64,000 nt of DNA from Synechococcales cyanobacterium S06 (GCA_011391125.1 JAABRE010000010.1:1-64000), one strand, 5' to 3'; shown: positions 1 through 64,000, counted from the first letter of the stretch. Numbers and translations: made by a program. The notes: generated by a model not told the origin, from the sequence alone.

Positions 1-272
1 TCAAAAATTGACTGAAGTTCAGCGAGATTTATACCATTCATTATTCTTCTAATTGTGCCATAAGAGGGCAAAGAATTGTGTGGTATTTGGAACAAATTAA
101 GCAGTTGACGCTTTTCATTTTGGCAGAATTGTTCTATCTGTTTATAACTGGTATTTCCCGCGAGTAGGGCGAAAATAATGATAGTTAAAACTACCCATAA
201 TTGATGTCTTTTACCCTGATTTCGACGAAAGTCCTTGACTAATTTAAACTTTTCAATTAAACTGTTTAACAT
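1..272 (-). CDS. ISAs1-family transposase, N-terminal part (runs off left edge)
   Basis: The first 90 codons of a minus-strand gene start at ATG 270-272 and continue past position 1. The peptide contains DFRRNQGKRHQLWVVLTII, then a small hydrophobic stretch and SLPSYGTIRRIM. This is the layout of the DDE_Tnp_1-associated N-terminal domain found in ISAs1 (H-repeat-associated) transposases. The catalytic DDE domain lies outside the window, so whether the element is intact cannot be judged. It sits immediately downstream of a Type III restriction-modification pair, a common place for mobile elements. The family call comes from the N-terminal motif pattern only. Confidence 0.8.
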   Translation of the reverse strand, partial: MLNSLIEKFKLVKDFRRNQGKRHQLWVVLTIIIFALLAGNTSYKQIEQFCQNEKRQLLNLFQIPHNSLPSYGTIRRIMNGINLAELQSIF

Positions 273-290
273 ATTTTTGGAAATCAAAAA

Positions 291-333
291 AATAGTGTTC
301 TCTTTTTGATTTTATCAAGAAAAGATCACTATT
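291..333. repeat. Hairpin at the outer side of the transposase gene
   Basis: AATAGTG at 291-297 is matched by CACTATT at 327-333, and further complementarity lies inside (TCTTTTTGAT against ATCAAGAAAAGA). It lies about 20 nt upstream of the transposase start. It could be part of the insertion-sequence end or an independent hairpin; the other end of the element is not visible, so the terminal-repeat role is unproven. Confidence 0.4.
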
Positions 334-374
334 ATATTTTTTTTTACCCCCGAGAATGAAAACACCCTGCTTTC

Positions 375-431
375 GTAGGGGCAGGGCAACCACAAGGGTG
401 GCCCCCTACTGGTTGCCCTGGGTAGGGGGGT
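375..431. repeat. Small palindromic repeat (GGGCAACCA...TGGTTGCCC)
   Basis: GTAGGGGCAGGGCAACCA is followed by a GC-rich centre and then TGGTTGCCCTGGGTAGGGG. GGGCAACCA and TGGTTGCCC form the inverted arms. GC content is far above the flanking DNA, as expected for a mobile palindromic intergenic repeat. No second copy was recognised in this window. Confidence 0.45.
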
Positions 432-465
432 ACATCATTATTAATTGATAAACGATCAAATAATC

Positions 466-532
466 TAGGTGGGCAATTTGGTACAGATTTTAAATCTTGA
501 TTCTTAACTTAAAACCAAATTACCCACCCTAC
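466..532. repeat. GGTGGG/CCCACC palindromic repeat, copy 1
   Basis: TAGGTGGGCAATTTGGT at the left end is the near-complement of ACCAAATTACCCACCCTA at the right end, with an AT-rich loop of about 30 nt. The same architecture recurs at 24524-24590 and twice at 55464-55615. It lies just past the end of res (minus-strand stop at 557), so it could act as a terminator for the restriction-modification operon. Confidence 0.55.
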
Positions 533-556
533 TTTGAATTAATTATCGTACAAGAG

Positions 557-3547
557 TTAATCAGAAAGTGCGATAACAACAGCTAATAATTCTTGAATAT
601 TTGTTGTTAGCTGATAATCCATATTTATAGCATCAAAATGAGCTTTTCCATATTTAACTTTTTGATTTTCGCTAACTCGACGTTTAGATTCATCATGGGT
701 GCTTTTAGTTTCGCGAACGAGATATATTTTTTCATCTCTTTCTAAAACAATTGCCCAATCTGGATTGTAATTGCCAACGGGAGTAGAGACATGAAACCAA
801 CGAGGTAATTTACAAAAGAATTTGACATTTTCATTGGTGTCTAATTTTTCGGCGATGTCTTTTTCTATTTCAGAATCGAAGGGAATATAATCGTAAAGTG
901 TGCGATTATCTTGACTTTGAACTGTATATAAACGAGATAAATATTCTTCTAATTCTTGTTCTTCAAATAGTTTCATATCATAATATTCTCCCGCTAATTT
1001 TTCATATTTAATACCATCAAGGGCCATTTCTTTTAAGGCAAAATTAATCTGTTTGGCGACTTCTGTCATAAAGGTTTCTGGATTAATTGTAAATTCATCA
1101 AGTCGGTTTGATTGCTTAAGAATTTGGACTAAAGTATGGCGAGTTAATTGGGTTTCTCTTTGGAGAAAAGCCAAAATATCAGGTAATAAAGTATTATTTG
1201 TCAGGGTTGTTAATTCAGTTTTCGAGTCTAAAGTTTTACCGCTTTGTATTCCAGCTTCACTAATATTCATTTCTATTTTATCAATAAAAATACGCAAGGG
1301 TTGAATCTGGTTCATTTCGTTAATTTTTTTAACTGCTTTTTTGATAAGTTCATTAGTTTCAAACTCAACTGAATAACGAGTTTTTTGTTTAATTTTATCC
1401 CAAATTATTCTAAAATCTTCGTTTAAAATAATTTGTTTATTATAGGTTAATGTTCTTCTTTCTCTAGCATTGACAATACGATTTTTCAGTGTATGATTTT
1501 CGATTATATTAATAACATCATCTCGCATTATTTCAAATTTAGAAGATAATTTAATTGCTTCAGGTTGAAATTTATCTGTTAGCTCACCTTGTTTATTTAT
1601 ATATTCTTGATTCGCTAATTCTTGCCAAATTTGAGCCGATTTTTCTTCGCCAATGAAGTTATTTTTATTATCTATTAATTGAGCGAAAACATTTTTTTCA
1701 ATTCTGCCAAACTTAAAATTATCCCCTAAATCTTTTTCCAAATCTTCTTGTAATCCCTTAGCATATTCTTCAAAAGATTCACCCGCAATAACCGTTAATT
1801 TATTAATATTTTCGTCTCTAATTCTCATTCCTTCTTGGTTAACAGGAAGTCGTAATCCACGGCCTAATGTTTGACGACGCTCTTTTTCTGTACCAATTTC
1901 TCTCAGGGTACAAATTTGAAAAACATTAGGATTATCCCAGCCTTCTTTAAGAGCAGAATGACTAAAAATAAATCGTAAAGGTTCATCTATTGATAATAGT
2001 TTTTCTTTGTCTTTCATGATTAAATTATATGTTTCTTCATCGGATTTTGTATTACCTTTTGTATCTTTTATTTTTCCTTTATCGACTGAAAAATAGCCAT
2101 TATGAACTTGGTCAACTGAATAGGTTAATAAACCTTTATAGGTCTCTTTTTTTAATAATTCAAAATAAGCTTCTTCAAACCAGTGGGCAAATTTTCCTTT
2201 TTTCGCATTTCCTGTCTCATCATAAAAACGATAATTAGCAACACTATCAACAAAAAATAAGGACAAAACTTTAATACCTTTGTCTTTAAATCGTTTCTCT
2301 TTTTTCAGATGTTCTTCCACTGTTTGATAAATTTGTGCTTTCAAAACTTCCTCTGTCATTCCTCCTTCTTCTTGGTAAAGTTTAAGGAATTTTCCGTTAG
2401 AAAACTCAATTTGTTCAACTCCTTTTTCAGCGCAAATATTATTAATAATATACCCATCATAACCACTTTTATTCGTTTTTTGACTAAGGTCAGTCCCTTG
2501 TTTGATGATAATTTGTTTCTCTTTAGATTTACCCTTTACATAGTCATGGATAGTAACTTTAGCTTGGGGAATCTTCGAGTTTTTAGGATAAAAAAGGCTA
2601 TCTAAACGAATAAAAACCTCATTAAAGTTTGTCTCAGATTGAACCGAAGCAACTTCAATTTGTTTAACCAATTTTAGGTCATAAGCTTGAATGGGATCAA
2701 GTTTATAAAGTAGGTTATAGGAGTTGGTATGGGTAGCAGAATAACGGAGGCAAAATAAAGGATTTAAGTTGCTAATAGCACGCTGAGATTTCGTCGTATT
2801 ATCAACACTTTGGGGTTCATCAATAATAACTATTGGACGAGTTGATTGGATATATTCAATGGGTCTTCTACCCGACATTTTATCTTGTTCTTGATGAATA
2901 ATATTAAGCTTTTTTCGTTCGTCTTCTGTTAGTTGAGAATAATCTTTAATATCTCCCATATCCTTTTGAAAAGCTTGAATATTAATAATCATAATTTCGA
3001 TGTGATTACTAATAGCAAATTGACGGACTTTTGAGAGGTCTTTAGATTCATAAATAAAATAATCAAAGGTTACATGATCATAAAGTCCATTAAAATGTTT
3101 TCCCATTAATTTAAGGGAAGATAAAACACCTTCTCTAATGGCCACCGAAGGAACAACAATAATAAATTTATTTAAGCCATATTTTTTATTTAACTCAAAA
3201 ATAGTTCTTAAATAGACATAAGTTTTTCCTGTTCCAGTTTCCATTTCAACTGAAAAATTAGGGAAAGTATAATTATCATCTTTTAACAGAAGTTGAGATG
3301 GTAAAATCTTATTTTGTCTTTGAATCTGATTAAGATTTTTCAAAAGTTGTTCTTGATCACTTAAATCTAATTCATTCCCCGTGACTAATTCTTGTAAGAT
3401 GTCCATTTCAATAGTTAATTGGTTACTATTTTTAGCGCGAGAAAAATCATTTTGACGTGATGAGTTAGGAAGACCTTGAAACAGGTCAATAACAGCATTA
3501 ATTGCATCTATTTGATAATCTAAATTAGACTCGAATTGTAATTTCAT
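557..3547 (-). CDS. res: Type III restriction enzyme Res subunit (helicase-nuclease)
   Basis: This 996-residue protein has the expected size and order of a Type III Res subunit. Walker A is ETGTGKT (residues 103-109) and the Walker B/DEAD-type box is IIDEPQ (about 241-246). Helicase C-terminal motifs follow, including RRQTLGRGLRLP. The C-terminus carries a PD-(D/E)xK nuclease core: NPDWA near 928-932 and ETK at 946-948. Res uses ATP to communicate between two inversely oriented Mod-recognised sites and then cleaves. It lies 11 bp downstream of mod, and its ribosome-binding site overlaps the mod stop codon, so the two are probably translationally coupled. No frameshift or truncation is visible. 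The recognition sequence cannot be read from Res. Confidence 0.95.
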   Translation of the reverse strand: MKLQFESNLDYQIDAINAVIDLFQGLPNSSRQNDFSRAKNSNQLTIEMDILQELVTGNELDLSDQEQLLKNLNQIQRQNKILPSQLLLKDDNYTFPNFSVEMETGTGKTYVYLRTIFELNKKYGLNKFIIVVPSVAIREGVLSSLKLMGKHFNGLYDHVTFDYFIYESKDLSKVRQFAISNHIEIMIINIQAFQKDMGDIKDYSQLTEDERKKLNIIHQEQDKMSGRRPIEYIQSTRPIVIIDEPQSVDNTTKSQRAISNLNPLFCLRYSATHTNSYNLLYKLDPIQAYDLKLVKQIEVASVQSETNFNEVFIRLDSLFYPKNSKIPQAKVTIHDYVKGKSKEKQIIIKQGTDLSQKTNKSGYDGYIINNICAEKGVEQIEFSNGKFLKLYQEEGGMTEEVLKAQIYQTVEEHLKKEKRFKDKGIKVLSLFFVDSVANYRFYDETGNAKKGKFAHWFEEAYFELLKKETYKGLLTYSVDQVHNGYFSVDKGKIKDTKGNTKSDEETYNLIMKDKEKLLSIDEPLRFIFSHSALKEGWDNPNVFQICTLREIGTEKERRQTLGRGLRLPVNQEGMRIRDENINKLTVIAGESFEEYAKGLQEDLEKDLGDNFKFGRIEKNVFAQLIDNKNNFIGEEKSAQIWQELANQEYINKQGELTDKFQPEAIKLSSKFEIMRDDVINIIENHTLKNRIVNARERRTLTYNKQIILNEDFRIIWDKIKQKTRYSVEFETNELIKKAVKKINEMNQIQPLRIFIDKIEMNISEAGIQSGKTLDSKTELTTLTNNTLLPDILAFLQRETQLTRHTLVQILKQSNRLDEFTINPETFMTEVAKQINFALKEMALDGIKYEKLAGEYYDMKLFEEQELEEYLSRLYTVQSQDNRTLYDYIPFDSEIEKDIAEKLDTNENVKFFCKLPRWFHVSTPVGNYNPDWAIVLERDEKIYLVRETKSTHDESKRRVSENQKVKYGKAHFDAINMDYQLTTNIQELLAVVIALSD

Positions 3548-3553
3548 AATTTA

Positions 3554-3560
3554 CCTCCTT
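3554..3560 (-). promoter_or_regulatory. Strong Shine-Dalgarno for res overlapping the mod stop
   Basis: On the minus strand AAGGAGG (complement of 3554-3560) overlaps the mod TAA at 3559-3561 and sits 6 nt before the res ATG (3545-3547). Strong Shine-Dalgarno sequences are uncommon in this window, so this one points to coupled translation of Res with Mod. Confidence 0.7.
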
Positions 3561-5460
3561 ATACTGTCTTAAAAATAATTGATTTGGTTTTATTTGTAAA
3601 AGTTTCAACTGCATTTACTTTTAGTTGGTCATTACCTTGAAAACCTTGATCAAGACAGATAAATTGTGTCGGTTTCCTGTCAGCAATTCCCTCTATTAAT
3701 TCATTGGTTATCTCGTTTTCTAAACAAATTAATAAGGAATTTTCTGCTAGGGAATAAACGGTTTTATTTGCTATTGTTAAAGTAGCGATTTTTTCAGTTA
3801 GTCTCAAGCCTGATTTTAGCAACAATTCAAATAAAATGTCTTCTTGAGAGGCCGTTGGTTTAATATGATTAATCTGTAATTCTAACTGTTTAATAAGTTC
3901 TTCTTTTGAGATTTCCGAGTGGGGACTTTCCCAAGTTTTAAAGTTAGATGAATCGAGTTTAAAGACTTTAAAACCTAAGTCTAATTCCGGTTTTTCTGCT
4001 TCCATTCCGGGTATTTTAGGCTCGTTTTCTATTAATTCAGTTTTAATTTTTTCAATAACTCGACGAATACGCTCTTTCCCAATATCAGCAATAGTTTTAT
4101 ACCCATTTTTAAAAGCTTCTGAATTTTCTTGACAAGGTTCTGGAAGTTGTACCATAATAAATTTACGGTTTCCTCCATCTTCTTTATTTAAGTCTAAAAC
4201 TGCTTGAGCAGTTGTGGATGAACCGGAGAAGAAATCCAGGATAATATCATTATTTAATTTCGTAAAAAATGAAGCACCTAAAATAAGTTCTTTTACCAAA
4301 GATACAGGTTTGGGAAAGTCAAAATACTGATTAAAATTAAGCTTTTCTAAATCACTTATACCATTTTTATTCAAATGTTTTAATATGCTATAAAATCTTG
4401 AACCATCTTCATCAAGTGCTCTTAATCTTCCCACAATATGGGTATTATTACCTTTAGGTATTAACTTATATATTCCCTTTTTTAACCCTTGATCTATTTC
4501 TTCCTTTTTTTTAATTCCTTTGATTGTTTCAATTTCTTCGTATAAACAAGTACCATATTTACCGAATTCTTTTCTTAACCAATCTTCTTCGATCCAATAT
4601 TCTCGATTATTTACAAAAATTACCTCTCCTCTAATATCTTTAGGACGAAATATTCCCTTAAAACTATTATTTGATTTTACATATACGAGCAGATTATCAT
4701 GTCCTTTAATAACTTTTTTAGCAAGTCCTCCTCCTTCGGCTCTTATGACAATCATATCAGCAAAAAAGTTCTCTTCGCCAAAAATTTCGTCACATAAAGT
4801 TCGTAAATTCTTAACTTCATTGTCATCAATACTAATAAAAATAACCCCATCTTCTCGCAATAAATTCCTGGCCAAATAAAGACGAGGATACATCATATTC
4901 AGCCATTTTGTATGAAAACGCCCTTCATTTACTGTATTAGTTGAAAACTTTTTTCCTTCGCTATCAATTAACCCAGAATAAGTTAAATAAGTATCTAAAT
5001 TTTCGGTATAATTATCGGGATAAATAAACTCTTTTCCTGTATTATATGGCGGGTCAATATAAATCATTTTCACTTTACCATAATAGGATTTTTGGAGCAG
5101 TTTTAAGACTTCTAAATTATCCCCTTCCATAAATAAATTTTCGGTATTATCAAAATTAACTGACTCCTCTCGACAGGGTTTTAAAGTAGCATAACTAGGT
5201 TTTTGGCTTAATTTTAAGGCTGATTTTTTGCCCGGCCATTCCATTCCGTAACGCTCTTTTCTCTTCTCAAAAACCTCACTAAATATCCCTAATTCGGCTT
5301 TTAATTTTTCCCAATCAATGGACTCAATTAACTCCCCTTTTTCGTTATAAGTTTCGCTAAAAACAGAAGGAAATAAGGACTTTAATTTAGCACGATGGAT
5401 GTCATCAGATTTTAAAGAAGATAAGTCTAAATTTTGAGGAGTTTGCGGTTCATTTGTCAT
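3559..5460 (-). CDS. mod: Type III DNA methyltransferase Mod subunit
   Basis: This 633-residue protein is a beta-class amino-DNA methyltransferase. The catalytic motif IV DPPYN is at 136-140 and comes before the AdoMet-binding FSGSSTTAQA at about 411-420. Mod both methylates one strand of the recognition site and supplies target recognition for Res. The middle part between the two motifs (about 240-390) is the likely target-recognition region. It is the first gene of the mod-res operon. Phase-variable Type III mod genes carry simple-sequence tracts; none is visible here. The pair appears intact and is probably active for host defence. Confidence 0.95.
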   Translation of the reverse strand: MTNEPQTPQNLDLSSLKSDDIHRAKLKSLFPSVFSETYNEKGELIESIDWEKLKAELGIFSEVFEKRKERYGMEWPGKKSALKLSQKPSYATLKPCREESVNFDNTENLFMEGDNLEVLKLLQKSYYGKVKMIYIDPPYNTGKEFIYPDNYTENLDTYLTYSGLIDSEGKKFSTNTVNEGRFHTKWLNMMYPRLYLARNLLREDGVIFISIDDNEVKNLRTLCDEIFGEENFFADMIVIRAEGGGLAKKVIKGHDNLLVYVKSNNSFKGIFRPKDIRGEVIFVNNREYWIEEDWLRKEFGKYGTCLYEEIETIKGIKKKEEIDQGLKKGIYKLIPKGNNTHIVGRLRALDEDGSRFYSILKHLNKNGISDLEKLNFNQYFDFPKPVSLVKELILGASFFTKLNNDIILDFFSGSSTTAQAVLDLNKEDGGNRKFIMVQLPEPCQENSEAFKNGYKTIADIGKERIRRVIEKIKTELIENEPKIPGMEAEKPELDLGFKVFKLDSSNFKTWESPHSEISKEELIKQLELQINHIKPTASQEDILFELLLKSGLRLTEKIATLTIANKTVYSLAENSLLICLENEITNELIEGIADRKPTQFICLDQGFQGNDQLKVNAVETFTNKTKSIIFKTV

Positions 5461-5714
5461 GGTAATAATTTACTTGAGTTAATTATTTGCTTAGTTCAAG
5501 AATATCATATCATTATTGTTTTAGTTACTAAATTTTTTGATATAGAATTAAAAGCAACTTTACCTGTTCCAGTGCTACTATTACGCTTTTTGCCGGGCGA
5601 ATGCTTCATTATTCTATTGCTTGTAGGGGATCGTCATTCATGTTTCCTTAAAAAAGATGGGGACTTTTGGCGATATTTCGTTAAAATATAAGTAAGTTTA
5701 TCAATTAATTATCT

Positions 5715-6749
5715 ATGACTCTATTAATCGCTGGAGATATTGGTGGCACAAATACAACGGTGCGACTGGTGGAATTAACTGAACATGAAAATACGATAAC
5801 TACTCTTTTTGAGGCTAGTTATCTTAGTCAAAGGTATTCTGATTTAGTGCCGATTATTCGCGAATTTCTTAGTACCACTGGCCAAAAAATTCCTACCATT
5901 GCTTGTTTCGCCATTGCTGGTCCAGTGATTAATAATAGTTGTAAATTGACTAATTTAGATTGGTTTCTTGATGGCGATCGCCTAGCCAAAGAATTAGGCA
6001 TGGAAAAGGTGATTTTGCTCAATGATTTTGCGGCCGTTAGTCAGGGAATTTTGGCTTTAGATGAGTCGCAATTATTGACTTTACAAACAGGAAAACCGCA
6101 AAAAACTGCCCCCATTGGCGTAATTGGCGCAGGAACTGGTTTAGGGGAAAGTTTTTTGATACCTTCGGGTGGAGAATACCAAATTTTTGCCACGGAGGGA
6201 GGACACACGGATTTTGCCCCTCGTAATGAGTTAGAGTTAAAGCTTTGCCATTACTTGAAAATATTGTATAGTACCGATCATGTGTCCGTCGAAAGGATTG
6301 TTTCTGGTCTGGGAATTATCGATATTTATAAGTTTCTTCAGCAAGAACAACTTTACCAAGAATCAGCGGAAATTAAGGACTTAATTCGCAAGGTTGAAAC
6401 ATCGGTCTGTCGTGAAGAACCAAATTTAGATCCCGCTGCTATTATTGCTAAAGGAGCTTTGGAAAAACACGACCAATTGTGTCAGAAAACCATGGAACTT
6501 TTTGTGGAAAATTATGGCTGCGAAGCTGGTAATTTGGCCTTAAAATTAATGTGTTATGGGGGTTTATATATAGCAGGTGGTATCGCTCCCAAAATCTTAC
6601 CCTTGCTTAAAGATGGGCGTTTTTTAACCGCTTTTTTGGCGAAAGGGCGCATGAGTTGCTTATTGTCAGAAATACCGATTTATGTCATCTTAAATGCTCA
6701 GGTAGGGCTATTAGGCTCGGTTTTATATGCACTTAAGGAACATCATTAA
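5715..6749 (+). CDS. glk: Glucokinase
   Basis: This 344-residue protein has the bacterial glucokinase (PF02685-type) signature. The N-terminal phosphate-binding motif is GDIGGTN (residues 8-14), followed by [11 protein letters not shown] and GAGTGLGES in the central region, and a C-terminal YIAGGIAPK motif. It phosphorylates glucose with ATP to give glucose 6-phosphate for glycolysis, the oxidative pentose-phosphate route or glycogen synthesis. The next gene, yebC-like, begins 5 bp after its stop on the same strand, so the two are probably co-transcribed. The region upstream back to mod (5461-5714) holds no recognisable gene. Confidence 0.93.
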
Positions 6750-6754
6750 TTTTT

Positions 6755-7507
6755 ATGGCTGGACACTCAAAATGGGCGAATATTAAACGACAAAAAGCTC
6801 GGGTTGACGCGAAAAAGGGCAAAACTTTTGCGCAATTATCTCGCGCTATTATTGTCGCTGCTCGTTATGGTTCGTCGGATCCCGATGGTAATTTTCAATT
6901 ACGCACTGCTATTGACAAGGCTAAGGCCGCCAGTATTCCCAATGAAAATATTGAACGGGCGATCGCCAAGGGAGCGGGAACTTACGATAATGAGGACTCG
7001 AACTATGAGGAAATTCGTTATGAAGGATACGGCCCTGGTGGTGTCGCCATCTTAATTGAAGCCCTCACCGATAATCGCAATCGCACGGCCGCAGATTTAC
7101 GGGCTGCTTTCAGCAAAAATGGTGGTAATCTGGGGGAAACGGGTTGCGTTAGTTGGATGTTTCAGCAAAAAGGGGTGGTCAGATTAGATGGAAACATCGA
7201 AGAAGACACTCTCCTCGAAGCTTCTTTAGAAGCACAAGCCCATAGTTATGAATTAGATCAAGATGGAGCGGATGTCTTGACGGATGTTGGCAATTTAGAA
7301 AATGTGTCCAAAGCCTTGACAAAATCAGGTTTTTGTGTTATAGAAGCAGAATTGCGCTGGATTCCGGATAATACCATGGAAGTTAGCGATCCCGATCAAG
7401 GACGAGCGCTGCTCAAACTGATTGACACTCTGGAAAACCTTGACGACGTGCAGAATGTGACCGCTAATTTTGACTTTAGCGACGATTTAATTTACCAAGA
7501 AATTTAA
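6755..7507 (+). CDS. YebC/PmpR-family protein
   Basis: This 250-residue protein begins [20 protein letters not shown], the hallmark of the YebC/PmpR family (TACO1 in mitochondria). Further family motifs are NRTAADLR and GCVSWMF. Members have been described as DNA-binding regulators and, more recently, as factors that relieve ribosome stalling on proline-rich stretches; which role applies here is not visible. Length matches the family. It starts 5 bp after glk and ends shortly before the convergent tRNA-Ser gene. Confidence 0.95.
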
Positions 7508-7564
7508 AAATTTTCAACTAGAAAATAATCGTAAGTAGTTACTTCTTACTTCTGATTTCTTTAA

Positions 7565-7651
7565 CGGAGAGGGAGGGATTCGAACCCTCGGATCCCTTAC
7601 GAGATCAACATCTTAGCAGGATGCCGCTTTCAACCGCTCAGCCACCTCTCC
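7565..7651 (-). tRNA. tRNA-Ser(GCT)
   Basis: On the minus strand the 87-nt sequence begins GGAGAGGTGGCTGAGCGG and ends with T-arm GGTTCGAATCC and the acceptor strand CCTCTCC followed by discriminator G. The acceptor stem pairs over 7 bp. The anticodon loop CTGCTAA gives anticodon GCT, reading AGC/AGU serine codons. A long variable arm lies between anticodon and T arms, as expected for serine. CCA is not encoded. Confidence 0.95.
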
Positions 7652-8335
7652 AAAATTTAACACTTATACATTATAGCAGTATTACCCCGGTTTTTGTCAA
7701 TCCTTTGTGAGAATTTTTTTGACGCTCTGGACTTTGTGGGATTAAATCTATATTGACAGGTTTATCAATTAAAAAGTACCAAAGAAATTGGCTATGAGGC
7801 TTTCCCGTTGAAAGGGGTCACAAAACATGAATTTTTATGCGATCTACTGATCGGGAAGGTCAAACTTCCTGAATTTCACATCGGGCTATGGTTGCTCACC
7901 CTCTCCTTTATTGACCAAGGAAAGCTGTGTAAGGCCTCCTCTTTTCCGAGGAAAAGAAGAATAAGTCGTTTTTTTTATCCTCCAGCTTGTTGGTGAGGGA
8001 GAATAACTGATAACTGATAACTGTTAACTGATAACTGACAATTGTCAATTGTACTTTTAGAGATTTTATGTATAATAAAGACAGGTATATTTTAACTCTC
8101 AATTATTTTTTCGTTGCTTAGATTACATTTTGTAATTTAATGTAAGAATAACTGAAGCTAAAAGACTAAATATAATATAATTAAAAGTGTTCCCTCAAAA
8201 ATTAATGCTTTTAGGTATTAATTCCTTGATTCTTTACCGTTAAAGAGAGATGTACTATGGCATAAATTAAATAAAAAATATCAGCATATAACCGATAAGT
8301 TAACAAGTTTATTATCAAAAAAAGAGGTATTAGTT
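7652..8335. other. Gene-poor stretch between tRNA-Ser and the anti-sigma-type gene
   Basis: No convincing gene was found in this 684-bp stretch. Short open frames on both strands lack family features. It contains a degenerate heptamer array (8003-8039) and a GACAATTGTC-type palindrome just after it. The segment around 7790-7960 is less AT-rich than its surroundings and could be a decayed gene fragment, but nothing was recognised. Confidence 0.5.
8003..8039. repeat. Heptamer array, TAACTGA type
   Basis: Five tandem 7-nt units of the form TAACTGA/TTAACTG lie between 8003 and 8039. The reverse complement is CAGTTAT/CAGTTAA, related to the AGTTGAT heptamers elsewhere in the window. Unlike most of those, it is not at the stop codon of a gene. 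Confidence 0.7.
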
Positions 8336-8782
8336 GTGGTTTCTTTTGTATTACCTCGCACAAAAAGTGACTGGAAAACTCTTAGTTTCTCTTCCACTCT
8401 TTATTTGTGTCCGGTGTTAGATATTTTATTAGCCAATATCCCTGAAAAATGGCGCGCTGAATTAAGATTAGGGCTACAGGAAGCCCTGGTCAATGCAGCT
8501 AAACACGGCAATAAACTTGATCCGAATAAAACGGTTTCAGTTAAATATTTGGTCACTGAAACTGAATATTTTTGGATAATTTGTGACGAAGGCCATGGTT
8601 TTATTCCTAATTGTAAAATTAATTCAAAACACGTGGAAGATTTACCTCCTTATGACTCAGAATGTGGTCGAGGTTTATGTATTCTCTACCAAATATTTGA
8701 AGAAGTCCACTGGAATACTCGCGGTAATGAGTTACGTTTATGTAAACAAATTGCCTCTAATCAAACCCCTTTAATTAATTAA
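8336..8782 (+). CDS. Anti-sigma regulatory factor / RsbW-type serine kinase
   Basis: This 148-residue protein is essentially one GHKL (HATPase_c_2) domain. The N-box is EALVNAAKHGN (about residues 45-55), the G1-type motif is CDEGHGF (about 82-88), and a G2-like GRGLCI is near 107-112. RsbW/SpoIIAB proteins bind a sigma factor or phosphorylate an anti-sigma-factor antagonist on serine. No partner gene (STAS-domain antagonist or sigma factor) is adjacent, so the target is unknown. The start is GTG with AGAGG about 6 nt upstream. Two AGTAAAA heptamers begin 2 nt after the stop. Confidence 0.85.
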   Translation: MVSFVLPRTKSDWKTLSFSSTLYLCPVLDILLANIPEKWRAELRLGLQEALVNAAKHGNKLDPNKTVSVKYLVTETEYFWIICDEGHGFIPNCKINSKHVEDLPPYDSECGRGLCILYQIFEEVHWNTRGNELRLCKQIASNQTPLIN

Positions 8783-8805
8783 CCAGTAAAAAGTAAAAAA
8801 ACTTA

Positions 8806-8847
8806 TCAACTATTAACTATTAACTATCAACTATTAACTATTAATTG
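8806..8847 (-). repeat. Heptamer array (AGTTRAN) at the end of the 86-residue gene
   Basis: Six contiguous 7-nt units alternate TCAACTA and TTAACTA on the plus strand. The outermost unit, 8841-8847, contains the TAA stop of the minus-strand gene. In the sense of that gene the array reads AGTTAAT/AGTTGAT. Confidence 0.85.
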
Positions 8848-9101
8848 TTATGGGTTGGACATGGTAAAGGCGCTATTGACTTATCTAGCCAGCCTTGAGC
8901 TTGATTAATTCTGAGTAGTGCTTCTTCGGGATTATCTTTGAGTAAAAAGACCAAAGCTGAGGCCATTTGTTGACTAGCTTGTGCGGTACGGTTGGCTTTT
9001 AAACGATGCCAATCATTGGGGGCGATCGCCAATTTTGCGGCTAAAAGTTGAGCCAATTCAAGGGTGGTCAGGTCGGGTCGGGTATCAGATGCTATACTCA
9101 T
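8841..9101 (-). CDS. Small conserved cyanobacterial protein (DUF6439-like)
   Basis: This is an 86-residue helical protein. The segment TTLELAQLLAAKLAIAPNDW followed by a Lys/Arg-rich helix and ALVFLLKDNPEEALLRINQA resembles the cyanobacterial family annotated DUF6439; that match is from memory and was not searched. No catalytic motif, signal peptide or membrane segment is seen. Its stop codon is supplied by the heptamer array that follows. It is divergent from the 113-residue gene at 9138 with only 36 bp between the two starts, so they share a small promoter region. Function unknown. Confidence 0.65.
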   Translation of the reverse strand: MSIASDTRPDLTTLELAQLLAAKLAIAPNDWHRLKANRTAQASQQMASALVFLLKDNPEEALLRINQAQGWLDKSIAPLPCPTHNN

Positions 9102-9137
9102 AAAAATAGTGTAATTAATTTATGATCTAGTATAACA

Positions 9138-9479
9138 ATGTCAGAGGAAAAGCAGGATAATGATGATTTAGAGCAAGCATTGACGGAAGTGGAGCAGTCA
9201 CTTGCAGAATTAAGGCAACGCTACAACAAAATCAAGCAGGATCAAGAGAGAAAGACAGAATTACTGCAAAAAAAACAGGATTTAAAAGAACAGGAAAAAG
9301 AAGACCACATTAAAACCCAATTAAAGCATATTCAGGAAGAAATCGAGCAAATTGAGCTTAATTTGGAGAGTAGCTTAATTACTTGGCGTAGCTTTCAAGA
9401 ACCTTTTTGGCAGGCAGTTAGATTTTTAGGTCTAGGAATTGTCATGGGTTGGCTATTACAGTTGATAGTTGATAGTTAA
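9138..9479 (+). CDS. Coiled-coil protein with C-terminal membrane anchor
   Basis: This 113-residue protein is unrecognised at family level. Residues 1-80 are highly charged with heptad-like Leu/Ile spacing, a long coiled coil. Residues about 88-110 (FWQAVRFLGLGIVMGWLLQ) form a single hydrophobic helix, so it is probably tail-anchored with the coiled coil in the cytoplasm. The last six codons and the TAA stop lie within a heptamer repeat array, so the final residues QLIVDS are repeat-derived. It is divergent from the 86-residue gene. Confidence 0.6.
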   Translation: MSEEKQDNDDLEQALTEVEQSLAELRQRYNKIKQDQERKTELLQKKQDLKEQEKEDHIKTQLKHIQEEIEQIELNLESSLITWRSFQEPFWQAVRFLGLGIVMGWLLQLIVDS

Positions 9480-9499
9480 TAGTTAATAGTTTGATAGTT
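9460..9499 (+). repeat. Heptamer array overlapping a 3' gene end
   Basis: Two AGTTGAT units, two AGTTAAT units, one 8-nt AGTTTGAT unit and a partial unit lie in tandem. The TAA stop of the upstream gene is bases 4-6 of the third unit (9477-9479). Confidence 0.85.
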
Positions 9500-9560
9500 G
9501 AAAATTATTTTTTTAATTCGGGATTATCAGACTAATTAAAGTTATAATTCATAATTCATA

Positions 9561-10421
9561 ATGTGGTTATTATTTGCTTTTTTAACAGCATTTTTTGAAT
9601 CTCTAAAAGATGTTACTTCTAAATTGGGTTTGAAAAATGTTAATGAATATGTGCTAACTTGGGCCATGTTTGCTTTTAGTCTCTTTTTACTATTACCTTT
9701 GTTATTTTTTATTGAGATTCCCAACTTAAATCAGCGGTTTTTTTTAGCTTTGATTTCTGGTGGTTTTATTAATATGATTGCTTTTCTTCTTTATACTAAA
9801 GCAATTAAGATATCTGATTTATCTGTAACTGTTCCCTTGGTAAGTTCTACTCCATTATTCTTGTTAGTAACTTCTCCTTTAATTGTTCAGGAATATTCCA
9901 CTTTTTCTGATGTAATTGGTATTATTTTAATTGTCATTGGTGCTTATTTTCTTAATCTTAAAACCCAAGAAAAAAACTATTTTGCCCCTTTTCAATCTTT
10001 ATTAACCCATAAGGGTTCTCAATATATGTTAGGTGTCGCCTTTTTATGGAGTTTTAGTGCGAATATTGATAAGGTTGGTGTGCAAAATTCTTCGACTCTC
10101 TTTTGGGCAATTTCTAACCATATTTTTCTTACTATTTGTATTTTTCCGATCGCCTTTTATCAAGCCAAAAATCTATTTTTATCCCAACTTAAAACCCATT
10201 TTTTTACCCTATTACCAATAGGTTTAACCCAAGGTTTTGTCATCTTATTTCAGATGAAGGCGATCGAAATTGCGTTAGTTTCTCAAGTAATATCTGTCAA
10301 AAGACTTAGTACCTTATTAAGTGTATTTTGGGGTTATTTACTATTTAAAGAAACCAATATTAAATCCAGGGCAATTGGTGCAACTATTATGATTTTAGGC
10401 GTAATTGTTATCAGTTTCTAA
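9561..10421 (+). CDS. EamA-type (DMT superfamily) membrane transporter
   Basis: The 286 residues contain about ten hydrophobic helices in two halves, each a five-helix EamA-like unit. The first half ends near residue 133 with IGIILIVIGAYFL, and the second ends with GATIMILGVIVISF. The conserved DMT-type segment VPLVSSTPLFLLV is in helix 3-4. These are inner-membrane metabolite/drug exporters; the substrate cannot be read from the sequence. The start ATG at 9561 is followed directly by the first helix. A palindromic repeat lies between its end and the convergent SPFH gene. Confidence 0.85.
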   Translation: MWLLFAFLTAFFESLKDVTSKLGLKNVNEYVLTWAMFAFSLFLLLPLLFFIEIPNLNQRFFLALISGGFINMIAFLLYTKAIKISDLSVTVPLVSSTPLFLLVTSPLIVQEYSTFSDVIGIILIVIGAYFLNLKTQEKNYFAPFQSLLTHKGSQYMLGVAFLWSFSANIDKVGVQNSSTLFWAISNHIFLTICIFPIAFYQAKNLFLSQLKTHFFTLLPIGLTQGFVILFQMKAIEIALVSQVISVKRLSTLLSVFWGYLLFKETNIKSRAIGATIMILGVIVISF

Positions 10422-10423
10422 AA

Positions 10424-10472
10424 GGTTCATTGTTGCGCTTTAGCGCTACCCGCTCGATAGACACAACAACAA
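10424..10472. repeat. GTTGTTGCGCTTTAGCGC palindromic repeat, degenerate copy
   Basis: The left arm TTGTTGCGCTTTAGCGCT is intact, while the right arm is reduced to CACAACAACAAAC. It sits between convergent genes and is one of seven family members in the window. Confidence 0.65.
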
Positions 10473-10476
10473 ACTT

Positions 10477-11373
10477 TTATTTTTCATTAAGAATGAGGGG
10501 CAATTTATCTTGGCCACCACCAATAATAATAATCTTAGTATTTTGAGATTCGGCTAACTTTTGAGTTGCTTCGATCGCCTTAAGTTTAATAATTTTATCT
10601 GTTAAACCTTCAGACAGGATTTTTTGAGCATCGGCAGTTCCTCTAGCTTCAACTATTTTCTTTTCGGCTTCTTTTTTCGCTTTAATTACTTCTAATTCGA
10701 TTTTTTGTGTTTCCTGTTCCATCGCAACTTTAGATTGAATTGCAGCTTGGATATTTTCTGGTAAAACAATATTTCTTAACAGTGTTTCTTCGACAATAAA
10801 ACCTAAAGGTTGTAATTCTGTGATCATAGCTTGAGCGAGACTTTGGGCAATTAGCACTCGTTTGTCGCCATAAATTTCCATCAGATTATAATTTGCTGTA
10901 GTTTGCCGAATCAAAGAACGAAAACGGGAAATAATAATTTCTTGTTGCTGGTTTTCTGTCCCGATTTTTTGAAAAACTTCCCCTGCTTTTTGAGGATCAA
11001 GGCGATATTGTAAACTAACATCTAATTTAAAACCTAAGCCTTCTTTAGAAGTTGAATCAACGGTTTCTTTAAGGTCTTGAATGCGCGTTGAATAGGTTTC
11101 TACTTCCGTCAAAGGATTCACCAAATAAACACCAGGATTAAGAGTCTGACTATCGACTTTACCAAGAGTTTCCTTAACTCCCACTTCTCCCGCCGGAATA
11201 ATCAAAGCAAAACGGCTGATAGTTTTCACTATAAAAAAAGCACTGCTTAAAACTCCAATTAACAAAGCTAGAGATTTAATTAATTGATTGTTGTTAATAT
11301 TATCTTTAGATTTAAAATTTAAAAATATTAACCAACTTACGAGAGCAGTAATTGCGGAAAAAATTAGTGACAT
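10477..11373 (-). CDS. SPFH/band 7 (prohibitin-like) membrane protein
   Basis: This is a prohibitin-like SPFH protein of about 298 residues. An N-terminal membrane segment (SLIFSAITALVSWLIFLNF, then a second hydrophobic stretch) is followed by the SPFH core beginning IPAGEVGVKETLGKV. A long charged helix (residues about 215-265) then leads to ILSEGLTDKIIKLKAIEATQ. Such proteins form ring-like scaffolds at membranes and often modulate proteases. The open frame extends upstream to 11472, but that extension translates a perfect-looking hairpin and overlaps the neighbour's stop, so I place the start at ATG 11371-11373. No clear Shine-Dalgarno is present. Confidence 0.85.
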   Translation of the reverse strand: MSLIFSAITALVSWLIFLNFKSKDNINNNQLIKSLALLIGVLSSAFFIVKTISRFALIIPAGEVGVKETLGKVDSQTLNPGVYLVNPLTEVETYSTRIQDLKETVDSTSKEGLGFKLDVSLQYRLDPQKAGEVFQKIGTENQQQEIIISRFRSLIRQTTANYNLMEIYGDKRVLIAQSLAQAMITELQPLGFIVEETLLRNIVLPENIQAAIQSKVAMEQETQKIELEVIKAKKEAEKKIVEARGTADAQKILSEGLTDKIIKLKAIEATQKLAESQNTKIIIIGGGQDKLPLILNEK

Positions 11374-11414
11374 AAAAACTTTTTTTTGTGTATAAAGAAG
11401 TAAGCATCCTATTA

Positions 11415-11463
11415 CCAATACTCGAAACATTTTAGCATCTCGTAAAAATGTTCCGAGTATTGG
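11415..11463. terminator. Long hairpin between two minus-strand genes
   Basis: CCAATACTCGAAACATTTTA at the left is almost the exact complement of the right arm ending GTTCCGAGTATTGG, with a loop of about 7 nt. It begins 8 bp after the stop of the 125-residue gene and precedes the SPFH gene. It is probably a terminator or RNA-stabilising structure, and it makes the longer SPFH start unlikely. Confidence 0.6.
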
Positions 11464-11471
11464 AGACGACA

Positions 11472-11849
11472 TTACTTCTTAATATCTTTAGCCATATTAC
11501 GGAACATATCCATACTATTATCTCCTCGACGACGTTCAGTATTACTTTTACTAGAAACGGGAACTTCTGGTGTCTTATTAGTAGTAGATTCACTCAGGGA
11601 AACTTCATTTTCTTTACTAATTTTTTGCTCAGTTGCTGATACCTCATTAACTAAAGCTGCACCTTTAGAACCCTTGACTTTAGGAAATGTTCTCTTAATG
11701 GTGACTTTTTTGCGCATATAATCCACATCACCCAAGGTTTGAGCTTCATCGGGGGTGAGGAAAAATGCTTCTTTGCTTTCTGTATTTTCTACAGGAAGGT
11801 CCGGTTCGTCGACATATTTGGTTTTATTTCCAATCCCGAATAATCCCAT
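11472..11849 (-). CDS. Conserved-looking hypothetical protein, 125 residues
   Basis: Not assigned to a named family. An ordered N-terminal half contains EAFFLTPDEAQTLGDVDYM, then a basic RKKVTIKRTFPKVK segment. The C-terminal half is low-complexity, rich in Ser, Thr, Glu and Lys, ending DMFRNMAKDIKK. There is no signal peptide or membrane helix. The compact ordered block followed by a disordered tail suggests a binding or adaptor protein, but this is inference. It has its own upstream region (11850-11963) and a strong hairpin after its stop. Confidence 0.55.
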   Translation of the reverse strand: MGLFGIGNKTKYVDEPDLPVENTESKEAFFLTPDEAQTLGDVDYMRKKVTIKRTFPKVKGSKGAALVNEVSATEQKISKENEVSLSESTTNKTPEVPVSSKSNTERRRGDNSMDMFRNMAKDIKK

Positions 11850-11963
11850 GAGTATGATCTCCTCTTTGTTCAGTGAATTTTGTTAAGATATATTACATAT
11901 TATCAAATTTAATGACAAAAAACCTAATTTAGCTGACAAATATGTTAAATCAAAACGTTTTGC

Positions 11964-12194
11964 CTAAAAATGACGCTTGATAATTAAAGACACTTGTTCT
12001 GGTTGAACCTGACGATAGTATGTTTCTTCGGGTAAAATCACCACCATCGGACCATTACCGCATTTTCCAAAACAATATTTTGTCCTTATGGCCAGATTTT
12101 CGGTTTTCTGTGCTTGAAATAGGCTCAAAATCCTTTTTGAGCCTTCTTTTTGACAAGTTTTTCCTTGACAAATAACCACTAATGTGCTAGTCAT
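11964..12194 (-). CDS. Thioredoxin-like [2Fe-2S] ferredoxin-domain protein
   Basis: This 76-residue protein has four cysteines at positions 9, 14, 41 and 45 in the pattern CxxxxC...CxxxC (CQGKTC and CFGKC), followed by GNGPMVVI. This is the thioredoxin-like [2Fe-2S] ferredoxin fold (NuoE/Shethna type) reduced to a single small domain. It is likely a soluble electron carrier or Fe-S sensor. It starts 5 bp after the stop of the upstream msrB gene on the same strand, so an operon with methionine sulfoxide reductase is likely, and a redox-repair role is plausible. Confidence 0.85.
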   Translation of the reverse strand: MTSTLVVICQGKTCQKEGSKRILSLFQAQKTENLAIRTKYCFGKCGNGPMVVILPEETYYRQVQPEQVSLIIKRHF

Positions 12195-12199
12195 TTTTC

Positions 12200-12679
12200 T
12201 TAAGCTGGAATGAATTTTAAAGCCAAACCATTGTTACAATAACGTTTTCCCGTGGGTTTTGGACCATCATTGAACACATGACCCTGATGACCACCACATC
12301 GAGCGCAATGGTATTCGGTGCGAGGATAAATCAACTTAAAATCGGTCTTTGTTTCAATGTGTCCGGCGATCGCCTGATAAAAACTGGGCCACCCCGTACC
12401 ACTATCGAATTTTGTGTCAGACTTGAACAATGGTAACTCACAACCAGCACAAATATAAGTACCGCTTCTTTTTTCGCGTTCGAGAGGACTAGAAAATGCC
12501 CTTTCGGTGGCTTCTGAGCGCAAAACTTGGTATTGTTGAGGAGTAAGTTTCTGTTTCCATTCGGCTTCTGAGAGATTCAGCTTGGTGATTTTGCCATTTT
12601 GAGCCGAACTATTTTGAGGATAGATGCTTAAAGCGACAGCCAGAAATGCAGTAGTAGTAAAAAAAGTGCGTCTATTCAT
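12200..12679 (-). CDS. msrB: Peptide-methionine (R)-S-oxide reductase MsrB, exported form
   Basis: The protein has 159 residues. The N-terminus MNRRTFFTTTAFLAVALSI resembles a twin-arginine leader (RRTFF) with a cleavage-like SSAQ site near residue 27, suggesting a periplasmic or lumenal enzyme. The mature part is a complete MsrB domain: zinc ligands CAGC and CARC, GTGWPSFY, and catalytic RYCNNGLAL near the C-terminus. It reduces methionine-R-sulfoxide in oxidised proteins. It forms an operon with the downstream small [2Fe-2S] protein. How reducing power crosses the membrane is not evident here. Confidence 0.93.
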   Translation of the reverse strand: MNRRTFFTTTAFLAVALSIYPQNSSAQNGKITKLNLSEAEWKQKLTPQQYQVLRSEATERAFSSPLEREKRSGTYICAGCELPLFKSDTKFDSGTGWPSFYQAIAGHIETKTDFKLIYPRTEYHCARCGGHQGHVFNDGPKPTGKRYCNNGLALKFIPA

Positions 12680-12723
12680 AATTTAAAGTCCAATTTTTTT
12701 CGATTATAACTATTATTAAAAGT

Positions 12724-13389
12724 CTAACTCAAGGAATCAAGTTGTAAATGAGATAACTTATTATAAGCATCATTAACATAACCAACACCCCTTAAAAAAC
12801 CAGTATTTGCTCCCGGACAAATATAAGTTAAACTCTCAGAATTAAAGCGAGCAATTAACTTTTTAAGACTGTTTAATTGTCGAGGCCAATGAAAAGTTTT
12901 AGCAGTTTGTAAAGGCCTAATTTCGCCATTTTGATTGAGTAATAAATGGCGGCCAGTGAACAAAATTCCACCAAATAAATTATAGTAAAAACAGGAGCTA
13001 CCAGGGGAAAAACCAGGAGTCCAGAGGGCAAAACCGTGGGAATCAAGGGGCAATTCTTCTTGAAAAGATGTTACCGTAATTTCAGGCAATAAATAAGCTT
13101 CTTGTTCTTGAATTACAACCTTACAGTTAAAAAATTGTTGCATTTCCTTAACTTTTTTGCCAATGCCATTCCGATGTGTTATAAATAACCAATGCACTCC
13201 GCCTTGACTGACGAGAAAATCTTGCGTAGTTGGGTCCCAGATAGGGCAATCAATCAAAATATTACCGCTTTTTTCGCTGATGAAATAGGAAGTACCCCCT
13301 AAAGTTTCTCGATTGGGGGAAAAGGCAAAAATATTGTCAAAAATTTGACGAGGTAATTTACTCGAATGTTGGGATAAATTCACGGGCAT
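12724..13389 (-). CDS. MBL-fold metallohydrolase-like protein with degraded metal site
   Basis: The 221 residues have a metallo-beta-lactamase-like layout: a beta-strand start with GGTSYFI and ILIDCP, a motif-II position, a TPG segment and a final His/Gly region. The expected HxHxDH is replaced by THRNGIGK, and the usual TPGHTPGS reads TPGFSPGSS, so two metal ligands are missing. It is therefore probably a non-catalytic or altered MBL protein. It has no signal peptide and is not closely coupled to msrB (44 bp gap). Fold assignment rests on motif positions and is moderately secure. Confidence 0.7.
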   Translation of the reverse strand: MPVNLSQHSSKLPRQIFDNIFAFSPNRETLGGTSYFISEKSGNILIDCPIWDPTTQDFLVSQGGVHWLFITHRNGIGKKVKEMQQFFNCKVVIQEQEAYLLPEITVTSFQEELPLDSHGFALWTPGFSPGSSCFYYNLFGGILFTGRHLLLNQNGEIRPLQTAKTFHWPRQLNSLKKLIARFNSESLTYICPGANTGFLRGVGYVNDAYNKLSHLQLDSLS

Positions 13390-13482
13390 TGTTTTAAAAT
13401 ATTAGTATAGGTTGTAAACCGAAATTGCAGACAATTATTGTAGATTATATCCTTTCTCTTGCACAAATTCAATTTATTAATT

Positions 13483-14958
13483 ATGGAAATATTGCTAGTT
13501 TTCTTATTACTTAGTATCTTTGCCTATTTTATGGTAAAAAATAACGCCAAAGGCAGAACCAAAACACCAATTTGGTTACTTTGGTTAGTAATGATTGCTC
13601 CTGCTTTAATTTGGACAATTTGGATACTTTTATTCGGTGAAAAAACACCAATTCCCCCAGTTTTAGTCTTCTTACCTGTGTTAATTTCTCCTTTTTTATA
13701 TTGGTGGTTAGTTGAATTAGGTCAAGGAAAACCTGAGCTTAAAAATAGTCAAACTTCTCCAGATTTTAATCTCACAGAAGATAATTTTTATCCCAAAGTT
13801 ATTCAATCTAAACCTATTACCAATAACGAAGAAAATGAGCTTAAAAACTGTTTTCCTTGGGGTATCTATTATTTACAAAATATTGATTATCGTCCCCAGG
13901 CTATTCTGTGTCGGGGAAAACTTCGAGTTGCGGGGGAAATTGCCTATAAAACGATTCAGAAAAATGTGGAACAAGTATTTGGCGATCGCTTCATAGTTTT
14001 ATTTCAAGAAAGCTTACAAGGACAACCATTTTTCGCCCTAGTTCCTAATCCTTGGGCGAAAGGTCAAGCGGATTATATTGAACCGATAACGAGGCCATTT
14101 TTTGCTTTTAGTTTATTATTTATCACCCTATTTACTACCACTTTAATAGGAACAGAAATTAGTGGTATTTCCCTTGAACAAATACAAAGTAATTCCGGTT
14201 TATTAATACATGGATTACCCTATAGTTTAGGTTTAATTTGTATTTTAGGAGTCCATGAATTAAGCCATTATTTTGCAGCAATTCATTACAAAATTAAAAC
14301 CAGTTTACCTTATTTTATCCCGATTCCTTTTTTCCTTGGCACATTTGGCGCTTTTATCTCAATGCGTAGTCCTGTACCCCATCGAAAAGCTTTATTTGAT
14401 GTGGGAATTGCTGGACCAATTGGCGGTTTAATTGTTACTATTCCCCTCTTAATTTGGGGACTTTCCTTATCAGAAATAGTCCCCTTAGCTGATAAGTCTA
14501 GTTTGCTTAGTTTTGAGGCACTAAATCCTCGTTTTTCCTTCCTATTAACTGTCTTAACTAAGTTAGCGATTGGTAGGGAATTTCTCCCTGAAACTGCGAT
14601 TAATTTGCATCCTTTAGCGGTTGCTGGCTATCTTGGTTTAATCATCACAGCCTTAAATTTAATGCCCATTGGTTCTTTAGATGGTGGTCATATTGTTCAT
14701 GCAATGTTCGGTCAAAAAAATGCTGTTTTAATTGGACAAATTACTCGTTTATTAATGTTTATTTTGGCCTTTACTCAAGCTGATTTTTTACTTTGGGCGA
14801 TCATTTTATTGTTAATGCCAATTATTGATCAACCGGCCTTGAATGATGTTACTGAATTGGATAATAAACGAGATTTTTTGGGTTTATTTTGCTTAGGATT
14901 ATTGGTGATAATTCTTTTACCTGTACCCGGTGCTATTTCTAGTTTATTACATATTTAA
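13483..14958 (+). CDS. Site-2 protease family membrane metalloprotease
   Basis: This protein of about 491 residues has multiple transmembrane helices, zinc-binding HELSH in GVHELSHYFAA, and the distal Asp motif GSLDGGH with an upstream LNLMP. It belongs to the large S2P class resembling chloroplast EGY proteins, with a soluble N-terminal region (about residues 90-205) before the catalytic membrane core. Such enzymes cut substrates within the membrane, often in regulated intramembrane proteolysis. An upstream TTG at 13459 is in frame, but the ATG at 13483 directly before the first helix is a better start. No substrate or anti-sigma factor is adjacent. Confidence 0.9.
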   Translation: MEILLVFLLLSIFAYFMVKNNAKGRTKTPIWLLWLVMIAPALIWTIWILLFGEKTPIPPVLVFLPVLISPFLYWWLVELGQGKPELKNSQTSPDFNLTEDNFYPKVIQSKPITNNEENELKNCFPWGIYYLQNIDYRPQAILCRGKLRVAGEIAYKTIQKNVEQVFGDRFIVLFQESLQGQPFFALVPNPWAKGQADYIEPITRPFFAFSLLFITLFTTTLIGTEISGISLEQIQSNSGLLIHGLPYSLGLICILGVHELSHYFAAIHYKIKTSLPYFIPIPFFLGTFGAFISMRSPVPHRKALFDVGIAGPIGGLIVTIPLLIWGLSLSEIVPLADKSSLLSFEALNPRFSFLLTVLTKLAIGREFLPETAINLHPLAVAGYLGLIITALNLMPIGSLDGGHIVHAMFGQKNAVLIGQITRLLMFILAFTQADFLLWAIILLLMPIIDQPALNDVTELDNKRDFLGLFCLGLLVIILLPVPGAISSLLHI

Positions 14959-14987
14959 GAAAATCTCACGCACTCGAAGCAAAGAAG

Positions 14988-15008
14988 AACCCTAAGATAT
15001 TTAGGGTT
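14988..15008 (+). terminator. Hairpin after the site-2 protease gene
   Basis: AACCCTAA, a 5-nt GATAT loop and TTAGGGTT form a perfect 8-bp hairpin about 30 bp past the stop. No strong T tract follows directly, so intrinsic termination is possible but not certain. Confidence 0.5.
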
Positions 15009-15161
15009 AGGATCATTTATTTTTGTGCCGAAAACTTTTTTCCTAGGATAATTAATTGGTTTGAAAAAGGTTTTTTGAAGACCAATGTCGTGGTTGATTT
15101 TTTTTACTTATAGTAAACGGAATCATCGAGTTTCGCTCATTGGTCTTTTATTTGTTTTTGA

Positions 15162-15887
15162 CTATTGAGAAGATTTGCCTTTTGCTTTAATTGCTAAACC
15201 GAACAATGTTAATAAACCAAATATAGCAGAAGGTTCAGGGACTGTGGTGGAAGAATTTGTTAACTTAACATTATCAATTAATAAAGCCGAATTAACAGCC
15301 GTATCTCCACCACCTGTTAAATCGACATCCACAACTCCAAAACCTAAAGTATAAGTTCCCCCCGAAGTGAATGTATAAGAATAGGGTTGATAACCGGTTT
15401 CTTTAGCTAAATAAGAAAAAGAATTCGGACTATTAGGAAGTAAATTAGATTCGGTATTTGCTAAAGATATTAAGGAATTATTAAGAGTAAAAAAGGCAAA
15501 ATCATTGTAAGTTTGATCGGGTTCATTATCTGTTAAAAAATTCCAATCAAAGGTTAAAATATCTCCATTATTAACAGTAATTGATTGTTTAATTGCCGAA
15601 CCTTCGGTAACATTTAATAAAGTCCCTGTTGTTAATCCTAAAAAATTTTCTAAATTAGTAGCATTTACTCCTGTTGTATCCTGAAGGGTTTGTAAAACTG
15701 CTTGATAATTTCCCTGAGTTGGTGTAACATTAAAATTTGAATCCTCAACTGTTGTTTGACCAGTAGTTATCCAATTATTTAAACCATCTTCAAAACTATT
15801 ATTTAACACCGCAGCTTGAGCAATTTTAGCAGGTAAAAATGACAATCCTAAGACCATTGATAAACCTAAAAGTGATTGCTTTAACAT
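15162..15887 (-). CDS. PEP-CTERM sorting-domain protein
   Basis: The protein has 241 residues. An N-terminal signal peptide (MLKQSLLGLSMVLGLSFLPA, cleavage near AQA) leads to a beta-rich body containing NNSFEDGLNNWITTG, the start typical of extracellular carbohydrate-binding-like jelly-roll domains. The C-terminus is a canonical PEP-CTERM tail: VPEPSAIFGLLTLFGLAIK followed by a basic end. Such proteins are processed by an exosortase and destined for the cell surface or exopolysaccharide. No exosortase gene is in this window. It lies downstream of the giant RTX-type protein on the same strand. Confidence 0.85.
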   Translation of the reverse strand: MLKQSLLGLSMVLGLSFLPAKIAQAAVLNNSFEDGLNNWITTGQTTVEDSNFNVTPTQGNYQAVLQTLQDTTGVNATNLENFLGLTTGTLLNVTEGSAIKQSITVNNGDILTFDWNFLTDNEPDQTYNDFAFFTLNNSLISLANTESNLLPNSPNSFSYLAKETGYQPYSYTFTSGGTYTLGFGVVDVDLTGGGDTAVNSALLIDNVKLTNSSTTVPEPSAIFGLLTLFGLAIKAKGKSSQ

Positions 15888-15939
15888 TATTTTTTCTCCT
15901 TTTTATTAATAAATTTGGGTGGCATTACCACCCACTAAA

Positions 15940-18900
15940 TTACGCTTGAATCAAGACATCATTAGCGTTTAAATTGCCGTTTAAAGTAGCAAATAAACCA
16001 CCACTACCTAACCCGTCTGTAACACCATTTTGGTTATAGAAAAGATTACCTGTAGCCGGGTTATAAATGATTTTGGCACTACTAGAACCGGCTAAATTAT
16101 CATCATTAATAAGCGCAAATTCTGATGTTTGTAAATTGCCACCAATTGCACTGGCAATAGCCGCAAAAGAGGTTTTACTAAGAGCAATTTGGTCACTTCC
16201 CGATGTCAAATCAGTGATGGTATCAACCCCAAATGCGCTCGTATTGAAAACTGCACCACTACCAAAGAGGAAGCGATCGACACCTGCTCCGCCGGTTAAT
16301 AAGTCATCTCCAGCTCCACCGATGAGGGTATCGTTACCACCTTCACCGAGGAGAATGTCCTGACCGCCAAGTCCTTTGAGTAGATTATTACCACTATTTC
16401 CCGTGATGAGGTTATCAAGTCCATTACCAGTACCAGTAATATTGCCACTTCCCGTTAAAATGAGGTCTTCGAGATTAGCAGTTAAGGTATGATTAACAAC
16501 AGATTTGACGATATCTTGACCTTCGCTGGCATTTTCAATGACGACATCACGAATACTATCGATGATATAGGTATCGTTTCCATCTCCACCTAATAAACGG
16601 TCATTTCCACTTCCACCATCCAGAATATCGTTGCCTGTACCACCAAGGATCGAATCATCACCATCGCCGCCATCAACAATATCATCGCCTCCACCCGCAT
16701 TAAAACTGTCATTACCAGCCAACAAATCGGCGTAATCGTTGCCACTTGTACCGGACGCAACATCAACCCCGGCGGTATAGGGAAATTCTGTCAAGTTATT
16801 CAGGTTAATGGCAATAGTTTGAGCAATGCTGGTATTTGTACCATCACTGACAGTCAAAGTTAGGTTAAAGAGGGGATTAGTTTCAAAATCCAGGGCTGCT
16901 GTATTATTAACCGTAATCACCCCAGTGGTAGCATTAATGGCAAAACCATTGAGATTATTACCGTTGGTAATAGCCCACGAAGCTAAGCTATTGTTTTCCA
17001 CATCGGTGGCCAGGACTGTACCAACAACCGTACCATTTTTGGTATTTTCATTGAGGGAGTAACTTTGACCAGAGGTAATGACAGGTGCTTCGTTAACATT
17101 ATTAATCCCAATGGTCAAAGTTTTCTCAAAAGTTAAACTACCTTGATCTGTAGTTCCTACTCGGATGTTATAACTACTTTTGGTCTCAAAATCAGGGGAA
17201 TTATTAATCTGAAGTTGATTGTTAACGATGGTAAATGAACTATTATCTGTACTACCTGTACCACTAACCAAACTATAGGTAAAAGTATTGCCTGTGTCAG
17301 GATCAGTGGTGCTAAATGTACCAACGACTGTATTAGCAGCCACGTTTTCATTAACAGTGGTAGCACTGAGGGTTAAATCAGTGGGTGTTTCGTTAACATT
17401 TTCGTTAACATCATTAATCCCGATGGTCAACTGTTTCTCAAAAGTTAAACTACCTTGATCTGTAGTTCCTACTCGGATGTTATAACTACTTTTGGTCTCA
17501 AAGTCAGGGGAATTATTAATTTGAAGTTGATTGCTAACAATGGTAAATGAACTATTATCTGTACTACCTGTACCACTAACCAAACTATAGGTAAAAGTAT
17601 TGCCTGTATCAGGATCTGTTGTGCTAAATGTACCAATGTCGGTATCAGCAGCCACGTTTTCATTAACGGTGGTAGCTGAAAGGGTTAAATCGGTGGGTGT
17701 TTCGTTGACGTTACTAACATTGACGGAGAAGGCTTCGCTATAGGTTAATGCGCCATCGGAGGATTTGAGGTTAATACTGTAGCTGGTTTTGGTTTCAAAG
17801 TCGGGACTGGCTCCAATATAGAAGAGTTCGGTACTATTGCGAATTTCAAAGTTACCTGCGTCTGTTCCTTCAACAGTGAGGACGTTGTTATTGCCTGTGG
17901 TGTCAGGGTCGGTGATGGTAATATTGCCAATTTTAAGGCCTGTACCAATAACTGTATTTTCAGTAATGGTATTGGCAGAAAGGCTTAAGTCGGTGGGGGC
18001 GGTGTTTGACGGTGCTGAACCCGAAAGGATTGCACCCACCGAGGGCGTAGAGCTGGCAGTGGTGCTGTTAATATCCTGAACCAGCATGGTGCCAGTCGCC
18101 GTGCCATCAGTGATCCACAGCTCCGCGCCGTGCGTGGCATCAGTGGCACTGAACAGCACTCGGCCATCACCCAGGAGTCTGAAATTGCTAGGAGAAGAGT
18201 TGCCGGATCCTGGATTTATGTCCTTAAGCAGCAGTGTTCCGGCTGTAGTTCCATCCGAAATCCATAGCTCCGTGCCATTTACGCCATCGTTGGCACTGAA
18301 CAAGGCACTGCCATTGCCCAGAGCGGTTAAACTCGATGGAGTGGAGCTGTTAGTGCCAGGATTTAGATCCTGCACACTGGTGCCGGCCGCAGTACCGTCA
18401 GTCACCCACAACTCGGCACCATAAGTGCTGTTGCTATTATTAGTGAACAGCATTTTGCCATTGCCCAGGGGCGTGAGGTTCTGAATGGAAGCATCAAAAA
18501 CGCCAGGAGTGGTATCCATGAGCAGCTGGGTTCCTGCTGCCGTGCCATCGGTGACCCACAACTCGATACCCACCACGCCATCATCGGCGGTAAATATGGC
18601 CCTGCCAGGGGTCAACAGGGTGAATTTGTTGGGGTTGGAATTACCTGTGCCTGGCTTAATATTTTTAAGCAGAACAGTCCCCCCCGCTGTGCCATCGGTA
18701 ATCCACGGTTCCGTGCCGTTGGTGCTATCCCCAGCATTGAACAGCACTTTGCCGTTGCCCAGTGAGAACAATAGTTGGGGTGAAGAACTGAGTCCTCCCG
18801 TATAAATATTCTTTACCAGCGTGGTTCCCGCTGTGGTGCCGTTGGTAATCCACAGTTCAGTGCCATTGGTGCCATCGTTGGCGGCAAATAGTGCTGTGCC

Positions 18901-21258
18901 TGTATTCAGTAACGCGAAGTTGGGTGTTGTAAAGGCATTGGCTGTTCCTGTATTAATATTCTTAACCAGACTGGCGGTGCTGCCATCAGTCACCCACAAT
19001 TCCGTACCATTGGTGACATCAGTGGCTTTAAACACCGCAGAGCCGTTGCCCAGTGAGAAGAAGTTTGCCGGGCTGGAGCTAGCTGTTCCTGAATTAATAT
19101 CTTGAAGCAGATGGGTTCCCGCCGAAGTGCCATCGGAAATATACAGCTCCGTACCGTGACCTACTCCCGCTACCGTACCATCCGAGGCTGAGAACACGAC
19201 TTTACCGTTACCCAGTGCGAAAAAGTTGCTGGCATTGGAACCACTCGTGCCAAGGTTAATATCTGTAAGCAGGCTTGTTCCTGCCGCCGTGCCGTCAGTC
19301 AGCCACAGTTCATTGCCCGCAGCCGCCGTGGTCGCTGTAAAAAGAGCTTTACCATTACCCAACGAGATAAAATTTGTAGGAGAACCGCTTGCTGTTCCGG
19401 GGTTTATATCCATGAGCTGTGTGGTTCCTGCCGCTGTGCCATCGGAAATAAACAGCTCCGAGCCCGTATAACCATCGGTCGCTGAAAACAACAGCTTGCC
19501 GTTCAATACAAAAAAGTTTGCAGGACTGGAACTGGCGGATAGGGTATTAATATCGGTTACCAGCTGCGTCCCAGCAGCAGTACCGTCGGTAATCCACAGT
19601 TCAGCAGCGTTTGCAGCATTGGTCGATTGAAACAGGGCTTTACCATTGCCCAGAATCGTAAAGTTTTTGGGGCTGGAATTGGCTGTGCCTGGATTAATAT
19701 CCTTAACTAAAGTCGTTCCAGTGTCCGTGCCATCAGTGACCCACAGTTCGATACCATTAGTATCTTCGTGGGCTGAAAACACCATCTTGCCATTACCCAG
19801 GTCAGTGAAGTTGGCAAGAGTAGAGCTAATCGCACCTGGACGAATATCTTTTAACAACTGGGTAGTTGTGCCATCAGTTATCCATAGTTCAAGACCATAG
19901 GTGATGTCCTGAGCAGAAAATAGCACCTTGCCGTTGAGTGCCGTGAAATTGGAAGAATTGGAGTCAGTAATTCCACTACTAATATCCTTTAACAGTGTGG
20001 TTCCAGCAGTCGTGAGGTTAGTAATCCAGGGTTCAGTGCCGTGCTGCCCGGTTGCGGAGCCATCCCAGGCAGTAAAGACAACTCTGCCATCAGCCAGTTT
20101 GCTAAAGTTTGCAGGACTCGAACTACCACCAGTATTAATCTCTTTAAGCAGCGAAGTCCCTGCACTCGTGCCGTTTGTTATCCACAGCTCAAAATTCGCC
20201 GTGCCATTGTTGGCTGAAAACAGTGCCCGACCATCACCTAAGGAGAAAAAATTTGTAGGTGAAGAATCGCCTGTGGCTGAAATATTCTTGACCAGCGTTG
20301 TTCCGGCAGTAGTGCCATCGGTAATCCACAGCTCAAGACCGTTAGTGCCATCATTTGCCTGAAAAAGAAATTTATCGACACCCAGTGCCGTTAAACCTTT
20401 GGGATCAGAACCTATGACTCCAGTAGTAGGATTAATTTCCTTGAGCATGGAAGTTCCGGCAGCCGTACCATCAGTTATCCATAACTCATTACCGTTAATG
20501 CCATCATTGGCGGTAAACAATGCTTTACCATTGCTCAGTGCTTTGAAATTTGTAGAGAAGCCAATGGCATTAGCCGAACCTGATCTGATGTCCATGATCA
20601 GGTTTGTACCATTTGTCGTTCCGTCGGTAATCCACATTTCAGTGCCGTTGGTAACATCGGTCGCAGAAAACAGCACATTGCCATTACTTAACGCTATGAA
20701 ATTACCTGGATTACTGGCAACCGAACCTGGATTAATATCCTTAAGCAAACTACTGGTAGTGCCATCTGTTATCCACAGCTCAGTGCCGTTAATACCATCG
20801 CTGGCAGCAAACACCATGCGCGGTCCCGTGGCCATTTCGATCGCCCTTTCTTCACCATCAATAATAATAGTGGCAGAATCATCTTCAGCCTTAAGTTGAG
20901 TTAAAGTATCCTCGGATAAAGTCTTACCTTGCACCAATGCTGAAAAGATCGCTCCTTCATCCCCTGCCGAATCAACCGTATTAATCTGTGCGTCAATATA
21001 ATGGCCGATTTCCTCTAAGATTACGCCATCAATGGTGTAGGGTAGGGCATTATTTACGAAATTATCAGCTAAATAAATGGTGTTGGTTTGCTGAGAATAG
21101 CCACCGTTAGCATTACCTAAAATAGCACTACTGATTACTTCAAAGGTTGGTAAATTGCTGAAGTCGCCGTTATTCCACTGGGTTAGGATTGAGTCGAGGA
21201 TGGGGCGATCGTAGTTGTCCCCGAAGGCTACCGACAAAATTGAATCGGCCAACCACAA
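15940..21258 (-). CDS. Giant ELWxxDGT-repeat / cadherin-like / RTX protein
   Basis: The 1772 residues are modular. Residues 1-140 form a domain seen at the head of large cyanobacterial repeat proteins, with NTIYLADNF and a protease-like LLEEIGHYID variant (here VILEEIGHYID). Residues about 145-1080 carry 19 tandem units of about 49 residues with the ELWxxDGT(xxGT) motif, probably a propeller-like surface. Residues about 1090-1490 are cadherin-like modules, two of them near-identical. Residues about 1500-1650 carry Ca-binding GGxGxD nonapeptides, indicating Type I secretion. The start read here is TTG at 21256-21258. The frame is open further upstream to an ATG at 21372 except for one TGA, so the native N-terminus is probably lost. 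The ELW block is visibly richer in GC than its flanks. Confidence 0.85.
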   Translation of the reverse strand: MWLADSILSVAFGDNYDRPILDSILTQWNNGDFSNLPTFEVISSAILGNANGGYSQQTNTIYLADNFVNNALPYTIDGVILEEIGHYIDAQINTVDSAGDEGAIFSALVQGKTLSEDTLTQLKAEDDSATIIIDGEERAIEMATGPRMVFAASDGINGTELWITDGTTSSLLKDINPGSVASNPGNFIALSNGNVLFSATDVTNGTEMWITDGTTNGTNLIMDIRSGSANAIGFSTNFKALSNGKALFTANDGINGNELWITDGTAAGTSMLKEINPTTGVIGSDPKGLTALGVDKFLFQANDGTNGLELWITDGTTAGTTLVKNISATGDSSPTNFFSLGDGRALFSANNGTANFELWITNGTSAGTSLLKEINTGGSSSPANFSKLADGRVVFTAWDGSATGQHGTEPWITNLTTAGTTLLKDISSGITDSNSSNFTALNGKVLFSAQDITYGLELWITDGTTTQLLKDIRPGAISSTLANFTDLGNGKMVFSAHEDTNGIELWVTDGTDTGTTLVKDINPGTANSSPKNFTILGNGKALFQSTNAANAAELWITDGTAAGTQLVTDINTLSASSSPANFFVLNGKLLFSATDGYTGSELFISDGTAAGTTQLMDINPGTASGSPTNFISLGNGKALFTATTAAAGNELWLTDGTAAGTSLLTDINLGTSGSNASNFFALGNGKVVFSASDGTVAGVGHGTELYISDGTSAGTHLLQDINSGTASSSPANFFSLGNGSAVFKATDVTNGTELWVTDGSTASLVKNINTGTANAFTTPNFALLNTGTALFAANDGTNGTELWITNGTTAGTTLVKNIYTGGLSSSPQLLFSLGNGKVLFNAGDSTNGTEPWITDGTAGGTVLLKNIKPGTGNSNPNKFTLLTPGRAIFTADDGVVGIELWVTDGTAAGTQLLMDTTPGVFDASIQNLTPLGNGKMLFTNNSNSTYGAELWVTDGTAAGTSVQDLNPGTNSSTPSSLTALGNGSALFSANDGVNGTELWISDGTTAGTLLLKDINPGSGNSSPSNFRLLGDGRVLFSATDATHGAELWITDGTATGTMLVQDINSTTASSTPSVGAILSGSAPSNTAPTDLSLSANTITENTVIGTGLKIGNITITDPDTTGNNNVLTVEGTDAGNFEIRNSTELFYIGASPDFETKTSYSINLKSSDGALTYSEAFSVNVSNVNETPTDLTLSATTVNENVAADTDIGTFSTTDPDTGNTFTYSLVSGTGSTDNSSFTIVSNQLQINNSPDFETKSSYNIRVGTTDQGSLTFEKQLTIGINDVNENVNETPTDLTLSATTVNENVAANTVVGTFSTTDPDTGNTFTYSLVSGTGSTDNSSFTIVNNQLQINNSPDFETKSSYNIRVGTTDQGSLTFEKTLTIGINNVNEAPVITSGQSYSLNENTKNGTVVGTVLATDVENNSLASWAITNGNNLNGFAINATTGVITVNNTAALDFETNPLFNLTLTVSDGTNTSIAQTIAINLNNLTEFPYTAGVDVASGTSGNDYADLLAGNDSFNAGGGDDIVDGGDGDDSILGGTGNDILDGGSGNDRLLGGDGNDTYIIDSIRDVVIENASEGQDIVKSVVNHTLTANLEDLILTGSGNITGTGNGLDNLITGNSGNNLLKGLGGQDILLGEGGNDTLIGGAGDDLLTGGAGVDRFLFGSGAVFNTSAFGVDTITDLTSGSDQIALSKTSFAAIASAIGGNLQTSEFALINDDNLAGSSSAKIIYNPATGNLFYNQNGVTDGLGSGGLFATLNGNLNANDVLIQA
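17101..17724 (-). repeat. Tandem 312-bp duplication encoding cadherin-like modules
   Basis: The segment beginning at 17101 and that beginning at 17413 are near-identical, giving a 312-bp (104-codon) period. Each encodes the module NETPTDLTLSATTVNEN through SLTFEK. The two copies differ at only scattered bases, indicating a recent in-frame duplication. Confidence 0.8.
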
Positions 21259-21276
21259 TCAAGATTGTGGTTGGCC
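21247..21276. repeat. Perfect 30-nt palindrome carrying an in-frame TGA
   Basis: GGCCAACCACAATC (21247-21260), AA, and GATTGTGGTTGGCC (21263-21276) form perfect 14-bp arms with a 2-nt centre. On the minus strand the TGA at 21259-21261 falls at its centre, between the upstream 37 codons and the long open frame. Confidence 0.9.
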
Positions 21277-21372
21277 GGCCTCGTCGAGTTCAATTGTTAA
21301 GTTTTGTAACAAAGACTTGACATTTACGAGGTATTGTGCTAGGGATTTGTAGCGGTCATCTTGGGTATTCAT
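21259..21372 (-). pseudogene. Cut-off N-terminus of the giant repeat protein
   Basis: From ATG 21370-21372 the same reading frame as the giant protein encodes 37 residues (MNTQDDRYKSLAQYLVNVK ... DEAGQPQS) and then hits TGA at 21259-21261. The next codon is the TTG used as the apparent start of the long frame. Removing six bases (GATTGT) restores a continuous QPQSWLADSIL reading. I therefore see this as the native start of the gene, interrupted by a small in-frame insertion. Confidence 0.7.
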
Positions 21373-21623
21373 ACATTTTCACCCTATTTCTTTAAAATTA
21401 TATTTTGATTTTACAATGTTATTTAATTTTTAAAATCAGTATTTTTACTGAACTTGATCAGATTTTTTATGGTTTAAATATAAAACACTTAGGTATTAAA
21501 AAGTAAGCCAGACTTGACAAATTTACACTTTTGTGCATTACTGGTAAATGAACAAAAAAATGGGGAATAAATTTAAAACTTCCCTAATTTTTCAAAAAAA
21601 AATTGTAATTAGGAGTTTACCTT

Positions 21624-22025
21624 ATGTCAGTAATAATTGAACAGGATTTAAAGGAATATCTCGATCAAGCATTTAAGCAAGTTAACCAACAATTTGCTCA
21701 AGTTAACCAACAATTTGCTCAAATTAACCAACGATTAGATAGAATAGAAAACGATGTTACAGATTTAAAAATAGGTCAAACTCGGATCGAGGGTGAACTT
21801 AAACGAGTTGAAGGAGAATTAAAGGGTGAACTTAACCGAGTTGAGGAAAAAATAGAAGCTTCGGGAACACAGATTAAAACGGAAATTAAGGGAGTTGAGG
21901 AAAAAATTGCCGGTATTGGGAAAAGAATTGAGTTTCAAGAGTTTATTAACCGAGGTGTTTTCATCGGTAACTTCCCCCCTTTCAAGCAGCAGGGAAACCG
22001 TTTCAAAGTCGAGAGCAAAATTTGA
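21624..22025 (+). CDS. Coiled-coil protein, C-terminal anchor replaced by MITE sequence
   Basis: The 133-residue frame has a long coiled coil with the repeated segment VNQQFAQ and GELKRVEGELK-type heptads, then KRIEFQEFINRGVFIG. At that point a mobile element begins, and the last 18 residues plus the stop are encoded by the element. Related genes in this window (40590-40928 and 41961-42245) continue from an equivalent EFIARSVIGG into a hydrophobic C-terminal anchor, so this copy has lost its membrane helix. The reading frame resumes after the element with hydrophobic codons up to a TAA at 22250-22252. Function unknown; the product may be soluble or degraded. Confidence 0.7.
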   Translation: MSVIIEQDLKEYLDQAFKQVNQQFAQVNQQFAQINQRLDRIENDVTDLKIGQTRIEGELKRVEGELKGELNRVEEKIEASGTQIKTEIKGVEEKIAGIGKRIEFQEFINRGVFIGNFPPFKQQGNRFKVESKI

Positions 22026-22197
22026 AGACCCTCACCCCCAACCCCTCATCCCAAAGGGAGAGGGGAGCATATTTCCTAATATTTTAAACCTGTTTTTTAA
22101 GTATTAGGAAAAAGGTATTTAAACTAATATTAGGCAAGGGTTTCAAAGATTTACACTTTTTACTTTGAAACCGCCCTGCCCTGATCAGGGGGGAAGT
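21970..22197. mobile_element. MITE, 228 bp, TA-flanked
   Basis: Terminal inverted repeats ACTTCCCCCCT (21970-21980) and AGGGGGGAAGT (22187-22197) are perfect over 11 bp and extend imperfectly inward through GCAGGG and a CGTTTCAAAGT segment. The element is flanked by TA on both sides (21968-21969 and 22198-22199), the target duplication of IS630/Tc1-mariner-type transposition. It has no transposase. It contains a CCCTCACCCCCAACCCC-type repeat (22027-22068). It interrupts the 3' end of the coiled-coil gene. Confidence 0.75.
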
Positions 22198-22329
22198 TAT
22201 TGCGTTTTTTAGTCGCTTTAGGAGACTTTTGCTGTTGGTTTCCTCGAAATAAATTTCGCGGTGGGTTAATAGTGCAAAACCATTACCAGCTCTGGACTTA
22301 AGTCCAAAGCTGGCTCAGTAAGGTAAGGT

Positions 22330-22357
22330 GTAGGGGCGCTCCTCCGTTCGCCCCTAC
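22330..22357. repeat. GTAGGGGCG / CGCCCCTAC inverted repeat
   Basis: Nine-bp perfect arms are separated by ten bases (CTCCTCCGTT). It is a GC-rich palindromic intergenic repeat in the 430-bp gap before the 235-residue gene. Confidence 0.55.
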
Positions 22358-22447
22358 TAAGAATTACTATTAATTGGTTTCTTGATTAAAGATTTTTAGA
22401 TTTATTAAGTTCAAAAACATTTAATTAAAACGCCAATTAATAGTAAT

Positions 22448-22477
22448 TGTAGAGACGTAGCATGCTACGTCTCTACA
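22448..22477. repeat. Perfect palindrome TGTAGAGACGTAGCATG...
   Basis: A 30-nt sequence is its own reverse complement, centred on GCATGC with arms TGTAGAGACGTA and TACGTCTCTACA. Sequences of this GTAGAGACGT type are widespread intergenic repeats in cyanobacteria. Confidence 0.7.
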
Positions 22478-22562
22478 GAAGTTGACGATCACCCGCAGCT
22501 CTGAACCTAGGTAGGAGTGGGTCATGGTTTCGCACCATTAACCCCACTTAAATAACCTCTGG

Positions 22563-22584
22563 CCCTTAATTAACAAGGGTTTTT
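22563..22584 (+). terminator. Possible intrinsic terminator
   Basis: CCCTT, a 7-nt loop and AAGGG are followed by a run of five T residues. It lies between the truncated coiled-coil gene and the 235-residue gene. The stem is short, so this is tentative. Confidence 0.35.
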
Positions 22585-22678
22585 GGGTTAAAACTTGACA
22601 GATATTCCCTAAACGATTAGATATAATATTAGGTTAAGAAATATAATCAGATCAAATATGTAATTAATCAGGTTAGCC

Positions 22679-23386
22679 ATGGAATTGAAAAGAGAGTTTT
22701 TTCCCAGTGTGCGCAAAACAGTTATGCCTCGTCCTCATTTATCCCAGGAAAATGATATTTTAGGCCAAAGTGGCACTGCTTGGGCACCAGATGCGGCTAT
22801 TTATGGGGATAATTGGTATTTGGATCGCTCAATTGGGTTGATTGAAATTTACGGAGCAGGTGCGGCAATTAGTTTTCGACACCTGTTACCCCGTCCCAAT
22901 AAATATCAGAAAGAAGGACTTTATTTGCGTTTAAAATTGGCTTATCGGACAACTGATAATGCGAATGTGAATATCCGCAACTTTTCTGGCGGCCATGTAA
23001 CTTTAGCCAATAGTGTACAGGGGCATCTCTATGATGACGCTCAAACCTATTGGTGGGTAAGTGACGATTTAACCATTAATATTAATTCGATTTATACAGA
23101 TGAAAAATGCTGGATTCAACGAGTTGATTGGGAATGGGTGAGTAGAGATGTGGTTTATGATGATGAACTTGAGAGTCAGAATATTTATTTGAATCGCTCT
23201 TTTAAGGAAATTGAAAAGTTATATGCTCCTCAAAAGATTACTCCAAAATCTGTGAAAGATTTTTTGAGGGAAAAAATTGACAAAGATGAACATTTTGCTA
23301 AACGTTGTTTAGCGCTATTATGTGAAGATCAATTAATGGGCAAAGACCTAACTCAATTATTTATTGATAGCGGAATCAAACAATAA
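22679..23386 (+). CDS. Hypothetical protein, 235 residues
   Basis: I do not recognise the family. The N-terminal two-thirds is rich in aromatic residues and Gly/Asn (GTAWAPDAAIYGDNWYLDRS, YWWVSDDLTINI), predicted mostly beta-strand. The C-terminal third is charged and helical (KSVKDFLREKIDKDEHFAKR). There is no signal peptide or membrane segment, so it is probably cytosolic. It is a single gene with a 74-bp gap before the ferredoxin gene. The reading frame is long, has native base composition and begins with ATG, so it is very likely real. Confidence 0.6.
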   Translation: MELKREFFPSVRKTVMPRPHLSQENDILGQSGTAWAPDAAIYGDNWYLDRSIGLIEIYGAGAAISFRHLLPRPNKYQKEGLYLRLKLAYRTTDNANVNIRNFSGGHVTLANSVQGHLYDDAQTYWWVSDDLTININSIYTDEKCWIQRVDWEWVSRDVVYDDELESQNIYLNRSFKEIEKLYAPQKITPKSVKDFLREKIDKDEHFAKRCLALLCEDQLMGKDLTQLFIDSGIKQ

Positions 23387-23474
23387 GAATAGCCCTAATT
23401 TTTAAGTTAAAAAAATTAGGCGATCAACCATCAGGTATGATTTTGTAAAAGAGAATTTATTGCGGAGAAAAAAA

Positions 23475-23702
23475 TTGGCACACACTATTGTTACCCATAC
23501 CTGTGAAGGAGTTGCAGATTGCGTCGATGCTTGTCCTGTTGCTTGTATCCACGAAGGTCCGGGTAAAAATACCAAAGGGACTGATTGGTATTGGATTGAT
23601 TTTGCAACCTGTATAGATTGCGGCATCTGTCTGCAAGTTTGCCCGGTTGAAGGGGCGATCGTTCCCGAAGAAAGACCGGATTTGCAGAGAACACCACAGT
23701 AA
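23475..23702 (+). CDS. Bacterial-type ferredoxin (7Fe or 2[4Fe-4S])
   Basis: About 75 residues starting TTG (read as MAHTIVTHTCEGVADCVDAC). The second cluster motif is canonical, CIDCGICLQVCP. The first is CEGVADCVDACPVAC, spaced as in 7Fe ferredoxins where one cluster can be [3Fe-4S]. Eight cysteines are present. I place the start at TTG 23475-23477, because GGAG lies 8 nt upstream and relatives begin at this point; the frame is open to another TTG at 23460. It is a low-potential soluble electron carrier. Its TAA stop is the first unit of an AGTAANA heptamer array. Confidence 0.9.
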   Translation: MAHTIVTHTCEGVADCVDACPVACIHEGPGKNTKGTDWYWIDFATCIDCGICLQVCPVEGAIVPEERPDLQRTPQ

Positions 23703-23768
23703 GAAGTAAAAAGTAATAAGTAATAAGTAAGAAGTAAGAGAAAATTTTTTACTTTTTACTTACTTCTT
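23698..23768 (+). repeat. Heptamer array AGTAANA plus hairpin
   Basis: Six contiguous 7-nt units (AGTAAGA, AGTAAAA, AGTAATA, AGTAATA, AGTAAGA, AGTAAGA) occupy 23698-23739, with the ferredoxin stop at 23700-23702 in the first. The following TTTTTTACTTTTTACTTACTTCTTA region is complementary to the array, giving a possible terminator-like hairpin. Confidence 0.8.
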
Positions 23769-23793
23769 AAATAATTAATAAGAGAATATTTAT

Positions 23794-24516
23794 ATGAGTG
23801 ATTTATTAGTAGTAAAAGATGTTTACGCTGGTTATATTAAGGATTTGAATATTTTGCAGGGAATTAATTTTAAGATTGCTCCGGGGGAATTAGTTACTGT
23901 TATTGGTCCTAATGGGGCGGGTAAGTCAACTTTGGCGAAGGCAATTTTTGGTTTGTTAACACCAAATCAGGGAGAAATTGTTTTTAAAGGTGAAAAAATT
24001 TCTGGTTTAAAACCGAATGAAATTGTCCCGAAAGGGATGTGTTATGTGCCACAAATTCAAAATGTTTTTGCGACTTTATCGGTGGAAGAAAATTTAGAAA
24101 TGGGCGCTTTTATTGTTAATAATTCCCTGAAAAGTTTAAAGGATAAAATATATACGATGTTTCCGGTTTTAGCTAAGAGAAGAAAGCAAAAAGCCGGCAC
24201 TTTATCCGGTGGTGAAAGACAAATGTTAGCCATGGGTAAAGCTTTAATGTTAGACCCTGAATTGTTAATTTTAGATGAACCTTCCGCTGCTTTATCTCCT
24301 ATTTTAGTTAGCAGTGTTTTTGAACAAATTAAGGCGATTAATCAGACTGGAAAAGCGATTATTTTAGTGGAACAAAACGCGAAAAAAGCTTTAGAAATGG
24401 CCGACAGAGGTTATGTTTTAGAAAGTGGTAAAGAGGCGATCGTTGCTTCAGGAGTCGAGCTATTAAATGATCCGAAAGTTGGGGAATTATATTTAGGAGC
24501 AGCTTATAAACATTAG
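23794..24516 (+). CDS. Branched-chain/neutral amino-acid ABC transporter ATPase (LivF/NatE)
   Basis: This 240-residue ABC ATPase has Walker A GPNGAGKST (about 38-46), signature LSGGERQML (about 137-145), Walker B LLILDEPS and the H-loop-region VEQN. QIQNVFATLSVEENLEMGAF is the LivF-type segment, corresponding to NatE of the cyanobacterial N-I neutral amino-acid system. It powers import of neutral amino acids together with a LivG-type partner, two permeases and a binding protein. None of those genes is adjacent, so the transporter is encoded at scattered loci, as is common in cyanobacteria. Confidence 0.88.
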   Translation: MSDLLVVKDVYAGYIKDLNILQGINFKIAPGELVTVIGPNGAGKSTLAKAIFGLLTPNQGEIVFKGEKISGLKPNEIVPKGMCYVPQIQNVFATLSVEENLEMGAFIVNNSLKSLKDKIYTMFPVLAKRRKQKAGTLSGGERQMLAMGKALMLDPELLILDEPSAALSPILVSSVFEQIKAINQTGKAIILVEQNAKKALEMADRGYVLESGKEAIVASGVELLNDPKVGELYLGAAYKH

Positions 24517-24523
24517 TTTTATC

Positions 24524-24590
24524 GTAGGGTGGGCAATTTTTGATCAATTTAATTCTCCTGTTTTTAATGATAAAAAATTGCCCACCTTAC
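24524..24590. repeat. GGTGGG/CCCACC palindromic repeat, copy 2
   Basis: GTAGGGTGGGCAATTTTT at the left is matched by AAAAATTGCCCACCTTAC at the right. It lies between two convergent genes, and its right end provides the TAA stop (24587-24589) of the cyclic-nucleotide-binding gene. Confidence 0.7.
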
Positions 24591-25117
24591 TTAGAATTAT
24601 TTACTAGCCAATTAAATTTAACTTCGGCTACTTTTAAAGCATTTTCCGATATATTTGTAACGCCTTTTTCTTGCAATTCTATCTCTTCTAAATCCGCATT
24701 TTCTCCTAAACGTTTAACGGTGTTGTGCATTCTTTCTGCTAAACACATGGAGGTAAAACGATAAAAACGGGCTGCAAAACCCGTATTCCATTGTAGTCTC
24801 GAAGTTAACTCTAAACGGGGAATATCTAATACTATTGAGGTTTCGATCGCCTGTACAGTGGCCAAAGTAGGCCGAGGAATAACAAATGAAATTTCGCCGA
24901 TGACTTCTCCGACGGCAATTCGTGCCAATTCATGATCATTTAAAGCTTTTAAGATCACCTTAAAACTACCACTTAAAACAATATAAAGAGCGTTAATTTG
25001 TGAATTTTCATAAATCAAAATTTCCTTAGGTTGAACAATTTTTTTGCGTGCAGTTTTAGTTAACCAATCTAAATCATCATTATCTAATTGACTTAATAAT
25101 AATAAGGCCTTATTCAT
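24587..25117 (-). CDS. Cyclic nucleotide-binding domain protein
   Basis: The 176 residues are largely one CNB (CAP_ED) domain: EILIYENSQINALYIVLSGS, then the phosphate-binding-cassette region GEVIGEISFVIPRPTLATV. No DNA-binding helix-turn-helix follows; instead about 60 C-terminal residues are helical (FTSMCLAERMHNTVKRLGEN). The phosphate-binding Arg expected after the Ala/Thr stretch is not clear, so ligand binding is uncertain. It may be a stand-alone regulatory subunit. Its stop lies in a palindromic repeat. An upstream gap of about 110 bp separates it from the next minus-strand gene. Confidence 0.8.
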   Translation of the reverse strand: MNKALLLLSQLDNDDLDWLTKTARKKIVQPKEILIYENSQINALYIVLSGSFKVILKALNDHELARIAVGEVIGEISFVIPRPTLATVQAIETSIVLDIPRLELTSRLQWNTGFAARFYRFTSMCLAERMHNTVKRLGENADLEEIELQEKGVTNISENALKVAEVKFNWLVNNSK

Positions 25118-25230
25118 AATAATAATTTCCCTAAATAATCTTGTTAAAAATACAATACTTAGTGTATAATAGGCGATTACAAATAAAGAATCAAGGGAAA
25201 TTAAGATAAATTATCTTAATGATGGTCAAA

Positions 25231-25620
25231 CTAGGCTAAAGTTTCTGGACAATATCCCAAACCTCTGGTAAATTGCTGACGAAAAGCAACAATATCCGCG
25301 CAATCAGGTCTTCCGTGGGAAACAATTGCCACTTGATAACGACGCATAACCTCAATGGGGGATTGTCCCGTATCTAAACTCCAGAATACCATTTGCAAAC
25401 GAATTTCGGGTTGATAAGGAATACCCAATTCCGATAAATAGGCGCGAAAATCGCCATCTTGTTTTTGATTTAAAGGTGTTACTAATTTAACTTTAATAAT
25501 CCAACCATCAATTTGATGAATAACTGTCATGATTGAAGGAGATAAATAAGGCATTTGACGCAAATGTTTAATTATCCGTAAAGTTAAACTAGCGTTGCCC
25601 AAGAAATAAATATATTCCAT
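25231..25620 (-). CDS. Hypothetical protein, 129 residues
   Basis: The family is not recognised. It looks like a single compact alpha/beta domain (MEYIYFLGNASLTLRIIKHL at the start; an Arg/Gln-rich LSELGIPYQPEIRLQMVFW in the centre) with a C-terminal PDCADIVAFRQQFTRG. No signal peptide or membrane helix. Base composition and HIP-like local sequence are native. It is divergent from queA (135 bp apart). Confidence 0.55.
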   Translation of the reverse strand: MEYIYFLGNASLTLRIIKHLRQMPYLSPSIMTVIHQIDGWIIKVKLVTPLNQKQDGDFRAYLSELGIPYQPEIRLQMVFWSLDTGQSPIEVMRRYQVAIVSHGRPDCADIVAFRQQFTRGLGYCPETLA

Positions 25621-25755
25621 AAATTGTATCTTCCTCTCATATAATGCTATATCTCTAATCTGACAGAAAAGATCACCCCTTGACTAGGGTAAATTCCCCC
25701 TATATTTTGAATAATTAATGGGGGAAATTACCCAAATATTTATGAGTAAGTAAAA

Positions 25756-26829
25756 ATGACTAACGATCGCCTTTTATCTAATTATAACTATAATCTACCC
25801 GAGGAATTAATTGCACAAAATCCGGTAATTCCCCGAGATAGTTCGCGTTTATTGGTGATAGATTCCCTGACCAGTTATCATCATCAAAAATTCCATGATT
25901 TAGCAAACTGGTTACAACCGGGAGATTTATTGGTTTTTAATAACACAAAAGTAATTCCAGCGCGATTATATGGTAATAAATCTACAGGAGCAGCTGTGGA
26001 AATTTTATTATTAGAAGAGCAAAACAGTAATCAATGGTTAGCTTTAGTTAAACCAGGGAAACATTTTAAAATTGGTACAGAAATTATCTTTAAATCGGCA
26101 ATAGATGATAGTTTATTGAGGGCTAAAGTCATTGATAAAGATGAAAAAACTGGGGGAAGAATCGTAGAATTTCTGTTACCTGAAACTGGGTCTTTCATGG
26201 AGATTTTACCTAAATTTGGACAGCTTCCTTTACCTCCTTATATAACTTCTAGTAAGTCAGAAGATAGTCAATATCAAACCGTTTTTGCAGAGAAATTAGG
26301 TGCAGTTGCCGCTCCGACAGCAGGGCTACATTTTACGGAAAAACTGTTAGCAACTTTAACGGAAAAAGGCATTCAACAAGCATTTATTACCCTTCATGTG
26401 GGAGTCGGCACATTTCGCCCCGTTGAAGTTGAAGACATAACCAGCCATGATATGCACCAAGAATACCTCGAAATTCCCGCCGAAACCGTGGCTAAAATCG
26501 CTGAAACCAAGGCAAATGGGGGGCGGGTCATTGCAGTGGGAACAACGGCTGTACGTGCGTTAGAAGGGGCATTTAAGGAGCTTGATCAAGGCTTTCTATC
26601 TCCTTGGCGGGGTAAGACAAATATATTTATTTATCCGGGTTATCAATGGCAAATTATTGACGGTTTAATTACTAATTTTCACTTACCTTGTTCGAGTTTA
26701 TTAATGTTAGTAAGTGCGTTGATTGGTAGGGAGCGTTTACTGTCTTTATATGAGGAAGCAATGCGGGAAAAATACCGTTTTTACTCCTTTGGTGACGCAA
26801 TGTTAATCTTACCATCTGCGAGAATTTAA
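25756..26829 (+). CDS. queA: S-adenosylmethionine:tRNA ribosyltransferase-isomerase
   Basis: This 357-residue protein matches QueA along its length: YNLPEELIAQNP near the start, FNNTKVIPARL, APTAGLHFTE, HVGVGTFRPV and FHLPCSSLLMLV. It transfers the ribosyl part of S-adenosylmethionine to 7-aminomethyl-7-deazaguanine in tRNA, forming epoxyqueuosine. It appears monocistronic, followed directly by a strong hairpin terminator. Confidence 0.96.
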   Translation: MTNDRLLSNYNYNLPEELIAQNPVIPRDSSRLLVIDSLTSYHHQKFHDLANWLQPGDLLVFNNTKVIPARLYGNKSTGAAVEILLLEEQNSNQWLALVKPGKHFKIGTEIIFKSAIDDSLLRAKVIDKDEKTGGRIVEFLLPETGSFMEILPKFGQLPLPPYITSSKSEDSQYQTVFAEKLGAVAAPTAGLHFTEKLLATLTEKGIQQAFITLHVGVGTFRPVEVEDITSHDMHQEYLEIPAETVAKIAETKANGGRVIAVGTTAVRALEGAFKELDQGFLSPWRGKTNIFIYPGYQWQIIDGLITNFHLPCSSLLMLVSALIGRERLLSLYEEAMREKYRFYSFGDAMLILPSARI

Positions 26830-26834
26830 GCGTT

Positions 26835-26864
26835 AAAAAATCCGATTTAAGAAATCGGATTTTT
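26835..26864 (+). terminator. Intrinsic terminator of the AAATCCGATTT family
   Basis: AAAAAATCCGATTT and AAATCGGATTTTT form a near-perfect hairpin with a T run, 5 bp after queA. It also serves the convergent Uma2 gene. It belongs to a repeat family seen at many gene ends here. Confidence 0.75.
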
Positions 26865-26879
26865 AGGCTCAATAATTGC

Positions 26880-27722
26880 TTAAATATGATCTGGATTGAT
26901 CCCATTTTCTCTTAATAATTGTGCGAAACGATCAGCGCGTTGCTTTTCAGCTTCAGCACGTTGCTTTTCATGGTCAGCGCGTTGTTTTTCAGCTTCAGCA
27001 CGTTGCTTTTCATGATCAGCGCATTGTTTTTCAGCTTCAGCACGTTGTTTTTCAACTTCGGCTTTTTCATCACCAGTTAAGAGAATATTACCAGATTGAT
27101 CACACCATCTTAACCAATTTTGATAAAAAGTTCCTTCAAATTCTCCTGACCATAAAATTAGGCCTAAATTAACTTCTTCTAGCCAATAATTTGTCTGTAA
27201 ATGATAGGAAGTAACTCCTTTTTTATACACTTGTAAAACCTGGTCACTTAAATATTTTAAGGGGTCAAAAACCACATAATAAGAAACACCAGCATCCAAA
27301 TAATCTTCTAATTTACTATCTAATTCATGACCGACTTTATTAGACACAATTTCAATGGCAATTTCGGGATATTTACCAAAATTCCAAATAAAGTAGGATT
27401 TATTTTTCTTTTGAGTCCAATCTTCGGGACATTTCACCCTTAAACTTAACATAAGATCAGGAACTAAAGGCGGTTTTTTCGCAGCATAAAATAGTCCAAC
27501 ATTTGCTGTTACTAAAAATGGTTTTTCTTGGCTTAAAGAACTATAGGCCGAAGCAACTAATAAACGTTGTTGTTTTTCAGATAAAATATTATCCACAGGT
27601 TGTCCATCCTCAATTATTATGTCACTTATATCTGGTTCTGGCATTACTTCCCATTCGGTATCTTTATCTAATAACTGACTTGTTTCAGGGGAAATATTCA
27701 ATTTTATCGGTGTAATTGTCAT
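26880..27722 (-). CDS. Uma2-family (DUF820) protein with repetitive coiled-coil tail
   Basis: The 280 residues divide into an N-terminal Uma2 domain with a PD-(D/E)xK-like core (KKPPLVPDLMLSLRV, then FPEIAIEIVSNK-like FGKYPEIAIEIVS) and a C-terminal tail of repeated AEKQRADHEKQR units (about residues 225-268). Uma2 proteins are very abundant in cyanobacteria; the fold is nuclease-like, but the role is not established. The tail is encoded by imperfect tandem DNA repeats at about 26935-27060 and is probably length-variable. Confidence 0.85.
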   Translation of the reverse strand: MTITPIKLNISPETSQLLDKDTEWEVMPEPDISDIIIEDGQPVDNILSEKQQRLLVASAYSSLSQEKPFLVTANVGLFYAAKKPPLVPDLMLSLRVKCPEDWTQKKNKSYFIWNFGKYPEIAIEIVSNKVGHELDSKLEDYLDAGVSYYVVFDPLKYLSDQVLQVYKKGVTSYHLQTNYWLEEVNLGLILWSGEFEGTFYQNWLRWCDQSGNILLTGDEKAEVEKQRAEAEKQCADHEKQRAEAEKQRADHEKQRAEAEKQRADRFAQLLRENGINPDHI

Positions 27723-27744
27723 GGTTTTTCACCTCTGTTTTATT

Positions 27745-28842
27745 CTATTTTAATGCGTAGGCAATTTGTTGTTGTTCTTCGTGGGTTAAGTCAGGAAACA
27801 TGGGTAAAGATAACACAGAATCGCAGGCTTTTTCTGCGTTAGGAAAGTCCCCCTTATGATAGCCTAAATTGTTATAAACTGGTTGTAAATGCAAAGAAAT
27901 TGGATAATAAATCATGCTAATTATGCCGTTTTTTTGTAATTTTTCCTTGACTTGATTACGATTATTTTCGATTAAAATTGTGTACTGATTCCAGACATGA
28001 TTTCCCCCAGAAATTGCGCCGGGCAATTTAATTCCTGGGATATATTTTAATAATTCCTGATAGTTATGGGCGATTTTTTCCCTTTGTTTATTCCATTGAT
28101 CTAAATAACGTAATTTAATATTTAAAATAGCTGCTTGAATACTATCTAAACGGCTGTTTATTCCCGTTTCATCATGGCGATAACGTACATTTGAACCATG
28201 TTCCCTTAACATTTTAACACGGGTGGCGATCGCCGGATCATTAGTCGTAATTGCTCCCCCGTCTCCACAAGCTCCTAAATTTTTGGTGGGAAAAAAGCTG
28301 AAACAGCCCACTTGACCAATGCTTCCTACTTTTTCTTGATTCCAAGTTGCCCCCGTAGCTTGAGCGCAATCTTCAACCAGAAAAAGATTATATTTCGCCG
28401 CAATTTCGCCTAAAATGGTCATATTTAAAGGTTGTCCAAATAAATGAACGGGAATAATTGCCTTCGTTTGCTTTGTGATTGCTTTTTCAATTTGAGTTAA
28501 ATCCATATTAAAGGTATCTAAATCAATATCGACAAAAACGGGTTTTGCGCCCACTCTGATGATAACTTCCGAAGTAGCGATGAAAGTAAAGGGAGTCGTA
28601 ATTACCTCGTCACCAGGACCAATATTCAGGGCTTTGAGAGCCAAAAAAAGTGCATCTGTACCCGAGTTACAGGCGATGCAATGTTCAACTCTCGTATAGT
28701 TGGCAAAATTGCTTTCAAAATCCGCTACGCTCTGACCACCAACATATTTGCCAGAGGCTAAAATTGCCAAAATAGCAGCGTTAGTTTCGGTACTAATTAA
28801 TTTATACTGTTTGCTTAAATCAACGGGAGGAATAATGTTCAC
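27745..28842 (-). CDS. DegT/DnrJ/EryC1/StrS-family aminotransferase
   Basis: About 365 residues beginning at GTG (IIPPVDLSKQYKLI). PLP-aminotransferase motifs are clear: CNSGTDALFLALKAL, VEDCAQATGA, and the Schiff-base lysine in SFFPTKNLGACGDGGAI. The enzymes transfer an amino group to keto-sugars for cell-surface glycans. The open frame extends upstream to 28977, but that part overlaps the divergent fetB and lacks family similarity, so I place the start at 28842 with TAGG upstream. No other nucleotide-sugar genes are adjacent. Confidence 0.9.
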   Translation of the reverse strand: MNIIPPVDLSKQYKLISTETNAAILAILASGKYVGGQSVADFESNFANYTRVEHCIACNSGTDALFLALKALNIGPGDEVITTPFTFIATSEVIIRVGAKPVFVDIDLDTFNMDLTQIEKAITKQTKAIIPVHLFGQPLNMTILGEIAAKYNLFLVEDCAQATGATWNQEKVGSIGQVGCFSFFPTKNLGACGDGGAITTNDPAIATRVKMLREHGSNVRYRHDETGINSRLDSIQAAILNIKLRYLDQWNKQREKIAHNYQELLKYIPGIKLPGAISGGNHVWNQYTILIENNRNQVKEKLQKNGIISMIYYPISLHLQPVYNNLGYHKGDFPNAEKACDSVLSLPMFPDLTHEEQQQIAYALK

Positions 28843-28906
28843 GTTTTTGAACCTAAATTTTATTAATAATATAGAATAACCAAAAAAAGAAGTAAATAAA
28901 AGTATT

Positions 28907-29686
28907 ATGAATGATTTAATTAAACTTGACTTTTTTGATTTAGTTTTAGCTTTAGGAATAATGGGAATTGCTGTCACCCTATCTTTATGGCAAAAATTAC
29001 AATTAGAAAATCAGCTAATTATGGCCACAGGTAGATCGATTTTACAATTATTAGTAATTGGTTCACTTTTAGATGTAATTTTCGCTTTAGATAATCCTTT
29101 AGCAGTAATACTTATTTTAGCAATAATGGTGACGATCGCCACAATTGTAGCTCGTAATCGTATCAGTAAAAAAATAATAGGATTAATACCAATAGTTTGG
29201 CTGTCAATTTTTGCTAGTACAGCGTTTACTTTAGCATATACAATGATATTAATTATCCAGCCTCTTAGTTGGTATGATCCCCAATATATCATTCCCCTGA
29301 CAGGAATGGTATTAGGAAATGCGATGAATAGTGCAGCTTTAGGGGGGGAAAGATTAGCGAGTAATATTAATAATAATGGTCTGGAAATTGAGACACATTT
29401 AAGTTTAGGAGCAACACCAAAACAAGCAGTAGAAAGTTATCGAAAGGAGGCAATTAGGACATCTTTAATCCCCACCTTAAATCAGATGATGGTAGTAGGA
29501 TTAGTAAGTTTACCGGGGATGTTTACCGGGCAAGTTTTAGGAGGAAGTCCACCTTTAGAAGCTGCATCTTATCAAATTTTAATCCTTTTTATGATCGCAT
29601 TAACGAACTTAATTACTGCTATTTTGATTACGGAAGGTGTGAGCAGAAAATTTTTCAATTCCTCTTTTCAATTAATTAATAGGTAA
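28907..29686 (+). CDS. fetB: FetB-type (UPF0014) ABC transporter permease
   Basis: This 259-residue protein has about seven membrane helices and the UPF0014 signature: ARNRISKKIIG, GMVLGNAMNSAALGGERL and VGLVSLPGMFTGQVLGG. Its E. coli relative FetB (YbbM) is the permease of an iron-export system with ATPase FetA. No FetA-type ATPase is adjacent. It lies 64 bp from the divergent DegT gene and is followed by a hairpin repeat. Confidence 0.88.
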   Translation: MNDLIKLDFFDLVLALGIMGIAVTLSLWQKLQLENQLIMATGRSILQLLVIGSLLDVIFALDNPLAVILILAIMVTIATIVARNRISKKIIGLIPIVWLSIFASTAFTLAYTMILIIQPLSWYDPQYIIPLTGMVLGNAMNSAALGGERLASNINNNGLEIETHLSLGATPKQAVESYRKEAIRTSLIPTLNQMMVVGLVSLPGMFTGQVLGGSPPLEAASYQILILFMIALTNLITAILITEGVSRKFFNSSFQLINR

Positions 29687-29691
29687 GGATA

Positions 29692-29753
29692 AGAAATCCG
29701 ATTTTTAAGCCAAAAATAATGATTACCACCTCAATGTCAAAAATCGGATTTCT
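29692..29753. repeat. AAATCCGATTT-family hairpin between convergent genes
   Basis: AGAAATCCGATTTTT at the left is the exact complement of AAAAATCGGATTTCT at the right, separated by about 32 nt. It lies between fetB and the CIA30 gene and probably serves both as a terminator. Confidence 0.7.
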
Positions 29754-29769
29754 GAATTATTATTAACTG

Positions 29770-30690
29770 TTAATATGCTTTGATATATTCAATTTCAAGG
29801 GCAAAAAATCCGGGATCAAAGTTCGGATTTAACTGGCCGTCATACTCAAATTTACTTAACATAAATTGTAAAGAATAAACCTTACTGGAATCAAATTTTT
29901 CGGCGTTATTAACAGTTTTTGCACGAAAAGTAGGGATTAAATCTTTAAAAGGTATGCGAATAGTTTGGGATAAATTATAGATAGTATCAAAGCTATAACA
30001 ATAGGCAATCCCATCCCATTTACCTTCACAACGGCTAATAAATTTATAACGTTTGCCGTCACCTTTTAGCCTTAATTCCATACCAGAATAAGCGGATAAA
30101 TCCCAAGCGGGAGTAAAATTACGAGTTCTAACGGAGGCAAAACCACCATTATTTTGCACGGAAACATTACCAGAAAAGATCGCAACGTGATTAGAAAGCG
30201 TAATATTACTATTACTAATTCCCCCCATAACGACATCATCTAAAGCGCCCCAAATTTCCTTTATTTCTGTGTTAGAATTAGTGAAATCAAATAACATTGT
30301 GTCTGTGTTTTGTGTCATATTTTTAGCGATAAAATTAGAGATTTTTTCTATATCTAAATTACTATGGGGATTATAAATTACTGTTTCCACATTGTCCATT
30401 ATATTAGAAGTTAAATTTTCTGAGTCAATTAATTGAACTTGATCGCCCCAAAATTTTCTAGCTTCAGCAACATTGCCCACAATAACTCGGAGGTGATAAT
30501 TAGGATTACTGATTATTTTAGGGATTAAAGGGGAATGATTGGTAAATCCCACCAGTAAAATAGTGGATTTAGTAGAATTTTGCTTAAAAATGGTCAAAAT
30601 TCGTTTAAAACAACCCCAAAAAGGAATAATCTCAAAATAAACTAAAGTTTGGAAAAGTCGGCTTAACTGAGATTGGTTTTGATCTTCCAT
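29770..30690 (-). CDS. CIA30-family protein with shortened NAD-binding-like N-terminus
   Basis: The protein has 306 residues. The C-terminal half (about 135-306) is a CIA30/NDUFAF1 galactose-binding-like domain: FDFTNS, WGALDDVVMGGISNS, GGFASVRTRNF, YKFISR and FFALEIEYI. The N-terminal part contains ILLVGFTNHSPLIPK and AEARKFWGDQVQLI, resembling the beginning of an atypical short-chain dehydrogenase but only about 90 residues long. Photosynthetic organisms have SDR-CIA30 fusions with a full Rossmann domain, so this may be a shortened version. It may assist assembly of NDH-1-like or other membrane complexes; this is inference. Confidence 0.8.
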   Translation of the reverse strand: MEDQNQSQLSRLFQTLVYFEIIPFWGCFKRILTIFKQNSTKSTILLVGFTNHSPLIPKIISNPNYHLRVIVGNVAEARKFWGDQVQLIDSENLTSNIMDNVETVIYNPHSNLDIEKISNFIAKNMTQNTDTMLFDFTNSNTEIKEIWGALDDVVMGGISNSNITLSNHVAIFSGNVSVQNNGGFASVRTRNFTPAWDLSAYSGMELRLKGDGKRYKFISRCEGKWDGIAYCYSFDTIYNLSQTIRIPFKDLIPTFRAKTVNNAEKFDSSKVYSLQFMLSKFEYDGQLNPNFDPGFFALEIEYIKAY

Positions 30691-30858
30691 AATTTTTATT
30701 TTTCTTATTTCCGTTATAGTTTATATTATGAGTTAAAAGTGGATTAAATGTCTTGAAAAAAATCGGTAATTTTACTGATAGCATTAATTATCCTTATCTT
30801 TTAATCTAGTAATTATGAATATTATCTAAGTTAATGATTACTTAAACCTAAAAAAATT

Positions 30859-32532
30859 ATGAATGGCCAAAAATTATCCTTATTACCTTTACAAGAGCAA
30901 GATTTTGAAACTGCTAATCAATATAGAATCGAATTAATCGAAGAACTTTTATCCATTGGAGCCGCACTTTCATCCAGTCGTGATTTAGATAAATTATTAA
31001 ATTTAATCTTAAGTAAAAGTCGAGAAATTACTTATTCTGATGCTGGGAGTGTCTATTTAATTGATAAAAATGATCAGCCGACTAAATTACTTTTTAAAGT
31101 AGCACAAAATGACTCTCTAGAAAATTTTTCTTTTAAAGAATTTGCTTTACCTTTAACGACGAAAAGTTTAGCGGGTTATGTGGCCATAACTGGTAAAACC
31201 CTTAATATCCATGACGCTTATCAATTAGCTTCTTCTTTACCATACCAGTTAGATAAAAGTTTTGATAAAAATTTCAATTATCGGACTCGTTCGGTTTTAG
31301 TCTTACCAATGCAGGATCAAAATGGTCAAATAATTGGGGTATTACAGTTAATTAATCGAAAAAATCATCCTGATCTTAAACTTACTCCTGAAAATACCTG
31401 TAATTATAGTCAAGGTTACTCAAAATTTGAGGAAAGAATTTTAATTTCTCTCGCTTCTCAAGTGGCAATTTCTATTGAAAGAAATATGCTTCAAGAAAGT
31501 ATTGAAAATCTATTTGAAGGTTTTGTAAAAGCCTCTGTTCAAGCCATTGAAGCTCGAGATCCGACGACTTCTGGACATTCAGAACGAGTGGCGGAATTAA
31601 CGGTAAAATTAGCAAAAGAAGTAAATTTGGTGGATTTTGGTCCTTTAAAAAAATTGTGGTTTAACAAACAGCAAATAAAGGAGATTCGTTATGCGGCACT
31701 TTTACACGACTTTGGTAAAATTGGTGTCCCAGAAGCGGTTTTAACTAAGAGTAAAAAACTCTATCCTGATACTTTGGAAATAATCCGTCAACGCTTTGCG
31801 GTGATACGTCGAACTTTAGAGAGAAATTGTGCCGAAAACAAATTTAGTTATTTGTTACATCACCCTCACCATGAACATTTTATTTTTAATCATTTTGGTT
31901 GTCCTCACTGTCAAAAATTAAGTAAATTTGAGATCGAATTAGATCAAGGAATGGAAAAATTAGATTTTTATTGGAAATTAATTGAGGCTTTTAATGAGCC
32001 AATGGCTTATAAAACCAAGGAATTTTTGGACACAATTCAAGAAGTTTCCCAAGAATTATCGGCCCTTTCTCGCTATACTTATGAAGATATTGACGGCCAA
32101 ATTAGACCTTTAGTAACTAAAGCAGAATTGGACCAATTAATGCTTCCTAAAGGCAATCTTACCTTGGAAGAACGCGCCGCGATCGAGTCCCATGTTACCA
32201 AATCTTATGAATTTTTACTCCAAATTCCCTGGACTAAACCTTTGCAAAATGTACCTGTTATTGCTTTTGGACATCATGAAAAGATTGATGGCACGGGCTA
32301 CCCTCTGGGTTTGAAAGGTGATCAAATTCCTTTTCAATCTCAAATTATGGCGATCGCCGATATTTATGATGCTTTAACAGCAGCAGATCGCCCTTACAAA
32401 AAAGCGTTACCTTTAAATATAGCCTTAAAAATATTGCGAGAAGAAGCCGGTCAGAATAAACTTAATCAAGAATTAGTAAGGTTATTTGAACAACGACAAG
32501 TTTTTCAAATTTTAGGACACTTGGATAGTTGA
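30859..32532 (+). CDS. GAF and HD-GYP domain cyclic-di-GMP phosphodiesterase-type protein
   Basis: The protein has 557 residues. An N-terminal GAF domain spans about 30-210 (SSRDLDKLLNLIL, IIGVLQLINRK). The HD-GYP domain covers about 225-550: ARDPTTSGHSERVAELTVKL, AALLHDFGKIGVPE, and HHEKIDGTGYPLGLKGDQIP carrying the GYP signature. Residues about 330-430 form an insertion between the two halves with a His/Cys cluster (HHPHHEHFIF, GCPHC), possibly metal-binding. HD-GYP enzymes hydrolyse cyclic-di-GMP; the GAF probably senses a small molecule or light. The stop codon is inside a heptamer array. Confidence 0.92.
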   Translation: MNGQKLSLLPLQEQDFETANQYRIELIEELLSIGAALSSSRDLDKLLNLILSKSREITYSDAGSVYLIDKNDQPTKLLFKVAQNDSLENFSFKEFALPLTTKSLAGYVAITGKTLNIHDAYQLASSLPYQLDKSFDKNFNYRTRSVLVLPMQDQNGQIIGVLQLINRKNHPDLKLTPENTCNYSQGYSKFEERILISLASQVAISIERNMLQESIENLFEGFVKASVQAIEARDPTTSGHSERVAELTVKLAKEVNLVDFGPLKKLWFNKQQIKEIRYAALLHDFGKIGVPEAVLTKSKKLYPDTLEIIRQRFAVIRRTLERNCAENKFSYLLHHPHHEHFIFNHFGCPHCQKLSKFEIELDQGMEKLDFYWKLIEAFNEPMAYKTKEFLDTIQEVSQELSALSRYTYEDIDGQIRPLVTKAELDQLMLPKGNLTLEERAAIESHVTKSYEFLLQIPWTKPLQNVPVIAFGHHEKIDGTGYPLGLKGDQIPFQSQIMAIADIYDALTAADRPYKKALPLNIALKILREEAGQNKLNQELVRLFEQRQVFQILGHLDS

Positions 32533-32561
32533 TAGTTGACAGTTAATAGTTAATAGTTGAT
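32527..32561 (+). repeat. Heptamer array at the HD-GYP stop codon
   Basis: Five tandem units: AGTTGAT, AGTTGAC, AGTTAAT, AGTTAAT, AGTTGAT. The TGA stop (32530-32532) is bases 4-6 of the first unit. Confidence 0.85.
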
Positions 32562-32588
32562 ATAGCGTTTTCGGATTGAATGAGATAC

Positions 32589-32633
32589 AACCCTCACCCC
32601 CCAACCCCCCTCATCCCACGGGGAGAGGGGGAA
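32589..32633. repeat. CCCTCACCCC...GGGGAGAGGGGG repeat
   Basis: A C-rich arm (CCCTCACCCCCCAACCCCCC) and a G-rich arm (GGGGAGAGGGGG) form a strong GC hairpin in AT-rich DNA. Relatives are at 22027-22068 (inside the MITE) and 47095-47120. Confidence 0.6.
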
Positions 32634-32696
32634 AACATTTGGCATAAATATTGAAACTGCTATAATAATTAATTATTAATTATTAATTATTAAAAA

Positions 32697-33293
32697 ATGG
32701 GTGATTTGATCGTTCCGCAATTGATTGTTGGTTTGGGAAATCCTGAGCCAAAATATGACCATACTCGACATAATATTGGCTTTGAGGCGATCGATAATTT
32801 GGCACTTTCTTGGGGGGCTTCTTTAAAGGAAAATCGCCGTTTTCATGGTCTATTTTCTGAGGTTGGTAAAAATGGAACTAAAATGTTTTTACTTAAACCT
32901 ACTACCTATATGAATCGTTCTGGACAAGCAGTAAAAGCCGTTTTAGACTGGTATAAAATACCCCCAGAATCCATCTTGGTAATATATGATGACATGGACT
33001 TACCCATAGGTAAAATAAGATTGCGTTTATCAGGTTCTGCGGGAGGTCACAACGGAATGAAATCGATTATTTCCCATGTAAATAGTCAGAATTTCTCTCG
33101 TTTAAGAATCGGAATTGGCAAATCTAACCCCAACAAAGATACGATTTCCCATGTGTTAGGAAAATTCGCGCCCGAGGAGCAGAAAATTATTAAAGAAGTG
33201 CTTATTTTAACCGAAGATGCTATTAATTATAGCTTAAAACAAGGCATAGAAAAAACCATGAGTTTATATAATGCGAAAAGTGTAAATAATTAA
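32697..33293 (+). CDS. pth: Peptidyl-tRNA hydrolase
   Basis: The 198 residues match bacterial Pth: LIVGLGNPEPKYDHTRHNIG (with the catalytic His), FLLKPTTYMNRSGQAV, VIYDDMDLPIGKIRLR (catalytic Asp) and GSAGGHNGMKSI. It releases tRNA from prematurely dropped peptidyl-tRNA. It appears monocistronic and ends against a palindromic repeat shared with convergent gltX. Confidence 0.97.
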   Translation: MGDLIVPQLIVGLGNPEPKYDHTRHNIGFEAIDNLALSWGASLKENRRFHGLFSEVGKNGTKMFLLKPTTYMNRSGQAVKAVLDWYKIPPESILVIYDDMDLPIGKIRLRLSGSAGGHNGMKSIISHVNSQNFSRLRIGIGKSNPNKDTISHVLGKFAPEEQKIIKEVLILTEDAINYSLKQGIEKTMSLYNAKSVNN

Positions 33294-33295
33294 AG

Positions 33296-33351
33296 GTTTG
33301 TTGTTGCGCTTTAGCGCTAAAATAGGGAAGCGCTAAAGCGCAACAACGAAC
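33296..33351. repeat. GTTGTTGCGCTTTAGCGC palindromic repeat, full copy
   Basis: The arms TTGTTGCGCTTTAGCGCT and AGCGCTAAAGCGCAACAA flank a 10-nt loop; the outer bases GTTTG/CGAAC differ by one. It separates pth and gltX, which are convergent. Confidence 0.85.
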
Positions 33352-33353
33352 TT

Positions 33354-34805
33354 TTAAATCACTTTTAGCGCCTTTTCTAAACGGTTTTTATCCCAACCTT
33401 TTTGGTTTAATAATAACCATGATTGAATTAAATCTGGTCCGCTTAATTCTCCCATTAATGCTGCTCTTAAAGATTTCATTACTAAACCTTTTTTGACTTT
33501 TTGAGCTTTGGTTACTTGATTGATAATTTCTTTAGCGGAATCTTCTGTTAAATTTTCAATCTTTGTGACATTTTCTAACACAAATTCGATAATTTCTTTA
33601 ACACCTTCTAATTTTAATTGGCAGATCGCCTGTTCATTGTAACTTACAGTTTCTGTTAATAATAAACGACTTTCGTCAAAAGCATTAGCTAAACGGGTTA
33701 AACTAGGAGCAATTAAACCCGTTAAACTTTCTAACCAAGGGCGATCGCCTGCAATATCAACCGGATATCCTGCATTTTCCCAAAAAGGAACTAATAGATC
33801 GACCAATTTTTCAGGGGACATTTTATGTAAATACTGACTATTAATCCAGTCTAACTTATCCCAATCGAACTTTGCGCCAGCCTTATTTACCCTGTCTAAA
33901 CTAAACTTTTCGGCAGCTTCTGTAAGGGTGAAAATTTCTTGAGTTGCATCGGGAGGAGTCCAACCCAACAAAGTCATATAATTCGCCAACGCTTCTGGCA
34001 AAAAGCCCATTTTTCTAAAATCATCAATGGAGGTAACCCCATCCCGTTTCGACAATTTACGACCTTCATGATTCAAAATAAGAGGAGTATGGGCAAATTC
34101 CGGCACTTTTGACCCTAGCGCTTCATAAAGCAGGATTTGCTTGGCTGTGTTCGCTATATGGTCTTCTCCGCGAATCACCTGCGTGATGTTCATCTCAATA
34201 TCATCGACTACCACAGCAAGGTTATATAAAGGCTGACCGAAAGCTTCATCATCGGTTTCGGGAGTGCGCGCTACGACCATATCGCCACCTAAATCGCTGC
34301 CTTTCCAGGTCACACGGCCTCTGATTGCGTCATTCCAAGCAATCTCCTGATGATCGTCAATTTTAAAGCGAATTACGGGTTTTCTGCCTTCTGCTTTAAA
34401 TTTTGCCTCATCTTCGGGGGTTAAATTACGGTGACGGTTGTCGTAACGGGGAGCTTGATTTTTGGCTTTTTGTGCCTCGCGCATTTGCTCCAATTCTTCC
34501 GTGGTACAATAGCAACGATAGGCAAAACCCTTGTCTAATAAGGTTTGGATGGCTTGCTTATAATAATCAAAGCGATCGGTTTGAAAAAATGGACCTTCAT
34601 CCCAAGTCAACCCCAACCAAGTTAAACCAGATTTGATATTTTCCGTATATTCGGGACGAGATCTTTCTAAATCGGTGTCTTCAACCCTTAAAATAAAAGT
34701 ACCTTGGTGATGACGGGCAAAAAGCCAATTAAATACAGCCGTTCTCGCTGTTCCAATATGCAAATTTCCGGTGGGACTGGGTGCAATTCTAACTCTAATG
34801 GTCAC
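33354..34805 (-). CDS. gltX: Glutamate-tRNA ligase
   Basis: The 483 residues include the class I signature [10 protein letters not shown] (around 17-26), [11 protein letters not shown] and the KMSKS-equivalent KLSKRDG (about 243-249). It charges tRNA-Glu, and in cyanobacteria this also feeds tetrapyrrole synthesis through glutamyl-tRNA reductase and Glu-to-Gln transamidation. The family's anticodon-binding C-terminal helices are present. A palindromic repeat follows the stop. Confidence 0.97.
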
Positions 34806-34946
34806 GATTTTCCTCTAATTTTTAAATTTGACAATCTTTCATTTTAACTTTAATTTTGAGTAAAAATCTATGAGATAATAGGGATTGAAATACCAACAAG
34901 CAGAGATTTTTACAAAACATAAATTTAACAATCATTTAATCTTATT

Positions 34947-35864
34947 ATGAATAATTTTACTGTGGTGATCACCACTTATAATCGTTTATCTTTTTTAAAA
35001 AGAGCTATTTTATCTGTAATAAATCAAAGTATTAATTGTGAAATAATTGTAGTGGATGATTGTTCTAGCGATGGCACATTAGACTATTTAAAAAGTTTAG
35101 GAAATTCAATAAAATGGGCTCATAATGAGAAGAATTTAGGTCATTCTAGTAGCGTTAATAGGGGAGTAGAAATGAGTCAGGGTGACTGGATCAAATTACT
35201 GGATGATGACGATTATTTAAATCCTAATTGTTTAGAAATAATGAGTCAAGCAATTAATAAAAATCCTCAAGCTGTAATTTGTTCTTGTCAAGCAATTAAT
35301 GTTAATAAACAGGGCGAAAAAATCGGTCAAACCAGAATAGTAAAACAAGGAGAATTAGTTTATATTTCTCAAGAGGATATTCATTATAATATGTTATTAG
35401 ATCAGTTACCTTTTGGCACACCGGTTCAAGTTGCCTTCAGAAAAGATGCTTTTGTAAAATCAGGAGGATGGGATACTTGTTTTGATGAAGTTCAATTGTA
35501 TGATGAGATTGATTCTTGGCTAAGAATTGCGAATTTTGGCGACGCAATTTTTATTAATAAACCTTTGGTTTATCGTACTATTTGGTGTGAGGGAGTTAAT
35601 CAGAAATATTCTTTAGAAAAACGGTTAGAATATAACATTTTAATTAAGGAGAAAATTTACGATTTAGTTAACCCTAAATATGACAAGATGCTCCCTAAAA
35701 TTTCGGCAATTCGTGACTATCTTCGCTTATATTGGGGTTTAATCGCACTGAAAGAAAAAAAGATAAATGATTTTGGGGAAATGGCCTTTCCCATAATATT
35801 TAATCCTTTAGCATGGTGGTTATTAATTAAAGTAGTTTTAGCTAGGAAAAATTATCTCAAATAA
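34947..35864 (+). CDS. Glycosyltransferase family 2
   Basis: This 305-residue GT-A enzyme has VITTYNRLSFLKRAILSV, VVDDCSSDGT, and the metal-binding LLDDDDYLNP in place of the DxD. The C-terminal region (about 230-305) is helical and hydrophobic near the end but without a clear transmembrane span. It likely adds a sugar to a polysaccharide or glycolipid. It is convergent with the decayed glycosyltransferase at 35896-36572, in a local group of four GT2 genes. Confidence 0.9.
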   Translation: MNNFTVVITTYNRLSFLKRAILSVINQSINCEIIVVDDCSSDGTLDYLKSLGNSIKWAHNEKNLGHSSSVNRGVEMSQGDWIKLLDDDDYLNPNCLEIMSQAINKNPQAVICSCQAINVNKQGEKIGQTRIVKQGELVYISQEDIHYNMLLDQLPFGTPVQVAFRKDAFVKSGGWDTCFDEVQLYDEIDSWLRIANFGDAIFINKPLVYRTIWCEGVNQKYSLEKRLEYNILIKEKIYDLVNPKYDKMLPKISAIRDYLRLYWGLIALKEKKINDFGEMAFPIIFNPLAWWLLIKVVLARKNYLK

Positions 35865-35895
35865 AAAAAGTTAAAAAGGAGCTAATTTTAAAGTT

Positions 35896-36572
35896 TTATC
35901 TAAATACTTCATGAAAAGCCCATGCTCTTTGTTCAACTTGATCGGAGAGGGAAAATAATTGTTTATATTTTCTATATAAAATTTGTACTTTTGGTACGAT
36001 AGTAAAATGATAACGCAAAGCTAATCTTAACCACATTTCCCAATCCGTATGTAAAAAACTGATTCATCAAAATTTCCCACTTCTTTAAATACTGAAAGAT
36101 CAATTAAAGGATTAGAACCATTTTCAATAAAATCGACTAATAATAATTGTTGGAAAACATCTCCCGTTGCACTAATATAACTTTCTCTTCGATAAACATT
36201 ATTATCACCAGCAATCCAATTTGTCCAACTATAGGCTACTTTTGCTTGGGGATTTTCTTGTAATGCTTTTAATTGTAATTCTAGTTTATCATCTGTCCAT
36301 AAATCATCCGCATCAATAAATGACATATATTCTCCTTGAGCTTTTTCTATACCTCGATTACGACTTTTTTGAAGTCCTGAATTAGAATAGGAAAAAACCT
36401 TAATTCGGGTATCATAAATACTATTAATAATCTCAAGAGTAGCATCAGTAGAACCGTCATTAATAATAATTAATTCAAAATCAGTAAAAGTTTGCTTTAA
36501 TACTGATTCGATGGTTTCTTTGATCGTTTTTTCGGCGTTATAAGCGGGAATTATTACTGAAATAAAGGGCAT
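35896..36572 (-). pseudogene. Frameshifted family 2 glycosyltransferase
   Basis: The open frame 36027-36572 encodes a GT2 N-terminus (VIIPAYNAEKTIKETIESVL, FIDADDLWTDDK). It then degenerates at NFDESVFYIRIGKCG. Reading one base differently at the A-run 36053-36058 (a T-run on the coding strand) restores HTDWEMWLRLALRYHFTIVP and continues to a TAA at 35896-35898. One base is therefore missing in a homopolymer. The repaired frame also ends early compared with intact relatives, so the 3' part is lost too. A sequencing error could explain the first lesion but not the second. Confidence 0.8.
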
Positions 36573-36585
36573 AATTATTTAGATT

Positions 36586-37536
36586 TTAGTTTTTCAATTC
36601 TCTGGATAACCAAGCAAAACAACTTAACAAACTTCCCCAATAAAAGGTAAACTCAAATTCCGCAATTAGATCAGTTTTTAATTGGCCTCCATATTTGATA
36701 TATTGCAGAATAACTCGGCGTAAATTACCGAATAATGTTCTCAGGAAAATAATCGGTATTTGCCAAACTTTAGCATTGATCATTCTCAACGGACAAGTAG
36801 CTAAACCGTTACCCATGGCAACACTTAACAAATACTTTTTTTCTAATCGAGAAGTCGGAATATAATGCTCTATTTTCTGAGCGGGATTATACCAGATTTC
36901 CCAACCGGCTTTATGTAAATGTAACAAAACTTCGTAATCCTCTCCACTTACTCTAATATTACCAATTATTCCTGTGAATTTAGGGTTTTGAGGTACACTT
37001 TCAAGCCATGCTTTTTTTCTGACAACTAAACCTGCTCCAGGAGGTAAAATCAAGTTTTCTGGTTCAAATAAAAGCGGTTTTTCGCCATGTTTTCTAATCG
37101 CTAAATGGGGTTCTATTTTGTCAAAATTTTCTGGGGGTTTGCTTTCATATTTACCATAAATTTGACCATTATAAGCGCCAATTTTAGGCGATTTTTTAGC
37201 AAAATTTACCGCTTCTATTAACCAATTAGGGTAAGGTAAATTGTCATCATCTATAAAAGCAATGAATTCTCCTTCTGCTTCTTTTACCGCTCTTTGTCGA
37301 GCAAAACTTATCCCTTGTTGAGGTTCAAAATAATATTTTAAACTAACAGGTAAAAAGTTGTTTTCTTGATATTCTTGAATAATTTTAGCGGTATCATCAT
37401 TACTATTATTATCAATAATAATCACCTCCCAGCTAATATTTTCTACTCCTGTTTGTTGCTTTAGCTTTTCTAAAACTAATGGTAATCTTTGCGCACCATT
37501 ATAGGTAGGAATTGCGACGGTGATAGTCATATTCAT
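36586..37536 (-). CDS. hpsE: HpsE-like glycosyltransferase family 2
   Basis: The 316 residues show the HpsE pattern: VAIPTYNGAQRLPLVLEKL, VIIDNNSNDDTAKII, FIDDDNLPYPNWL, LILPPGAGLVVRKKAWLE and GEDYEVLLHL. HpsE belongs to hormogonium polysaccharide synthesis in filamentous cyanobacteria. It is tandem to a second, similar gene (37553-38515), about 40-50% alike by eye. The C-terminus has a hydrophobic stretch near FTFYWGSLLSCF. Confidence 0.85.
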   Translation of the reverse strand: MNMTITVAIPTYNGAQRLPLVLEKLKQQTGVENISWEVIIIDNNSNDDTAKIIQEYQENNFLPVSLKYYFEPQQGISFARQRAVKEAEGEFIAFIDDDNLPYPNWLIEAVNFAKKSPKIGAYNGQIYGKYESKPPENFDKIEPHLAIRKHGEKPLLFEPENLILPPGAGLVVRKKAWLESVPQNPKFTGIIGNIRVSGEDYEVLLHLHKAGWEIWYNPAQKIEHYIPTSRLEKKYLLSVAMGNGLATCPLRMINAKVWQIPIIFLRTLFGNLRRVILQYIKYGGQLKTDLIAEFEFTFYWGSLLSCFAWLSRELKN

Positions 37537-37552
37537 GTTAATAAATATATAC

Positions 37553-38515
37553 TTATTTTAAATAGCCTTTTGACCACAAATAAAAGGGACTAATTACACT
37601 TTTTAAATATAATTCCATTTCACAAGCAGCCACTAAATCTGTTTTCAAAGAGATATTATATCTTAACAGGTGAAATAGGATTTTTCGTAAGTCACTAATA
37701 AAATATAATAACAATAAAAAGGGTTTGACATACCATTTAACTCCGACCATTCTAATCACATATTTACTTAAACCAATTCCTCCCATAAAAGGTATCAAAT
37801 ACTCTCTAGTTAGACGAGTTGCAGGTATTTTATGGGTAATTTTCATCTCTGGATTATACCAGATTTGCCAACCTTTGCTTTGAATATGGGCCAAAGCTTC
37901 CGTATCTTCACCGGTTAACATACTACCCTCTACTCGACCACTAAGAATACAATTTTCGGGTACACTTTCTAACCAAGCTTGTTTTTTTATTACCAGTCCC
38001 GCCGAAGGTGGTAAATATTTTAAACGAGGGTTAAATAATGTTTCTTTATCACCCTCTTTAATCGCTAAAAATGCTTTAATTCGCTCAAAATTTGGCGGTA
38101 ATTCCGTTTCAAATTCACCTTTTATTAAACTACCAAAAGCTCCTGCTTCGGGATGTTTTTGGGCAAAATTATAGGCAGAAATGACCCAATTATTGTCAGG
38201 GATATTATCATCATCGAGAAAACCAATTAAGTTAGATTTTGCTTCTTGGATGCCTTTTTTTCTGGCAAAAGCAGCTCCTTGTTTCGCTTCAAAACAGTAT
38301 CTTAAAGGAAAGGAATAAGGCCAATTATTTTGATATTTTTTCACTAACTCCGCCGTATTATCTGTACTATTATTATCAACAACAATAATCTCCCCTAAAA
38401 TATTTTCGGTGTTGGTTTGTTGCTGTAACTTATCTAAAACTTCTGGTAAACGATTAGCTCCATTATAGGTGGGGATAACTACGGTAAAATCAAGGATATT
38501 TTTAGGTAAATTCAT
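37553..38515 (-). CDS. hpsE: HpsE-like glycosyltransferase family 2, second copy
   Basis: About 320 residues, paralogous to the neighbour downstream: VVIPTYNGANRLPEVLDKL, VVDNNSTDNTAELV, GFLDDDNIPDNNW, LPPSAGLVIKKQAWLESVPE and GEDTEALAHIQ. The start is taken at ATG 38513-38515 rather than the TTG two codons upstream. It lies 16 bp from the next hpsE-like gene in the same direction, so they are probably one transcript. The pair suggests synthesis of a matrix polysaccharide. Confidence 0.87.
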   Translation of the reverse strand: MNLPKNILDFTVVIPTYNGANRLPEVLDKLQQQTNTENILGEIIVVDNNSTDNTAELVKKYQNNWPYSFPLRYCFEAKQGAAFARKKGIQEAKSNLIGFLDDDNIPDNNWVISAYNFAQKHPEAGAFGSLIKGEFETELPPNFERIKAFLAIKEGDKETLFNPRLKYLPPSAGLVIKKQAWLESVPENCILSGRVEGSMLTGEDTEALAHIQSKGWQIWYNPEMKITHKIPATRLTREYLIPFMGGIGLSKYVIRMVGVKWYVKPFLLLLYFISDLRKILFHLLRYNISLKTDLVAACEMELYLKSVISPFYLWSKGYLK

Positions 38516-38543
38516 AACCAATAAATTAGTAATAATTTGGGTT

Positions 38544-38580
38544 AAAAAAATCCGATTTCCGGTGAAAAAATCGGATTTTT
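38544..38580. terminator. AAATCCGATTT-family hairpin
   Basis: AAAAAAATCCGATTT and AAATCGGATTTTT form a hairpin with a run of T, 10 bp before the stop of the universal-stress gene on the minus strand. It would terminate that transcript before the hpsE-like genes. Confidence 0.65.
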
Positions 38581-38590
38581 GTGAGTTAAA

Positions 38591-39004
38591 TTAAGGAATA
38601 ATTAAAATGGGACAAGGTGACAAATTAATTACCCGATTAGTAACACTTTCTTCTGCTCCTTCTTCAGTTAAACCTAAACCACGACATCCCATAATAATTA
38701 AGTCGGCGTTAATTTCATCGGCTACATCACAAATAGTAAAGCAAGGTAAGCCTTCGCGTTCAATTAACTCCGCTTCAATTCCTTGTTGGGTAAATAAAGC
38801 TTGCGCTCCTTGTAATAATTTGGCCACGTCTTCCGGAGAACTCATTATTCCGCTATGGGCAGGTTTTTCACCATTGGTTGTTTTTTCCACAACGGATAAC
38901 AAAACTAAACGACTCTGGTAGGTTTTGACAATATCACCTACAGTTGTGGCCGCTTCTCGACTTTCTCTACTTTGATCAACGGGAAATAAAACAGTTTTAA
39001 ACAT
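38591..39004 (-). CDS. Universal stress protein, UspA family
   Basis: The protein has 137 residues. It begins FKTVLFPVDQSRESREAATT and ends with DLIIMGCRGLGLTEEGAEES and SPCPILIIP, the UspA fold. In ATP-binding Usps the motif is GxxGx9G(S/T); here the third Gly is Glu (GAEES), so ATP binding may be weakened. It is divergent from pgk (144 bp apart). Confidence 0.9.
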   Translation of the reverse strand: MFKTVLFPVDQSRESREAATTVGDIVKTYQSRLVLLSVVEKTTNGEKPAHSGIMSSPEDVAKLLQGAQALFTQQGIEAELIEREGLPCFTICDVADEINADLIIMGCRGLGLTEEGAEESVTNRVINLSPCPILIIP

Positions 39005-39148
39005 AATTCGTTAACCTCCTTTCTCCATAGTCAGATAAAATGGGCAAAAATATTTATCATTGATCCATTTTTGTGAGAAGTTATTAAGTAACCTGCTCAG
39101 GTTTGATTTAACATTTTTTTAACAAAAGCAATTAGGAGGATATTACCT

Positions 39149-40354
39149 GTGTCTAAGAAGACTGTAGCAAATTTAACCGCCGCTGAGGTAGCTGGAAAAC
39201 GTGTTTTGGTTCGTGTTGATTTTAATGTACCCTTAGATGAGAATGGTAACATTACCGATGATACTAGAATCCGTGCCGCACTACCTACGATTAAGGATTT
39301 AACTGGTAAAGGTGCTAAGGTCGTTTTAGCTAGTCACTTTGGCCGCCCAAAAGGTCAAATTGTTGAAAGTATGCGCTTGACTCCCGCAGCTAAACGTCTT
39401 GGTGAATTACTCGGCCAAGATGTGGTGATCTGTGATGACTGTATCGGCGACTCCGTCGCTGCCCAAATTTCCTCCATGGCCAATGGTCAAGTCGCCATGT
39501 TGGAAAATGTGCGTTTTTATGCCGAAGAAGAGAAAAATGACCCCGAATTTGCGAAAAAATTGGCTGCTAACGCCGATTTATTCGTTAATGATGCTTTTGG
39601 TACAGCACACCGCGCTCACGCTTCCACTGAAGGTGTTACTCACTATCTCAGTCCCAGTGTAGCTGGTTATTTGATCGAGAAGGAGTTGGCTTATCTCCAA
39701 AATGCGATCGAAAATCCCCAACGCCCTTTAGCCGCTATTATAGGTGGTTCTAAGGTTTCCAGCAAAATTGGTGTCATTGAAACTCTCCTCGAAAAATGCG
39801 ATAAGTTATTTATCGGTGGCGGCATGATTTTTACCTTCTACAAAGCTCAGGGTTTAAACGTTGGTAATTCTTTGGTTGAGGAAGATAAACTGGATTTAGC
39901 CAAGGAATTGATGGCCAAAGCTAAAGAAAAAGGCGTTGAATTCCTTTTACCTACCGACGTGGTTTTAGCAGATGCTTTCAGCAAAGATGCTAATTCGAAC
40001 ACCGTCAGTGTTGACGCAATTCCTGATGGTTGGATGGGTTTAGACATTGGTCCTGACTCCGTAGAAACCTTCAAAAAAGCGTTATCTGAGTGTAAATCGG
40101 TAATTTGGAATGGCCCCATGGGTGTTTTCGAATTCGACAAATTTGCCGCGGGTACAGATGCCATTTCCCACACCTTAGCTGAATTAACCGCACAAGGTAC
40201 AATTACCATTATTGGTGGTGGTGACTCGGTTGCAGCAGTGGAAAAAGTGGGCGTGGCCGACAAAATGAGCCACATTTCCACTGGTGGTGGTGCAAGTTTA
40301 GAGTTACTTGAAGGAAAAATCCTACCCGGAATTGCAGCTTTAGACGAAGCGTAA
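39149..40354 (+). CDS. pgk: Phosphoglycerate kinase
   Basis: The protein has 401 residues. [48 protein letters not shown] and [11 protein letters not shown] are all classic PGK motifs. It interconverts 1,3-bisphosphoglycerate and 3-phosphoglycerate in glycolysis and the Calvin cycle. The start is GTG at 39149-39151, supported by AGGAGG at 39134-39139, which is unusually strong for this genome and fits high expression. Codon use is GC-richer than neighbours, as in highly expressed genes. An eight-unit heptamer array begins 4 nt after the stop. Confidence 0.97.
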
Positions 40355-40357
40355 ATT

Positions 40358-40413
40358 AGTTGATAGTTGACAGTTGATAGTTGACAGTTGATAGTTGACA
40401 GTTGACAGTTATA
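40358..40413 (+). repeat. Heptamer array after pgk
   Basis: Eight tandem units, mostly alternating AGTTGAT and AGTTGAC, with a final AGTTATA. It begins 4 nt after the pgk stop in the sense orientation. Confidence 0.85.
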
Positions 40414-40448
40414 GTGATTCCAATTAAGATTAAAACAGTTGAAAAATA

Positions 40449-40500
40449 GGTTCGTAGTTGCGCTTTAGCGCTTCTTAGGACTAAAGTCCAACAACAAACT
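40449..40500. repeat. GTTGTTGCGCTTTAGCGC palindromic repeat, diverged copy
   Basis: GGTTCGTAGTTGCGCTTTAG is the left arm; the right arm CTAAAGTCCAACAACAAACT has mutated. It lies in the convergent gap between pgk and the coiled-coil gene. Confidence 0.65.
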
Positions 40501-40540
40501 AAAAACTTTTGTTTAATTTTTATTTGGAATTACTATAATC

Positions 40541-40571
40541 AGAAATCCGATTTAAAAAAAATCGGATTTCT
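40541..40571. terminator. AAATCCGATTT-family hairpin
   Basis: AGAAATCCGATTT and AAATCGGATTTCT form a perfect 13-bp stem with an A-rich loop. It lies 19 bp past the stop of the convergent coiled-coil gene. Confidence 0.7.
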
Positions 40572-40589
40572 TAGTTTTTTAACTTTAAA

Positions 40590-40928
40590 TTAAGCTAATA
40601 AATTGGGAAATAACAATTTAGCCAAACCCAATAATAAGGCCAAGATTAAACCACCAATTACGCTACGAGCAATAAATTCAAGGTTTTCGAGTCTTTTACT
40701 TAACCCATTTACCCCGTCTTCAAATCTTTTATTTAACCCGTTTTGACTTGCTTCTAATTTAGTCAAACAGACATTAACTTGCAGAAATTGCTGATTAACA
40801 TTCTCTCTGAATTGATCAAGTTTATCGTCAAGTTTATCCATTTTTTGCTCAAATTTATCGAATTTCGCATTTTGTTCTTTAATTAAATCCTTAATTTCTT
40901 TAAGGTCATTATCTGTTAGAGTAGTCAT
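40590..40928 (-). CDS. Coiled-coil protein with C-terminal membrane anchor (paralog A)
   Basis: The 112 residues start MTTLTDNDLKEIKDLIKEQN, followed by a heptad-rich coiled coil (about 10-80) and a hydrophobic C-terminus, FIARSVIGGLILALLLGLAK, which is a probable tail anchor. It is closely related to 41961-42245 and, more distantly, to the MITE-truncated gene at 21624. Such short coiled-coil/anchor proteins are common and uncharacterised in cyanobacteria. Partner unknown. Confidence 0.7.
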   Translation of the reverse strand: MTTLTDNDLKEIKDLIKEQNAKFDKFEQKMDKLDDKLDQFRENVNQQFLQVNVCLTKLEASQNGLNKRFEDGVNGLSKRLENLEFIARSVIGGLILALLLGLAKLLFPNLLA

Positions 40929-41021
40929 AAGGTGTAATCCTCATTGAAATTGTTTAAATTTGGAATAGTAATGGCTGTTACTATTTCCTGCTTTATGATA
41001 GCAGAAAAGTAGAAATTCGAT

Positions 41022-41073
41022 CAAAAAAGTCGGATTTCTTAATTTTTTCAGCGTAAATTAAGCTAAGAAATTG
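41022..41073 (-). repeat. Solo 3'-end fragment of the coiled-coil gene family
   Basis: AAAAAAGTCGGATTTCTTAA, then AATTAAGCTAAGAAATTG, matches the terminator plus last codons of the paralogs at 40560-40605 and 41955-41975. No coding body follows. It looks like a leftover end from a deleted or unequally recombined copy. Confidence 0.55.
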
Positions 41074-41123
41074 TCCAAATATGTGATAGGATTAAACTAG
41101 AAAAATCACTTAAAATTAATTAA

Positions 41124-41876
41124 ATGAACACGTTTCCTACCCCAGAATATTTGCATAATTATTGGCACAATTGTTTTAATATTAAAGAACATTTGCGCGA
41201 CTTTTTACAATTAGATGACGCAATTTTAGAGCAAAAACTTTTAGCAGCAAAACAGGAATTAGCAGACATTGGTCATCGCGATTTCAACTGGGAAGAAGCT
41301 GCTCAATTTTACCGAGATTCCGTCAAAGAAACCTATTTATTTGAATTAAGTGCTTGGCATTTAAGTAGTATTGAATATATTGGTCAAACATTATTGTTGA
41401 TTTCATCTCAAGCTAAAGGTCGAGTGTTAGATTTTGGGGGTGGAATTGGTACTCATGCGATCGCCGCTGCATTATGCCCTGAAGTTCAAGAGGTTATTTA
41501 TTGTGATATTAACCCGATAAATCGCAATTTTACTGCAAGTAGAATTGCGAAACTGGGATTAGAAAATAAGGTAAAAATCTGTGATGAAATTATACCAGAA
41601 TCTAGTTTTGATACCATAATTTGTTTTGATGTAATTGAGCATTTACCTGAACCAGTTTCCCAATTATTAGACTTTCATAAACTGCTATCTTCGTCAGGAA
41701 AAATGTTAGTTAACTGGTATTTTTTCAAAGGATTTAATAACGAATTTCCCTTTCATTTAGATGATTCTCAAATAATAGAAGAGTTTTTTAGGACATTAGG
41801 AGCGAATTTTTTAGAGGTATTTCATCCCTATTATATTACCGCGCGTTGCTATCAGAAATTAAGCGAAAAAATGTAA
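41124..41876 (+). CDS. Class I SAM-dependent methyltransferase
   Basis: The 250 residues include motif I VLDFGGGIGTHAIAAAL (about 96-112), a motif II-like acidic YCDINPINRNF, and motif IV FDTIICFDVIEHLPEPV. The N-terminal 90 residues are helical and may bind the substrate. The substrate cannot be told. It stands alone between two co-oriented coiled-coil paralogs, on the opposite strand to both. Confidence 0.85.
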   Translation: MNTFPTPEYLHNYWHNCFNIKEHLRDFLQLDDAILEQKLLAAKQELADIGHRDFNWEEAAQFYRDSVKETYLFELSAWHLSSIEYIGQTLLLISSQAKGRVLDFGGGIGTHAIAAALCPEVQEVIYCDINPINRNFTASRIAKLGLENKVKICDEIIPESSFDTIICFDVIEHLPEPVSQLLDFHKLLSSSGKMLVNWYFFKGFNNEFPFHLDDSQIIEEFFRTLGANFLEVFHPYYITARCYQKLSEKM

Positions 41877-41889
41877 GCAAAAATTCCTA

Positions 41890-41953
41890 GGATGGGTTAG
41901 GTGGCGATCAATTCTAGCAAATATTTAGATCATAAAATCCACCATAACTCACC
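41890..41953. repeat. Degenerate GGTGGG/CCCACC palindromic repeat
   Basis: GATGGGTTAGGTGG at the left and CCACCATAACTCACC at the right form imperfect inverted arms around an AT-rich loop, in the convergent gap after the methyltransferase gene. Confidence 0.4.
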
Positions 41954-41960
41954 AATTAAA

Positions 41961-42245
41961 TTAAGCTAAGAAATTGGGAAAAAGTAATTTAGTCAACCCC
42001 AATAATAGAGCCAAGATTAAACCACCAATTACGCTACGAGCAATAAATTCAAGGTTTTCAAGTCTTTTACCTAACCCATTTTGGCCTTCTTCTAACTTAG
42101 CTAAAGATACCTTAACTTGCAAAAACTGCTCATTAATATTGTCTTTAAGTTTATCAATTTTATCGTCAATTTTGTCAATTTTATCATTTTGCGCTTTAAT
42201 CAAATCTTTTAATTCTTTAAGGTCATTGTCTGTTAAGGTACTCAT
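41961..42245 (-). CDS. Coiled-coil protein with C-terminal membrane anchor (paralog B)
   Basis: The 94 residues start MSTLTDNDLKELKDLIKAQN, with a shorter coiled coil than paralog A and the same C-terminal anchor FIARSVIGGLILALLLGLTK. The two genes share long DNA identity around 40600-40700 and 41970-42075, implying recent duplication; about 18 residues of the coiled coil differ in length. It is followed upstream by a separate membrane-protein gene. Confidence 0.7.
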   Translation of the reverse strand: MSTLTDNDLKELKDLIKAQNDKIDKIDDKIDKLKDNINEQFLQVKVSLAKLEEGQNGLGKRLENLEFIARSVIGGLILALLLGLTKLLFPNFLA

Positions 42246-42326
42246 CTGTTATAATCCTAATTACAATGGTTAATTTAGGAATAGTAATGACAATTACTAC
42301 TCCCTACTTTATAATAGCAAAAAATC

Positions 42327-42356
42327 AGAAATCTGATTTCAAAAAATCTGATTTCT
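42327..42356. repeat. Diverged AAATCCGATTT-family hairpin
   Basis: AGAAATCTGATTT and AAATCTGATTTCT would pair with one T-T mismatch. It sits at the 3' end of the gene at 42356. Confidence 0.5.
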
Positions 42357-43600
42357 TAATTTTTTTGGAACAATTGTAAGCGAAAAACTGTGCGATTATC
42401 TTGGGGATTATCAAACCTTTGGGTTGAGAAAATTTCACCTAATCCCTTCGGTAATAACTTCGATTTTAAATAATATTCATCTTCAAAATTCATCTCATTA
42501 ACAACATAATTGATCAGATTAATAGAACGTTGTAAACTCAATTTTTTGTTATCTTCTTCTGAACCAGTAGAACTGGTATGACTTTCAACAATTATTTTAT
42601 TAATATTTTCCCTTAATTTAGGTAAAGAAAACAGGGTTTTTTGGTAAATTGGGATAAATTTTCTCAAGAAACTTTTACCATCCCTGGTTAAAACTGTCTG
42701 ATTTTTATCAAAGAAAATCTGGTTATTTAAACTTAAATCTCCCGTAGTTAAACTAAAATAAAAGTCCTCTGTATCTTCGATATTTTCCTGTAAAAACGTG
42801 AGTAGATTTTTGCTATTAACCTTAATTGAATCCCGATATTCTTCTAGTTGTCCAGAACTAACAAAATCTGCATATTTTGCTTTAATTAAAGCTTGATTAT
42901 TATAACTTTGATGCATTAATATAACTGTGAATAAACCGAAACAAAACCAAATTACTGCTTTTTTTTTCAGTAAAGTTTTTAAGGTTAATTTTTCTGCTGA
43001 TTCATAAGATTGGGCAATTGTTCCAAAATAGGCAATCTCCTTAAATTTTCTTACTAAATAATCCTGATATTTTTTTCTCGTAAATGTACCTATTTTTAAA
43101 ACTATAAACATAATAATTGCTAAAATTATCCCGGTAATAGATGAAGAAAAATTAGCGATAATTTCACTTTGAGAAATATAAATACTCCGATTAATTTGTG
43201 GCAAAATAATTAATAAATCCGAGATAATTCCCACCATAATTAAAAACAGAGGAGCAAAATCCACTGGACTTTCGGGAATCGCTTTTTTCAGAAATTCGGG
43301 ATACTGAAAAAAGATAAAACGTTCATTATATATTTGAGGATGAAAATATTGGTTCTTAATTTCACCTTTTATGTGTCTTAATAACCATTTATTGATATTA
43401 TCATTGGGACGATAAGGAAACCTTCTTATTTCCTGATCTTTAGGTCGATTAAGTGTTAATAATTCCAGAGCTTTTTGAGCAGTTATATTATTATTAATAA
43501 TATAATTAATTATTGCTCCTAATTCTATTAACAAAAAAATAATACTTAAAGTCCAAATAATTAAAGGATTGAGGGAAAATAAAGCGATTAAATTATACAT
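42356..43600 (-). CDS. TolQ/ExbB-like membrane unit fused to an OmpA-like periplasmic domain
   Basis: The 414 residues have helix 1 at about 12-34, a cytosolic stretch, then a closely spaced helix pair (115-134 and 147-170, the latter FSSSITGIILAIIMFIVLKI, resembling TolQ/ExbB helix 3). Helix 4 is at 214-230, followed by a periplasmic region. Residues about 255-414 contain an OmpA/MotB-type domain: FFDKNQTVLTRDGK, VESHTSSTG, and LSLQRSINLINYV. The order matches an ExbB/TolQ subunit joined to a MotB/ZorB-like subunit. However, helix 4 lacks the proton-carrying Asp of MotB/ExbD/TolR. A peptidoglycan-anchored membrane protein is firm; the stator comparison is inference. No Zorya, Tol or flagellar partners are adjacent. 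Confidence 0.65.
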   Translation of the reverse strand: MYNLIALFSLNPLIIWTLSIIFLLIELGAIINYIINNNITAQKALELLTLNRPKDQEIRRFPYRPNDNINKWLLRHIKGEIKNQYFHPQIYNERFIFFQYPEFLKKAIPESPVDFAPLFLIMVGIISDLLIILPQINRSIYISQSEIIANFSSSITGIILAIIMFIVLKIGTFTRKKYQDYLVRKFKEIAYFGTIAQSYESAEKLTLKTLLKKKAVIWFCFGLFTVILMHQSYNNQALIKAKYADFVSSGQLEEYRDSIKVNSKNLLTFLQENIEDTEDFYFSLTTGDLSLNNQIFFDKNQTVLTRDGKSFLRKFIPIYQKTLFSLPKLRENINKIIVESHTSSTGSEEDNKKLSLQRSINLINYVVNEMNFEDEYYLKSKLLPKGLGEIFSTQRFDNPQDNRTVFRLQLFQKN

Positions 43601-43627
43601 AAATTTTACCCTTTTAATTAATTTCAG

Positions 43628-43674
43628 GTTCGTTGTTGCGCTTTAGCGCTAATAAAAAATAGCCCTGCAACTAC
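43628..43674. repeat. GTTGTTGCGCTTTAGCGC palindromic repeat, partial copy
   Basis: GGTTCGTTGTTGCGCTTTAG is intact at the left; the right arm is reduced to CTGCAACTACAAA and touches the folC stop. Confidence 0.6.
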
Positions 43675-44906
43675 AAATACTTAATTTTACCTAAAAAATG
43701 ACCAATTAAATACAATGAACCACATAATATAACTTGGGAATTATTATTAGTTGCAACCTCTAAAATTGACCATAAATCTTCGCCAACTTCACACTTATTT
43801 AACTCTGGACAAATCTCCCTAGCTAACATTGCTAAATCTTCCGGTTTTGCGGTACTATGATCCGGTACTGGTACTAAATATAACTCATCATGGGGACGTA
43901 ATAATGCTTTAAATATATCACCATGGTCCTTGGTTGATAACATTCCCATTACCCAGCTTATTTTTGTGTTTAAACTGTCAGTATATTCGCGTAAATATTG
44001 GGCTGCTGCTGGATTGTGTGCGCCGTCAATCAAGATATTTTTACCCTGAAAATTAACCCATTGTAATCTACCTAACCAACGGGTTTTTTTCATCCCTAAT
44101 TTAATTGCTTCTTCGCTAATTTGCCAGCCTTTTTCTTGTAATATTTTGAGGGAGGCGATCGCCAGCGCTGAATTACTCAACTGCATTGCTCCCAACAAAG
44201 GTAAAGGGTACTCAATATCCTGATATTTGGCAAAATTTGCGCCCAATTTTTGAGCAGGTTTAACCCATTTTGTCGGACAATTTAACTGGTTAATTTTATT
44301 AAGAAAAACTGTTTCTGCTTCCAGCGGAACTTCCCCAATAATAGCCGGGCAATTTGGTTTCAAAATACCTGCTTTTTCCCTAGCAATATCTGTTAAAGTA
44401 GGACCCAATCTTTGCCAATGTTCTAAACTAATTGAAGTAATAACACTAACTAAAGGATTATCGACCACATTTGTAGCATCTAAACGGCCTCCTAAACCTA
44501 CTTCCATTACTGCTAAATCGACCTTTTTTTGCTTAAAATATAACCAAGTAGCTGCTGTAATAACCTCAAATTGAGTCGGGGTTTCTTCTAAAGTTTCAAT
44601 TACCGATTTAATCTCTTGTAAAATAGCAATTAAATCACTGTCAGAAATAGGTTTTAAATTAACAGTAATTCTCTCATTCCAGTCAATTAAATGGGGGGAA
44701 ATATAACGCCCAACTGTGTAACCAGCTTCCGTTAAAATGGTAGATAAATAAGCACAAACTGATCCTTTACCATTAGTTCCACCGACATGAATAATGGGAA
44801 CAAAATCTTGGGGATTACCCAATTTTTCCAGTAATTTCTTAATCCTTTCTAAGCCAAGATTAATGCCAAAATGTTGATAAGGTTCTAATAAATAATTGAT
44901 ATTCAC
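43671..44906 (-). CDS. folC: Folylpolyglutamate synthase / dihydrofolate synthase
   Basis: The 411 residues contain VGGTNGKGSVCAYLSTIL (ATP-binding loop, about 42-59), MEVGLGGRLDATNVV, KAGILKPN and LIDGAHNPAAAQYL, all typical of FolC. It adds glutamate to dihydropteroate and folates. It appears monocistronic with repeats on both sides. Confidence 0.95.
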   Translation of the reverse strand: MNINYLLEPYQHFGINLGLERIKKLLEKLGNPQDFVPIIHVGGTNGKGSVCAYLSTILTEAGYTVGRYISPHLIDWNERITVNLKPISDSDLIAILQEIKSVIETLEETPTQFEVITAATWLYFKQKKVDLAVMEVGLGGRLDATNVVDNPLVSVITSISLEHWQRLGPTLTDIAREKAGILKPNCPAIIGEVPLEAETVFLNKINQLNCPTKWVKPAQKLGANFAKYQDIEYPLPLLGAMQLSNSALAIASLKILQEKGWQISEEAIKLGMKKTRWLGRLQWVNFQGKNILIDGAHNPAAAQYLREYTDSLNTKISWVMGMLSTKDHGDIFKALLRPHDELYLVPVPDHSTAKPEDLAMLAREICPELNKCEVGEDLWSILEVATNNNSQVILCGSLYLIGHFLGKIKYL

Positions 44907-44971
44907 TTTAATAATTAACTAAAAAACATAGATATTTAATAGCATATTTTTGTGATTTTGTCAAGACTCTT

Positions 44972-45029
44972 GGTTCGTTGTTGCGCTTTAGCGCTTCCAT
45001 ATCTTAGCGCTAAAGCGCAACAACGAACC
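44972..45029. repeat. GTTGTTGCGCTTTAGCGC palindromic repeat, perfect copy
   Basis: Two perfectly complementary 24-bp arms flank a 10-nt loop. The core is GTTGTTGCGCTTTAGCGCT. It lies in the divergent gap between folC and the metal regulator, so it is the only family member not at a gene 3' end. Confidence 0.9.
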
Positions 45030-45116
45030 TATTCTTGTTCCAATATTAAATAAAAATGGGATAAAATCCTTTTTTAGTAACAAAAATTTTCTCTAATTAT
45101 GCTCCCTACCAATGAT

Positions 45117-45146
45117 TTGTGACAAGCTATAAACCTGTGTTATATT
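45117..45146 (+). promoter_or_regulatory. Possible promoter of the CsoR/InrS-type gene
   Basis: TTGTGA (45117-45122) and TATATT (45141-45146) are spaced by 18 bp, 32 bp before the start codon. AT-rich inverted sequence (AATATAAAT, AATATATTT) follows and could hold an operator. Neither box is exact. Confidence 0.35.
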
Positions 45147-45178
45147 AATATAAATGACAATATATTTTGAGTTAAATA

Positions 45179-45484
45179 ATGAGCGAAAAAAACTTTGAAC
45201 ATGAACACCATCATCATCACCATAGTGAGGAATCTTTACGCAAAATTATTAACCGTCTCTCTCGCATAGAAGGTCATATTCGCGGGGTGAAAACTATGTT
45301 GGAGGAAGGAAGACCATGTCCTGAAGTTTTAATACAAGTTGCGGCGGTGCGCGGTGCTGTGGACAAGGTTGCAAGAATTATTCTTGATGAACATTTGACC
45401 GATTGTATTGGTCGCGCCGCCAAGGATGGTAATATTGAGGTGGAAATTGAGGACCTGAAAGCGGCTTTAGACCGTTTTTTGTGA
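45179..45484 (+). CDS. CsoR/RcnR-family metal-responsive repressor, InrS-like
   Basis: This 101-residue all-helical DUF156 protein has an N-terminal His-rich tail (HEHHHHHH, residues 8-15) and the core RIEGHIRGVKTMLEEGRPC. Candidate metal ligands are Cys47, His72 and Cys76 (EHLTDC), as in the CsoR/InrS Cys-His-Cys arrangement. The cyanobacterial relative InrS senses nickel and represses an exporter. No exporter is adjacent; the next gene is recQ-like, 50 bp downstream. The DNA target is unknown. Confidence 0.88.
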   Translation: MSEKNFEHEHHHHHHSEESLRKIINRLSRIEGHIRGVKTMLEEGRPCPEVLIQVAAVRGAVDKVARIILDEHLTDCIGRAAKDGNIEVEIEDLKAALDRFL

Positions 45485-45534
45485 TTTTAAGGTGGTTTTT
45501 CTCACGCAAAGGCGCAAAGGCGCAAAGGGGTTGA

Positions 45535-46986
45535 ATGCAACAGCAGGGATTGCCGGATGTTCGTTTGGCTTTACAAAATATTTGGGGCTATGATGATTTT
45601 CGCGCCCCCCAAGGTGAAGTTGTCCAATGTCTGTTAACTGGTCAAGATTCGCTGATTATTCTGCCGACGGGAGCGGGAAAGTCGATTTGCTTTCAATTAC
45701 CGGCTTTGTTGCAGGATGGTTTAACGTTGGTCGTTTCACCTTTATTGGCGTTAATGGAAAATCAAGTACAGGAGTTGACAAAGCTAGGTTTATGTGCTAG
45801 TTTACTGCATAGTCAGTTGACTAAGTCGGAAAAAAGACGCAATTTGGATTTAATTAAGTCTAATCAGGCTAAATTGCTCTATATTTCGCCAGAAACTTTG
45901 CTTTCTCCTTTTCTTTTGTCGATTTTAACCGATTGTCAAGTGAAAATTAATGGTTTGATTATTGATGAAGCTCACTGTTTGGTGCAATGGGGCGATACTT
46001 TTCGACCGAGTTATCAACGTTTGGGTACGATCCGACCCTATTTATTACAGTTTCAACCTCCGGGTCGCCAAATGGCGATCGCAGCTTTTACGGCCACTGC
46101 TGACCCAATTAGTCAAGATATTATTAAAAGGTCATTGGGGTTGGCAAATCCCGCTATTTTTTTGGCGAATCCCTATCGCAGTAATCTTCATCTCCAAGTT
46201 AAGATGATTTGTACGCCGAGAAGCAGACGGGAACAAATGGGCAATTTTATTGCTAAACAGGGCAATTCCTGCGGGTTGGTTTATGTGCGTAGTCGTCGCG
46301 ATAGTGAGAATTTGAGCTTGTGGTTACAGTCAAAAGGATACCAAAACTCTGCCTATCATGCGGGTTTAAGCGCTTTTGAGCGGCGCAAAATTGAGCTTGA
46401 TTGGCTAGAAGACCGGTGGCAATTTGTGGTTTGTACGTCAGCTTTTGGCATGGGGATTAATAAGGCAAATGTGCGTTGGGTGGTGCATTTCCAAGCTCCC
46501 CAATTGCTTGCGGAATACTTACAAGAAATCGGTCGGGGAGGTAGGGACGGAAAACCAACGAAGGCGTTAACTTTGATGAGCGAACCGACGGGCTGGCTAA
46601 ATCCGGAGGATAAACAGCAAAGTCAAGGATTATTAAATAAGTTAAATCGGCAATTTCAACAAGCAGAAAAAATGGCTTTTCAATTACCTTTAAAGGGGGA
46701 AATTGAAGCGATTAAAAATGAGTTTTTGCAGGGAGAATTAACTTTAGCAATGTTATCTAGTATGGGTAAATTAAATTGGTTAAATCCGTTTAATTTTCAA
46801 AGGGAAAAAACTATTTTAAGTGAGGATTTTAAGTCTTTAATGTTACGACAACAAAATGCTGTCAAGGAGATGAAATTATTTTTAAATACGAAAAAATGTC
46901 GTTGGCAATTTCTGTTAAATGCCTTCGGTTTTAGCCAAGAATCAGTTAATTTTCGCTGTGGAAAATGCGATAATTGTCAAAGGTAG
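45535..46986 (+). CDS. recQ: RecQ-family ATP-dependent DNA helicase
   Basis: The 483 residues include Walker A LPTGAGKSICFQLPALL (about 43-59), the DEAH box IDEAHCLVQWG, motif III FTATAD, motif V-VI FGMGINKANVRWVVH and QEIGRGGRDGKP. The C-terminus ends in a Cys-rich zinc-like segment, FRCGKCDNC. Length is short of E. coli RecQ because the winged-helix and HRDC domains are absent. It unwinds DNA during repair. The ATG at 45535 lies after CGCAAAGGCGCAAAGG repeats. It may be co-transcribed with the regulator. Confidence 0.92.
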   Translation: MQQQGLPDVRLALQNIWGYDDFRAPQGEVVQCLLTGQDSLIILPTGAGKSICFQLPALLQDGLTLVVSPLLALMENQVQELTKLGLCASLLHSQLTKSEKRRNLDLIKSNQAKLLYISPETLLSPFLLSILTDCQVKINGLIIDEAHCLVQWGDTFRPSYQRLGTIRPYLLQFQPPGRQMAIAAFTATADPISQDIIKRSLGLANPAIFLANPYRSNLHLQVKMICTPRSRREQMGNFIAKQGNSCGLVYVRSRRDSENLSLWLQSKGYQNSAYHAGLSAFERRKIELDWLEDRWQFVVCTSAFGMGINKANVRWVVHFQAPQLLAEYLQEIGRGGRDGKPTKALTLMSEPTGWLNPEDKQQSQGLLNKLNRQFQQAEKMAFQLPLKGEIEAIKNEFLQGELTLAMLSSMGKLNWLNPFNFQREKTILSEDFKSLMLRQQNAVKEMKLFLNTKKCRWQFLLNAFGFSQESVNFRCGKCDNCQR

Positions 46987-46993
46987 ATGTTAA

Positions 46994-47058
46994 GGTGGCC
47001 AATTACTTAAGATTAATAATAAGATAATTCAATTAATAAAAATTTGCCCACTCTACCC
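46994..47058. repeat. Degenerate GGTGGG/CCCACC palindromic repeat
   Basis: GGTGGCCAATTACTTAAG at the left and AATTTGCCCACTCTACCC at the right are weak inverted arms of the same family as 466-532, just after recQ. Confidence 0.4.
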
Positions 47059-47094
47059 AAATATGATAAAATATAAGCCGATTAAATGTTATAT

Positions 47095-47120
47095 ACCCCT
47101 CATCCCAATGGGAGAGGGGG
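47095..47120. repeat. CCCCTCATCCC...GGGAGAGGGGG repeat
   Basis: CCCCTCATCCC, a short spacer and GGGAGAGGGGG form a GC hairpin related to 32589-32633. It is about 70 bp before the 103-residue gene. Confidence 0.5.
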
Positions 47121-47189
47121 AAAGAGAGGTAAAATGTCAAATGAAAATGCTATAAGTTCATTCATTAAAAATAGGAGAAAATTGTCACC

Positions 47190-47501
47190 ATGAAAAAGGT
47201 TTTTAAGTTAGTAATTCCGGGAAAAAATAAAGATAGAATTATTGAGTCGATTAAAAGTGAGGTGAGAAAATATCTGAAAAGGGAGAGAAATAAATCCCTT
47301 CCTGAAGGTGTGGATTATTGGGATTTTGATTGTAAATTCGGACACAATAGCGAAACTGCTCAAGTTATCTATACTTCGGAAATTAGTAAATATATAGATG
47401 AATATTCCCAGAATAATTCTGAGGAATTTTATTTAGAAATTCTATCTAAACCGGGTTATAAAACGGAAAGTAGTGAGGATAAGGTAAAAAGTGAAGAGTA
47501 A
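47190..47501 (+). CDS. Small conserved protein (DUF6172-like)
   Basis: The 103 residues begin MKKVFKLVIPGKNKDRIIES and contain VRKYLKRERNKSLPEGVDYW followed by DFDCKFG, a pattern I associate with the DUF6172 family; this was not searched. It is basic and without membrane segment, so it may bind nucleic acid. It appears monocistronic, with an AGGAGAA-like site before the ATG. The C-terminal 15 residues are charged and low-complexity. Function unknown. Confidence 0.65.
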   Translation: MKKVFKLVIPGKNKDRIIESIKSEVRKYLKRERNKSLPEGVDYWDFDCKFGHNSETAQVIYTSEISKYIDEYSQNNSEEFYLEILSKPGYKTESSEDKVKSEE

Positions 47502-47510
47502 ATAAAACTG

Positions 47511-47629
47511 TCAACTATCAACTATCAACTATCAACTGTCAACTATCAACTATCAACTGTCAACTATCAACTATCAACTATCAACTGTCAACTATCAACT
47601 GTCAACTATCAACTGTCAACTATCAACTA
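47511..47629 (-). repeat. Long heptamer array at the HlyD-type gene's stop
   Basis: Seventeen perfect tandem 7-nt units, TCAACTA or TCAACTG on the plus strand, occupy 119 bp. In the sense of the adaptor gene they read AGTTGAT/AGTTGAC. The gene's TGA stop (47623-47625) is bases 4-6 of the outermost unit. It resembles the short tandemly repeated repetitive (STRR) sequences known from cyanobacteria. Confidence 0.95.
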
Positions 47630-49080
47630 TCTTCCTCTTTTTTTCGGTATTTTTTAGGAATATCAATAAACACTTGATCATCTTTTTTTAAACCTGATAA
47701 AATTTGGGTATTATTGTTAATTGTCATACCAATTGTGACAGGTTTAAAAATAGGTTTACCTTCGGCATCGGGAATCATTACGCCAGTTTGTCCCTCTTCG
47801 GTTACAATGGAAACTGTGGGAACAACTAAGGCATTACTGATAGGTTGTCCCAAAAAAGTTACATCCACATTCATTTTTGAAAGTAATTTTTCTTGACCAC
47901 TAATAAGTCCAATTTTTACTTCAAAGGAGGTAACATTCTGATCGACAATTGCTTCGGGAGCTACTAAAATAACTTGACCGGAAAAAACTTGATCGGGGTA
48001 AGCGTCAGCAACAATTTCCACTGTTTGACCAGGTTTTATTTGTTGTATGTCAATTTCGGGTATTTTGGCGATAATTTCTAATCCCCTAGCTAAGGCCAAA
48101 ATTGAGGTTGAGGTGGCTGAAGCTGTTGCGGAAGCAGACGTTGTCGGGGTAACAAATGCTCCTTCTGTGGCGTATCTTTGGGTAATAATACCATCAAAAG
48201 GAGCGGTAATAATGGTATTCATAAATTTAATTTCGATTCCTTTTAATTGTGCTTGAGCTGCTTCTATTTGTGCTTCTAATCTTTGAATTTCTGATTCAGC
48301 ACTTGCTTTTTTTTGCTGGAAAATTAATTGCTGTTTTTGTACTTTAACACTTGCTTCGGCTACGGCTGCACCTAATTGATCAAGTTGGGGTTGGGCGGTG
48401 TTTTTTATTTGTTCTAAACGTTGTTGTGCTTCAAATACACTCGCTTGGGCTCGTTGATATTCATTTACTTGCTCATCAAATTGATCTAAAGCTGTGGCTC
48501 CTTGTTCGGTTAAATATTGATAACGATTCGCACGCTTGGCTGCTAAAGCAAGTCGAGATTTGGCCGATTCTAAGTTGGCTTTTGCTTGATCTATTTCTTT
48601 GGGGATACTTTTTTGGGTTTCTTGAAAACGAGCTTGAGTTTGAGCATAATTAAGTTGAGCTTGACGTATATCGGTTTCCAGTTGGTTTATTTCGGCGGGA
48701 ATATTGATTTTTTCACGGTTTAAATTGGCGATCGCCTCCTTGAGACGGGCCTGAGCTTCAACTCCTTGAGCTTGAATTTCCGCATTTTCCATGATCGCCA
48801 AGCGTTGACCTTGTTTCACAACTTGGCCTTGTTCCACCAAAAGTCGAATTAAGCGGCCAGGTTCTTTGGGGCTAATATTCACACTGTAAACTGGTTCAAC
48901 TTTGCCATTAGATTCAATGCGCACGGTTAAATTTTGTTCCTTGACTGACTCGGTGAGTAATTCTAATTCGGAGGTGGGTTTGGGGGATTGAACAAGATAG
49001 TAGGTCATTGTACCTACCGCCAACATACCAGCGGTAAGTAAAGAGAGAATAAAAGGTAGAGGAGAATTAGATGTACCCAT
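47623..49080 (-). CDS. HlyD/RND-type periplasmic adaptor protein
   Basis: The 485 residues start with an inner-membrane helix (PFILSLLTAGMLAVGTMTYYL). A split biotinyl-lipoyl domain follows (EPGRLIRLLVEQGQVVKQG, later IITAPFDGIITQRYATEG), with a long coiled-coil hairpin between (about 110-280). Beta-barrel and membrane-proximal domains complete it. Such adaptors connect an ABC or RND pump to an outer-membrane channel. No pump is adjacent. The last codons (GAT AGT) and stop come from the heptamer array, so the C-terminus EEDS is partly repeat-derived. Confidence 0.9.
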   Translation of the reverse strand: MGTSNSPLPFILSLLTAGMLAVGTMTYYLVQSPKPTSELELLTESVKEQNLTVRIESNGKVEPVYSVNISPKEPGRLIRLLVEQGQVVKQGQRLAIMENAEIQAQGVEAQARLKEAIANLNREKINIPAEINQLETDIRQAQLNYAQTQARFQETQKSIPKEIDQAKANLESAKSRLALAAKRANRYQYLTEQGATALDQFDEQVNEYQRAQASVFEAQQRLEQIKNTAQPQLDQLGAAVAEASVKVQKQQLIFQQKKASAESEIQRLEAQIEAAQAQLKGIEIKFMNTIITAPFDGIITQRYATEGAFVTPTTSASATASATSTSILALARGLEIIAKIPEIDIQQIKPGQTVEIVADAYPDQVFSGQVILVAPEAIVDQNVTSFEVKIGLISGQEKLLSKMNVDVTFLGQPISNALVVPTVSIVTEEGQTGVMIPDAEGKPIFKPVTIGMTINNNTQILSGLKKDDQVFIDIPKKYRKKEEDS

Positions 49081-49195
49081 GAGGGAAAAATGAATTTTAA
49101 CTGATTAGTAATTTTAACTATATGATATGAGGTTAAGAAAGCTATCAATCAAAGCTAAGGTAAATAAGTAACAAAAGTAAATTACAAATAAAATC

Positions 49196-50074
49196 GTGTT
49201 TAAACATAATTGGTTATTATCTCTATTAACAATGGCCTGTATCTCAACTATTAGTTTGCCGGCCTTTAGTCAAGGGTTATTGCCCTATACACCGAATCTC
49301 AATGCTCAGGAGTTAGAAGATCAAGGCCTGGCCCTACTTCAAGAAGCGGTCCAATTGGTGCAATTTCGTCAATATCAGTTGGCCTTTCCGAGGGCAAAAT
49401 TAGCAGCTCAATTAGCTCCGAATAAGTATCAAAGTTGGTTTGTGTTGGGGACATTATATTTACAAGAAGAAAATTTTGATGAAGCAATTATAAACTTGAA
49501 ACTCGCCCGTAGTATTGAACCCAAAGAAGGGTCGATTTTTTTCAGTTTAGGAAATGCTTATTTTCAAAAAGGGGAATATCAAACTGCGATTACGGAAATA
49601 GAAGCTGGTTTAAAACTCAGCGAGAATTCTCCCAGTGTTCGGGATGGACTGTTTGATTTGGCCAACTCCCATTATATGCTCAAAAATTATGATCTTGCCC
49701 TTAAAAACCAAGAAAAAGCTTTCAATTTAGATAAAAGTTTTTGGCCAGCAATTAATAACATTGGTCTGATTAAATACGAACAGGGAGATACCAAAAGTGC
49801 CCTCAAAGATTGGCAGCAAGCGGTCAAAATTGACCCAGAAGCCGCCGAACCCATGTTGGCCTTAGCGGTGGCTATTTATACCCAAGGAAAAGAAGAAGAA
49901 GGCTTAAAGTTGGCCGACAAAGCCTTATCCCTTGATGGCCGTTACGGAGATTTAGAGTTTCTCAAAAAGAATCTTTGGGGCGATCGCCTTTTAAGGGATA
50001 CCGAAACTTTTTTTGCAGTTCCACAAATTCAAACCCTGAGAACTCGTGTTCAAAGGGAAACCAATGACAATTAA
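49196..50074 (+). CDS. Exported TPR protein
   Basis: The 292 residues start at GTG, with a signal peptide (WLLSLLTMACISTISLPAF, cleavage near FSQ). Six or seven tetratricopeptide repeats follow across about 60-250 (for example FVLGTLYLQEENFDEAIINL and FSLGNAYFQKGEYQTAITEI). TPRs mediate protein contacts, here in the periplasm or lumen. The gene overlaps the convergent response regulator by 4 bp. Confidence 0.87.
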   Translation: MFKHNWLLSLLTMACISTISLPAFSQGLLPYTPNLNAQELEDQGLALLQEAVQLVQFRQYQLAFPRAKLAAQLAPNKYQSWFVLGTLYLQEENFDEAIINLKLARSIEPKEGSIFFSLGNAYFQKGEYQTAITEIEAGLKLSENSPSVRDGLFDLANSHYMLKNYDLALKNQEKAFNLDKSFWPAINNIGLIKYEQGDTKSALKDWQQAVKIDPEAAEPMLALAVAIYTQGKEEEGLKLADKALSLDGRYGDLEFLKKNLWGDRLLRDTETFFAVPQIQTLRTRVQRETNDN

Positions 50075-50469
50075 TTGTTAACTATCAGTTGTTTAATTTC
50101 ATTAATGAAATTTTCATGATCCACCACTGGTTTAGAAATGTAACTATCTGCACCACTTTGTTGAAGAAACACCTCGCGATCGCCGGCCATAGCGTGAGCT
50201 GTAACTAAAATAACCGGAATCGGGGCGGTATCTGGATTAGCTTTCAAGAGCTGAGTAATTTTAATGCCGTCAACAGCTTTATTCTCATAGAAACTGTGGG
50301 ATAAAGAAACATCCATTAAAATTACATCAACCTCCTTATTTTTGGCAAAACTAATTACTTCTTGGACATCTTCGGTACTTTTAATCAGGAAATTTCCTCG
50401 TTTGGTTAAAATTTTGGAAAAAACGCGTAAATTGATCGGATCGTCCTCTACTATTAAAACCGTTGTCAT
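50071..50469 (-). CDS. Stand-alone response regulator receiver protein
   Basis: This 132-residue single CheY-like domain has acidic residues at 8-10 (VEDDP), phospho-acceptor Asp53 (ILMDVS), Thr90 (LVTAHA) and Lys113 (ISKPV). No output domain. It probably receives phosphate from a hybrid histidine kinase encoded elsewhere. Its last codons LIVNN and TAA fall in a short diverged AGTTAAC/AATTAAT heptamer remnant. Confidence 0.93.
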   Translation of the reverse strand: MTTVLIVEDDPINLRVFSKILTKRGNFLIKSTEDVQEVISFAKNKEVDVILMDVSLSHSFYENKAVDGIKITQLLKANPDTAPIPVILVTAHAMAGDREVFLQQSGADSYISKPVVDHENFINEIKQLIVNN

Positions 50470-50707
50470 GGAATTTACTCAACTAAGCTAAAAATATAAA
50501 CTTCAAATTAGGGGCTAATTTAAGGGAAGGATTCAGGGCTAAACTGGCCGAATCCGTCTGAATTCCGTAGCACTGTCGTTAACTAGGTTTAAAACTGCAA
50601 CTAATTGCTGTCCCATTTTCCCTTCTCCATTGTTAATTAATTTAACCTTGCCATTATTCTAGTAATCAGTCATCATTTTTTGTCGTAGAGCTAAGGAAAA
50701 AACACTC

Positions 50708-53128
50708 ATGGAAACACAAATTAACTTCGATCGCATTATACCAACAGCTTTGCATCAGGAAATGGAACGGTCTTATTTAGAATACGCCATGAGTGTAATT
50801 GTAGGCCGAGCTTTACCTGATGTGCGCGACGGTTTAAAACCGGTACACCGACGCATTCTTTACGCCATGTACGAACTAGGGTTAACCCCCGATAAACCCT
50901 ATCGCAAATGCGCTCGGGTTGTCGGTGACGTACTAGGAAAATATCACCCTCACGGCGATCAATCCGTCTATGATGCCCTTGTGCGCATGGTACAGGAATT
51001 TTCCACCCGCTATCCGTTATTGGCTGGACATGGCAACTTTGGCTCAATCGACAATGATCCGCCGGCGGCCATGCGTTATACTGAAACGCGGTTGTCTTCT
51101 TTGTCCTACGAGGCCATGTTAGGGGAAATTGGGGAAGCTACCGTGGATTTTACCAATAATTTTGATAGTTCCCAACAAGAACCGGTGGTTCTACCCGTAC
51201 AATTACCTATTTTACTGATTAACGGTTGTTCTGGTATTGCTGTTGGCATGGCCACCAATGTTCCGCCCCACAATTTAGGGGAAATTGTGGATGGCTTAAT
51301 TGCCTTAATCGACAAACCAGATTTGCCCAATGAACAATTATGGCAAATTATTCCTGGACCTGATTTTCCCACGGGAGGAGAAATTATTGACAGCGAAGGC
51401 ATTAAACAAAATTATGCCACGGGAAGGGGAATTATTCCTTTGCGGGGTGTGACTAAAATTGAAAATGTCCTTGTTGGCAAAGCACGCAAGCGAGAAACAA
51501 AAGCCATTATCATTACCGAATTTCCCTATCAAGTTAATAAGGCTGCTTGGATTGAAAAGGTGGCTGATTTAGTTAATCAAGGCCGTTTAGAGGGCATTTC
51601 AGATCTGCGGGATGAAAGCGATCGTCAAGGGATTCGGGTGGTGCTTGAATTAAAAAAGGATATTTCTCCCCAAGCAATTATTGAACAACTTTATCGGATG
51701 ACTCCCCTGCAACATAATTTTGGAGCAATTATGTTAGGTTTAGTGGATAAAAAACCCTGTCAATTATCCCTAAGAGAATTGTTACAGGAGTTTTTAAAAT
51801 TTCGGGAGGAAACTCTAACTAAACAATACAGTTATGAGTTACAAGAGTGTCAAGATAGGTTGCATTTAGTCTCAGGATTATTAACAGCTTTAAATCACTT
51901 AGATGGCGTTATTAATATTCTTAGAAATGCCCCAGATGGTACAACTGCTAAGGGTCAGCTTCAAGAACAATTTAATTTTAGTAATACTCAATCTGATGCT
52001 ATTTTAGCGATGCCCTTACGTCGTTTAACGGGTTTGGAAAAGCAGAAATTAGAACAAGAATCTCACGATTTAGAAACGAGAATTAGTCAGTTAAATAATT
52101 TGTTAAATTCCCGCAATGAATTGCTTAAGGACCTGAAAAAACAGTTGCGCTCCCTGAAACGCAAATTTACTGATCCCCGACGCACTAAGATTATTTCAGC
52201 ACCAGTTTCTGCGCCAAAAACTACCGATAATTCCAGCAAAAAAACTGCTAAAGTTAATAACTCAATTCCCGAAAATGCCGTCTTAGAAATCACCCAAAAC
52301 GGTGAAATTTATTGGCAAGAAACTGACAAAAATAAGGAAAAAAATAACGTTATTTTTCAGGAGAATATTACCCCAGAAAAAGCCCTAATTGTTATTACTA
52401 ATAATGGTAAAGCTTATCCCATTACTCCTGACCAGTTGAAAAACAGTAAACAAAACCTCTTTAACCTCTTGTCAAAAACCGTTCAGAGGGACTCAAAATC
52501 CATTGTCGGGCATTTCTTTGCCCCTGAAGGCGAAAAAAGACCTGAAATCGTTTTATTGACCACTCAAGGGCGAATTAAACGGATTGCTTTTTCCGAGCTA
52601 GATGAATTAACAGCTCGTGGTTCAACGTTGATTAAATTAAGGGAGGGCGATGACCTCAAGTTTGTCTGTTTAACCGAGGAAAAAGCCGCCATTGCGATCG
52701 CCACCAACACAGGTCGGGTGTTACGTTTTTCATCGGGCGATCGCCAATTACCGATTATGGGGCGTAGCGCGCAGGGAAATCAAGCTTTAAGATTAAGATT
52801 TAATGAGGAAATTGTCGGTTGTATTAGTATCCAAGAAAATCAGGATTTACTATTAATTTCTGAGTTAGGATACGGGAAAAAATTGCCAGCAAATGCTTTA
52901 AGATTAGCTAGTGTTGGTGACTTGGGGAATCACGCTTTTCACTTTACCAGTAAACTGGATAATTTAGCCGGAATGCTGTTAGCAACTGGGGAAAAAATTA
53001 CCCTTTGGACTAATCAAAAACGTAGTCTTAATGTCACAGTTACTGATATTCCCACTTGGGGTAAAGATGGCGCAGGAAATCAGTTAGTCAAGTTAAAATC
53101 GGAGGAGAAAATTGTCTCTGTGAGTTAA
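50708..53128 (+). CDS. gyrA/parC: DNA gyrase / topoisomerase IV subunit A
   Basis: The 806 residues contain [27 protein letters not shown] and the catalytic tyrosine in AAMRYTE (Tyr124). A coiled-coil tower follows, then C-terminal beta-pinwheel blades. Together with subunit B it passes one duplex through another. A canonical GyrA box (QRRGGKG-like) needed for wrapping and negative supercoiling is not seen, so this may be the topoisomerase IV-like paralog. The position equivalent to E. coli GyrA Ser83 is Gln (HGDQ). Residues about 485-525 are a low-complexity linker. It is monocistronic. Confidence 0.93.
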
Positions 53129-53137
53129 GCTGCAATT

Positions 53138-53189
53138 GGCTCGTTGTTGCGTCTCTCGGGCTGGTAGCGCTAAAGCGCAACAACAAACC
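53138..53189. repeat. GTTGTTGCGCTTTAGCGC palindromic repeat, diverged copy
   Basis: GGCTCGTTGTTGCG at the left and AGCGCTAAAGCGCAACAACA at the right. The left half of the core has mutated to TCTCTCGGGC. It follows the topoisomerase gene. Confidence 0.7.
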
Positions 53190-53199
53190 TATTTAGATC

Positions 53200-53271
53200 A
53201 GAAATCCGATTTTGGTAAAATTTTTTAAGGTTGAGATAATTAATTAGGATTTGGTTAAAAATCGGATTTCT
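53200..53271. repeat. AAATCCGATTT-family hairpin with long loop
   Basis: AGAAATCCGATTTT and AAAATCGGATTTCT are perfect complements about 45 nt apart. It lies in the convergent gap between the topoisomerase and kinase genes. Confidence 0.65.
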
Positions 53272-53297
53272 AGCGCTAAAGCGCAACAACAAACCTA
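53272..53297. repeat. Half copy of the GTTGTTGCGCTTTAGCGC repeat
   Basis: Only the right arm (AGCGCTAAAGCGCAACAACA) is present, directly joined to the preceding hairpin and touching the kinase stop at 53295. Confidence 0.65.
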
Positions 53298-55418
53298 CAA
53301 ATTAAAACCGATTTGTTGAAAGCTTTGCTTAATATTTTGCGCTAAGTTATTTTGGTTTTGTTGCTGATAATATTTAACGGCTTGACGATAACTATATAAG
53401 ATTTCTTGGGAATTACTTTCCTTTTCTAAATTAACCATTACCCACCCTAAATTATGATAAGCTTCTGCATAATTTGGATTAATTTCAAGGGCTTTTTGTA
53501 AGTAAATTATTGCCTGTTTCCATTGCCCATTTTGCGCCGATAATGTGCCTAAACGAAACCAAATTAGGGCATTTTGGGAAAATTTGGCGCTAATTTCTGT
53601 GTAAATTTTCAGGGCTTCGGGTATCTTATTTAAGTATTCTAAAGTTATCCCTTGATTTACTAATATCCAGCTCGATATTTCGGGGCAATTACTAGCTTTT
53701 TGAAAGCTTAATAATGCGTCATTCCAGTTGTTATGTTTGGTCTGTTTCCAACCTTTTAAACCCCAACCATAACCGTTATTTGGTACTTGGTTAATAAATT
53801 CTTCAATGCGTCTTTCGGTATCGGTGGATTGTTGGGTAACTACGGCATTATCCAAGGCGAAAATTAGGTAAGGATAAACCCATTGTTTTATTTCTCGTGA
53901 GATTGGCGAATTGTTATTTTTACTTTTAAATATGGCTTGGGTGGCTGCTCGAATTGCTGGTTTATATTGACCTTGATTAATATTAATCCATGCTTGTATA
54001 CCCAAGGAAAAAGCACAATTATTATCTAATTCTAAAGCCTTATTTACTGCTTGTTCTGCTTCTTTCCAAAACCCTATTTTTCCTAATGACCAAGCTAAAT
54101 TTGCCTGTATCCATGCTTGTTTTGTCGTTAATTTAGTAGCTTTTTGCAATAAATTAACGGCTTCTAAAAAGTTACCTTGGCGACATTTTATTAAGCCTAA
54201 AATTCCATAACTTCTACCGTCTTGGGGTTGTAATTTAAGGGCAGTTTGTGCGTCAATTTCTGCTTGTTTGGGATTAATATAAATCTGTAATAAGGCCAAT
54301 TCCACCGCAGCTTCTCCATTTTCTGGCTCTGAATTTAAGCATTTTTGGTAAGCATTAATAGCTAATTTTAGATTATTTTGTTTTGCTAATTCTTGAGCTT
54401 GTTTGTGTAAAGGAGAGATAAATTTTCCGGTTAAGGCTGTTAGTAATTCCTCCATATTTTGAAACCTATTTTCTACTTTTAACCTCATTCCCGTGAGTAT
54501 TATTCTCTCCATTTTTACACTAATTTCTGGTACGATTAAACGAGGATGAATAAGTGGATCTGGTTCATTGCTGGAAACTGCATTTAATCTGTCCAAAGAT
54601 TCAGCAGGTAGTTTATTGGTCAATAATTCATAAATAGATGCACATAAGGCATAAATATCAGTTGCAGCAAAGGTTTTACTGCGATAGGTATATTGTTCAG
54701 CGGGGGCATAACCCGGAGTTAAAACCCTCGTCATATCCCCTGTTTTTCCGGCGATAAATCCTTTTGTTGAACCAAAATCAATTAATATTATTTTATCCAA
54801 ACTTTCATTTAAAATTATGTTATCTGGTTTAATATCTCGGTGCAAAAAGTTATTATTATGAAGCAATTTTAAAGCATCTATTATTTGTAATAAATAGGGT
54901 GTTAACCTAGTTTCGCTAAATTTACCTTCTGATTTTAAGATGGAATATAGGGTTTTTCCCTCGATATATTCCATGACAATATATGCGGTATTATTCTCAG
55001 TAAAAAAATCATATATTTTCGGAATATTCGGATGTTGACATTTTCTTTGATTTTCTGCTTCCTGTTTAAATTTGTTAATTAAATTTTGTCTTTCCGTGGG
55101 AATTATTCCACTTGGCCAAATTATTTGATTACCTTGGCGAGCCGCTTTTTCTGGCCATAATTCTTTAATCGCAACGGGGATTTTTTTATTCACAAAACTT
55201 CCCTTATAAGTAATACCAAATCCCCCTTCTCCTAACAGTTTTTCTATTTGATAATTACCATTTTTTAAGCTGGTATTTAATGGTAATTGATAGCTGCTTA
55301 TTGTTGGTTGATTTGTGTTAGTTTGCTCTTGGTTTTTATTAATTTCATAACCACATACTACACAATTACTACTATTATCTGGATTATCACTTAAACAAGC
55401 TGGACATTGAATAGTCAT
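53295..55418 (-). CDS. Zinc-ribbon Ser/Thr protein kinase with TPR tail
   Basis: The protein has 707 residues. An N-terminal zinc ribbon (Cys5, Cys8, Cys19, Cys22) is followed by a full Hanks-type kinase domain (about 56-335): glycine loop GEGGFGITYKG, Lys85 in VAIKEL, HRDIKPDN with Asp195, and DFG at 214-216. About eight TPRs follow (about 340-700), ending in NYAEAYHNLGWVMVNLEKES. No transmembrane helix is seen. It is the last gene of the 53-64 kb minus-strand cluster with FHA and VWA proteins, which are plausible substrates or readers of its phosphorylation. Confidence 0.93.
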   Translation of the reverse strand: MTIQCPACLSDNPDNSSNCVVCGYEINKNQEQTNTNQPTISSYQLPLNTSLKNGNYQIEKLLGEGGFGITYKGSFVNKKIPVAIKELWPEKAARQGNQIIWPSGIIPTERQNLINKFKQEAENQRKCQHPNIPKIYDFFTENNTAYIVMEYIEGKTLYSILKSEGKFSETRLTPYLLQIIDALKLLHNNNFLHRDIKPDNIILNESLDKIILIDFGSTKGFIAGKTGDMTRVLTPGYAPAEQYTYRSKTFAATDIYALCASIYELLTNKLPAESLDRLNAVSSNEPDPLIHPRLIVPEISVKMERIILTGMRLKVENRFQNMEELLTALTGKFISPLHKQAQELAKQNNLKLAINAYQKCLNSEPENGEAAVELALLQIYINPKQAEIDAQTALKLQPQDGRSYGILGLIKCRQGNFLEAVNLLQKATKLTTKQAWIQANLAWSLGKIGFWKEAEQAVNKALELDNNCAFSLGIQAWININQGQYKPAIRAATQAIFKSKNNNSPISREIKQWVYPYLIFALDNAVVTQQSTDTERRIEEFINQVPNNGYGWGLKGWKQTKHNNWNDALLSFQKASNCPEISSWILVNQGITLEYLNKIPEALKIYTEISAKFSQNALIWFRLGTLSAQNGQWKQAIIYLQKALEINPNYAEAYHNLGWVMVNLEKESNSQEILYSYRQAVKYYQQQNQNNLAQNIKQSFQQIGFNL

Positions 55419-55463
55419 ATTTTTTTATTAATATTAACAAGTTTACATAATAACTTATAAAAT

Positions 55464-55533
55464 GGTGGGTTACGGTGCGAATTAATCTTTATTTTTTGTT
55501 ATCAAAAACTATTCCGCACCTAACCCACCCTAC
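55464..55533. repeat. GGTGGG/CCCACC palindromic repeat, tandem copy a
   Basis: GGTGGGTTACGGTGCGAAT and ATTCCGCACCTAACCCACC form the arms, with a T-rich loop. An almost identical unit follows 82 bp on. Confidence 0.75.
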
Positions 55534-55545
55534 AATATTTAAAAT

Positions 55546-55615
55546 GGTGGGTAACTATGCGAATTAATTTTTATTTTTTGTTATCAAAAACTATTCCGCA
55601 CCTAACCCACCCTAC
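55546..55615. repeat. GGTGGG/CCCACC palindromic repeat, tandem copy b
   Basis: It is nearly identical to copy a, but the left arm reads GGTGGGTAACTATGCGAAT, so the two arms now mismatch at several bases. Both copies lie between the FHA and kinase genes. Confidence 0.75.
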
Positions 55616-55622
55616 ATTTATC

Positions 55623-56180
55623 TTAATTTGTTTGGAATAAAAAACGGATTTTGGCGATCGCAATTTCATCGCCATTATTAATAATTGTCGGGGAAGTAAT
55701 TCTCGCACTAAAACGTTTTTGACCTAATGTTTTAATAAATACTCCATTAGTTGAACCTAAATCTTTTATTTTCCAAACTCCACTTTCTTGATAAATTTCT
55801 GCGTGTTGACGGGATACGGTTTCAGCACCAAGAAAACCCTCTAAATCAATTTCTACCGGTCCAGTATCAGGGTCAAAAATACCAATTACATTAAAGTCTT
55901 CTAAACTAAATTCGGGATTTGGTGCGTTATTTTGTTTAGCTATTAAACTGCCTATTAATTGGTTTTCTGATGTCGTTAAAGAGGAATCAGTTACAATAAT
56001 TGGAGTCGGATTAAAGGGACTTTCTGTTTCAAAATCTACGGTAATTTCTGGGGTACTTTCTATCGGTAATTTATCAAGTATTGGGTTAGTATTAATTGGT
56101 AATTCCGCACCACAAGCGTCACAAAATTCTGAAGCATCGGGGGTTTTATCGTAGCCACAAACTGTACAAACAATTGCCAT
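55623..56180 (-). CDS. Zinc-ribbon FHA domain protein
   Basis: The 185 residues carry a zinc ribbon at Cys5, Cys8, Cys20 and Cys23 (CTVCGY, CDACG). An FHA domain occupies the C-terminal half with the conserved TVSRQHAEIYQ and LGSTNGVFI motifs (Ser-Arg-His and Ser-Thr-Asn), so it should bind phosphothreonine peptides. The middle region (about 30-90) is a flexible linker. Its zinc ribbon resembles that of the kinase encoded next, suggesting they dock to the same partner. Confidence 0.92.
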   Translation of the reverse strand: MAIVCTVCGYDKTPDASEFCDACGAELPINTNPILDKLPIESTPEITVDFETESPFNPTPIIVTDSSLTTSENQLIGSLIAKQNNAPNPEFSLEDFNVIGIFDPDTGPVEIDLEGFLGAETVSRQHAEIYQESGVWKIKDLGSTNGVFIKTLGQKRFSARITSPTIINNGDEIAIAKIRFLFQTN

Positions 56181-56259
56181 TTTTTACTCCTTTATTATTA
56201 AGAATTAAATATTATTAGGGTGGTATTAGTAACATCCAAAAATCGGATTTCTATTCTGC

Positions 56260-57654
56260 TTAAGTTCCAGAAAATTCTCTAATTTTATCCTCATCAATTT
56301 CATCATTTATATCATTATTCATTTTAATTGTTTTACCTTTTGCACCCATTTTAACGGTTTTGCGCGTACCAGCGGAAATTTTACGAGTTTTTCTTAATTC
56401 GTCTATACCGTCATCCAATGATTCTAACATGGCATTGTTACCGATTTTAACGGTTAAACGACGCGCCGTTTCTAACCATTGTTCTGCTTGGTCGGGGTTT
56501 TCATCTGCTATTTTTGTAGCGTTACTAACCAAGGTTGTAATGTTACTTTGCTGCACATATCCCATTACTTCTGGATCAACTTGTACTCCTCCAGCTCCAG
56601 TAATGAATTGTACGACTAGATTTTGCGGGGGCAATTCTCCGCGACGGTTTAACCCCGGAATGTCATAAGTTAAGCCGATTTGAGCGATTCTCACTTTACA
56701 AGTGGGACGACTTTCGACATTAAGTTCAAGTATGAATATGGTTTCATCGTTGGCTTTAGCGCTACCAATGGGGTACGGTTGATTTATTAAGGGAAAATCT
56801 GCTTGCTCTGGATAAACTCGCGTAATTTTTGCTAATTCGACTCCTTTAACTGTCTTAATATTTAAGGCAATATTATTAATAACTTCTTGTTGTATATCTT
56901 GTATTTCATCAAATAATGTTTGAGGTAAGTTACTGATAGAAACCTGTGTCCCAATTGGGTTTTCTCCTACTAAATGATATAAATTTCCTGCGGTAACATC
57001 ACTTAATTTTATTAACAAGTCTTCGTTATAATCTCCTACCCCTAATGCGGTTATTCCTACTCCATTAGTTGCTAATTTTTCGGCTAATTCTTGACATTCT
57101 AACTCGTCAAAGGTTTGCCCATCTGTAAATATTAAGACTCGACGGGCGCTCATTTTTTGGTTATATAACATTTCCAAGGCTAGATTCATGCCTCTACCCA
57201 GACAAGTGCCACCACTAAAGGTATCTAATTGGGCGATCGCCTGTTCAATGGCTTGGGTTTCCGTCGCTGGAGTTAATCCAATTAAAGTGGAAGCTTGGTC
57301 ATCAAATTGAATTAAGGCTAGTCTATCTTTTGAGCTAAAACTATTAGAATTAACTAATTTAGTTAAGGATTCCATAACTAAATCGATCTTAGTTTTTCCT
57401 CCGGTAACTACATTATATTCATTACCGTCTTTAAAGACAGTTTCTCCCGTAGGTTTTGCGGCTCCGACTACCACTTCAAACATTGAACCACTGGTATCAA
57501 TTAATAAAATTATGTCAGTTTCGGGGCGACTATTTGATACTATTTTAGTGGGTTTTAATTTGAGCATTACAAATAATTTTTGTTGTTCGGTATCCGCTGG
57601 CAAAAATTCCCGATGGGGTGTAATACTAACTAATAATGGTTGTTCTGTTGACAT
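56260..57654 (-). CDS. Cytosolic VWA-domain protein with basic Thr-rich tail
   Basis: The 464 residues have a complete MIDAS site: DTSGS (about 51-55), Thr in SGGTCLG, and Asp in IFTDGQ. A beta-sandwich-like region follows (about 250-350), then a helical segment and a basic tail (RKISAGTRKTVKMGAKGKT) near the C-terminus. No signal peptide or transmembrane helix is seen. In kinase/FHA clusters VWA proteins often scaffold. The Thr residues in the tail are candidate kinase sites for FHA binding; this is inference. Confidence 0.9.
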   Translation of the reverse strand: MSTEQPLLVSITPHREFLPADTEQQKLFVMLKLKPTKIVSNSRPETDIILLIDTSGSMFEVVVGAAKPTGETVFKDGNEYNVVTGGKTKIDLVMESLTKLVNSNSFSSKDRLALIQFDDQASTLIGLTPATETQAIEQAIAQLDTFSGGTCLGRGMNLALEMLYNQKMSARRVLIFTDGQTFDELECQELAEKLATNGVGITALGVGDYNEDLLIKLSDVTAGNLYHLVGENPIGTQVSISNLPQTLFDEIQDIQQEVINNIALNIKTVKGVELAKITRVYPEQADFPLINQPYPIGSAKANDETIFILELNVESRPTCKVRIAQIGLTYDIPGLNRRGELPPQNLVVQFITGAGGVQVDPEVMGYVQQSNITTLVSNATKIADENPDQAEQWLETARRLTVKIGNNAMLESLDDGIDELRKTRKISAGTRKTVKMGAKGKTIKMNNDINDEIDEDKIREFSGT

Positions 57655-57674
57655 TGTTTTGACTCCTAAATAAC

Positions 57675-58064
57675 TTAATCAAAAATACTTTCTAAAGGTG
57701 GTAAAACTCCGAAAGATGGTTCTATTATAGACAAATCTGGAGGCAAAATTTCGGGTTTTTTCTGATTTCCTTGGTCATTAAGTTGATACAATTTATCCTC
57801 AATTAATAGAGGTAAATCTAACTTAATTATAGTGGAACGATAACCTTCGGCGATGTCTTCAATCCAGTAATTAATGATTTGATCAAGATGGTTATTTTTC
57901 ACAGCACATAAACTTTGATTTTGCAGGTTTAAGCGCAAACTTTCCCGAATTTCTTGGTTAAAAATTTGTTCGGGGTTATCTTCTTGATCTTGTCTTAAAT
58001 CTAAGCTATATTTACAGTTTTTATTATCAGTTTTAACCTTTAATTCTAAGGTATATTGCACCAT
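57675..58064 (-). CDS. Hypothetical protein in the kinase/FHA/VWA cluster
   Basis: The 129 residues are not assigned to a family. An N-terminal beta-like segment (VQYTLELKVKTDNKNCKYSL) is followed by a helical middle and a Pro-rich C-terminus (EILPPDLSIIEPSFGVLPPL). It is soluble. Spacing is tight, 20 bp before the VWA gene and 5 bp after the membrane gene, so it belongs to the same transcript. Confidence 0.65.
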   Translation of the reverse strand: MVQYTLELKVKTDNKNCKYSLDLRQDQEDNPEQIFNQEIRESLRLNLQNQSLCAVKNNHLDQIINYWIEDIAEGYRSTIIKLDLPLLIEDKLYQLNDQGNQKKPEILPPDLSIIEPSFGVLPPLESIFD

Positions 58065-58069
58065 ATTTG

Positions 58070-58912
58070 TTACTGGGATGTTTTAACTTCAATAATTACA
58101 TTACCTAATTTTCGTTTCTCACCATTTACTAATTCATGGGTTAATTTTTGCATATTGGGATTATATTCATGGTTAAAATTAATGAACACTTTTTGCTTGT
58201 CTAAATGTATTTTAGCAGTCATAGGTAAATAACCCTGACTTGGGGGTAAATAAATATGACAATTACTCGCACTTCCTAATATTATTGGTTTATCACCGAG
58301 GGAAATGGTCTTTTCTTCTTTGGTTGTATCCCAATGTATCACTAACCATGCTTTTCTCACAATATTTTCGGTAATTGTTAACATTAATCCGATAAAAATT
58401 CCTTTAAAAGAGTCACCAATTGCGACACTAATTAAAGGTGAAATTCCTAAATTATTTAACATAATCTGAAAAAATGCACCTAAAACTCCCGCCAAAAAAC
58501 CCGCAATTAAAGCCGGTTTTTTCGGTAAATTTGGAATAATTGGAGCGATAAAAAAGGCCATAATTAAACTTTCAATTCCCCAAGCTAAACAATGAATTAA
58601 AGTAGTATTTCCTAACCCAATTTTAGTAATAACTAAACCAAATCCTCCTAAAAAACCAGCTAAGGCACTTTTTAAGATAATTGGCGTTATATTTTGATAA
58701 CTGGTGGATAACTTTTTTAAATACCAATTTTGTGATAAAAATAACCCCAAACCGATACCAATTCCGATAAAAGTATCCCAAAAAAGAACACCAATAATAT
58801 TATTATGACCGATAGGATAACCAATTATTGAGCCAATAAATGCACCTATTCCACCTAAGATTGCGAAAATAATTAATTTTTGTACTGTATCTTTGTTAAG
58901 TAAGTTTTTCAT
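58070..58912 (-). CDS. Multi-span membrane protein with FHA-like C-terminus (short)
   Basis: The 280 residues have about six membrane helices in the N-terminal 190 residues, rich in Gly (IFAILGGIGAFIGSIIGYPI), then a cytosolic beta domain with KPIILGSASNCHIYLP, resembling the start of an FHA domain. The SRxxH and SxN motifs are not clear, so phosphothreonine binding is doubtful. It resembles the protein at 62188-63288 in architecture. The two may form a pair. Confidence 0.75.
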   Translation of the reverse strand: MKNLLNKDTVQKLIIFAILGGIGAFIGSIIGYPIGHNNIIGVLFWDTFIGIGIGLGLFLSQNWYLKKLSTSYQNITPIILKSALAGFLGGFGLVITKIGLGNTTLIHCLAWGIESLIMAFFIAPIIPNLPKKPALIAGFLAGVLGAFFQIMLNNLGISPLISVAIGDSFKGIFIGLMLTITENIVRKAWLVIHWDTTKEEKTISLGDKPIILGSASNCHIYLPPSQGYLPMTAKIHLDKQKVFINFNHEYNPNMQKLTHELVNGEKRKLGNVIIEVKTSQ

Positions 58913-58920
58913 TTTCTAAA

Positions 58921-60231
58921 TTACCATTGCTCTTTATTAAATTTATTATAATTAAATATTTCTATTTGACGATATTGTGCAACTGCTATTAATTTCAGGC
59001 AATTTTCATATTCATTTATTTGACCTTTTTGATTATATAAATCAGCAGCTTGTTGATAGCTTTCAATTGCTTGTTGATAATTTTCTAAATTAGAATAAGC
59101 ATTTCCTTTATTAAAATAAGCGCTAACATATTCATGATCAAGTTCAATTGCTTGATTATAATCATTAATAGCTTGTTCGTAATTTTCTATATAATAATAA
59201 GCGTTACCTCGTTGATTGTAACTATTGGGATCAGAAGATATAATTTCTAAAGCTTGATTATAAGATTTTATTGCTTCTTGAAACTTTCCAGATTCTAAAT
59301 AATTATTACCTTCTTGGTAGTAACTATTGTAAGTATCTAAAATTTCTTGAACAATTTTTAAGTTTTTATAAGCATCATAATATTGAGGATTAATTACTAA
59401 AGCTTGTTTGTAATCTTCCACTGCTTTTTCGTATTCTTTTAAATTATTAAAAGCTACTCCTCGATTATTATAAGCTTTAGAATATTTTGGATTAATTTCT
59501 ATTGCTTTACTATAATCTTCTATAGCTTTTTCATAATTTTCTTCATCAAAATAAACGTTTCCACGTTGATAATAAATTTCGGCATAATTAGGGTTAATTT
59601 CTAAACCTTGATTATATTCTTGAATCGCATTATTATATTCACCTAAACCAGAATAAATTATACCCATAACATAGTTTTTGAAAGGAATATTAAGGCTTTC
59701 AATAGTAATTATAAAAATATATAGTAAGACACCAAAGAAGAATAAATATGATTTATTGTTATTTTTGGGCTTAACAATATTCGTTTGTATTTGTGTTATT
59801 AATTCTTGATTATTACTTACAGGAATAGTTGAATTGTTATTTTTTTTATCCTCAAAAATCCTGATCTTATTTTTAAATTTAGCTAAGTTTGAATCATTTG
59901 TATTAAGAAAATAATTCATTTGTTCCTTAAAACTTTCAAAATATTTAACAGTATCTTTGCTTTGTTTTTTACCCTCATTAAGCCATAATAACATTTCGGA
60001 TCTAGTTTCAGGTAAAATAACTGTTCTTAACGTTAATAATCTCACCATTTCTGATGTATATATTTTTTCAGTCAAAGCTAATTTAACGTTATTATTATTA
60101 GCAAATATTTTTTGCCAAAATTCCTCTTTATCTTCCCCTAAATTATCTTCAATAATTTGTAAATGTTCTAATTTAATTTTGACTCGACGAGTTAATCCTT
60201 TAATTGCTCTAATTATTTCTTGTTCATCCAT
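58921..60231 (-). CDS. Membrane-anchored TPR protein
   Basis: The protein has 436 residues. The N-terminal 150 residues are helical and charged (MDEQEIIRAIKGLTRRVKIK). One transmembrane helix spans about 160-182 (LFFFGVLLYIFIITIESL). About six TPRs follow (about 185-425), each of the form EYNNAIQEYNQGLEINPNY. The TPRs and N-terminus lie on opposite sides of the membrane. A protein-contact role within the cluster is likely. Confidence 0.85.
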   Translation of the reverse strand: MDEQEIIRAIKGLTRRVKIKLEHLQIIEDNLGEDKEEFWQKIFANNNNVKLALTEKIYTSEMVRLLTLRTVILPETRSEMLLWLNEGKKQSKDTVKYFESFKEQMNYFLNTNDSNLAKFKNKIRIFEDKKNNNSTIPVSNNQELITQIQTNIVKPKNNNKSYLFFFGVLLYIFIITIESLNIPFKNYVMGIIYSGLGEYNNAIQEYNQGLEINPNYAEIYYQRGNVYFDEENYEKAIEDYSKAIEINPKYSKAYNNRGVAFNNLKEYEKAVEDYKQALVINPQYYDAYKNLKIVQEILDTYNSYYQEGNNYLESGKFQEAIKSYNQALEIISSDPNSYNQRGNAYYYIENYEQAINDYNQAIELDHEYVSAYFNKGNAYSNLENYQQAIESYQQAADLYNQKGQINEYENCLKLIAVAQYRQIEIFNYNKFNKEQW

Positions 60232-60274
60232 AATTTTGCTCCTTATTGCTGTTTAAAAATCGGATTTCTGATAT

Positions 60275-60904
60275 TTATTTTTGCTTTTGTAACCATTGAC
60301 GAAATTCTCTAAGTAAGGCATTTTCACCCATTTGACCTCTTTTTTCTATAAATTTTAAAATATCATTTTTTGATAAAATTGACAACACTTGAGAGTGATT
60401 TCGTATCTCGTAAACCTCGCCCTCTAATACATAAATCGTCAATTCTTGACCATCAAAACGCCATATTTCGCCAATTCCAAGGGCTGCATAAATACTTAAA
60501 CGGTCCAAAGAACTGCTAGTAATATCAATTTCGATCGCCAAATCGGGAGCGGGGTCAAAATTTAAGTCAAAATTCAACTTGCCCCTGATAATTTCTTCAT
60601 GGGTAATGTAGTAACATTCATCTGGTTCAATGCCACGTTGTAAATCTTTTCTACTCCAGGTTGTTGAACCCAAACTATAAATTTCTAAGCCTAAAACTTC
60701 AGTTGTTGTTTCTACCAAACGTGCCAAAAACCGTTTATTAACCTCATGTTCGGGTAAAGGAGTCATAATTTCTAACCTTCCTTGATCATAAATTAATTTT
60801 TTACTAGGATTTTCTGCCAAATCGAGAGCTAAAGCTTGATAGGTTTCCCAACGCACCCCCGTTAAGATAGTTTGGTTTTCTTTTCTTGTTATAGTTTGAA
60901 TCAT
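60275..60904 (-). CDS. Uma2-family (DUF820) protein
   Basis: About 209 residues. A Uma2 domain with ITPLPEHE-like MTPLPEHEVNKRFLARLVET, DLAIEIDITSSSLDRLSIYA and a conserved GIGEIWRFDG is visible. The fold is PD-(D/E)xK nuclease-like, and the role is not established. I place the start at ATG 60902-60904 with AAGG upstream instead of the GTG three codons earlier. It lies within the signalling cluster but may be a passenger gene. It is a different subfamily from the Uma2 at 26880, without the repeat tail. Confidence 0.85.
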   Translation of the reverse strand: MIQTITRKENQTILTGVRWETYQALALDLAENPSKKLIYDQGRLEIMTPLPEHEVNKRFLARLVETTTEVLGLEIYSLGSTTWSRKDLQRGIEPDECYYITHEEIIRGKLNFDLNFDPAPDLAIEIDITSSSLDRLSIYAALGIGEIWRFDGQELTIYVLEGEVYEIRNHSQVLSILSKNDILKFIEKRGQMGENALLREFRQWLQKQK

Positions 60905-60958
60905 GGATAACACCTTGGGTAAATTGTTATTTAGAAATCCTGTTTATATTTGAAAAAT

Positions 60959-62185
60959 TTAAGCTTTGTTTTTTAAATATTTTCCCCACAAATAAAAGGG
61001 TAAAACTCCTCCTAAACCTAATATTAATATGATACAACCTATCATAATTAAACGGATATTTAAAGGTAGTGATCGCCCAAAAACTGGTATAGTATAATCC
61101 TTTATTTCAGAGTTAATAACTGATTTATTTTCAGGAATATTAATCCTAACTTTAACTTGATGTTGTGAGCCTCTTTCGGCATTAGGTTGAGTATAACTAA
61201 TTTCATATTCCCCTAATAAAGCATTGAGAAATAACTCTAAATTAGCCGCAATTTCGTCTGATTTTCCTGAAAATTCAGCGATCCCCCCCGTTAAATTGGC
61301 AATTTGTGCCAGTCTATCTTGATCCACAAATTCATCTTCTGGTACTCTTTTTTTATTAACATCAAATCGGGTTGCCGGTTTAGTTAATTTATATTTATTT
61401 GCTAATTCTTGGGGGGTTAAACCATAACCTAAAGTATGGACAATTATTTGGTCATAAGTAGTTAATAATGCGGTTAAAGTATCAAAGTCTTTTTGTTCAT
61501 TCGGGCGATTATGATAACCATCTGAAAGCAAAATAATAGATAATCTGGGCGGTTTTTCACCTGATTTTTTGGGTGGATAAAAGTTAGGATTATCACGATT
61601 GGCAAAAAATCTAACTGCTTTGGTTAAGGGGTCATAAAGATTAGTAGAAGCACAAGGATCAATGGTTTTTAAATAATCTAGTTGATTTTGTAACTTAATA
61701 TCAGCAGCTGAAAAAAACTTATTTAAACTTTCATCATTAACATTATAACCCTGACATTTTTCATTACCTTCCCCGAAAGGAACAAGGGAAATTTGCGTAT
61801 TTCCACCGCGTTTAGCCGTGATTTTAGTTAATTCTTGAATTGCGTTAATTGCACCGTCTAATTTGCGTTTTTTACCGCTATCTTGAGAGCGCATACTACC
61901 ACTCATATCCAATAAAACAATAATGTAAGCTGGTGGTGGAGTCGCAACTTCGGGAGATTTCCAGTTAGTTAATTTGACAGGTTTATTATCAATAAATATC
62001 TGAAAATTTTGCTCCTGTAAACCCATAATTGGCTTTTTATTTTTGTCAGTAACTTTAACTCGAATGGTTGCGTCTTCTTCCTCAAATAAAGGAGTATCTG
62101 TAATGATAGCTTGTTGTGCTAAAGTCGGGGTAATTAAAGCACTTAACATTAATAAAGATAAACCTAATTTTTGTGTAATTTTCAT
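60959..62185 (-). CDS. Exported, C-terminally anchored VWA protein
   Basis: The 408 residues have a signal peptide (LGLSLLMLSALITPTLAQ), a beta-type domain (about 30-80), then a VWA domain with MIDAS residues DMSGS, Thr in STNLYDP, and Asp in LLSDGYHN. A C-terminal transmembrane helix, LIMIGCIILILGLGGVLPFY, is followed by a basic end. The VWA domain is thus outside the cytoplasm. It is 2 bp from the next gene upstream, so they are translationally linked. It may be the extracytoplasmic partner of the cytosolic VWA protein. Confidence 0.87.
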   Translation of the reverse strand: MKITQKLGLSLLMLSALITPTLAQQAIITDTPLFEEEDATIRVKVTDKNKKPIMGLQEQNFQIFIDNKPVKLTNWKSPEVATPPPAYIIVLLDMSGSMRSQDSGKKRKLDGAINAIQELTKITAKRGGNTQISLVPFGEGNEKCQGYNVNDESLNKFFSAADIKLQNQLDYLKTIDPCASTNLYDPLTKAVRFFANRDNPNFYPPKKSGEKPPRLSIILLSDGYHNRPNEQKDFDTLTALLTTYDQIIVHTLGYGLTPQELANKYKLTKPATRFDVNKKRVPEDEFVDQDRLAQIANLTGGIAEFSGKSDEIAANLELFLNALLGEYEISYTQPNAERGSQHQVKVRINIPENKSVINSEIKDYTIPVFGRSLPLNIRLIMIGCIILILGLGGVLPFYLWGKYLKNKA

Positions 62186-62187
62186 AA

Positions 62188-63288
62188 TTATCCTTGGGGG
62201 TCAAAAAAGCGATTATAATAAACAAAACGATAGATTTTATTAGTGGTAAATTCTGCGTCTTTAGGGTAAAAAGTGATTAAATTATTGTGTTTTAAAGTGA
62301 TTTTTTTTTGTGAACCTCCTAAACGATTGCCATTAAGGGCAATCAAACGGAAAAATCTTGGATTAGGTATTAAAAAAGTTTCCCTTTTCTGTATTTCTAA
62401 ATCGGCAATATGAAGCGGAATATCAGGAATAAAAACATGGGAATCTGGGTCAGAACCAATGGTAATTTTACCTTTTGCTGGCAATCTAATTGATAATCCC
62501 TCCTCAATTTTTTCCTGTTCACTATCACTAACAAAGCTTAAAATATTAGTCTGAATTACCGGGTAAGATGGCAATAATTTAATGGTTTTTTGTGGTTGAG
62601 AATTAGCTTCTTCTTCATCAAAAAAAGTATCGCCTGTATATTCAAAACCTGCGCCAGCGCGTAAAGCTACTAAGTAACTAGGAGAATTTGTCAAGCTAAA
62701 TGTTAAACCTAATAATAGACCTAAAATGGCAAAACCTAAAGGATCTTCAGCCGCTTGTAAAAATGGGGGCATTTCTGTTAATTTAGTCCGCAAAAATTCA
62801 AACAAAATTGCTGCTACTAAACTGGCAAAACTAGCACCAATTAAACTAACAGTAAATCTGCGCCAAAAACGTTTAGGATCGCCAGCTTCAACGGTTTCCC
62901 AACGCCAAGTTAAACCCTCAGTTAAACCGACAGAAATCCCAATTATTAACCAACCAACTACCCGAATAATCGGAGCAGGAATTTTCAATTGTGGTATGAA
63001 TAAAATTTGAGAAATGCCTCCCGAAACTAAACCTAAAACTGCACCTAAACCTAATGCAATAAAAAAGGGAATTATGGCTTTTCTAAGACACAGTTTTGGT
63101 CGAGTGGGATTACTAATAAAGATTTCGTTAATGACCATTCCTACTGCAATAGAAATGGCAATACAAGGAAATAAAACCATTTCAGGAAAGCGTTTTAATA
63201 ATCCTAAATCAGAGAGAAATACTTGGCCAATATTCCACCCAATTAAAGCTGATGTGATTCCCGCTAATATATAAAGGTATATTCTCAT
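62188..63288 (-). CDS. Multi-span membrane protein with FHA-like C-terminus (long)
   Basis: The 366 residues have about six to seven Gly-rich membrane helices (residues 1-215), then a linker and a C-terminal beta domain with KGKITIGSDPDSHVFIPDIP, resembling an FHA domain start. Canonical SRxxH and SxN are not seen (HIADLEI takes the place), so it may bind another ligand. It pairs with the exported VWA gene 2 bp downstream. It resembles 58070-58912. Confidence 0.78.
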   Translation of the reverse strand: MRIYLYILAGITSALIGWNIGQVFLSDLGLLKRFPEMVLFPCIAISIAVGMVINEIFISNPTRPKLCLRKAIIPFFIALGLGAVLGLVSGGISQILFIPQLKIPAPIIRVVGWLIIGISVGLTEGLTWRWETVEAGDPKRFWRRFTVSLIGASFASLVAAILFEFLRTKLTEMPPFLQAAEDPLGFAILGLLLGLTFSLTNSPSYLVALRAGAGFEYTGDTFFDEEEANSQPQKTIKLLPSYPVIQTNILSFVSDSEQEKIEEGLSIRLPAKGKITIGSDPDSHVFIPDIPLHIADLEIQKRETFLIPNPRFFRLIALNGNRLGGSQKKITLKHNNLITFYPKDAEFTTNKIYRFVYYNRFFDPQG

Positions 63289-63434
63289 AAATTACTTATA
63301 ATTTTAGTCAATTTAGTTGTTAATTTAACGTTTAAATAAGTTGATAAAAAGATTATACACTATCTTTCTTGTTTTGAGTCCCGTAATCATATTTAATTTT
63401 ATTAAGATTTATTAAAAATAATAAATTAATAAGC

Positions 63435-64000
63435 TTAAAAACTAACCAGATTATACAATACACTAATGACACTGGCTAAAATTGCTGTAACAATTACCCA
63501 GACAAAAAACTCTCTAATTCTTAATCCTAATTTTTCTTTAAAAGTTAGATTATATTTATCTTTAAACCACATAAATCTATATAAAAAATAAAACAAATAA
63601 GCAAAAATAAAGGCAATCCAATGATTAATAAATGAGCCAAAAAATATAAAAATAATTGCCAAAGGAACATTCATGATTATCGGAATAATCATAATTATTT
63701 CTGAGTCTAATTCTGCGGTTATCAAGGCAAAAATTACATAAATAATAAACCACATTAACAAATATAATAAACTAATTAAAAAGCTTTTAATTAAAGGATA
63801 ATCTTGAAAAAATTGAGTAACTTTCCAGGAAATTATGCTAATATTTGGCTTACAATAATAATAAAATTCAATAATTTTATTTTTAATGAAGTTAAATAAT
63901 ATATCTAATTTTAAAGTGAGACATAAAGTAATAATTGGCAAGATACAAACTTCAATTAGATTAACATAACGATAAACTGTCAGGTTATAAATCTGAGTTG
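63435..64000 (-). CDS. Membrane protein, 5' end beyond the right edge
   Basis: The frame ending at 63435 has about four membrane helices (for example SFLISLLYLLMWFIIYVIFA and WVIVTAILASVISVLYNLVS). A TTG at 63939-63941 could start a 168-residue protein, but the frame is open to the edge (TQIYNLTVYRYVNLIEV), so the real start is probably outside. The family is unknown. It lies 146 bp upstream of the long FHA-like membrane gene and could begin the operon. Confidence 0.6.
   Translation of the reverse strand, partial: TQIYNLTVYRYVNLIEVCILPIITLCLTLKLDILFNFIKNKIIEFYYYCKPNISIISWKVTQFFQDYPLIKSFLISLLYLLMWFIIYVIFALITAELDSEIIMIIPIIMNVPLAIIFIFFGSFINHWIAFIFAYLFYFLYRFMWFKDKYNLTFKEKLGLRIREFFVWVIVTAILASVISVLYNLVSF

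Follow-up and report, generated by a model that had tools for sequence, protein, structure and literature searches.

What kind of system could a cyanobacterium encode with a protein kinase, FHA and VWA proteins and several membrane proteins placed in one row? The question is raised by a stretch of 64,000 nucleotides from Synechococcales cyanobacterium S06 (the window), at whose right end an initial annotation, made from the sequence alone, described nine or ten same-strand genes, mostly 2-80 bp apart. All the named genes are there, with every frame open between 53295 and 64000 and all on the minus strand (Table 1). The spacing holds for most of the run, where the gaps are 2-79 bp, but not for two gaps of 146 and 204 bp. 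As for the tenth gene, its 3' part is present, but the whole gene, which encodes 451 aa, is cut by the window edge. The kinase, TPR, FHA, VWA and Uma2 domains in these genes are confirmed by Pfam. The Uma2-family nuclease gene, which the initial annotation left out of its parts list, is an inconstant member of the operon in the locus maps, and is probably a passenger inside the run.

Table 1. Genes of the same-strand run in the window and on the same contig beyond its right edge.
Gene	Position	Strand	Description
KIN	53295-55418	minus	707 aa: N-terminal zinc ribbon, Ser/Thr kinase, TPRs
ZFHA	55623-56180	minus	185 aa: zinc ribbon and FHA, ArnA-like
VWAc	56260-57654	minus	464 aa: cytosolic VWA, basic Thr-rich tail, ArnB-like
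SMALL	57675-58064	minus	129 aa: soluble conserved protein, no Pfam match
FHATM2	58070-58912	minus	TM segments and C-terminal FHA-like domain (alignment)
TPRTM	58921-60231	minus	N-terminal helical coupling domain (HA), then TM, TPRs
Uma2-family nuclease gene	60275-60913	minus	Pfam Uma2 3.8e-23
VWAx	60959-62185	minus	Signal peptide, periplasmic VWA, C-terminal TM anchor; Pfam VWA_2 1.1e-7, alignment
FHATM1	62188-63288	minus	Six TM helices and FHA-fold domain, predicted cytosolic; marker gene of the system
P451	63435-64000 in the window (3' part; whole gene extends to 64790)	minus	451 aa: HA-HB and TM
GAP-like coupling protein	64856-66604 (outside the window)	minus	582 aa
GTPase1	66877-67764 (outside the window)	minus	DO-GTPase-like
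GTPase2	67830-68663 (outside the window)	minus	DO-GTPase-like
GTPase3	68712-69497 (outside the window)	minus	Weakly DO-GTPase-like

The row does not end with the window, since the same-strand run extends about 5.5 kb rightward past 64000, to contig position 69497. Two thirds of a conserved cyanobacterial operon, its downstream part, lie in the window, and the order of the whole, GTPase3-GTPase2-GTPase1-GAP-FHATM1-VWAx-[lipoproteins]-VWA/FHA membrane protein-SMALL-VWAc-ZFHA-PP2C-KIN, is nearly invariant. For successive neighbouring pairs, each counted over 29-94 loci, order and strand are kept in 65/65, 64/64, 65/65, 76/78, 94/94, 57/57, 57/57, 49/49, 44/44 and 29/30 loci, which is far beyond chance. 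For example, VWAx adjoins FHATM1 in 94/94 loci, and SMALL and VWAc keep the same strand and order in 57/57. The most constant part is formed by the GTPases, GAP, FHATM1 and VWAx, which are retained even where an AAA+ ATPase replaces kinase, PP2C and VWAc; the set is centred not on a kinase-VWA triad, but on the three GTPases and their coupling protein outside the window. The variable slot holds lipoproteins between VWAx and FHATM2/SMALL, and there are one to four GAP paralogues. Fusions join kinase and FHA in loci L064 and L136, and GAP-type domains and FHATM1 in loci L098 and L099. Literature searches, supplements aside, found no description of this gene set in cyanobacteria. We propose that the operon encodes a GTPase platform that spans the envelope and is switched by threonine phosphorylation of the Arn type, a reading that we regard as evenly balanced between right and wrong.

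How widely is the operon distributed? In the search with FHATM1, the best 80 of 93 loci were kept, and all 80 are cyanobacterial records. FHATM1 occurs in 19/120 genomes of the order, and phylum-wide the system is found in 17/291 genomes, all from one order, and is absent from all sampled genomes outside it. Among the same 120 genomes, VWAc is present in 15, every one of them FHATM1-positive (Fisher 8e-16), and the PP2C ortholog in 15/15 VWAc-positive genomes versus 3/105 others (Fisher 1.7e-16). These counts cover genomes with the parts on separate contigs, namely G017, G022 and the window's own. With gene order and orientation preserved in almost all loci and the parts co-occurring, the co-conservation in other genomes on which the initial annotation staked its module is confirmed. 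It had also seen no phosphatase. Indeed there is no phosphatase gene within the window's cluster, but PP2C does belong to the system, and in relatives its gene separates that of the FHA protein from that of the kinase. A loss of PP2C from the window's genome was rejected, since the ortholog is found there unlinked (G000:C96:38784-40571).

The putative switch consists of the kinase, PP2C, ZFHA and VWAc. KIN has a kinase domain (Pfam Pkinase, 1.5e-40) and TPRs, and its catalytic Lys, HRD and DFG are invariant in 15/15 homologues; the catalytic motifs are intact in both kinase and PP2C. Matches of the kinase to the defence models PD-T4-6 and mad6 reflect generic kinase-domain similarity, not membership. 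All 43 FHA homologues and all 15 kinase homologues keep the four zinc-ribbon cysteines, as read from the sequence. The best PDB match of the ZFHA family profile (Pfam FHA, 3.2e-12) is ArnA (5a8i, 4.3e-14), spanning zinc ribbon and FHA, and that of VWAc (Pfam VWA, 1.9e-19) is ArnB (8s05_A, 1.9e-12), carried by the VWA block. The Arn matches reach significance for ZFHA over its full length and, in VWAc, for the VWA block only, and the ArnB C-terminal family is not among the Pfam matches of VWAc. The Ser, His and Asn motifs of ZFHA are invariant (43/43), but the GR arginine is present in 11/43 homologues only. Canonical phosphothreonine binding by ZFHA is weakened as an expectation, because this arginine is missing in 32/43, including the window copy, which has Ile. 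In the VWAc tail, T423, T433 and T442 are invariant in 13 aligned sequences, and the motif K/R-T-x-K/R occurs three times in 37/43 tails. The three residues are in register with T344, T354 and T363 of ArnB (shuffle p 0.002), where the tail-tail alignment alone gives 4.5 bits. ArnC phosphorylates the Thr-rich region of ArnB, with T353 and T363 modified within 5 min (PMC6509490, PMC12852372). The common dock suggested earlier by the shared zinc ribbon has a solved precedent in the docking of the ArnA zinc ribbon on ArnB (PMC12852372), and the same two proteins head the solved matches of the FHA/VWA pair.

The initial annotation had mentioned kinase/VWA triads of the TerY-P type, and a TerY-P triad with extra membrane proteins would indeed contain kinase, PP2C and VWA. 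However, ArnB leads the solved matches of VWAc, a TerF-like VWA being found weakly in 4/13, no tellurite-resistance (ter) genes occur in the run, and the constant part persists where an AAA+ ATPase takes the place of kinase, PP2C and VWAc. The set has closer relatives than TerY-P, and we consider this reading most improbable.

DO-GTPase Pfam matches were obtained for up to 18/22 members of the GTPase families (E<=0.01), and in the window's operon GTP1 (35.3 bits) and GTP2 (32.4 bits) are both above the curated cut-off of 27, while GTP3 (22.9 bits) is below it. Walker A and D-x-x-G-E, with the Walker B Glu, are kept in the alignment. The 18 GAP members gave no GAP1 match among the Pfam families listed (HMMER, E<=10), none of 59 genomes from the phylum has GAP1-N2 (PF20013) above its cut-off, and a PDB sequence search with the GAP profile returned chance-level matches only. 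A tblastn search of plasmids brought up cyanobacterial records only.

In the AlphaFold model of FHATM1 (pLDDT 78), six TM helices are followed by a C-terminal domain, for which the top Foldseek hits are FHA domains (GarA, OdhI and DgcB-FHA, probability 1.0), with E-values of 5e-3 or weaker. The FHA-like ends noticed earlier on two membrane proteins stand as a fold for FHATM1, but without the phosphothreonine-binding residues, the GR and SxxH motifs being absent from every aligned homologue of FHATM1 and FHATM2. The two ends are mutually related (hhalign probability 94%). Kinship with the ZnR-FHA domain was rejected, as hhalign gave no relation, and so was a KTIKL-like motif in the window's FHATM1, which is not conserved in homologues. 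FHATM2 carries an N-terminal VWA in many relatives (3.4e-20 in a plasmid relative). TPRTM matches P451 (phmmer, 9e-25) and GAP (8e-17), with which it has the HA helical coupling domain in common, and P451 is a GAP paralogue without the N domain, composed of the HA-HB helical coupling domain and TM segments. PG_binding_1 is found on 8/18 GAPs, and linked lipobox proteins in relatives carry serine-hydrolase (beta-lactamase-like), ARC6-IMS, AmiA-like amidase and weak SPOR/MecA_N-like ends. The window copy has every frame open, and is without the GAP PG-binding end, the FHATM2 VWA, the lipoproteins and a linked PP2C; because these are missing, it may work differently or be decaying.

The PG_binding_1 and lipoprotein ends would suit a host-beneficial regulator of envelope or cell division, which would monitor the state of the peptidoglycan and tune wall synthesis or septation accordingly, with no conflict role. 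However, the operon is missing from most cyanobacteria and plasmid-borne, unlike core division regulators, and several loci, the window's included, have no wall-related parts. Such a regulator appears doubtful to us.

Could the operon then serve the elements that carry it? A complete copy resides on the 36-kb plasmid B of Trichormus variabilis ATCC 29413, typed non-mobilizable, and further copies on plasmids typed mobilizable or conjugative. Several copies occur per genome, and the gene tree is mixed. In five loci (L038, L054, L057, L060 and L101), the gene immediately upstream encodes a TraG/TraD-like coupling ATPase, and at several loci housekeeping genes, for example priA, carA and RNase III, are present in the flanks checked. 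A function in conjugation, mobilisation or surface exclusion of cyanobacterial plasmids or integrative elements would be consistent with these five loci and the transferable plasmids, but most loci have no TraG/TraD-like gene, several stand beside housekeeping genes, and plasmid B is non-mobilizable. We find this function quite improbable.

The same patchy spread (19/120 in the order, 17/291 in the phylum), together with plasmid copies, several copies per genome, mixed gene tree and variable accessory genes, also agrees with a DO-GTPase-type system directed against phages or other invaders, in which the switch would set the threshold for a response that ends in damage to the membrane, containment or death of the cell. 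A role as conflict modules has been predicted for DO-GTPases, a subset of which, in actinobacteria, comes with kinase, PP2C and VWA (PMC7159879). On the other hand, no toxic effector was identified, the defence-model matches of the window genes are to generic kinase and Uma2 families only, housekeeping genes are among the checked flanks, FHATM1 was found on no phage or viral contig, and GAP1 was not detected. A dedicated conflict system is possible, though less than probable.

In the trans-envelope platform that we prefer, three paralogous DO-GTPase-like TRAFAC GTPases would act with the GAP-like protein on the cytosolic side. The latter, with an N-terminal alpha/beta domain, a helical coupling domain and one TM, would tie the GTPase state to the envelope, and in relatives ends in a predicted periplasmic peptidoglycan-binding part. 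FHATM1 (six TMs and an FHA-fold scaffold end), FHATM2 and VWAx would form the membrane core, and the likely periplasmic sensors in relatives are lipoproteins, in which one beta domain is constant and the ends, related to the cell wall, vary; the cell wall or periplasm is probably what the platform senses. The kinase would phosphorylate the Thr-rich tail of VWAc, whereupon ZFHA, at first held loosely by its zinc ribbon, would bind tightly through its FHA domain, and the switch would be reset by PP2C. In the window's genome, PP2C is encoded elsewhere and the set of periplasmic parts is reduced. The output is most likely an envelope-stress or conflict response, and a role in conflict defence is plausible. 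To our knowledge, there is no biochemistry of any part of the operon.

In the literature searched, DO-GTPase systems are computational predictions, and the kinase/PP2C/vWA theme is stated as restricted to actinobacteria. Here, a cyanobacterial operon of nearly fixed order comes with a complete copy on plasmid B, a defined set of residues predicted to be phosphorylated and an archaeal structure as template. With the plasmid copy in a model strain, these sites and this template, what such GTPase systems sense and do becomes directly testable. An archaeal motility switch would also be linked to a bacterial membrane system.

How, then, does the operon compare with known systems? The T6SS threonine phosphorylation pathway (PpkA, PppA, Fha1, TagF; PMC5995506) likewise has kinase, PP2C and FHA, and GAP may have a TagF-like fold (Foldseek probability 0.77, E 0.024), a weak and structural likeness only; GAP gave no Pfam TagF match, and no T6SS machine genes were found among the Pfam-scanned operon genes. 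The cyanobacterial cbSTKII kinases also have C-terminal TPRs, in a survey that lists kinases, not this gene set (PMC2176072). The set left unnamed at first can be placed near two described kinds. For the switch, sequence comparison suggests ArnA-ArnB of Sulfolobus as the closest, with ZnR-FHA and VWA partners, a Thr-rich C-terminal region of the VWA protein, and a Ser/Thr kinase and phosphatase (PDB 8S05, 5A8I; PMC6509490, PMC7472852, PMC12852372). However, the Sulfolobus pair regulates motility genes, whereas the cyanobacterial pair shares its operon with membrane proteins and GTPases; PP2A serves ArnA-ArnB/ArnC, but the phosphatase here is PP2C, and the FHA arginine is mostly lost in ZFHA. 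For the GTPases, the closest kind appears to be the GAP1-N2 type of DO-GTPase (double-GTPase) systems (Kaur et al. 2020, PMC7159879), which share paralogous GTPases with the Walker B Glu, variable components, a downstream coupling protein that can end in TM segments and, in the actinobacterial theme, a zinc-ribbon kinase, PP2C and vWA. The cyanobacterial operon differs in having three GTPases versus one or two, and in a coupling protein that stands at the place of GAP1, the defining part of those systems, but is not recognised as GAP1 by Pfam. It adds ZnR-FHA, FHATM1/2 and lipoproteins, with neither the FNIII-repeat component of the N2 type nor the GASH component of the N1 type among its Pfam-scanned genes, and cyanobacteria are not listed among the main GAP1-N2 hosts in the text of that paper. 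A bolder proposal, tentative and in our judgement rather unlikely, is that cyanobacteria have, carried by plasmids, a separate class of GTPase systems that span the envelope and differ from the DO-GTPase systems of the GAP1 type. In this class, three GTPases would be gated by an Arn-like phospho-switch, together with FHA-fold scaffolds in the membrane, according to the state of periplasm or wall and for conflict or danger sensing, with a second type that would use one AAA+ ATPase for the whole phospho-switch.

The ten minus-strand frames that the initial annotation read as a candidate membrane signalling module are all present and open, and their named domains are confirmed. The genome carrying the window (contig C11, bases 1-64000) is 4.8 Mb in size, and the minus-strand run extends 5.5 kb past the window, with a 582-aa GAP-like coupling protein (GAP) and three P-loop proteins. 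Two of the latter lie above the Pfam cut-off of double-GTPase (DO-GTPase) families, while the third is a weak match; Walker A and the D-x-x-G-E Walker B are kept in all three, and the Walker B glutamate is a mark of DO-GTPases (Kaur et al., 2020, PMC7159879).

GAP relatives occur in 22 of the 120 sampled genomes of the window's order. Their neighbourhoods were taken together with 80 further named loci, which were collected with the profile of the membrane protein FHATM1 and are all in cyanobacterial records. A single order was found: GTPase3-GTPase2-GTPase1-GAP(1-4 copies)-FHATM1-VWAx-[0-5 lipoproteins]-FHATM2-SMALL-VWAc-ZFHA-PP2C-kinase, where VWAx and VWAc are exported and cytosolic VWA proteins, SMALL is a 129-aa soluble protein and ZFHA combines a zinc ribbon with FHA. 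Order and strand of successive constant pairs are kept in 65/65, 64/64, 65/65, 76/78, 94/94, 57/57, 57/57, 49/49, 44/44 and 29/30 loci, which are not all independent, since the two collections partly overlap. The copy in the window represents a reduced version of this set. A second operon type (11 loci) has an AAA+ ATPase after SMALL, and its sampled rows form one fully supported clade in the FHATM1 tree. The constant core is thus GTPases-GAP-FHATM1-VWAx-SMALL, which takes either of two plug-ins, the phospho-module being one. Seven second-type loci begin with a HipA_C-like gene (weak match) and a radical SAM-type gene. The Uma2-family gene in the window matches the PADLOC candidate PDC-S17 (1.5e-44); L049, an operon of the second type, and the operons related to it (cluster c3) also contain a Uma2 gene.

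Features and loci of the operons and their surroundings
Feature	Record	Position	Remark
Terminal part of 451-aa gene (P451)	window	63435-63998	
Uma2-family nuclease gene	window	60275-60913	inside operon
Stand-alone gene like GAP/P451 helical coupling region	L047	10305-12002	outside such operons
Stand-alone gene like GAP/P451 helical coupling region	L050	9606-11768	outside such operons
PP2C with weak protein-kinase similarity (example)	L039	1430-3250	residues ~1-340
PP2C with weak protein-kinase similarity (example)	L141	8785-10575	residues ~1-340
Dynamin-family gene	L135 (Nostoc plasmid pNsp_h)	4277-6922	adjoins operon, divergent
Second-type operons	L049, L051, L120, L122, L123, L125-L129, L131		AAA+ ATPase ~540 aa in place of VWAc-ZFHA-PP2C-kinase
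TraG/TraD-like type IV coupling ATPase	L038, L054, L057, L060, L101		directly upstream of GTPase3, same strand
Orphan FHATM1-VWAx pairs	L070, L081, L087-L091, L093, L096		Okeania and relatives; no GTPases, GAP or phospho-module nearby; some contigs short

The phosphatase that the initial annotation did not see in the window was located: relatives have a PP2C gene flanked by those for ZFHA and the kinase (Pfam PP2C 4e-15, 2e-13), and contig C96 of the window's genome holds a solitary, unlinked ortholog (50% identity). Among the 120 genomes, FHATM1 is present in 19 and VWAc in 15, all within those 19; PP2C is present in 18, that is, 15/15 with VWAc versus 3/105 without (Fisher p = 8e-16 and 1.7e-16 for co-occurrence, descriptive values, since related genomes are not independent). 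The association goes beyond physical linkage, since G017, G022 and the genome holding the window have the parts on separate contigs. The system's PP2C family is also present in G035, G044 and G057, where FHATM1 and VWAc are absent. The N-terminal part of PP2C, whose consensus has no HRD motif, is possibly a pseudokinase.

Catalytic motifs of kinase and PP2C are invariant or nearly so among aligned homologues. For the ZFHA profile, Sulfolobus ArnA is a better match (4.3e-14, across zinc ribbon and FHA together) than GarA or OdhI; the VWAc profile has ArnB as its best match among solved structures (1.9e-12). In Sulfolobus, ArnC phosphorylates the C-terminal region of ArnB, and PP2A removes the phosphates (PMC6509490, PMC7472852); as long as ArnB is unphosphorylated, the ArnA zinc ribbon docks on it, a role that passes to the FHA domain once ArnB is phosphorylated (PMC12852372). 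Three K/R-T-x-K/R motifs occur in 37/43 distinct VWAc tails (background 0.07 per 75 residues). A gap-free HMMER block tentatively places VWAc T423, T433 and T442 on ArnB T344, T354 and T363 (shuffle p 0.002), the block alone giving only 4.5 bits. ArnC rapidly phosphorylates ArnB T353 and T363; T344 and T354 lie within peptides reported phosphorylated in a 2019 study, and a 2026 paper gives no phosphorylation for the first (LIETT) motif. Kinase-FHA fusions (L064, L136) support a direct link. The GR arginine is kept in only 11/43 ZFHA proteins, with Ile in the window copy, which counts against a canonical FHA mechanism.

The FHATM1 model has six TM helices and a C-terminal FHA-fold domain, whose aligned homologues have no phosphothreonine-binding residues; FHATM1 is therefore read as a scaffold, not a phospho-receptor. 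The FHATM2 end is related to it (hhalign 94%), and FHATM2 often also carries an exported VWA. The model of GAP is of high confidence (pLDDT 90) and has an N-terminal domain with weak similarity to TagF (prob 0.77, E 0.024), a binding partner of Fha in the type VI secretion system (PMC5995506). L098 and L099 have FHATM1 fused to GAP-type domains, and 8/18 GAP relatives, but not the window copy, end in a peptidoglycan-binding domain behind a TM. P451, a paralogue of GAP, shares its helical HA-HB domain, of which the TPR membrane protein has only HA; we read this as a coupling domain that is homotypic or shared. Stand-alone genes of this kind (L047 and L050, one fused to TPRs) are reminiscent of effector-associated domains. 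The lipoproteins share a constant domain with variable ends: serine hydrolase, ARC6-IMS, AmiA-like amidase, and weak SPOR or MecA_N-like.

FHATM1 was found in 17/291 genomes of the phylum, every one in the window's order, and on no phage record or viral contig searched. Plasmid copies occur in Trichormus, Tolypothrix, Nostoc and Gloeothece; the complete set takes up about half of T. variabilis ATCC 29413 plasmid B (35.8 kb). Several copies in one genome (e.g., Dulcicalothrix, Trichodesmium) stand at separate places in the FHATM1 tree, as expected under transfer. Flanking genes vary by locus (priA, carA, RNase III or, in five loci, the TraG-like ATPase, hinting at conjugative elements).

We propose a platform in which GTPase state would be tied to the envelope via GAP, FHATM1/2 and VWAx, and which would be set by an Arn-like phospho-switch. 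Judging by the domains, the platform probably responds to a signal from the periplasm or the wall. Its output may be conflict defence or envelope maintenance, with plasmid carriage and patchiness tilting the balance to a role in conflict or danger sensing. The operon would work like a DO-GTPase system, but the GAP1 and FNIII/GASH parts of such systems were not detected in it, and it is therefore not filed among GAP1-type systems; the DO-GTPase kinase theme was stated as restricted to actinobacteria (Kaur et al., 2020, PMC7159879). TerY-P and type VI secretion offer analogies only.
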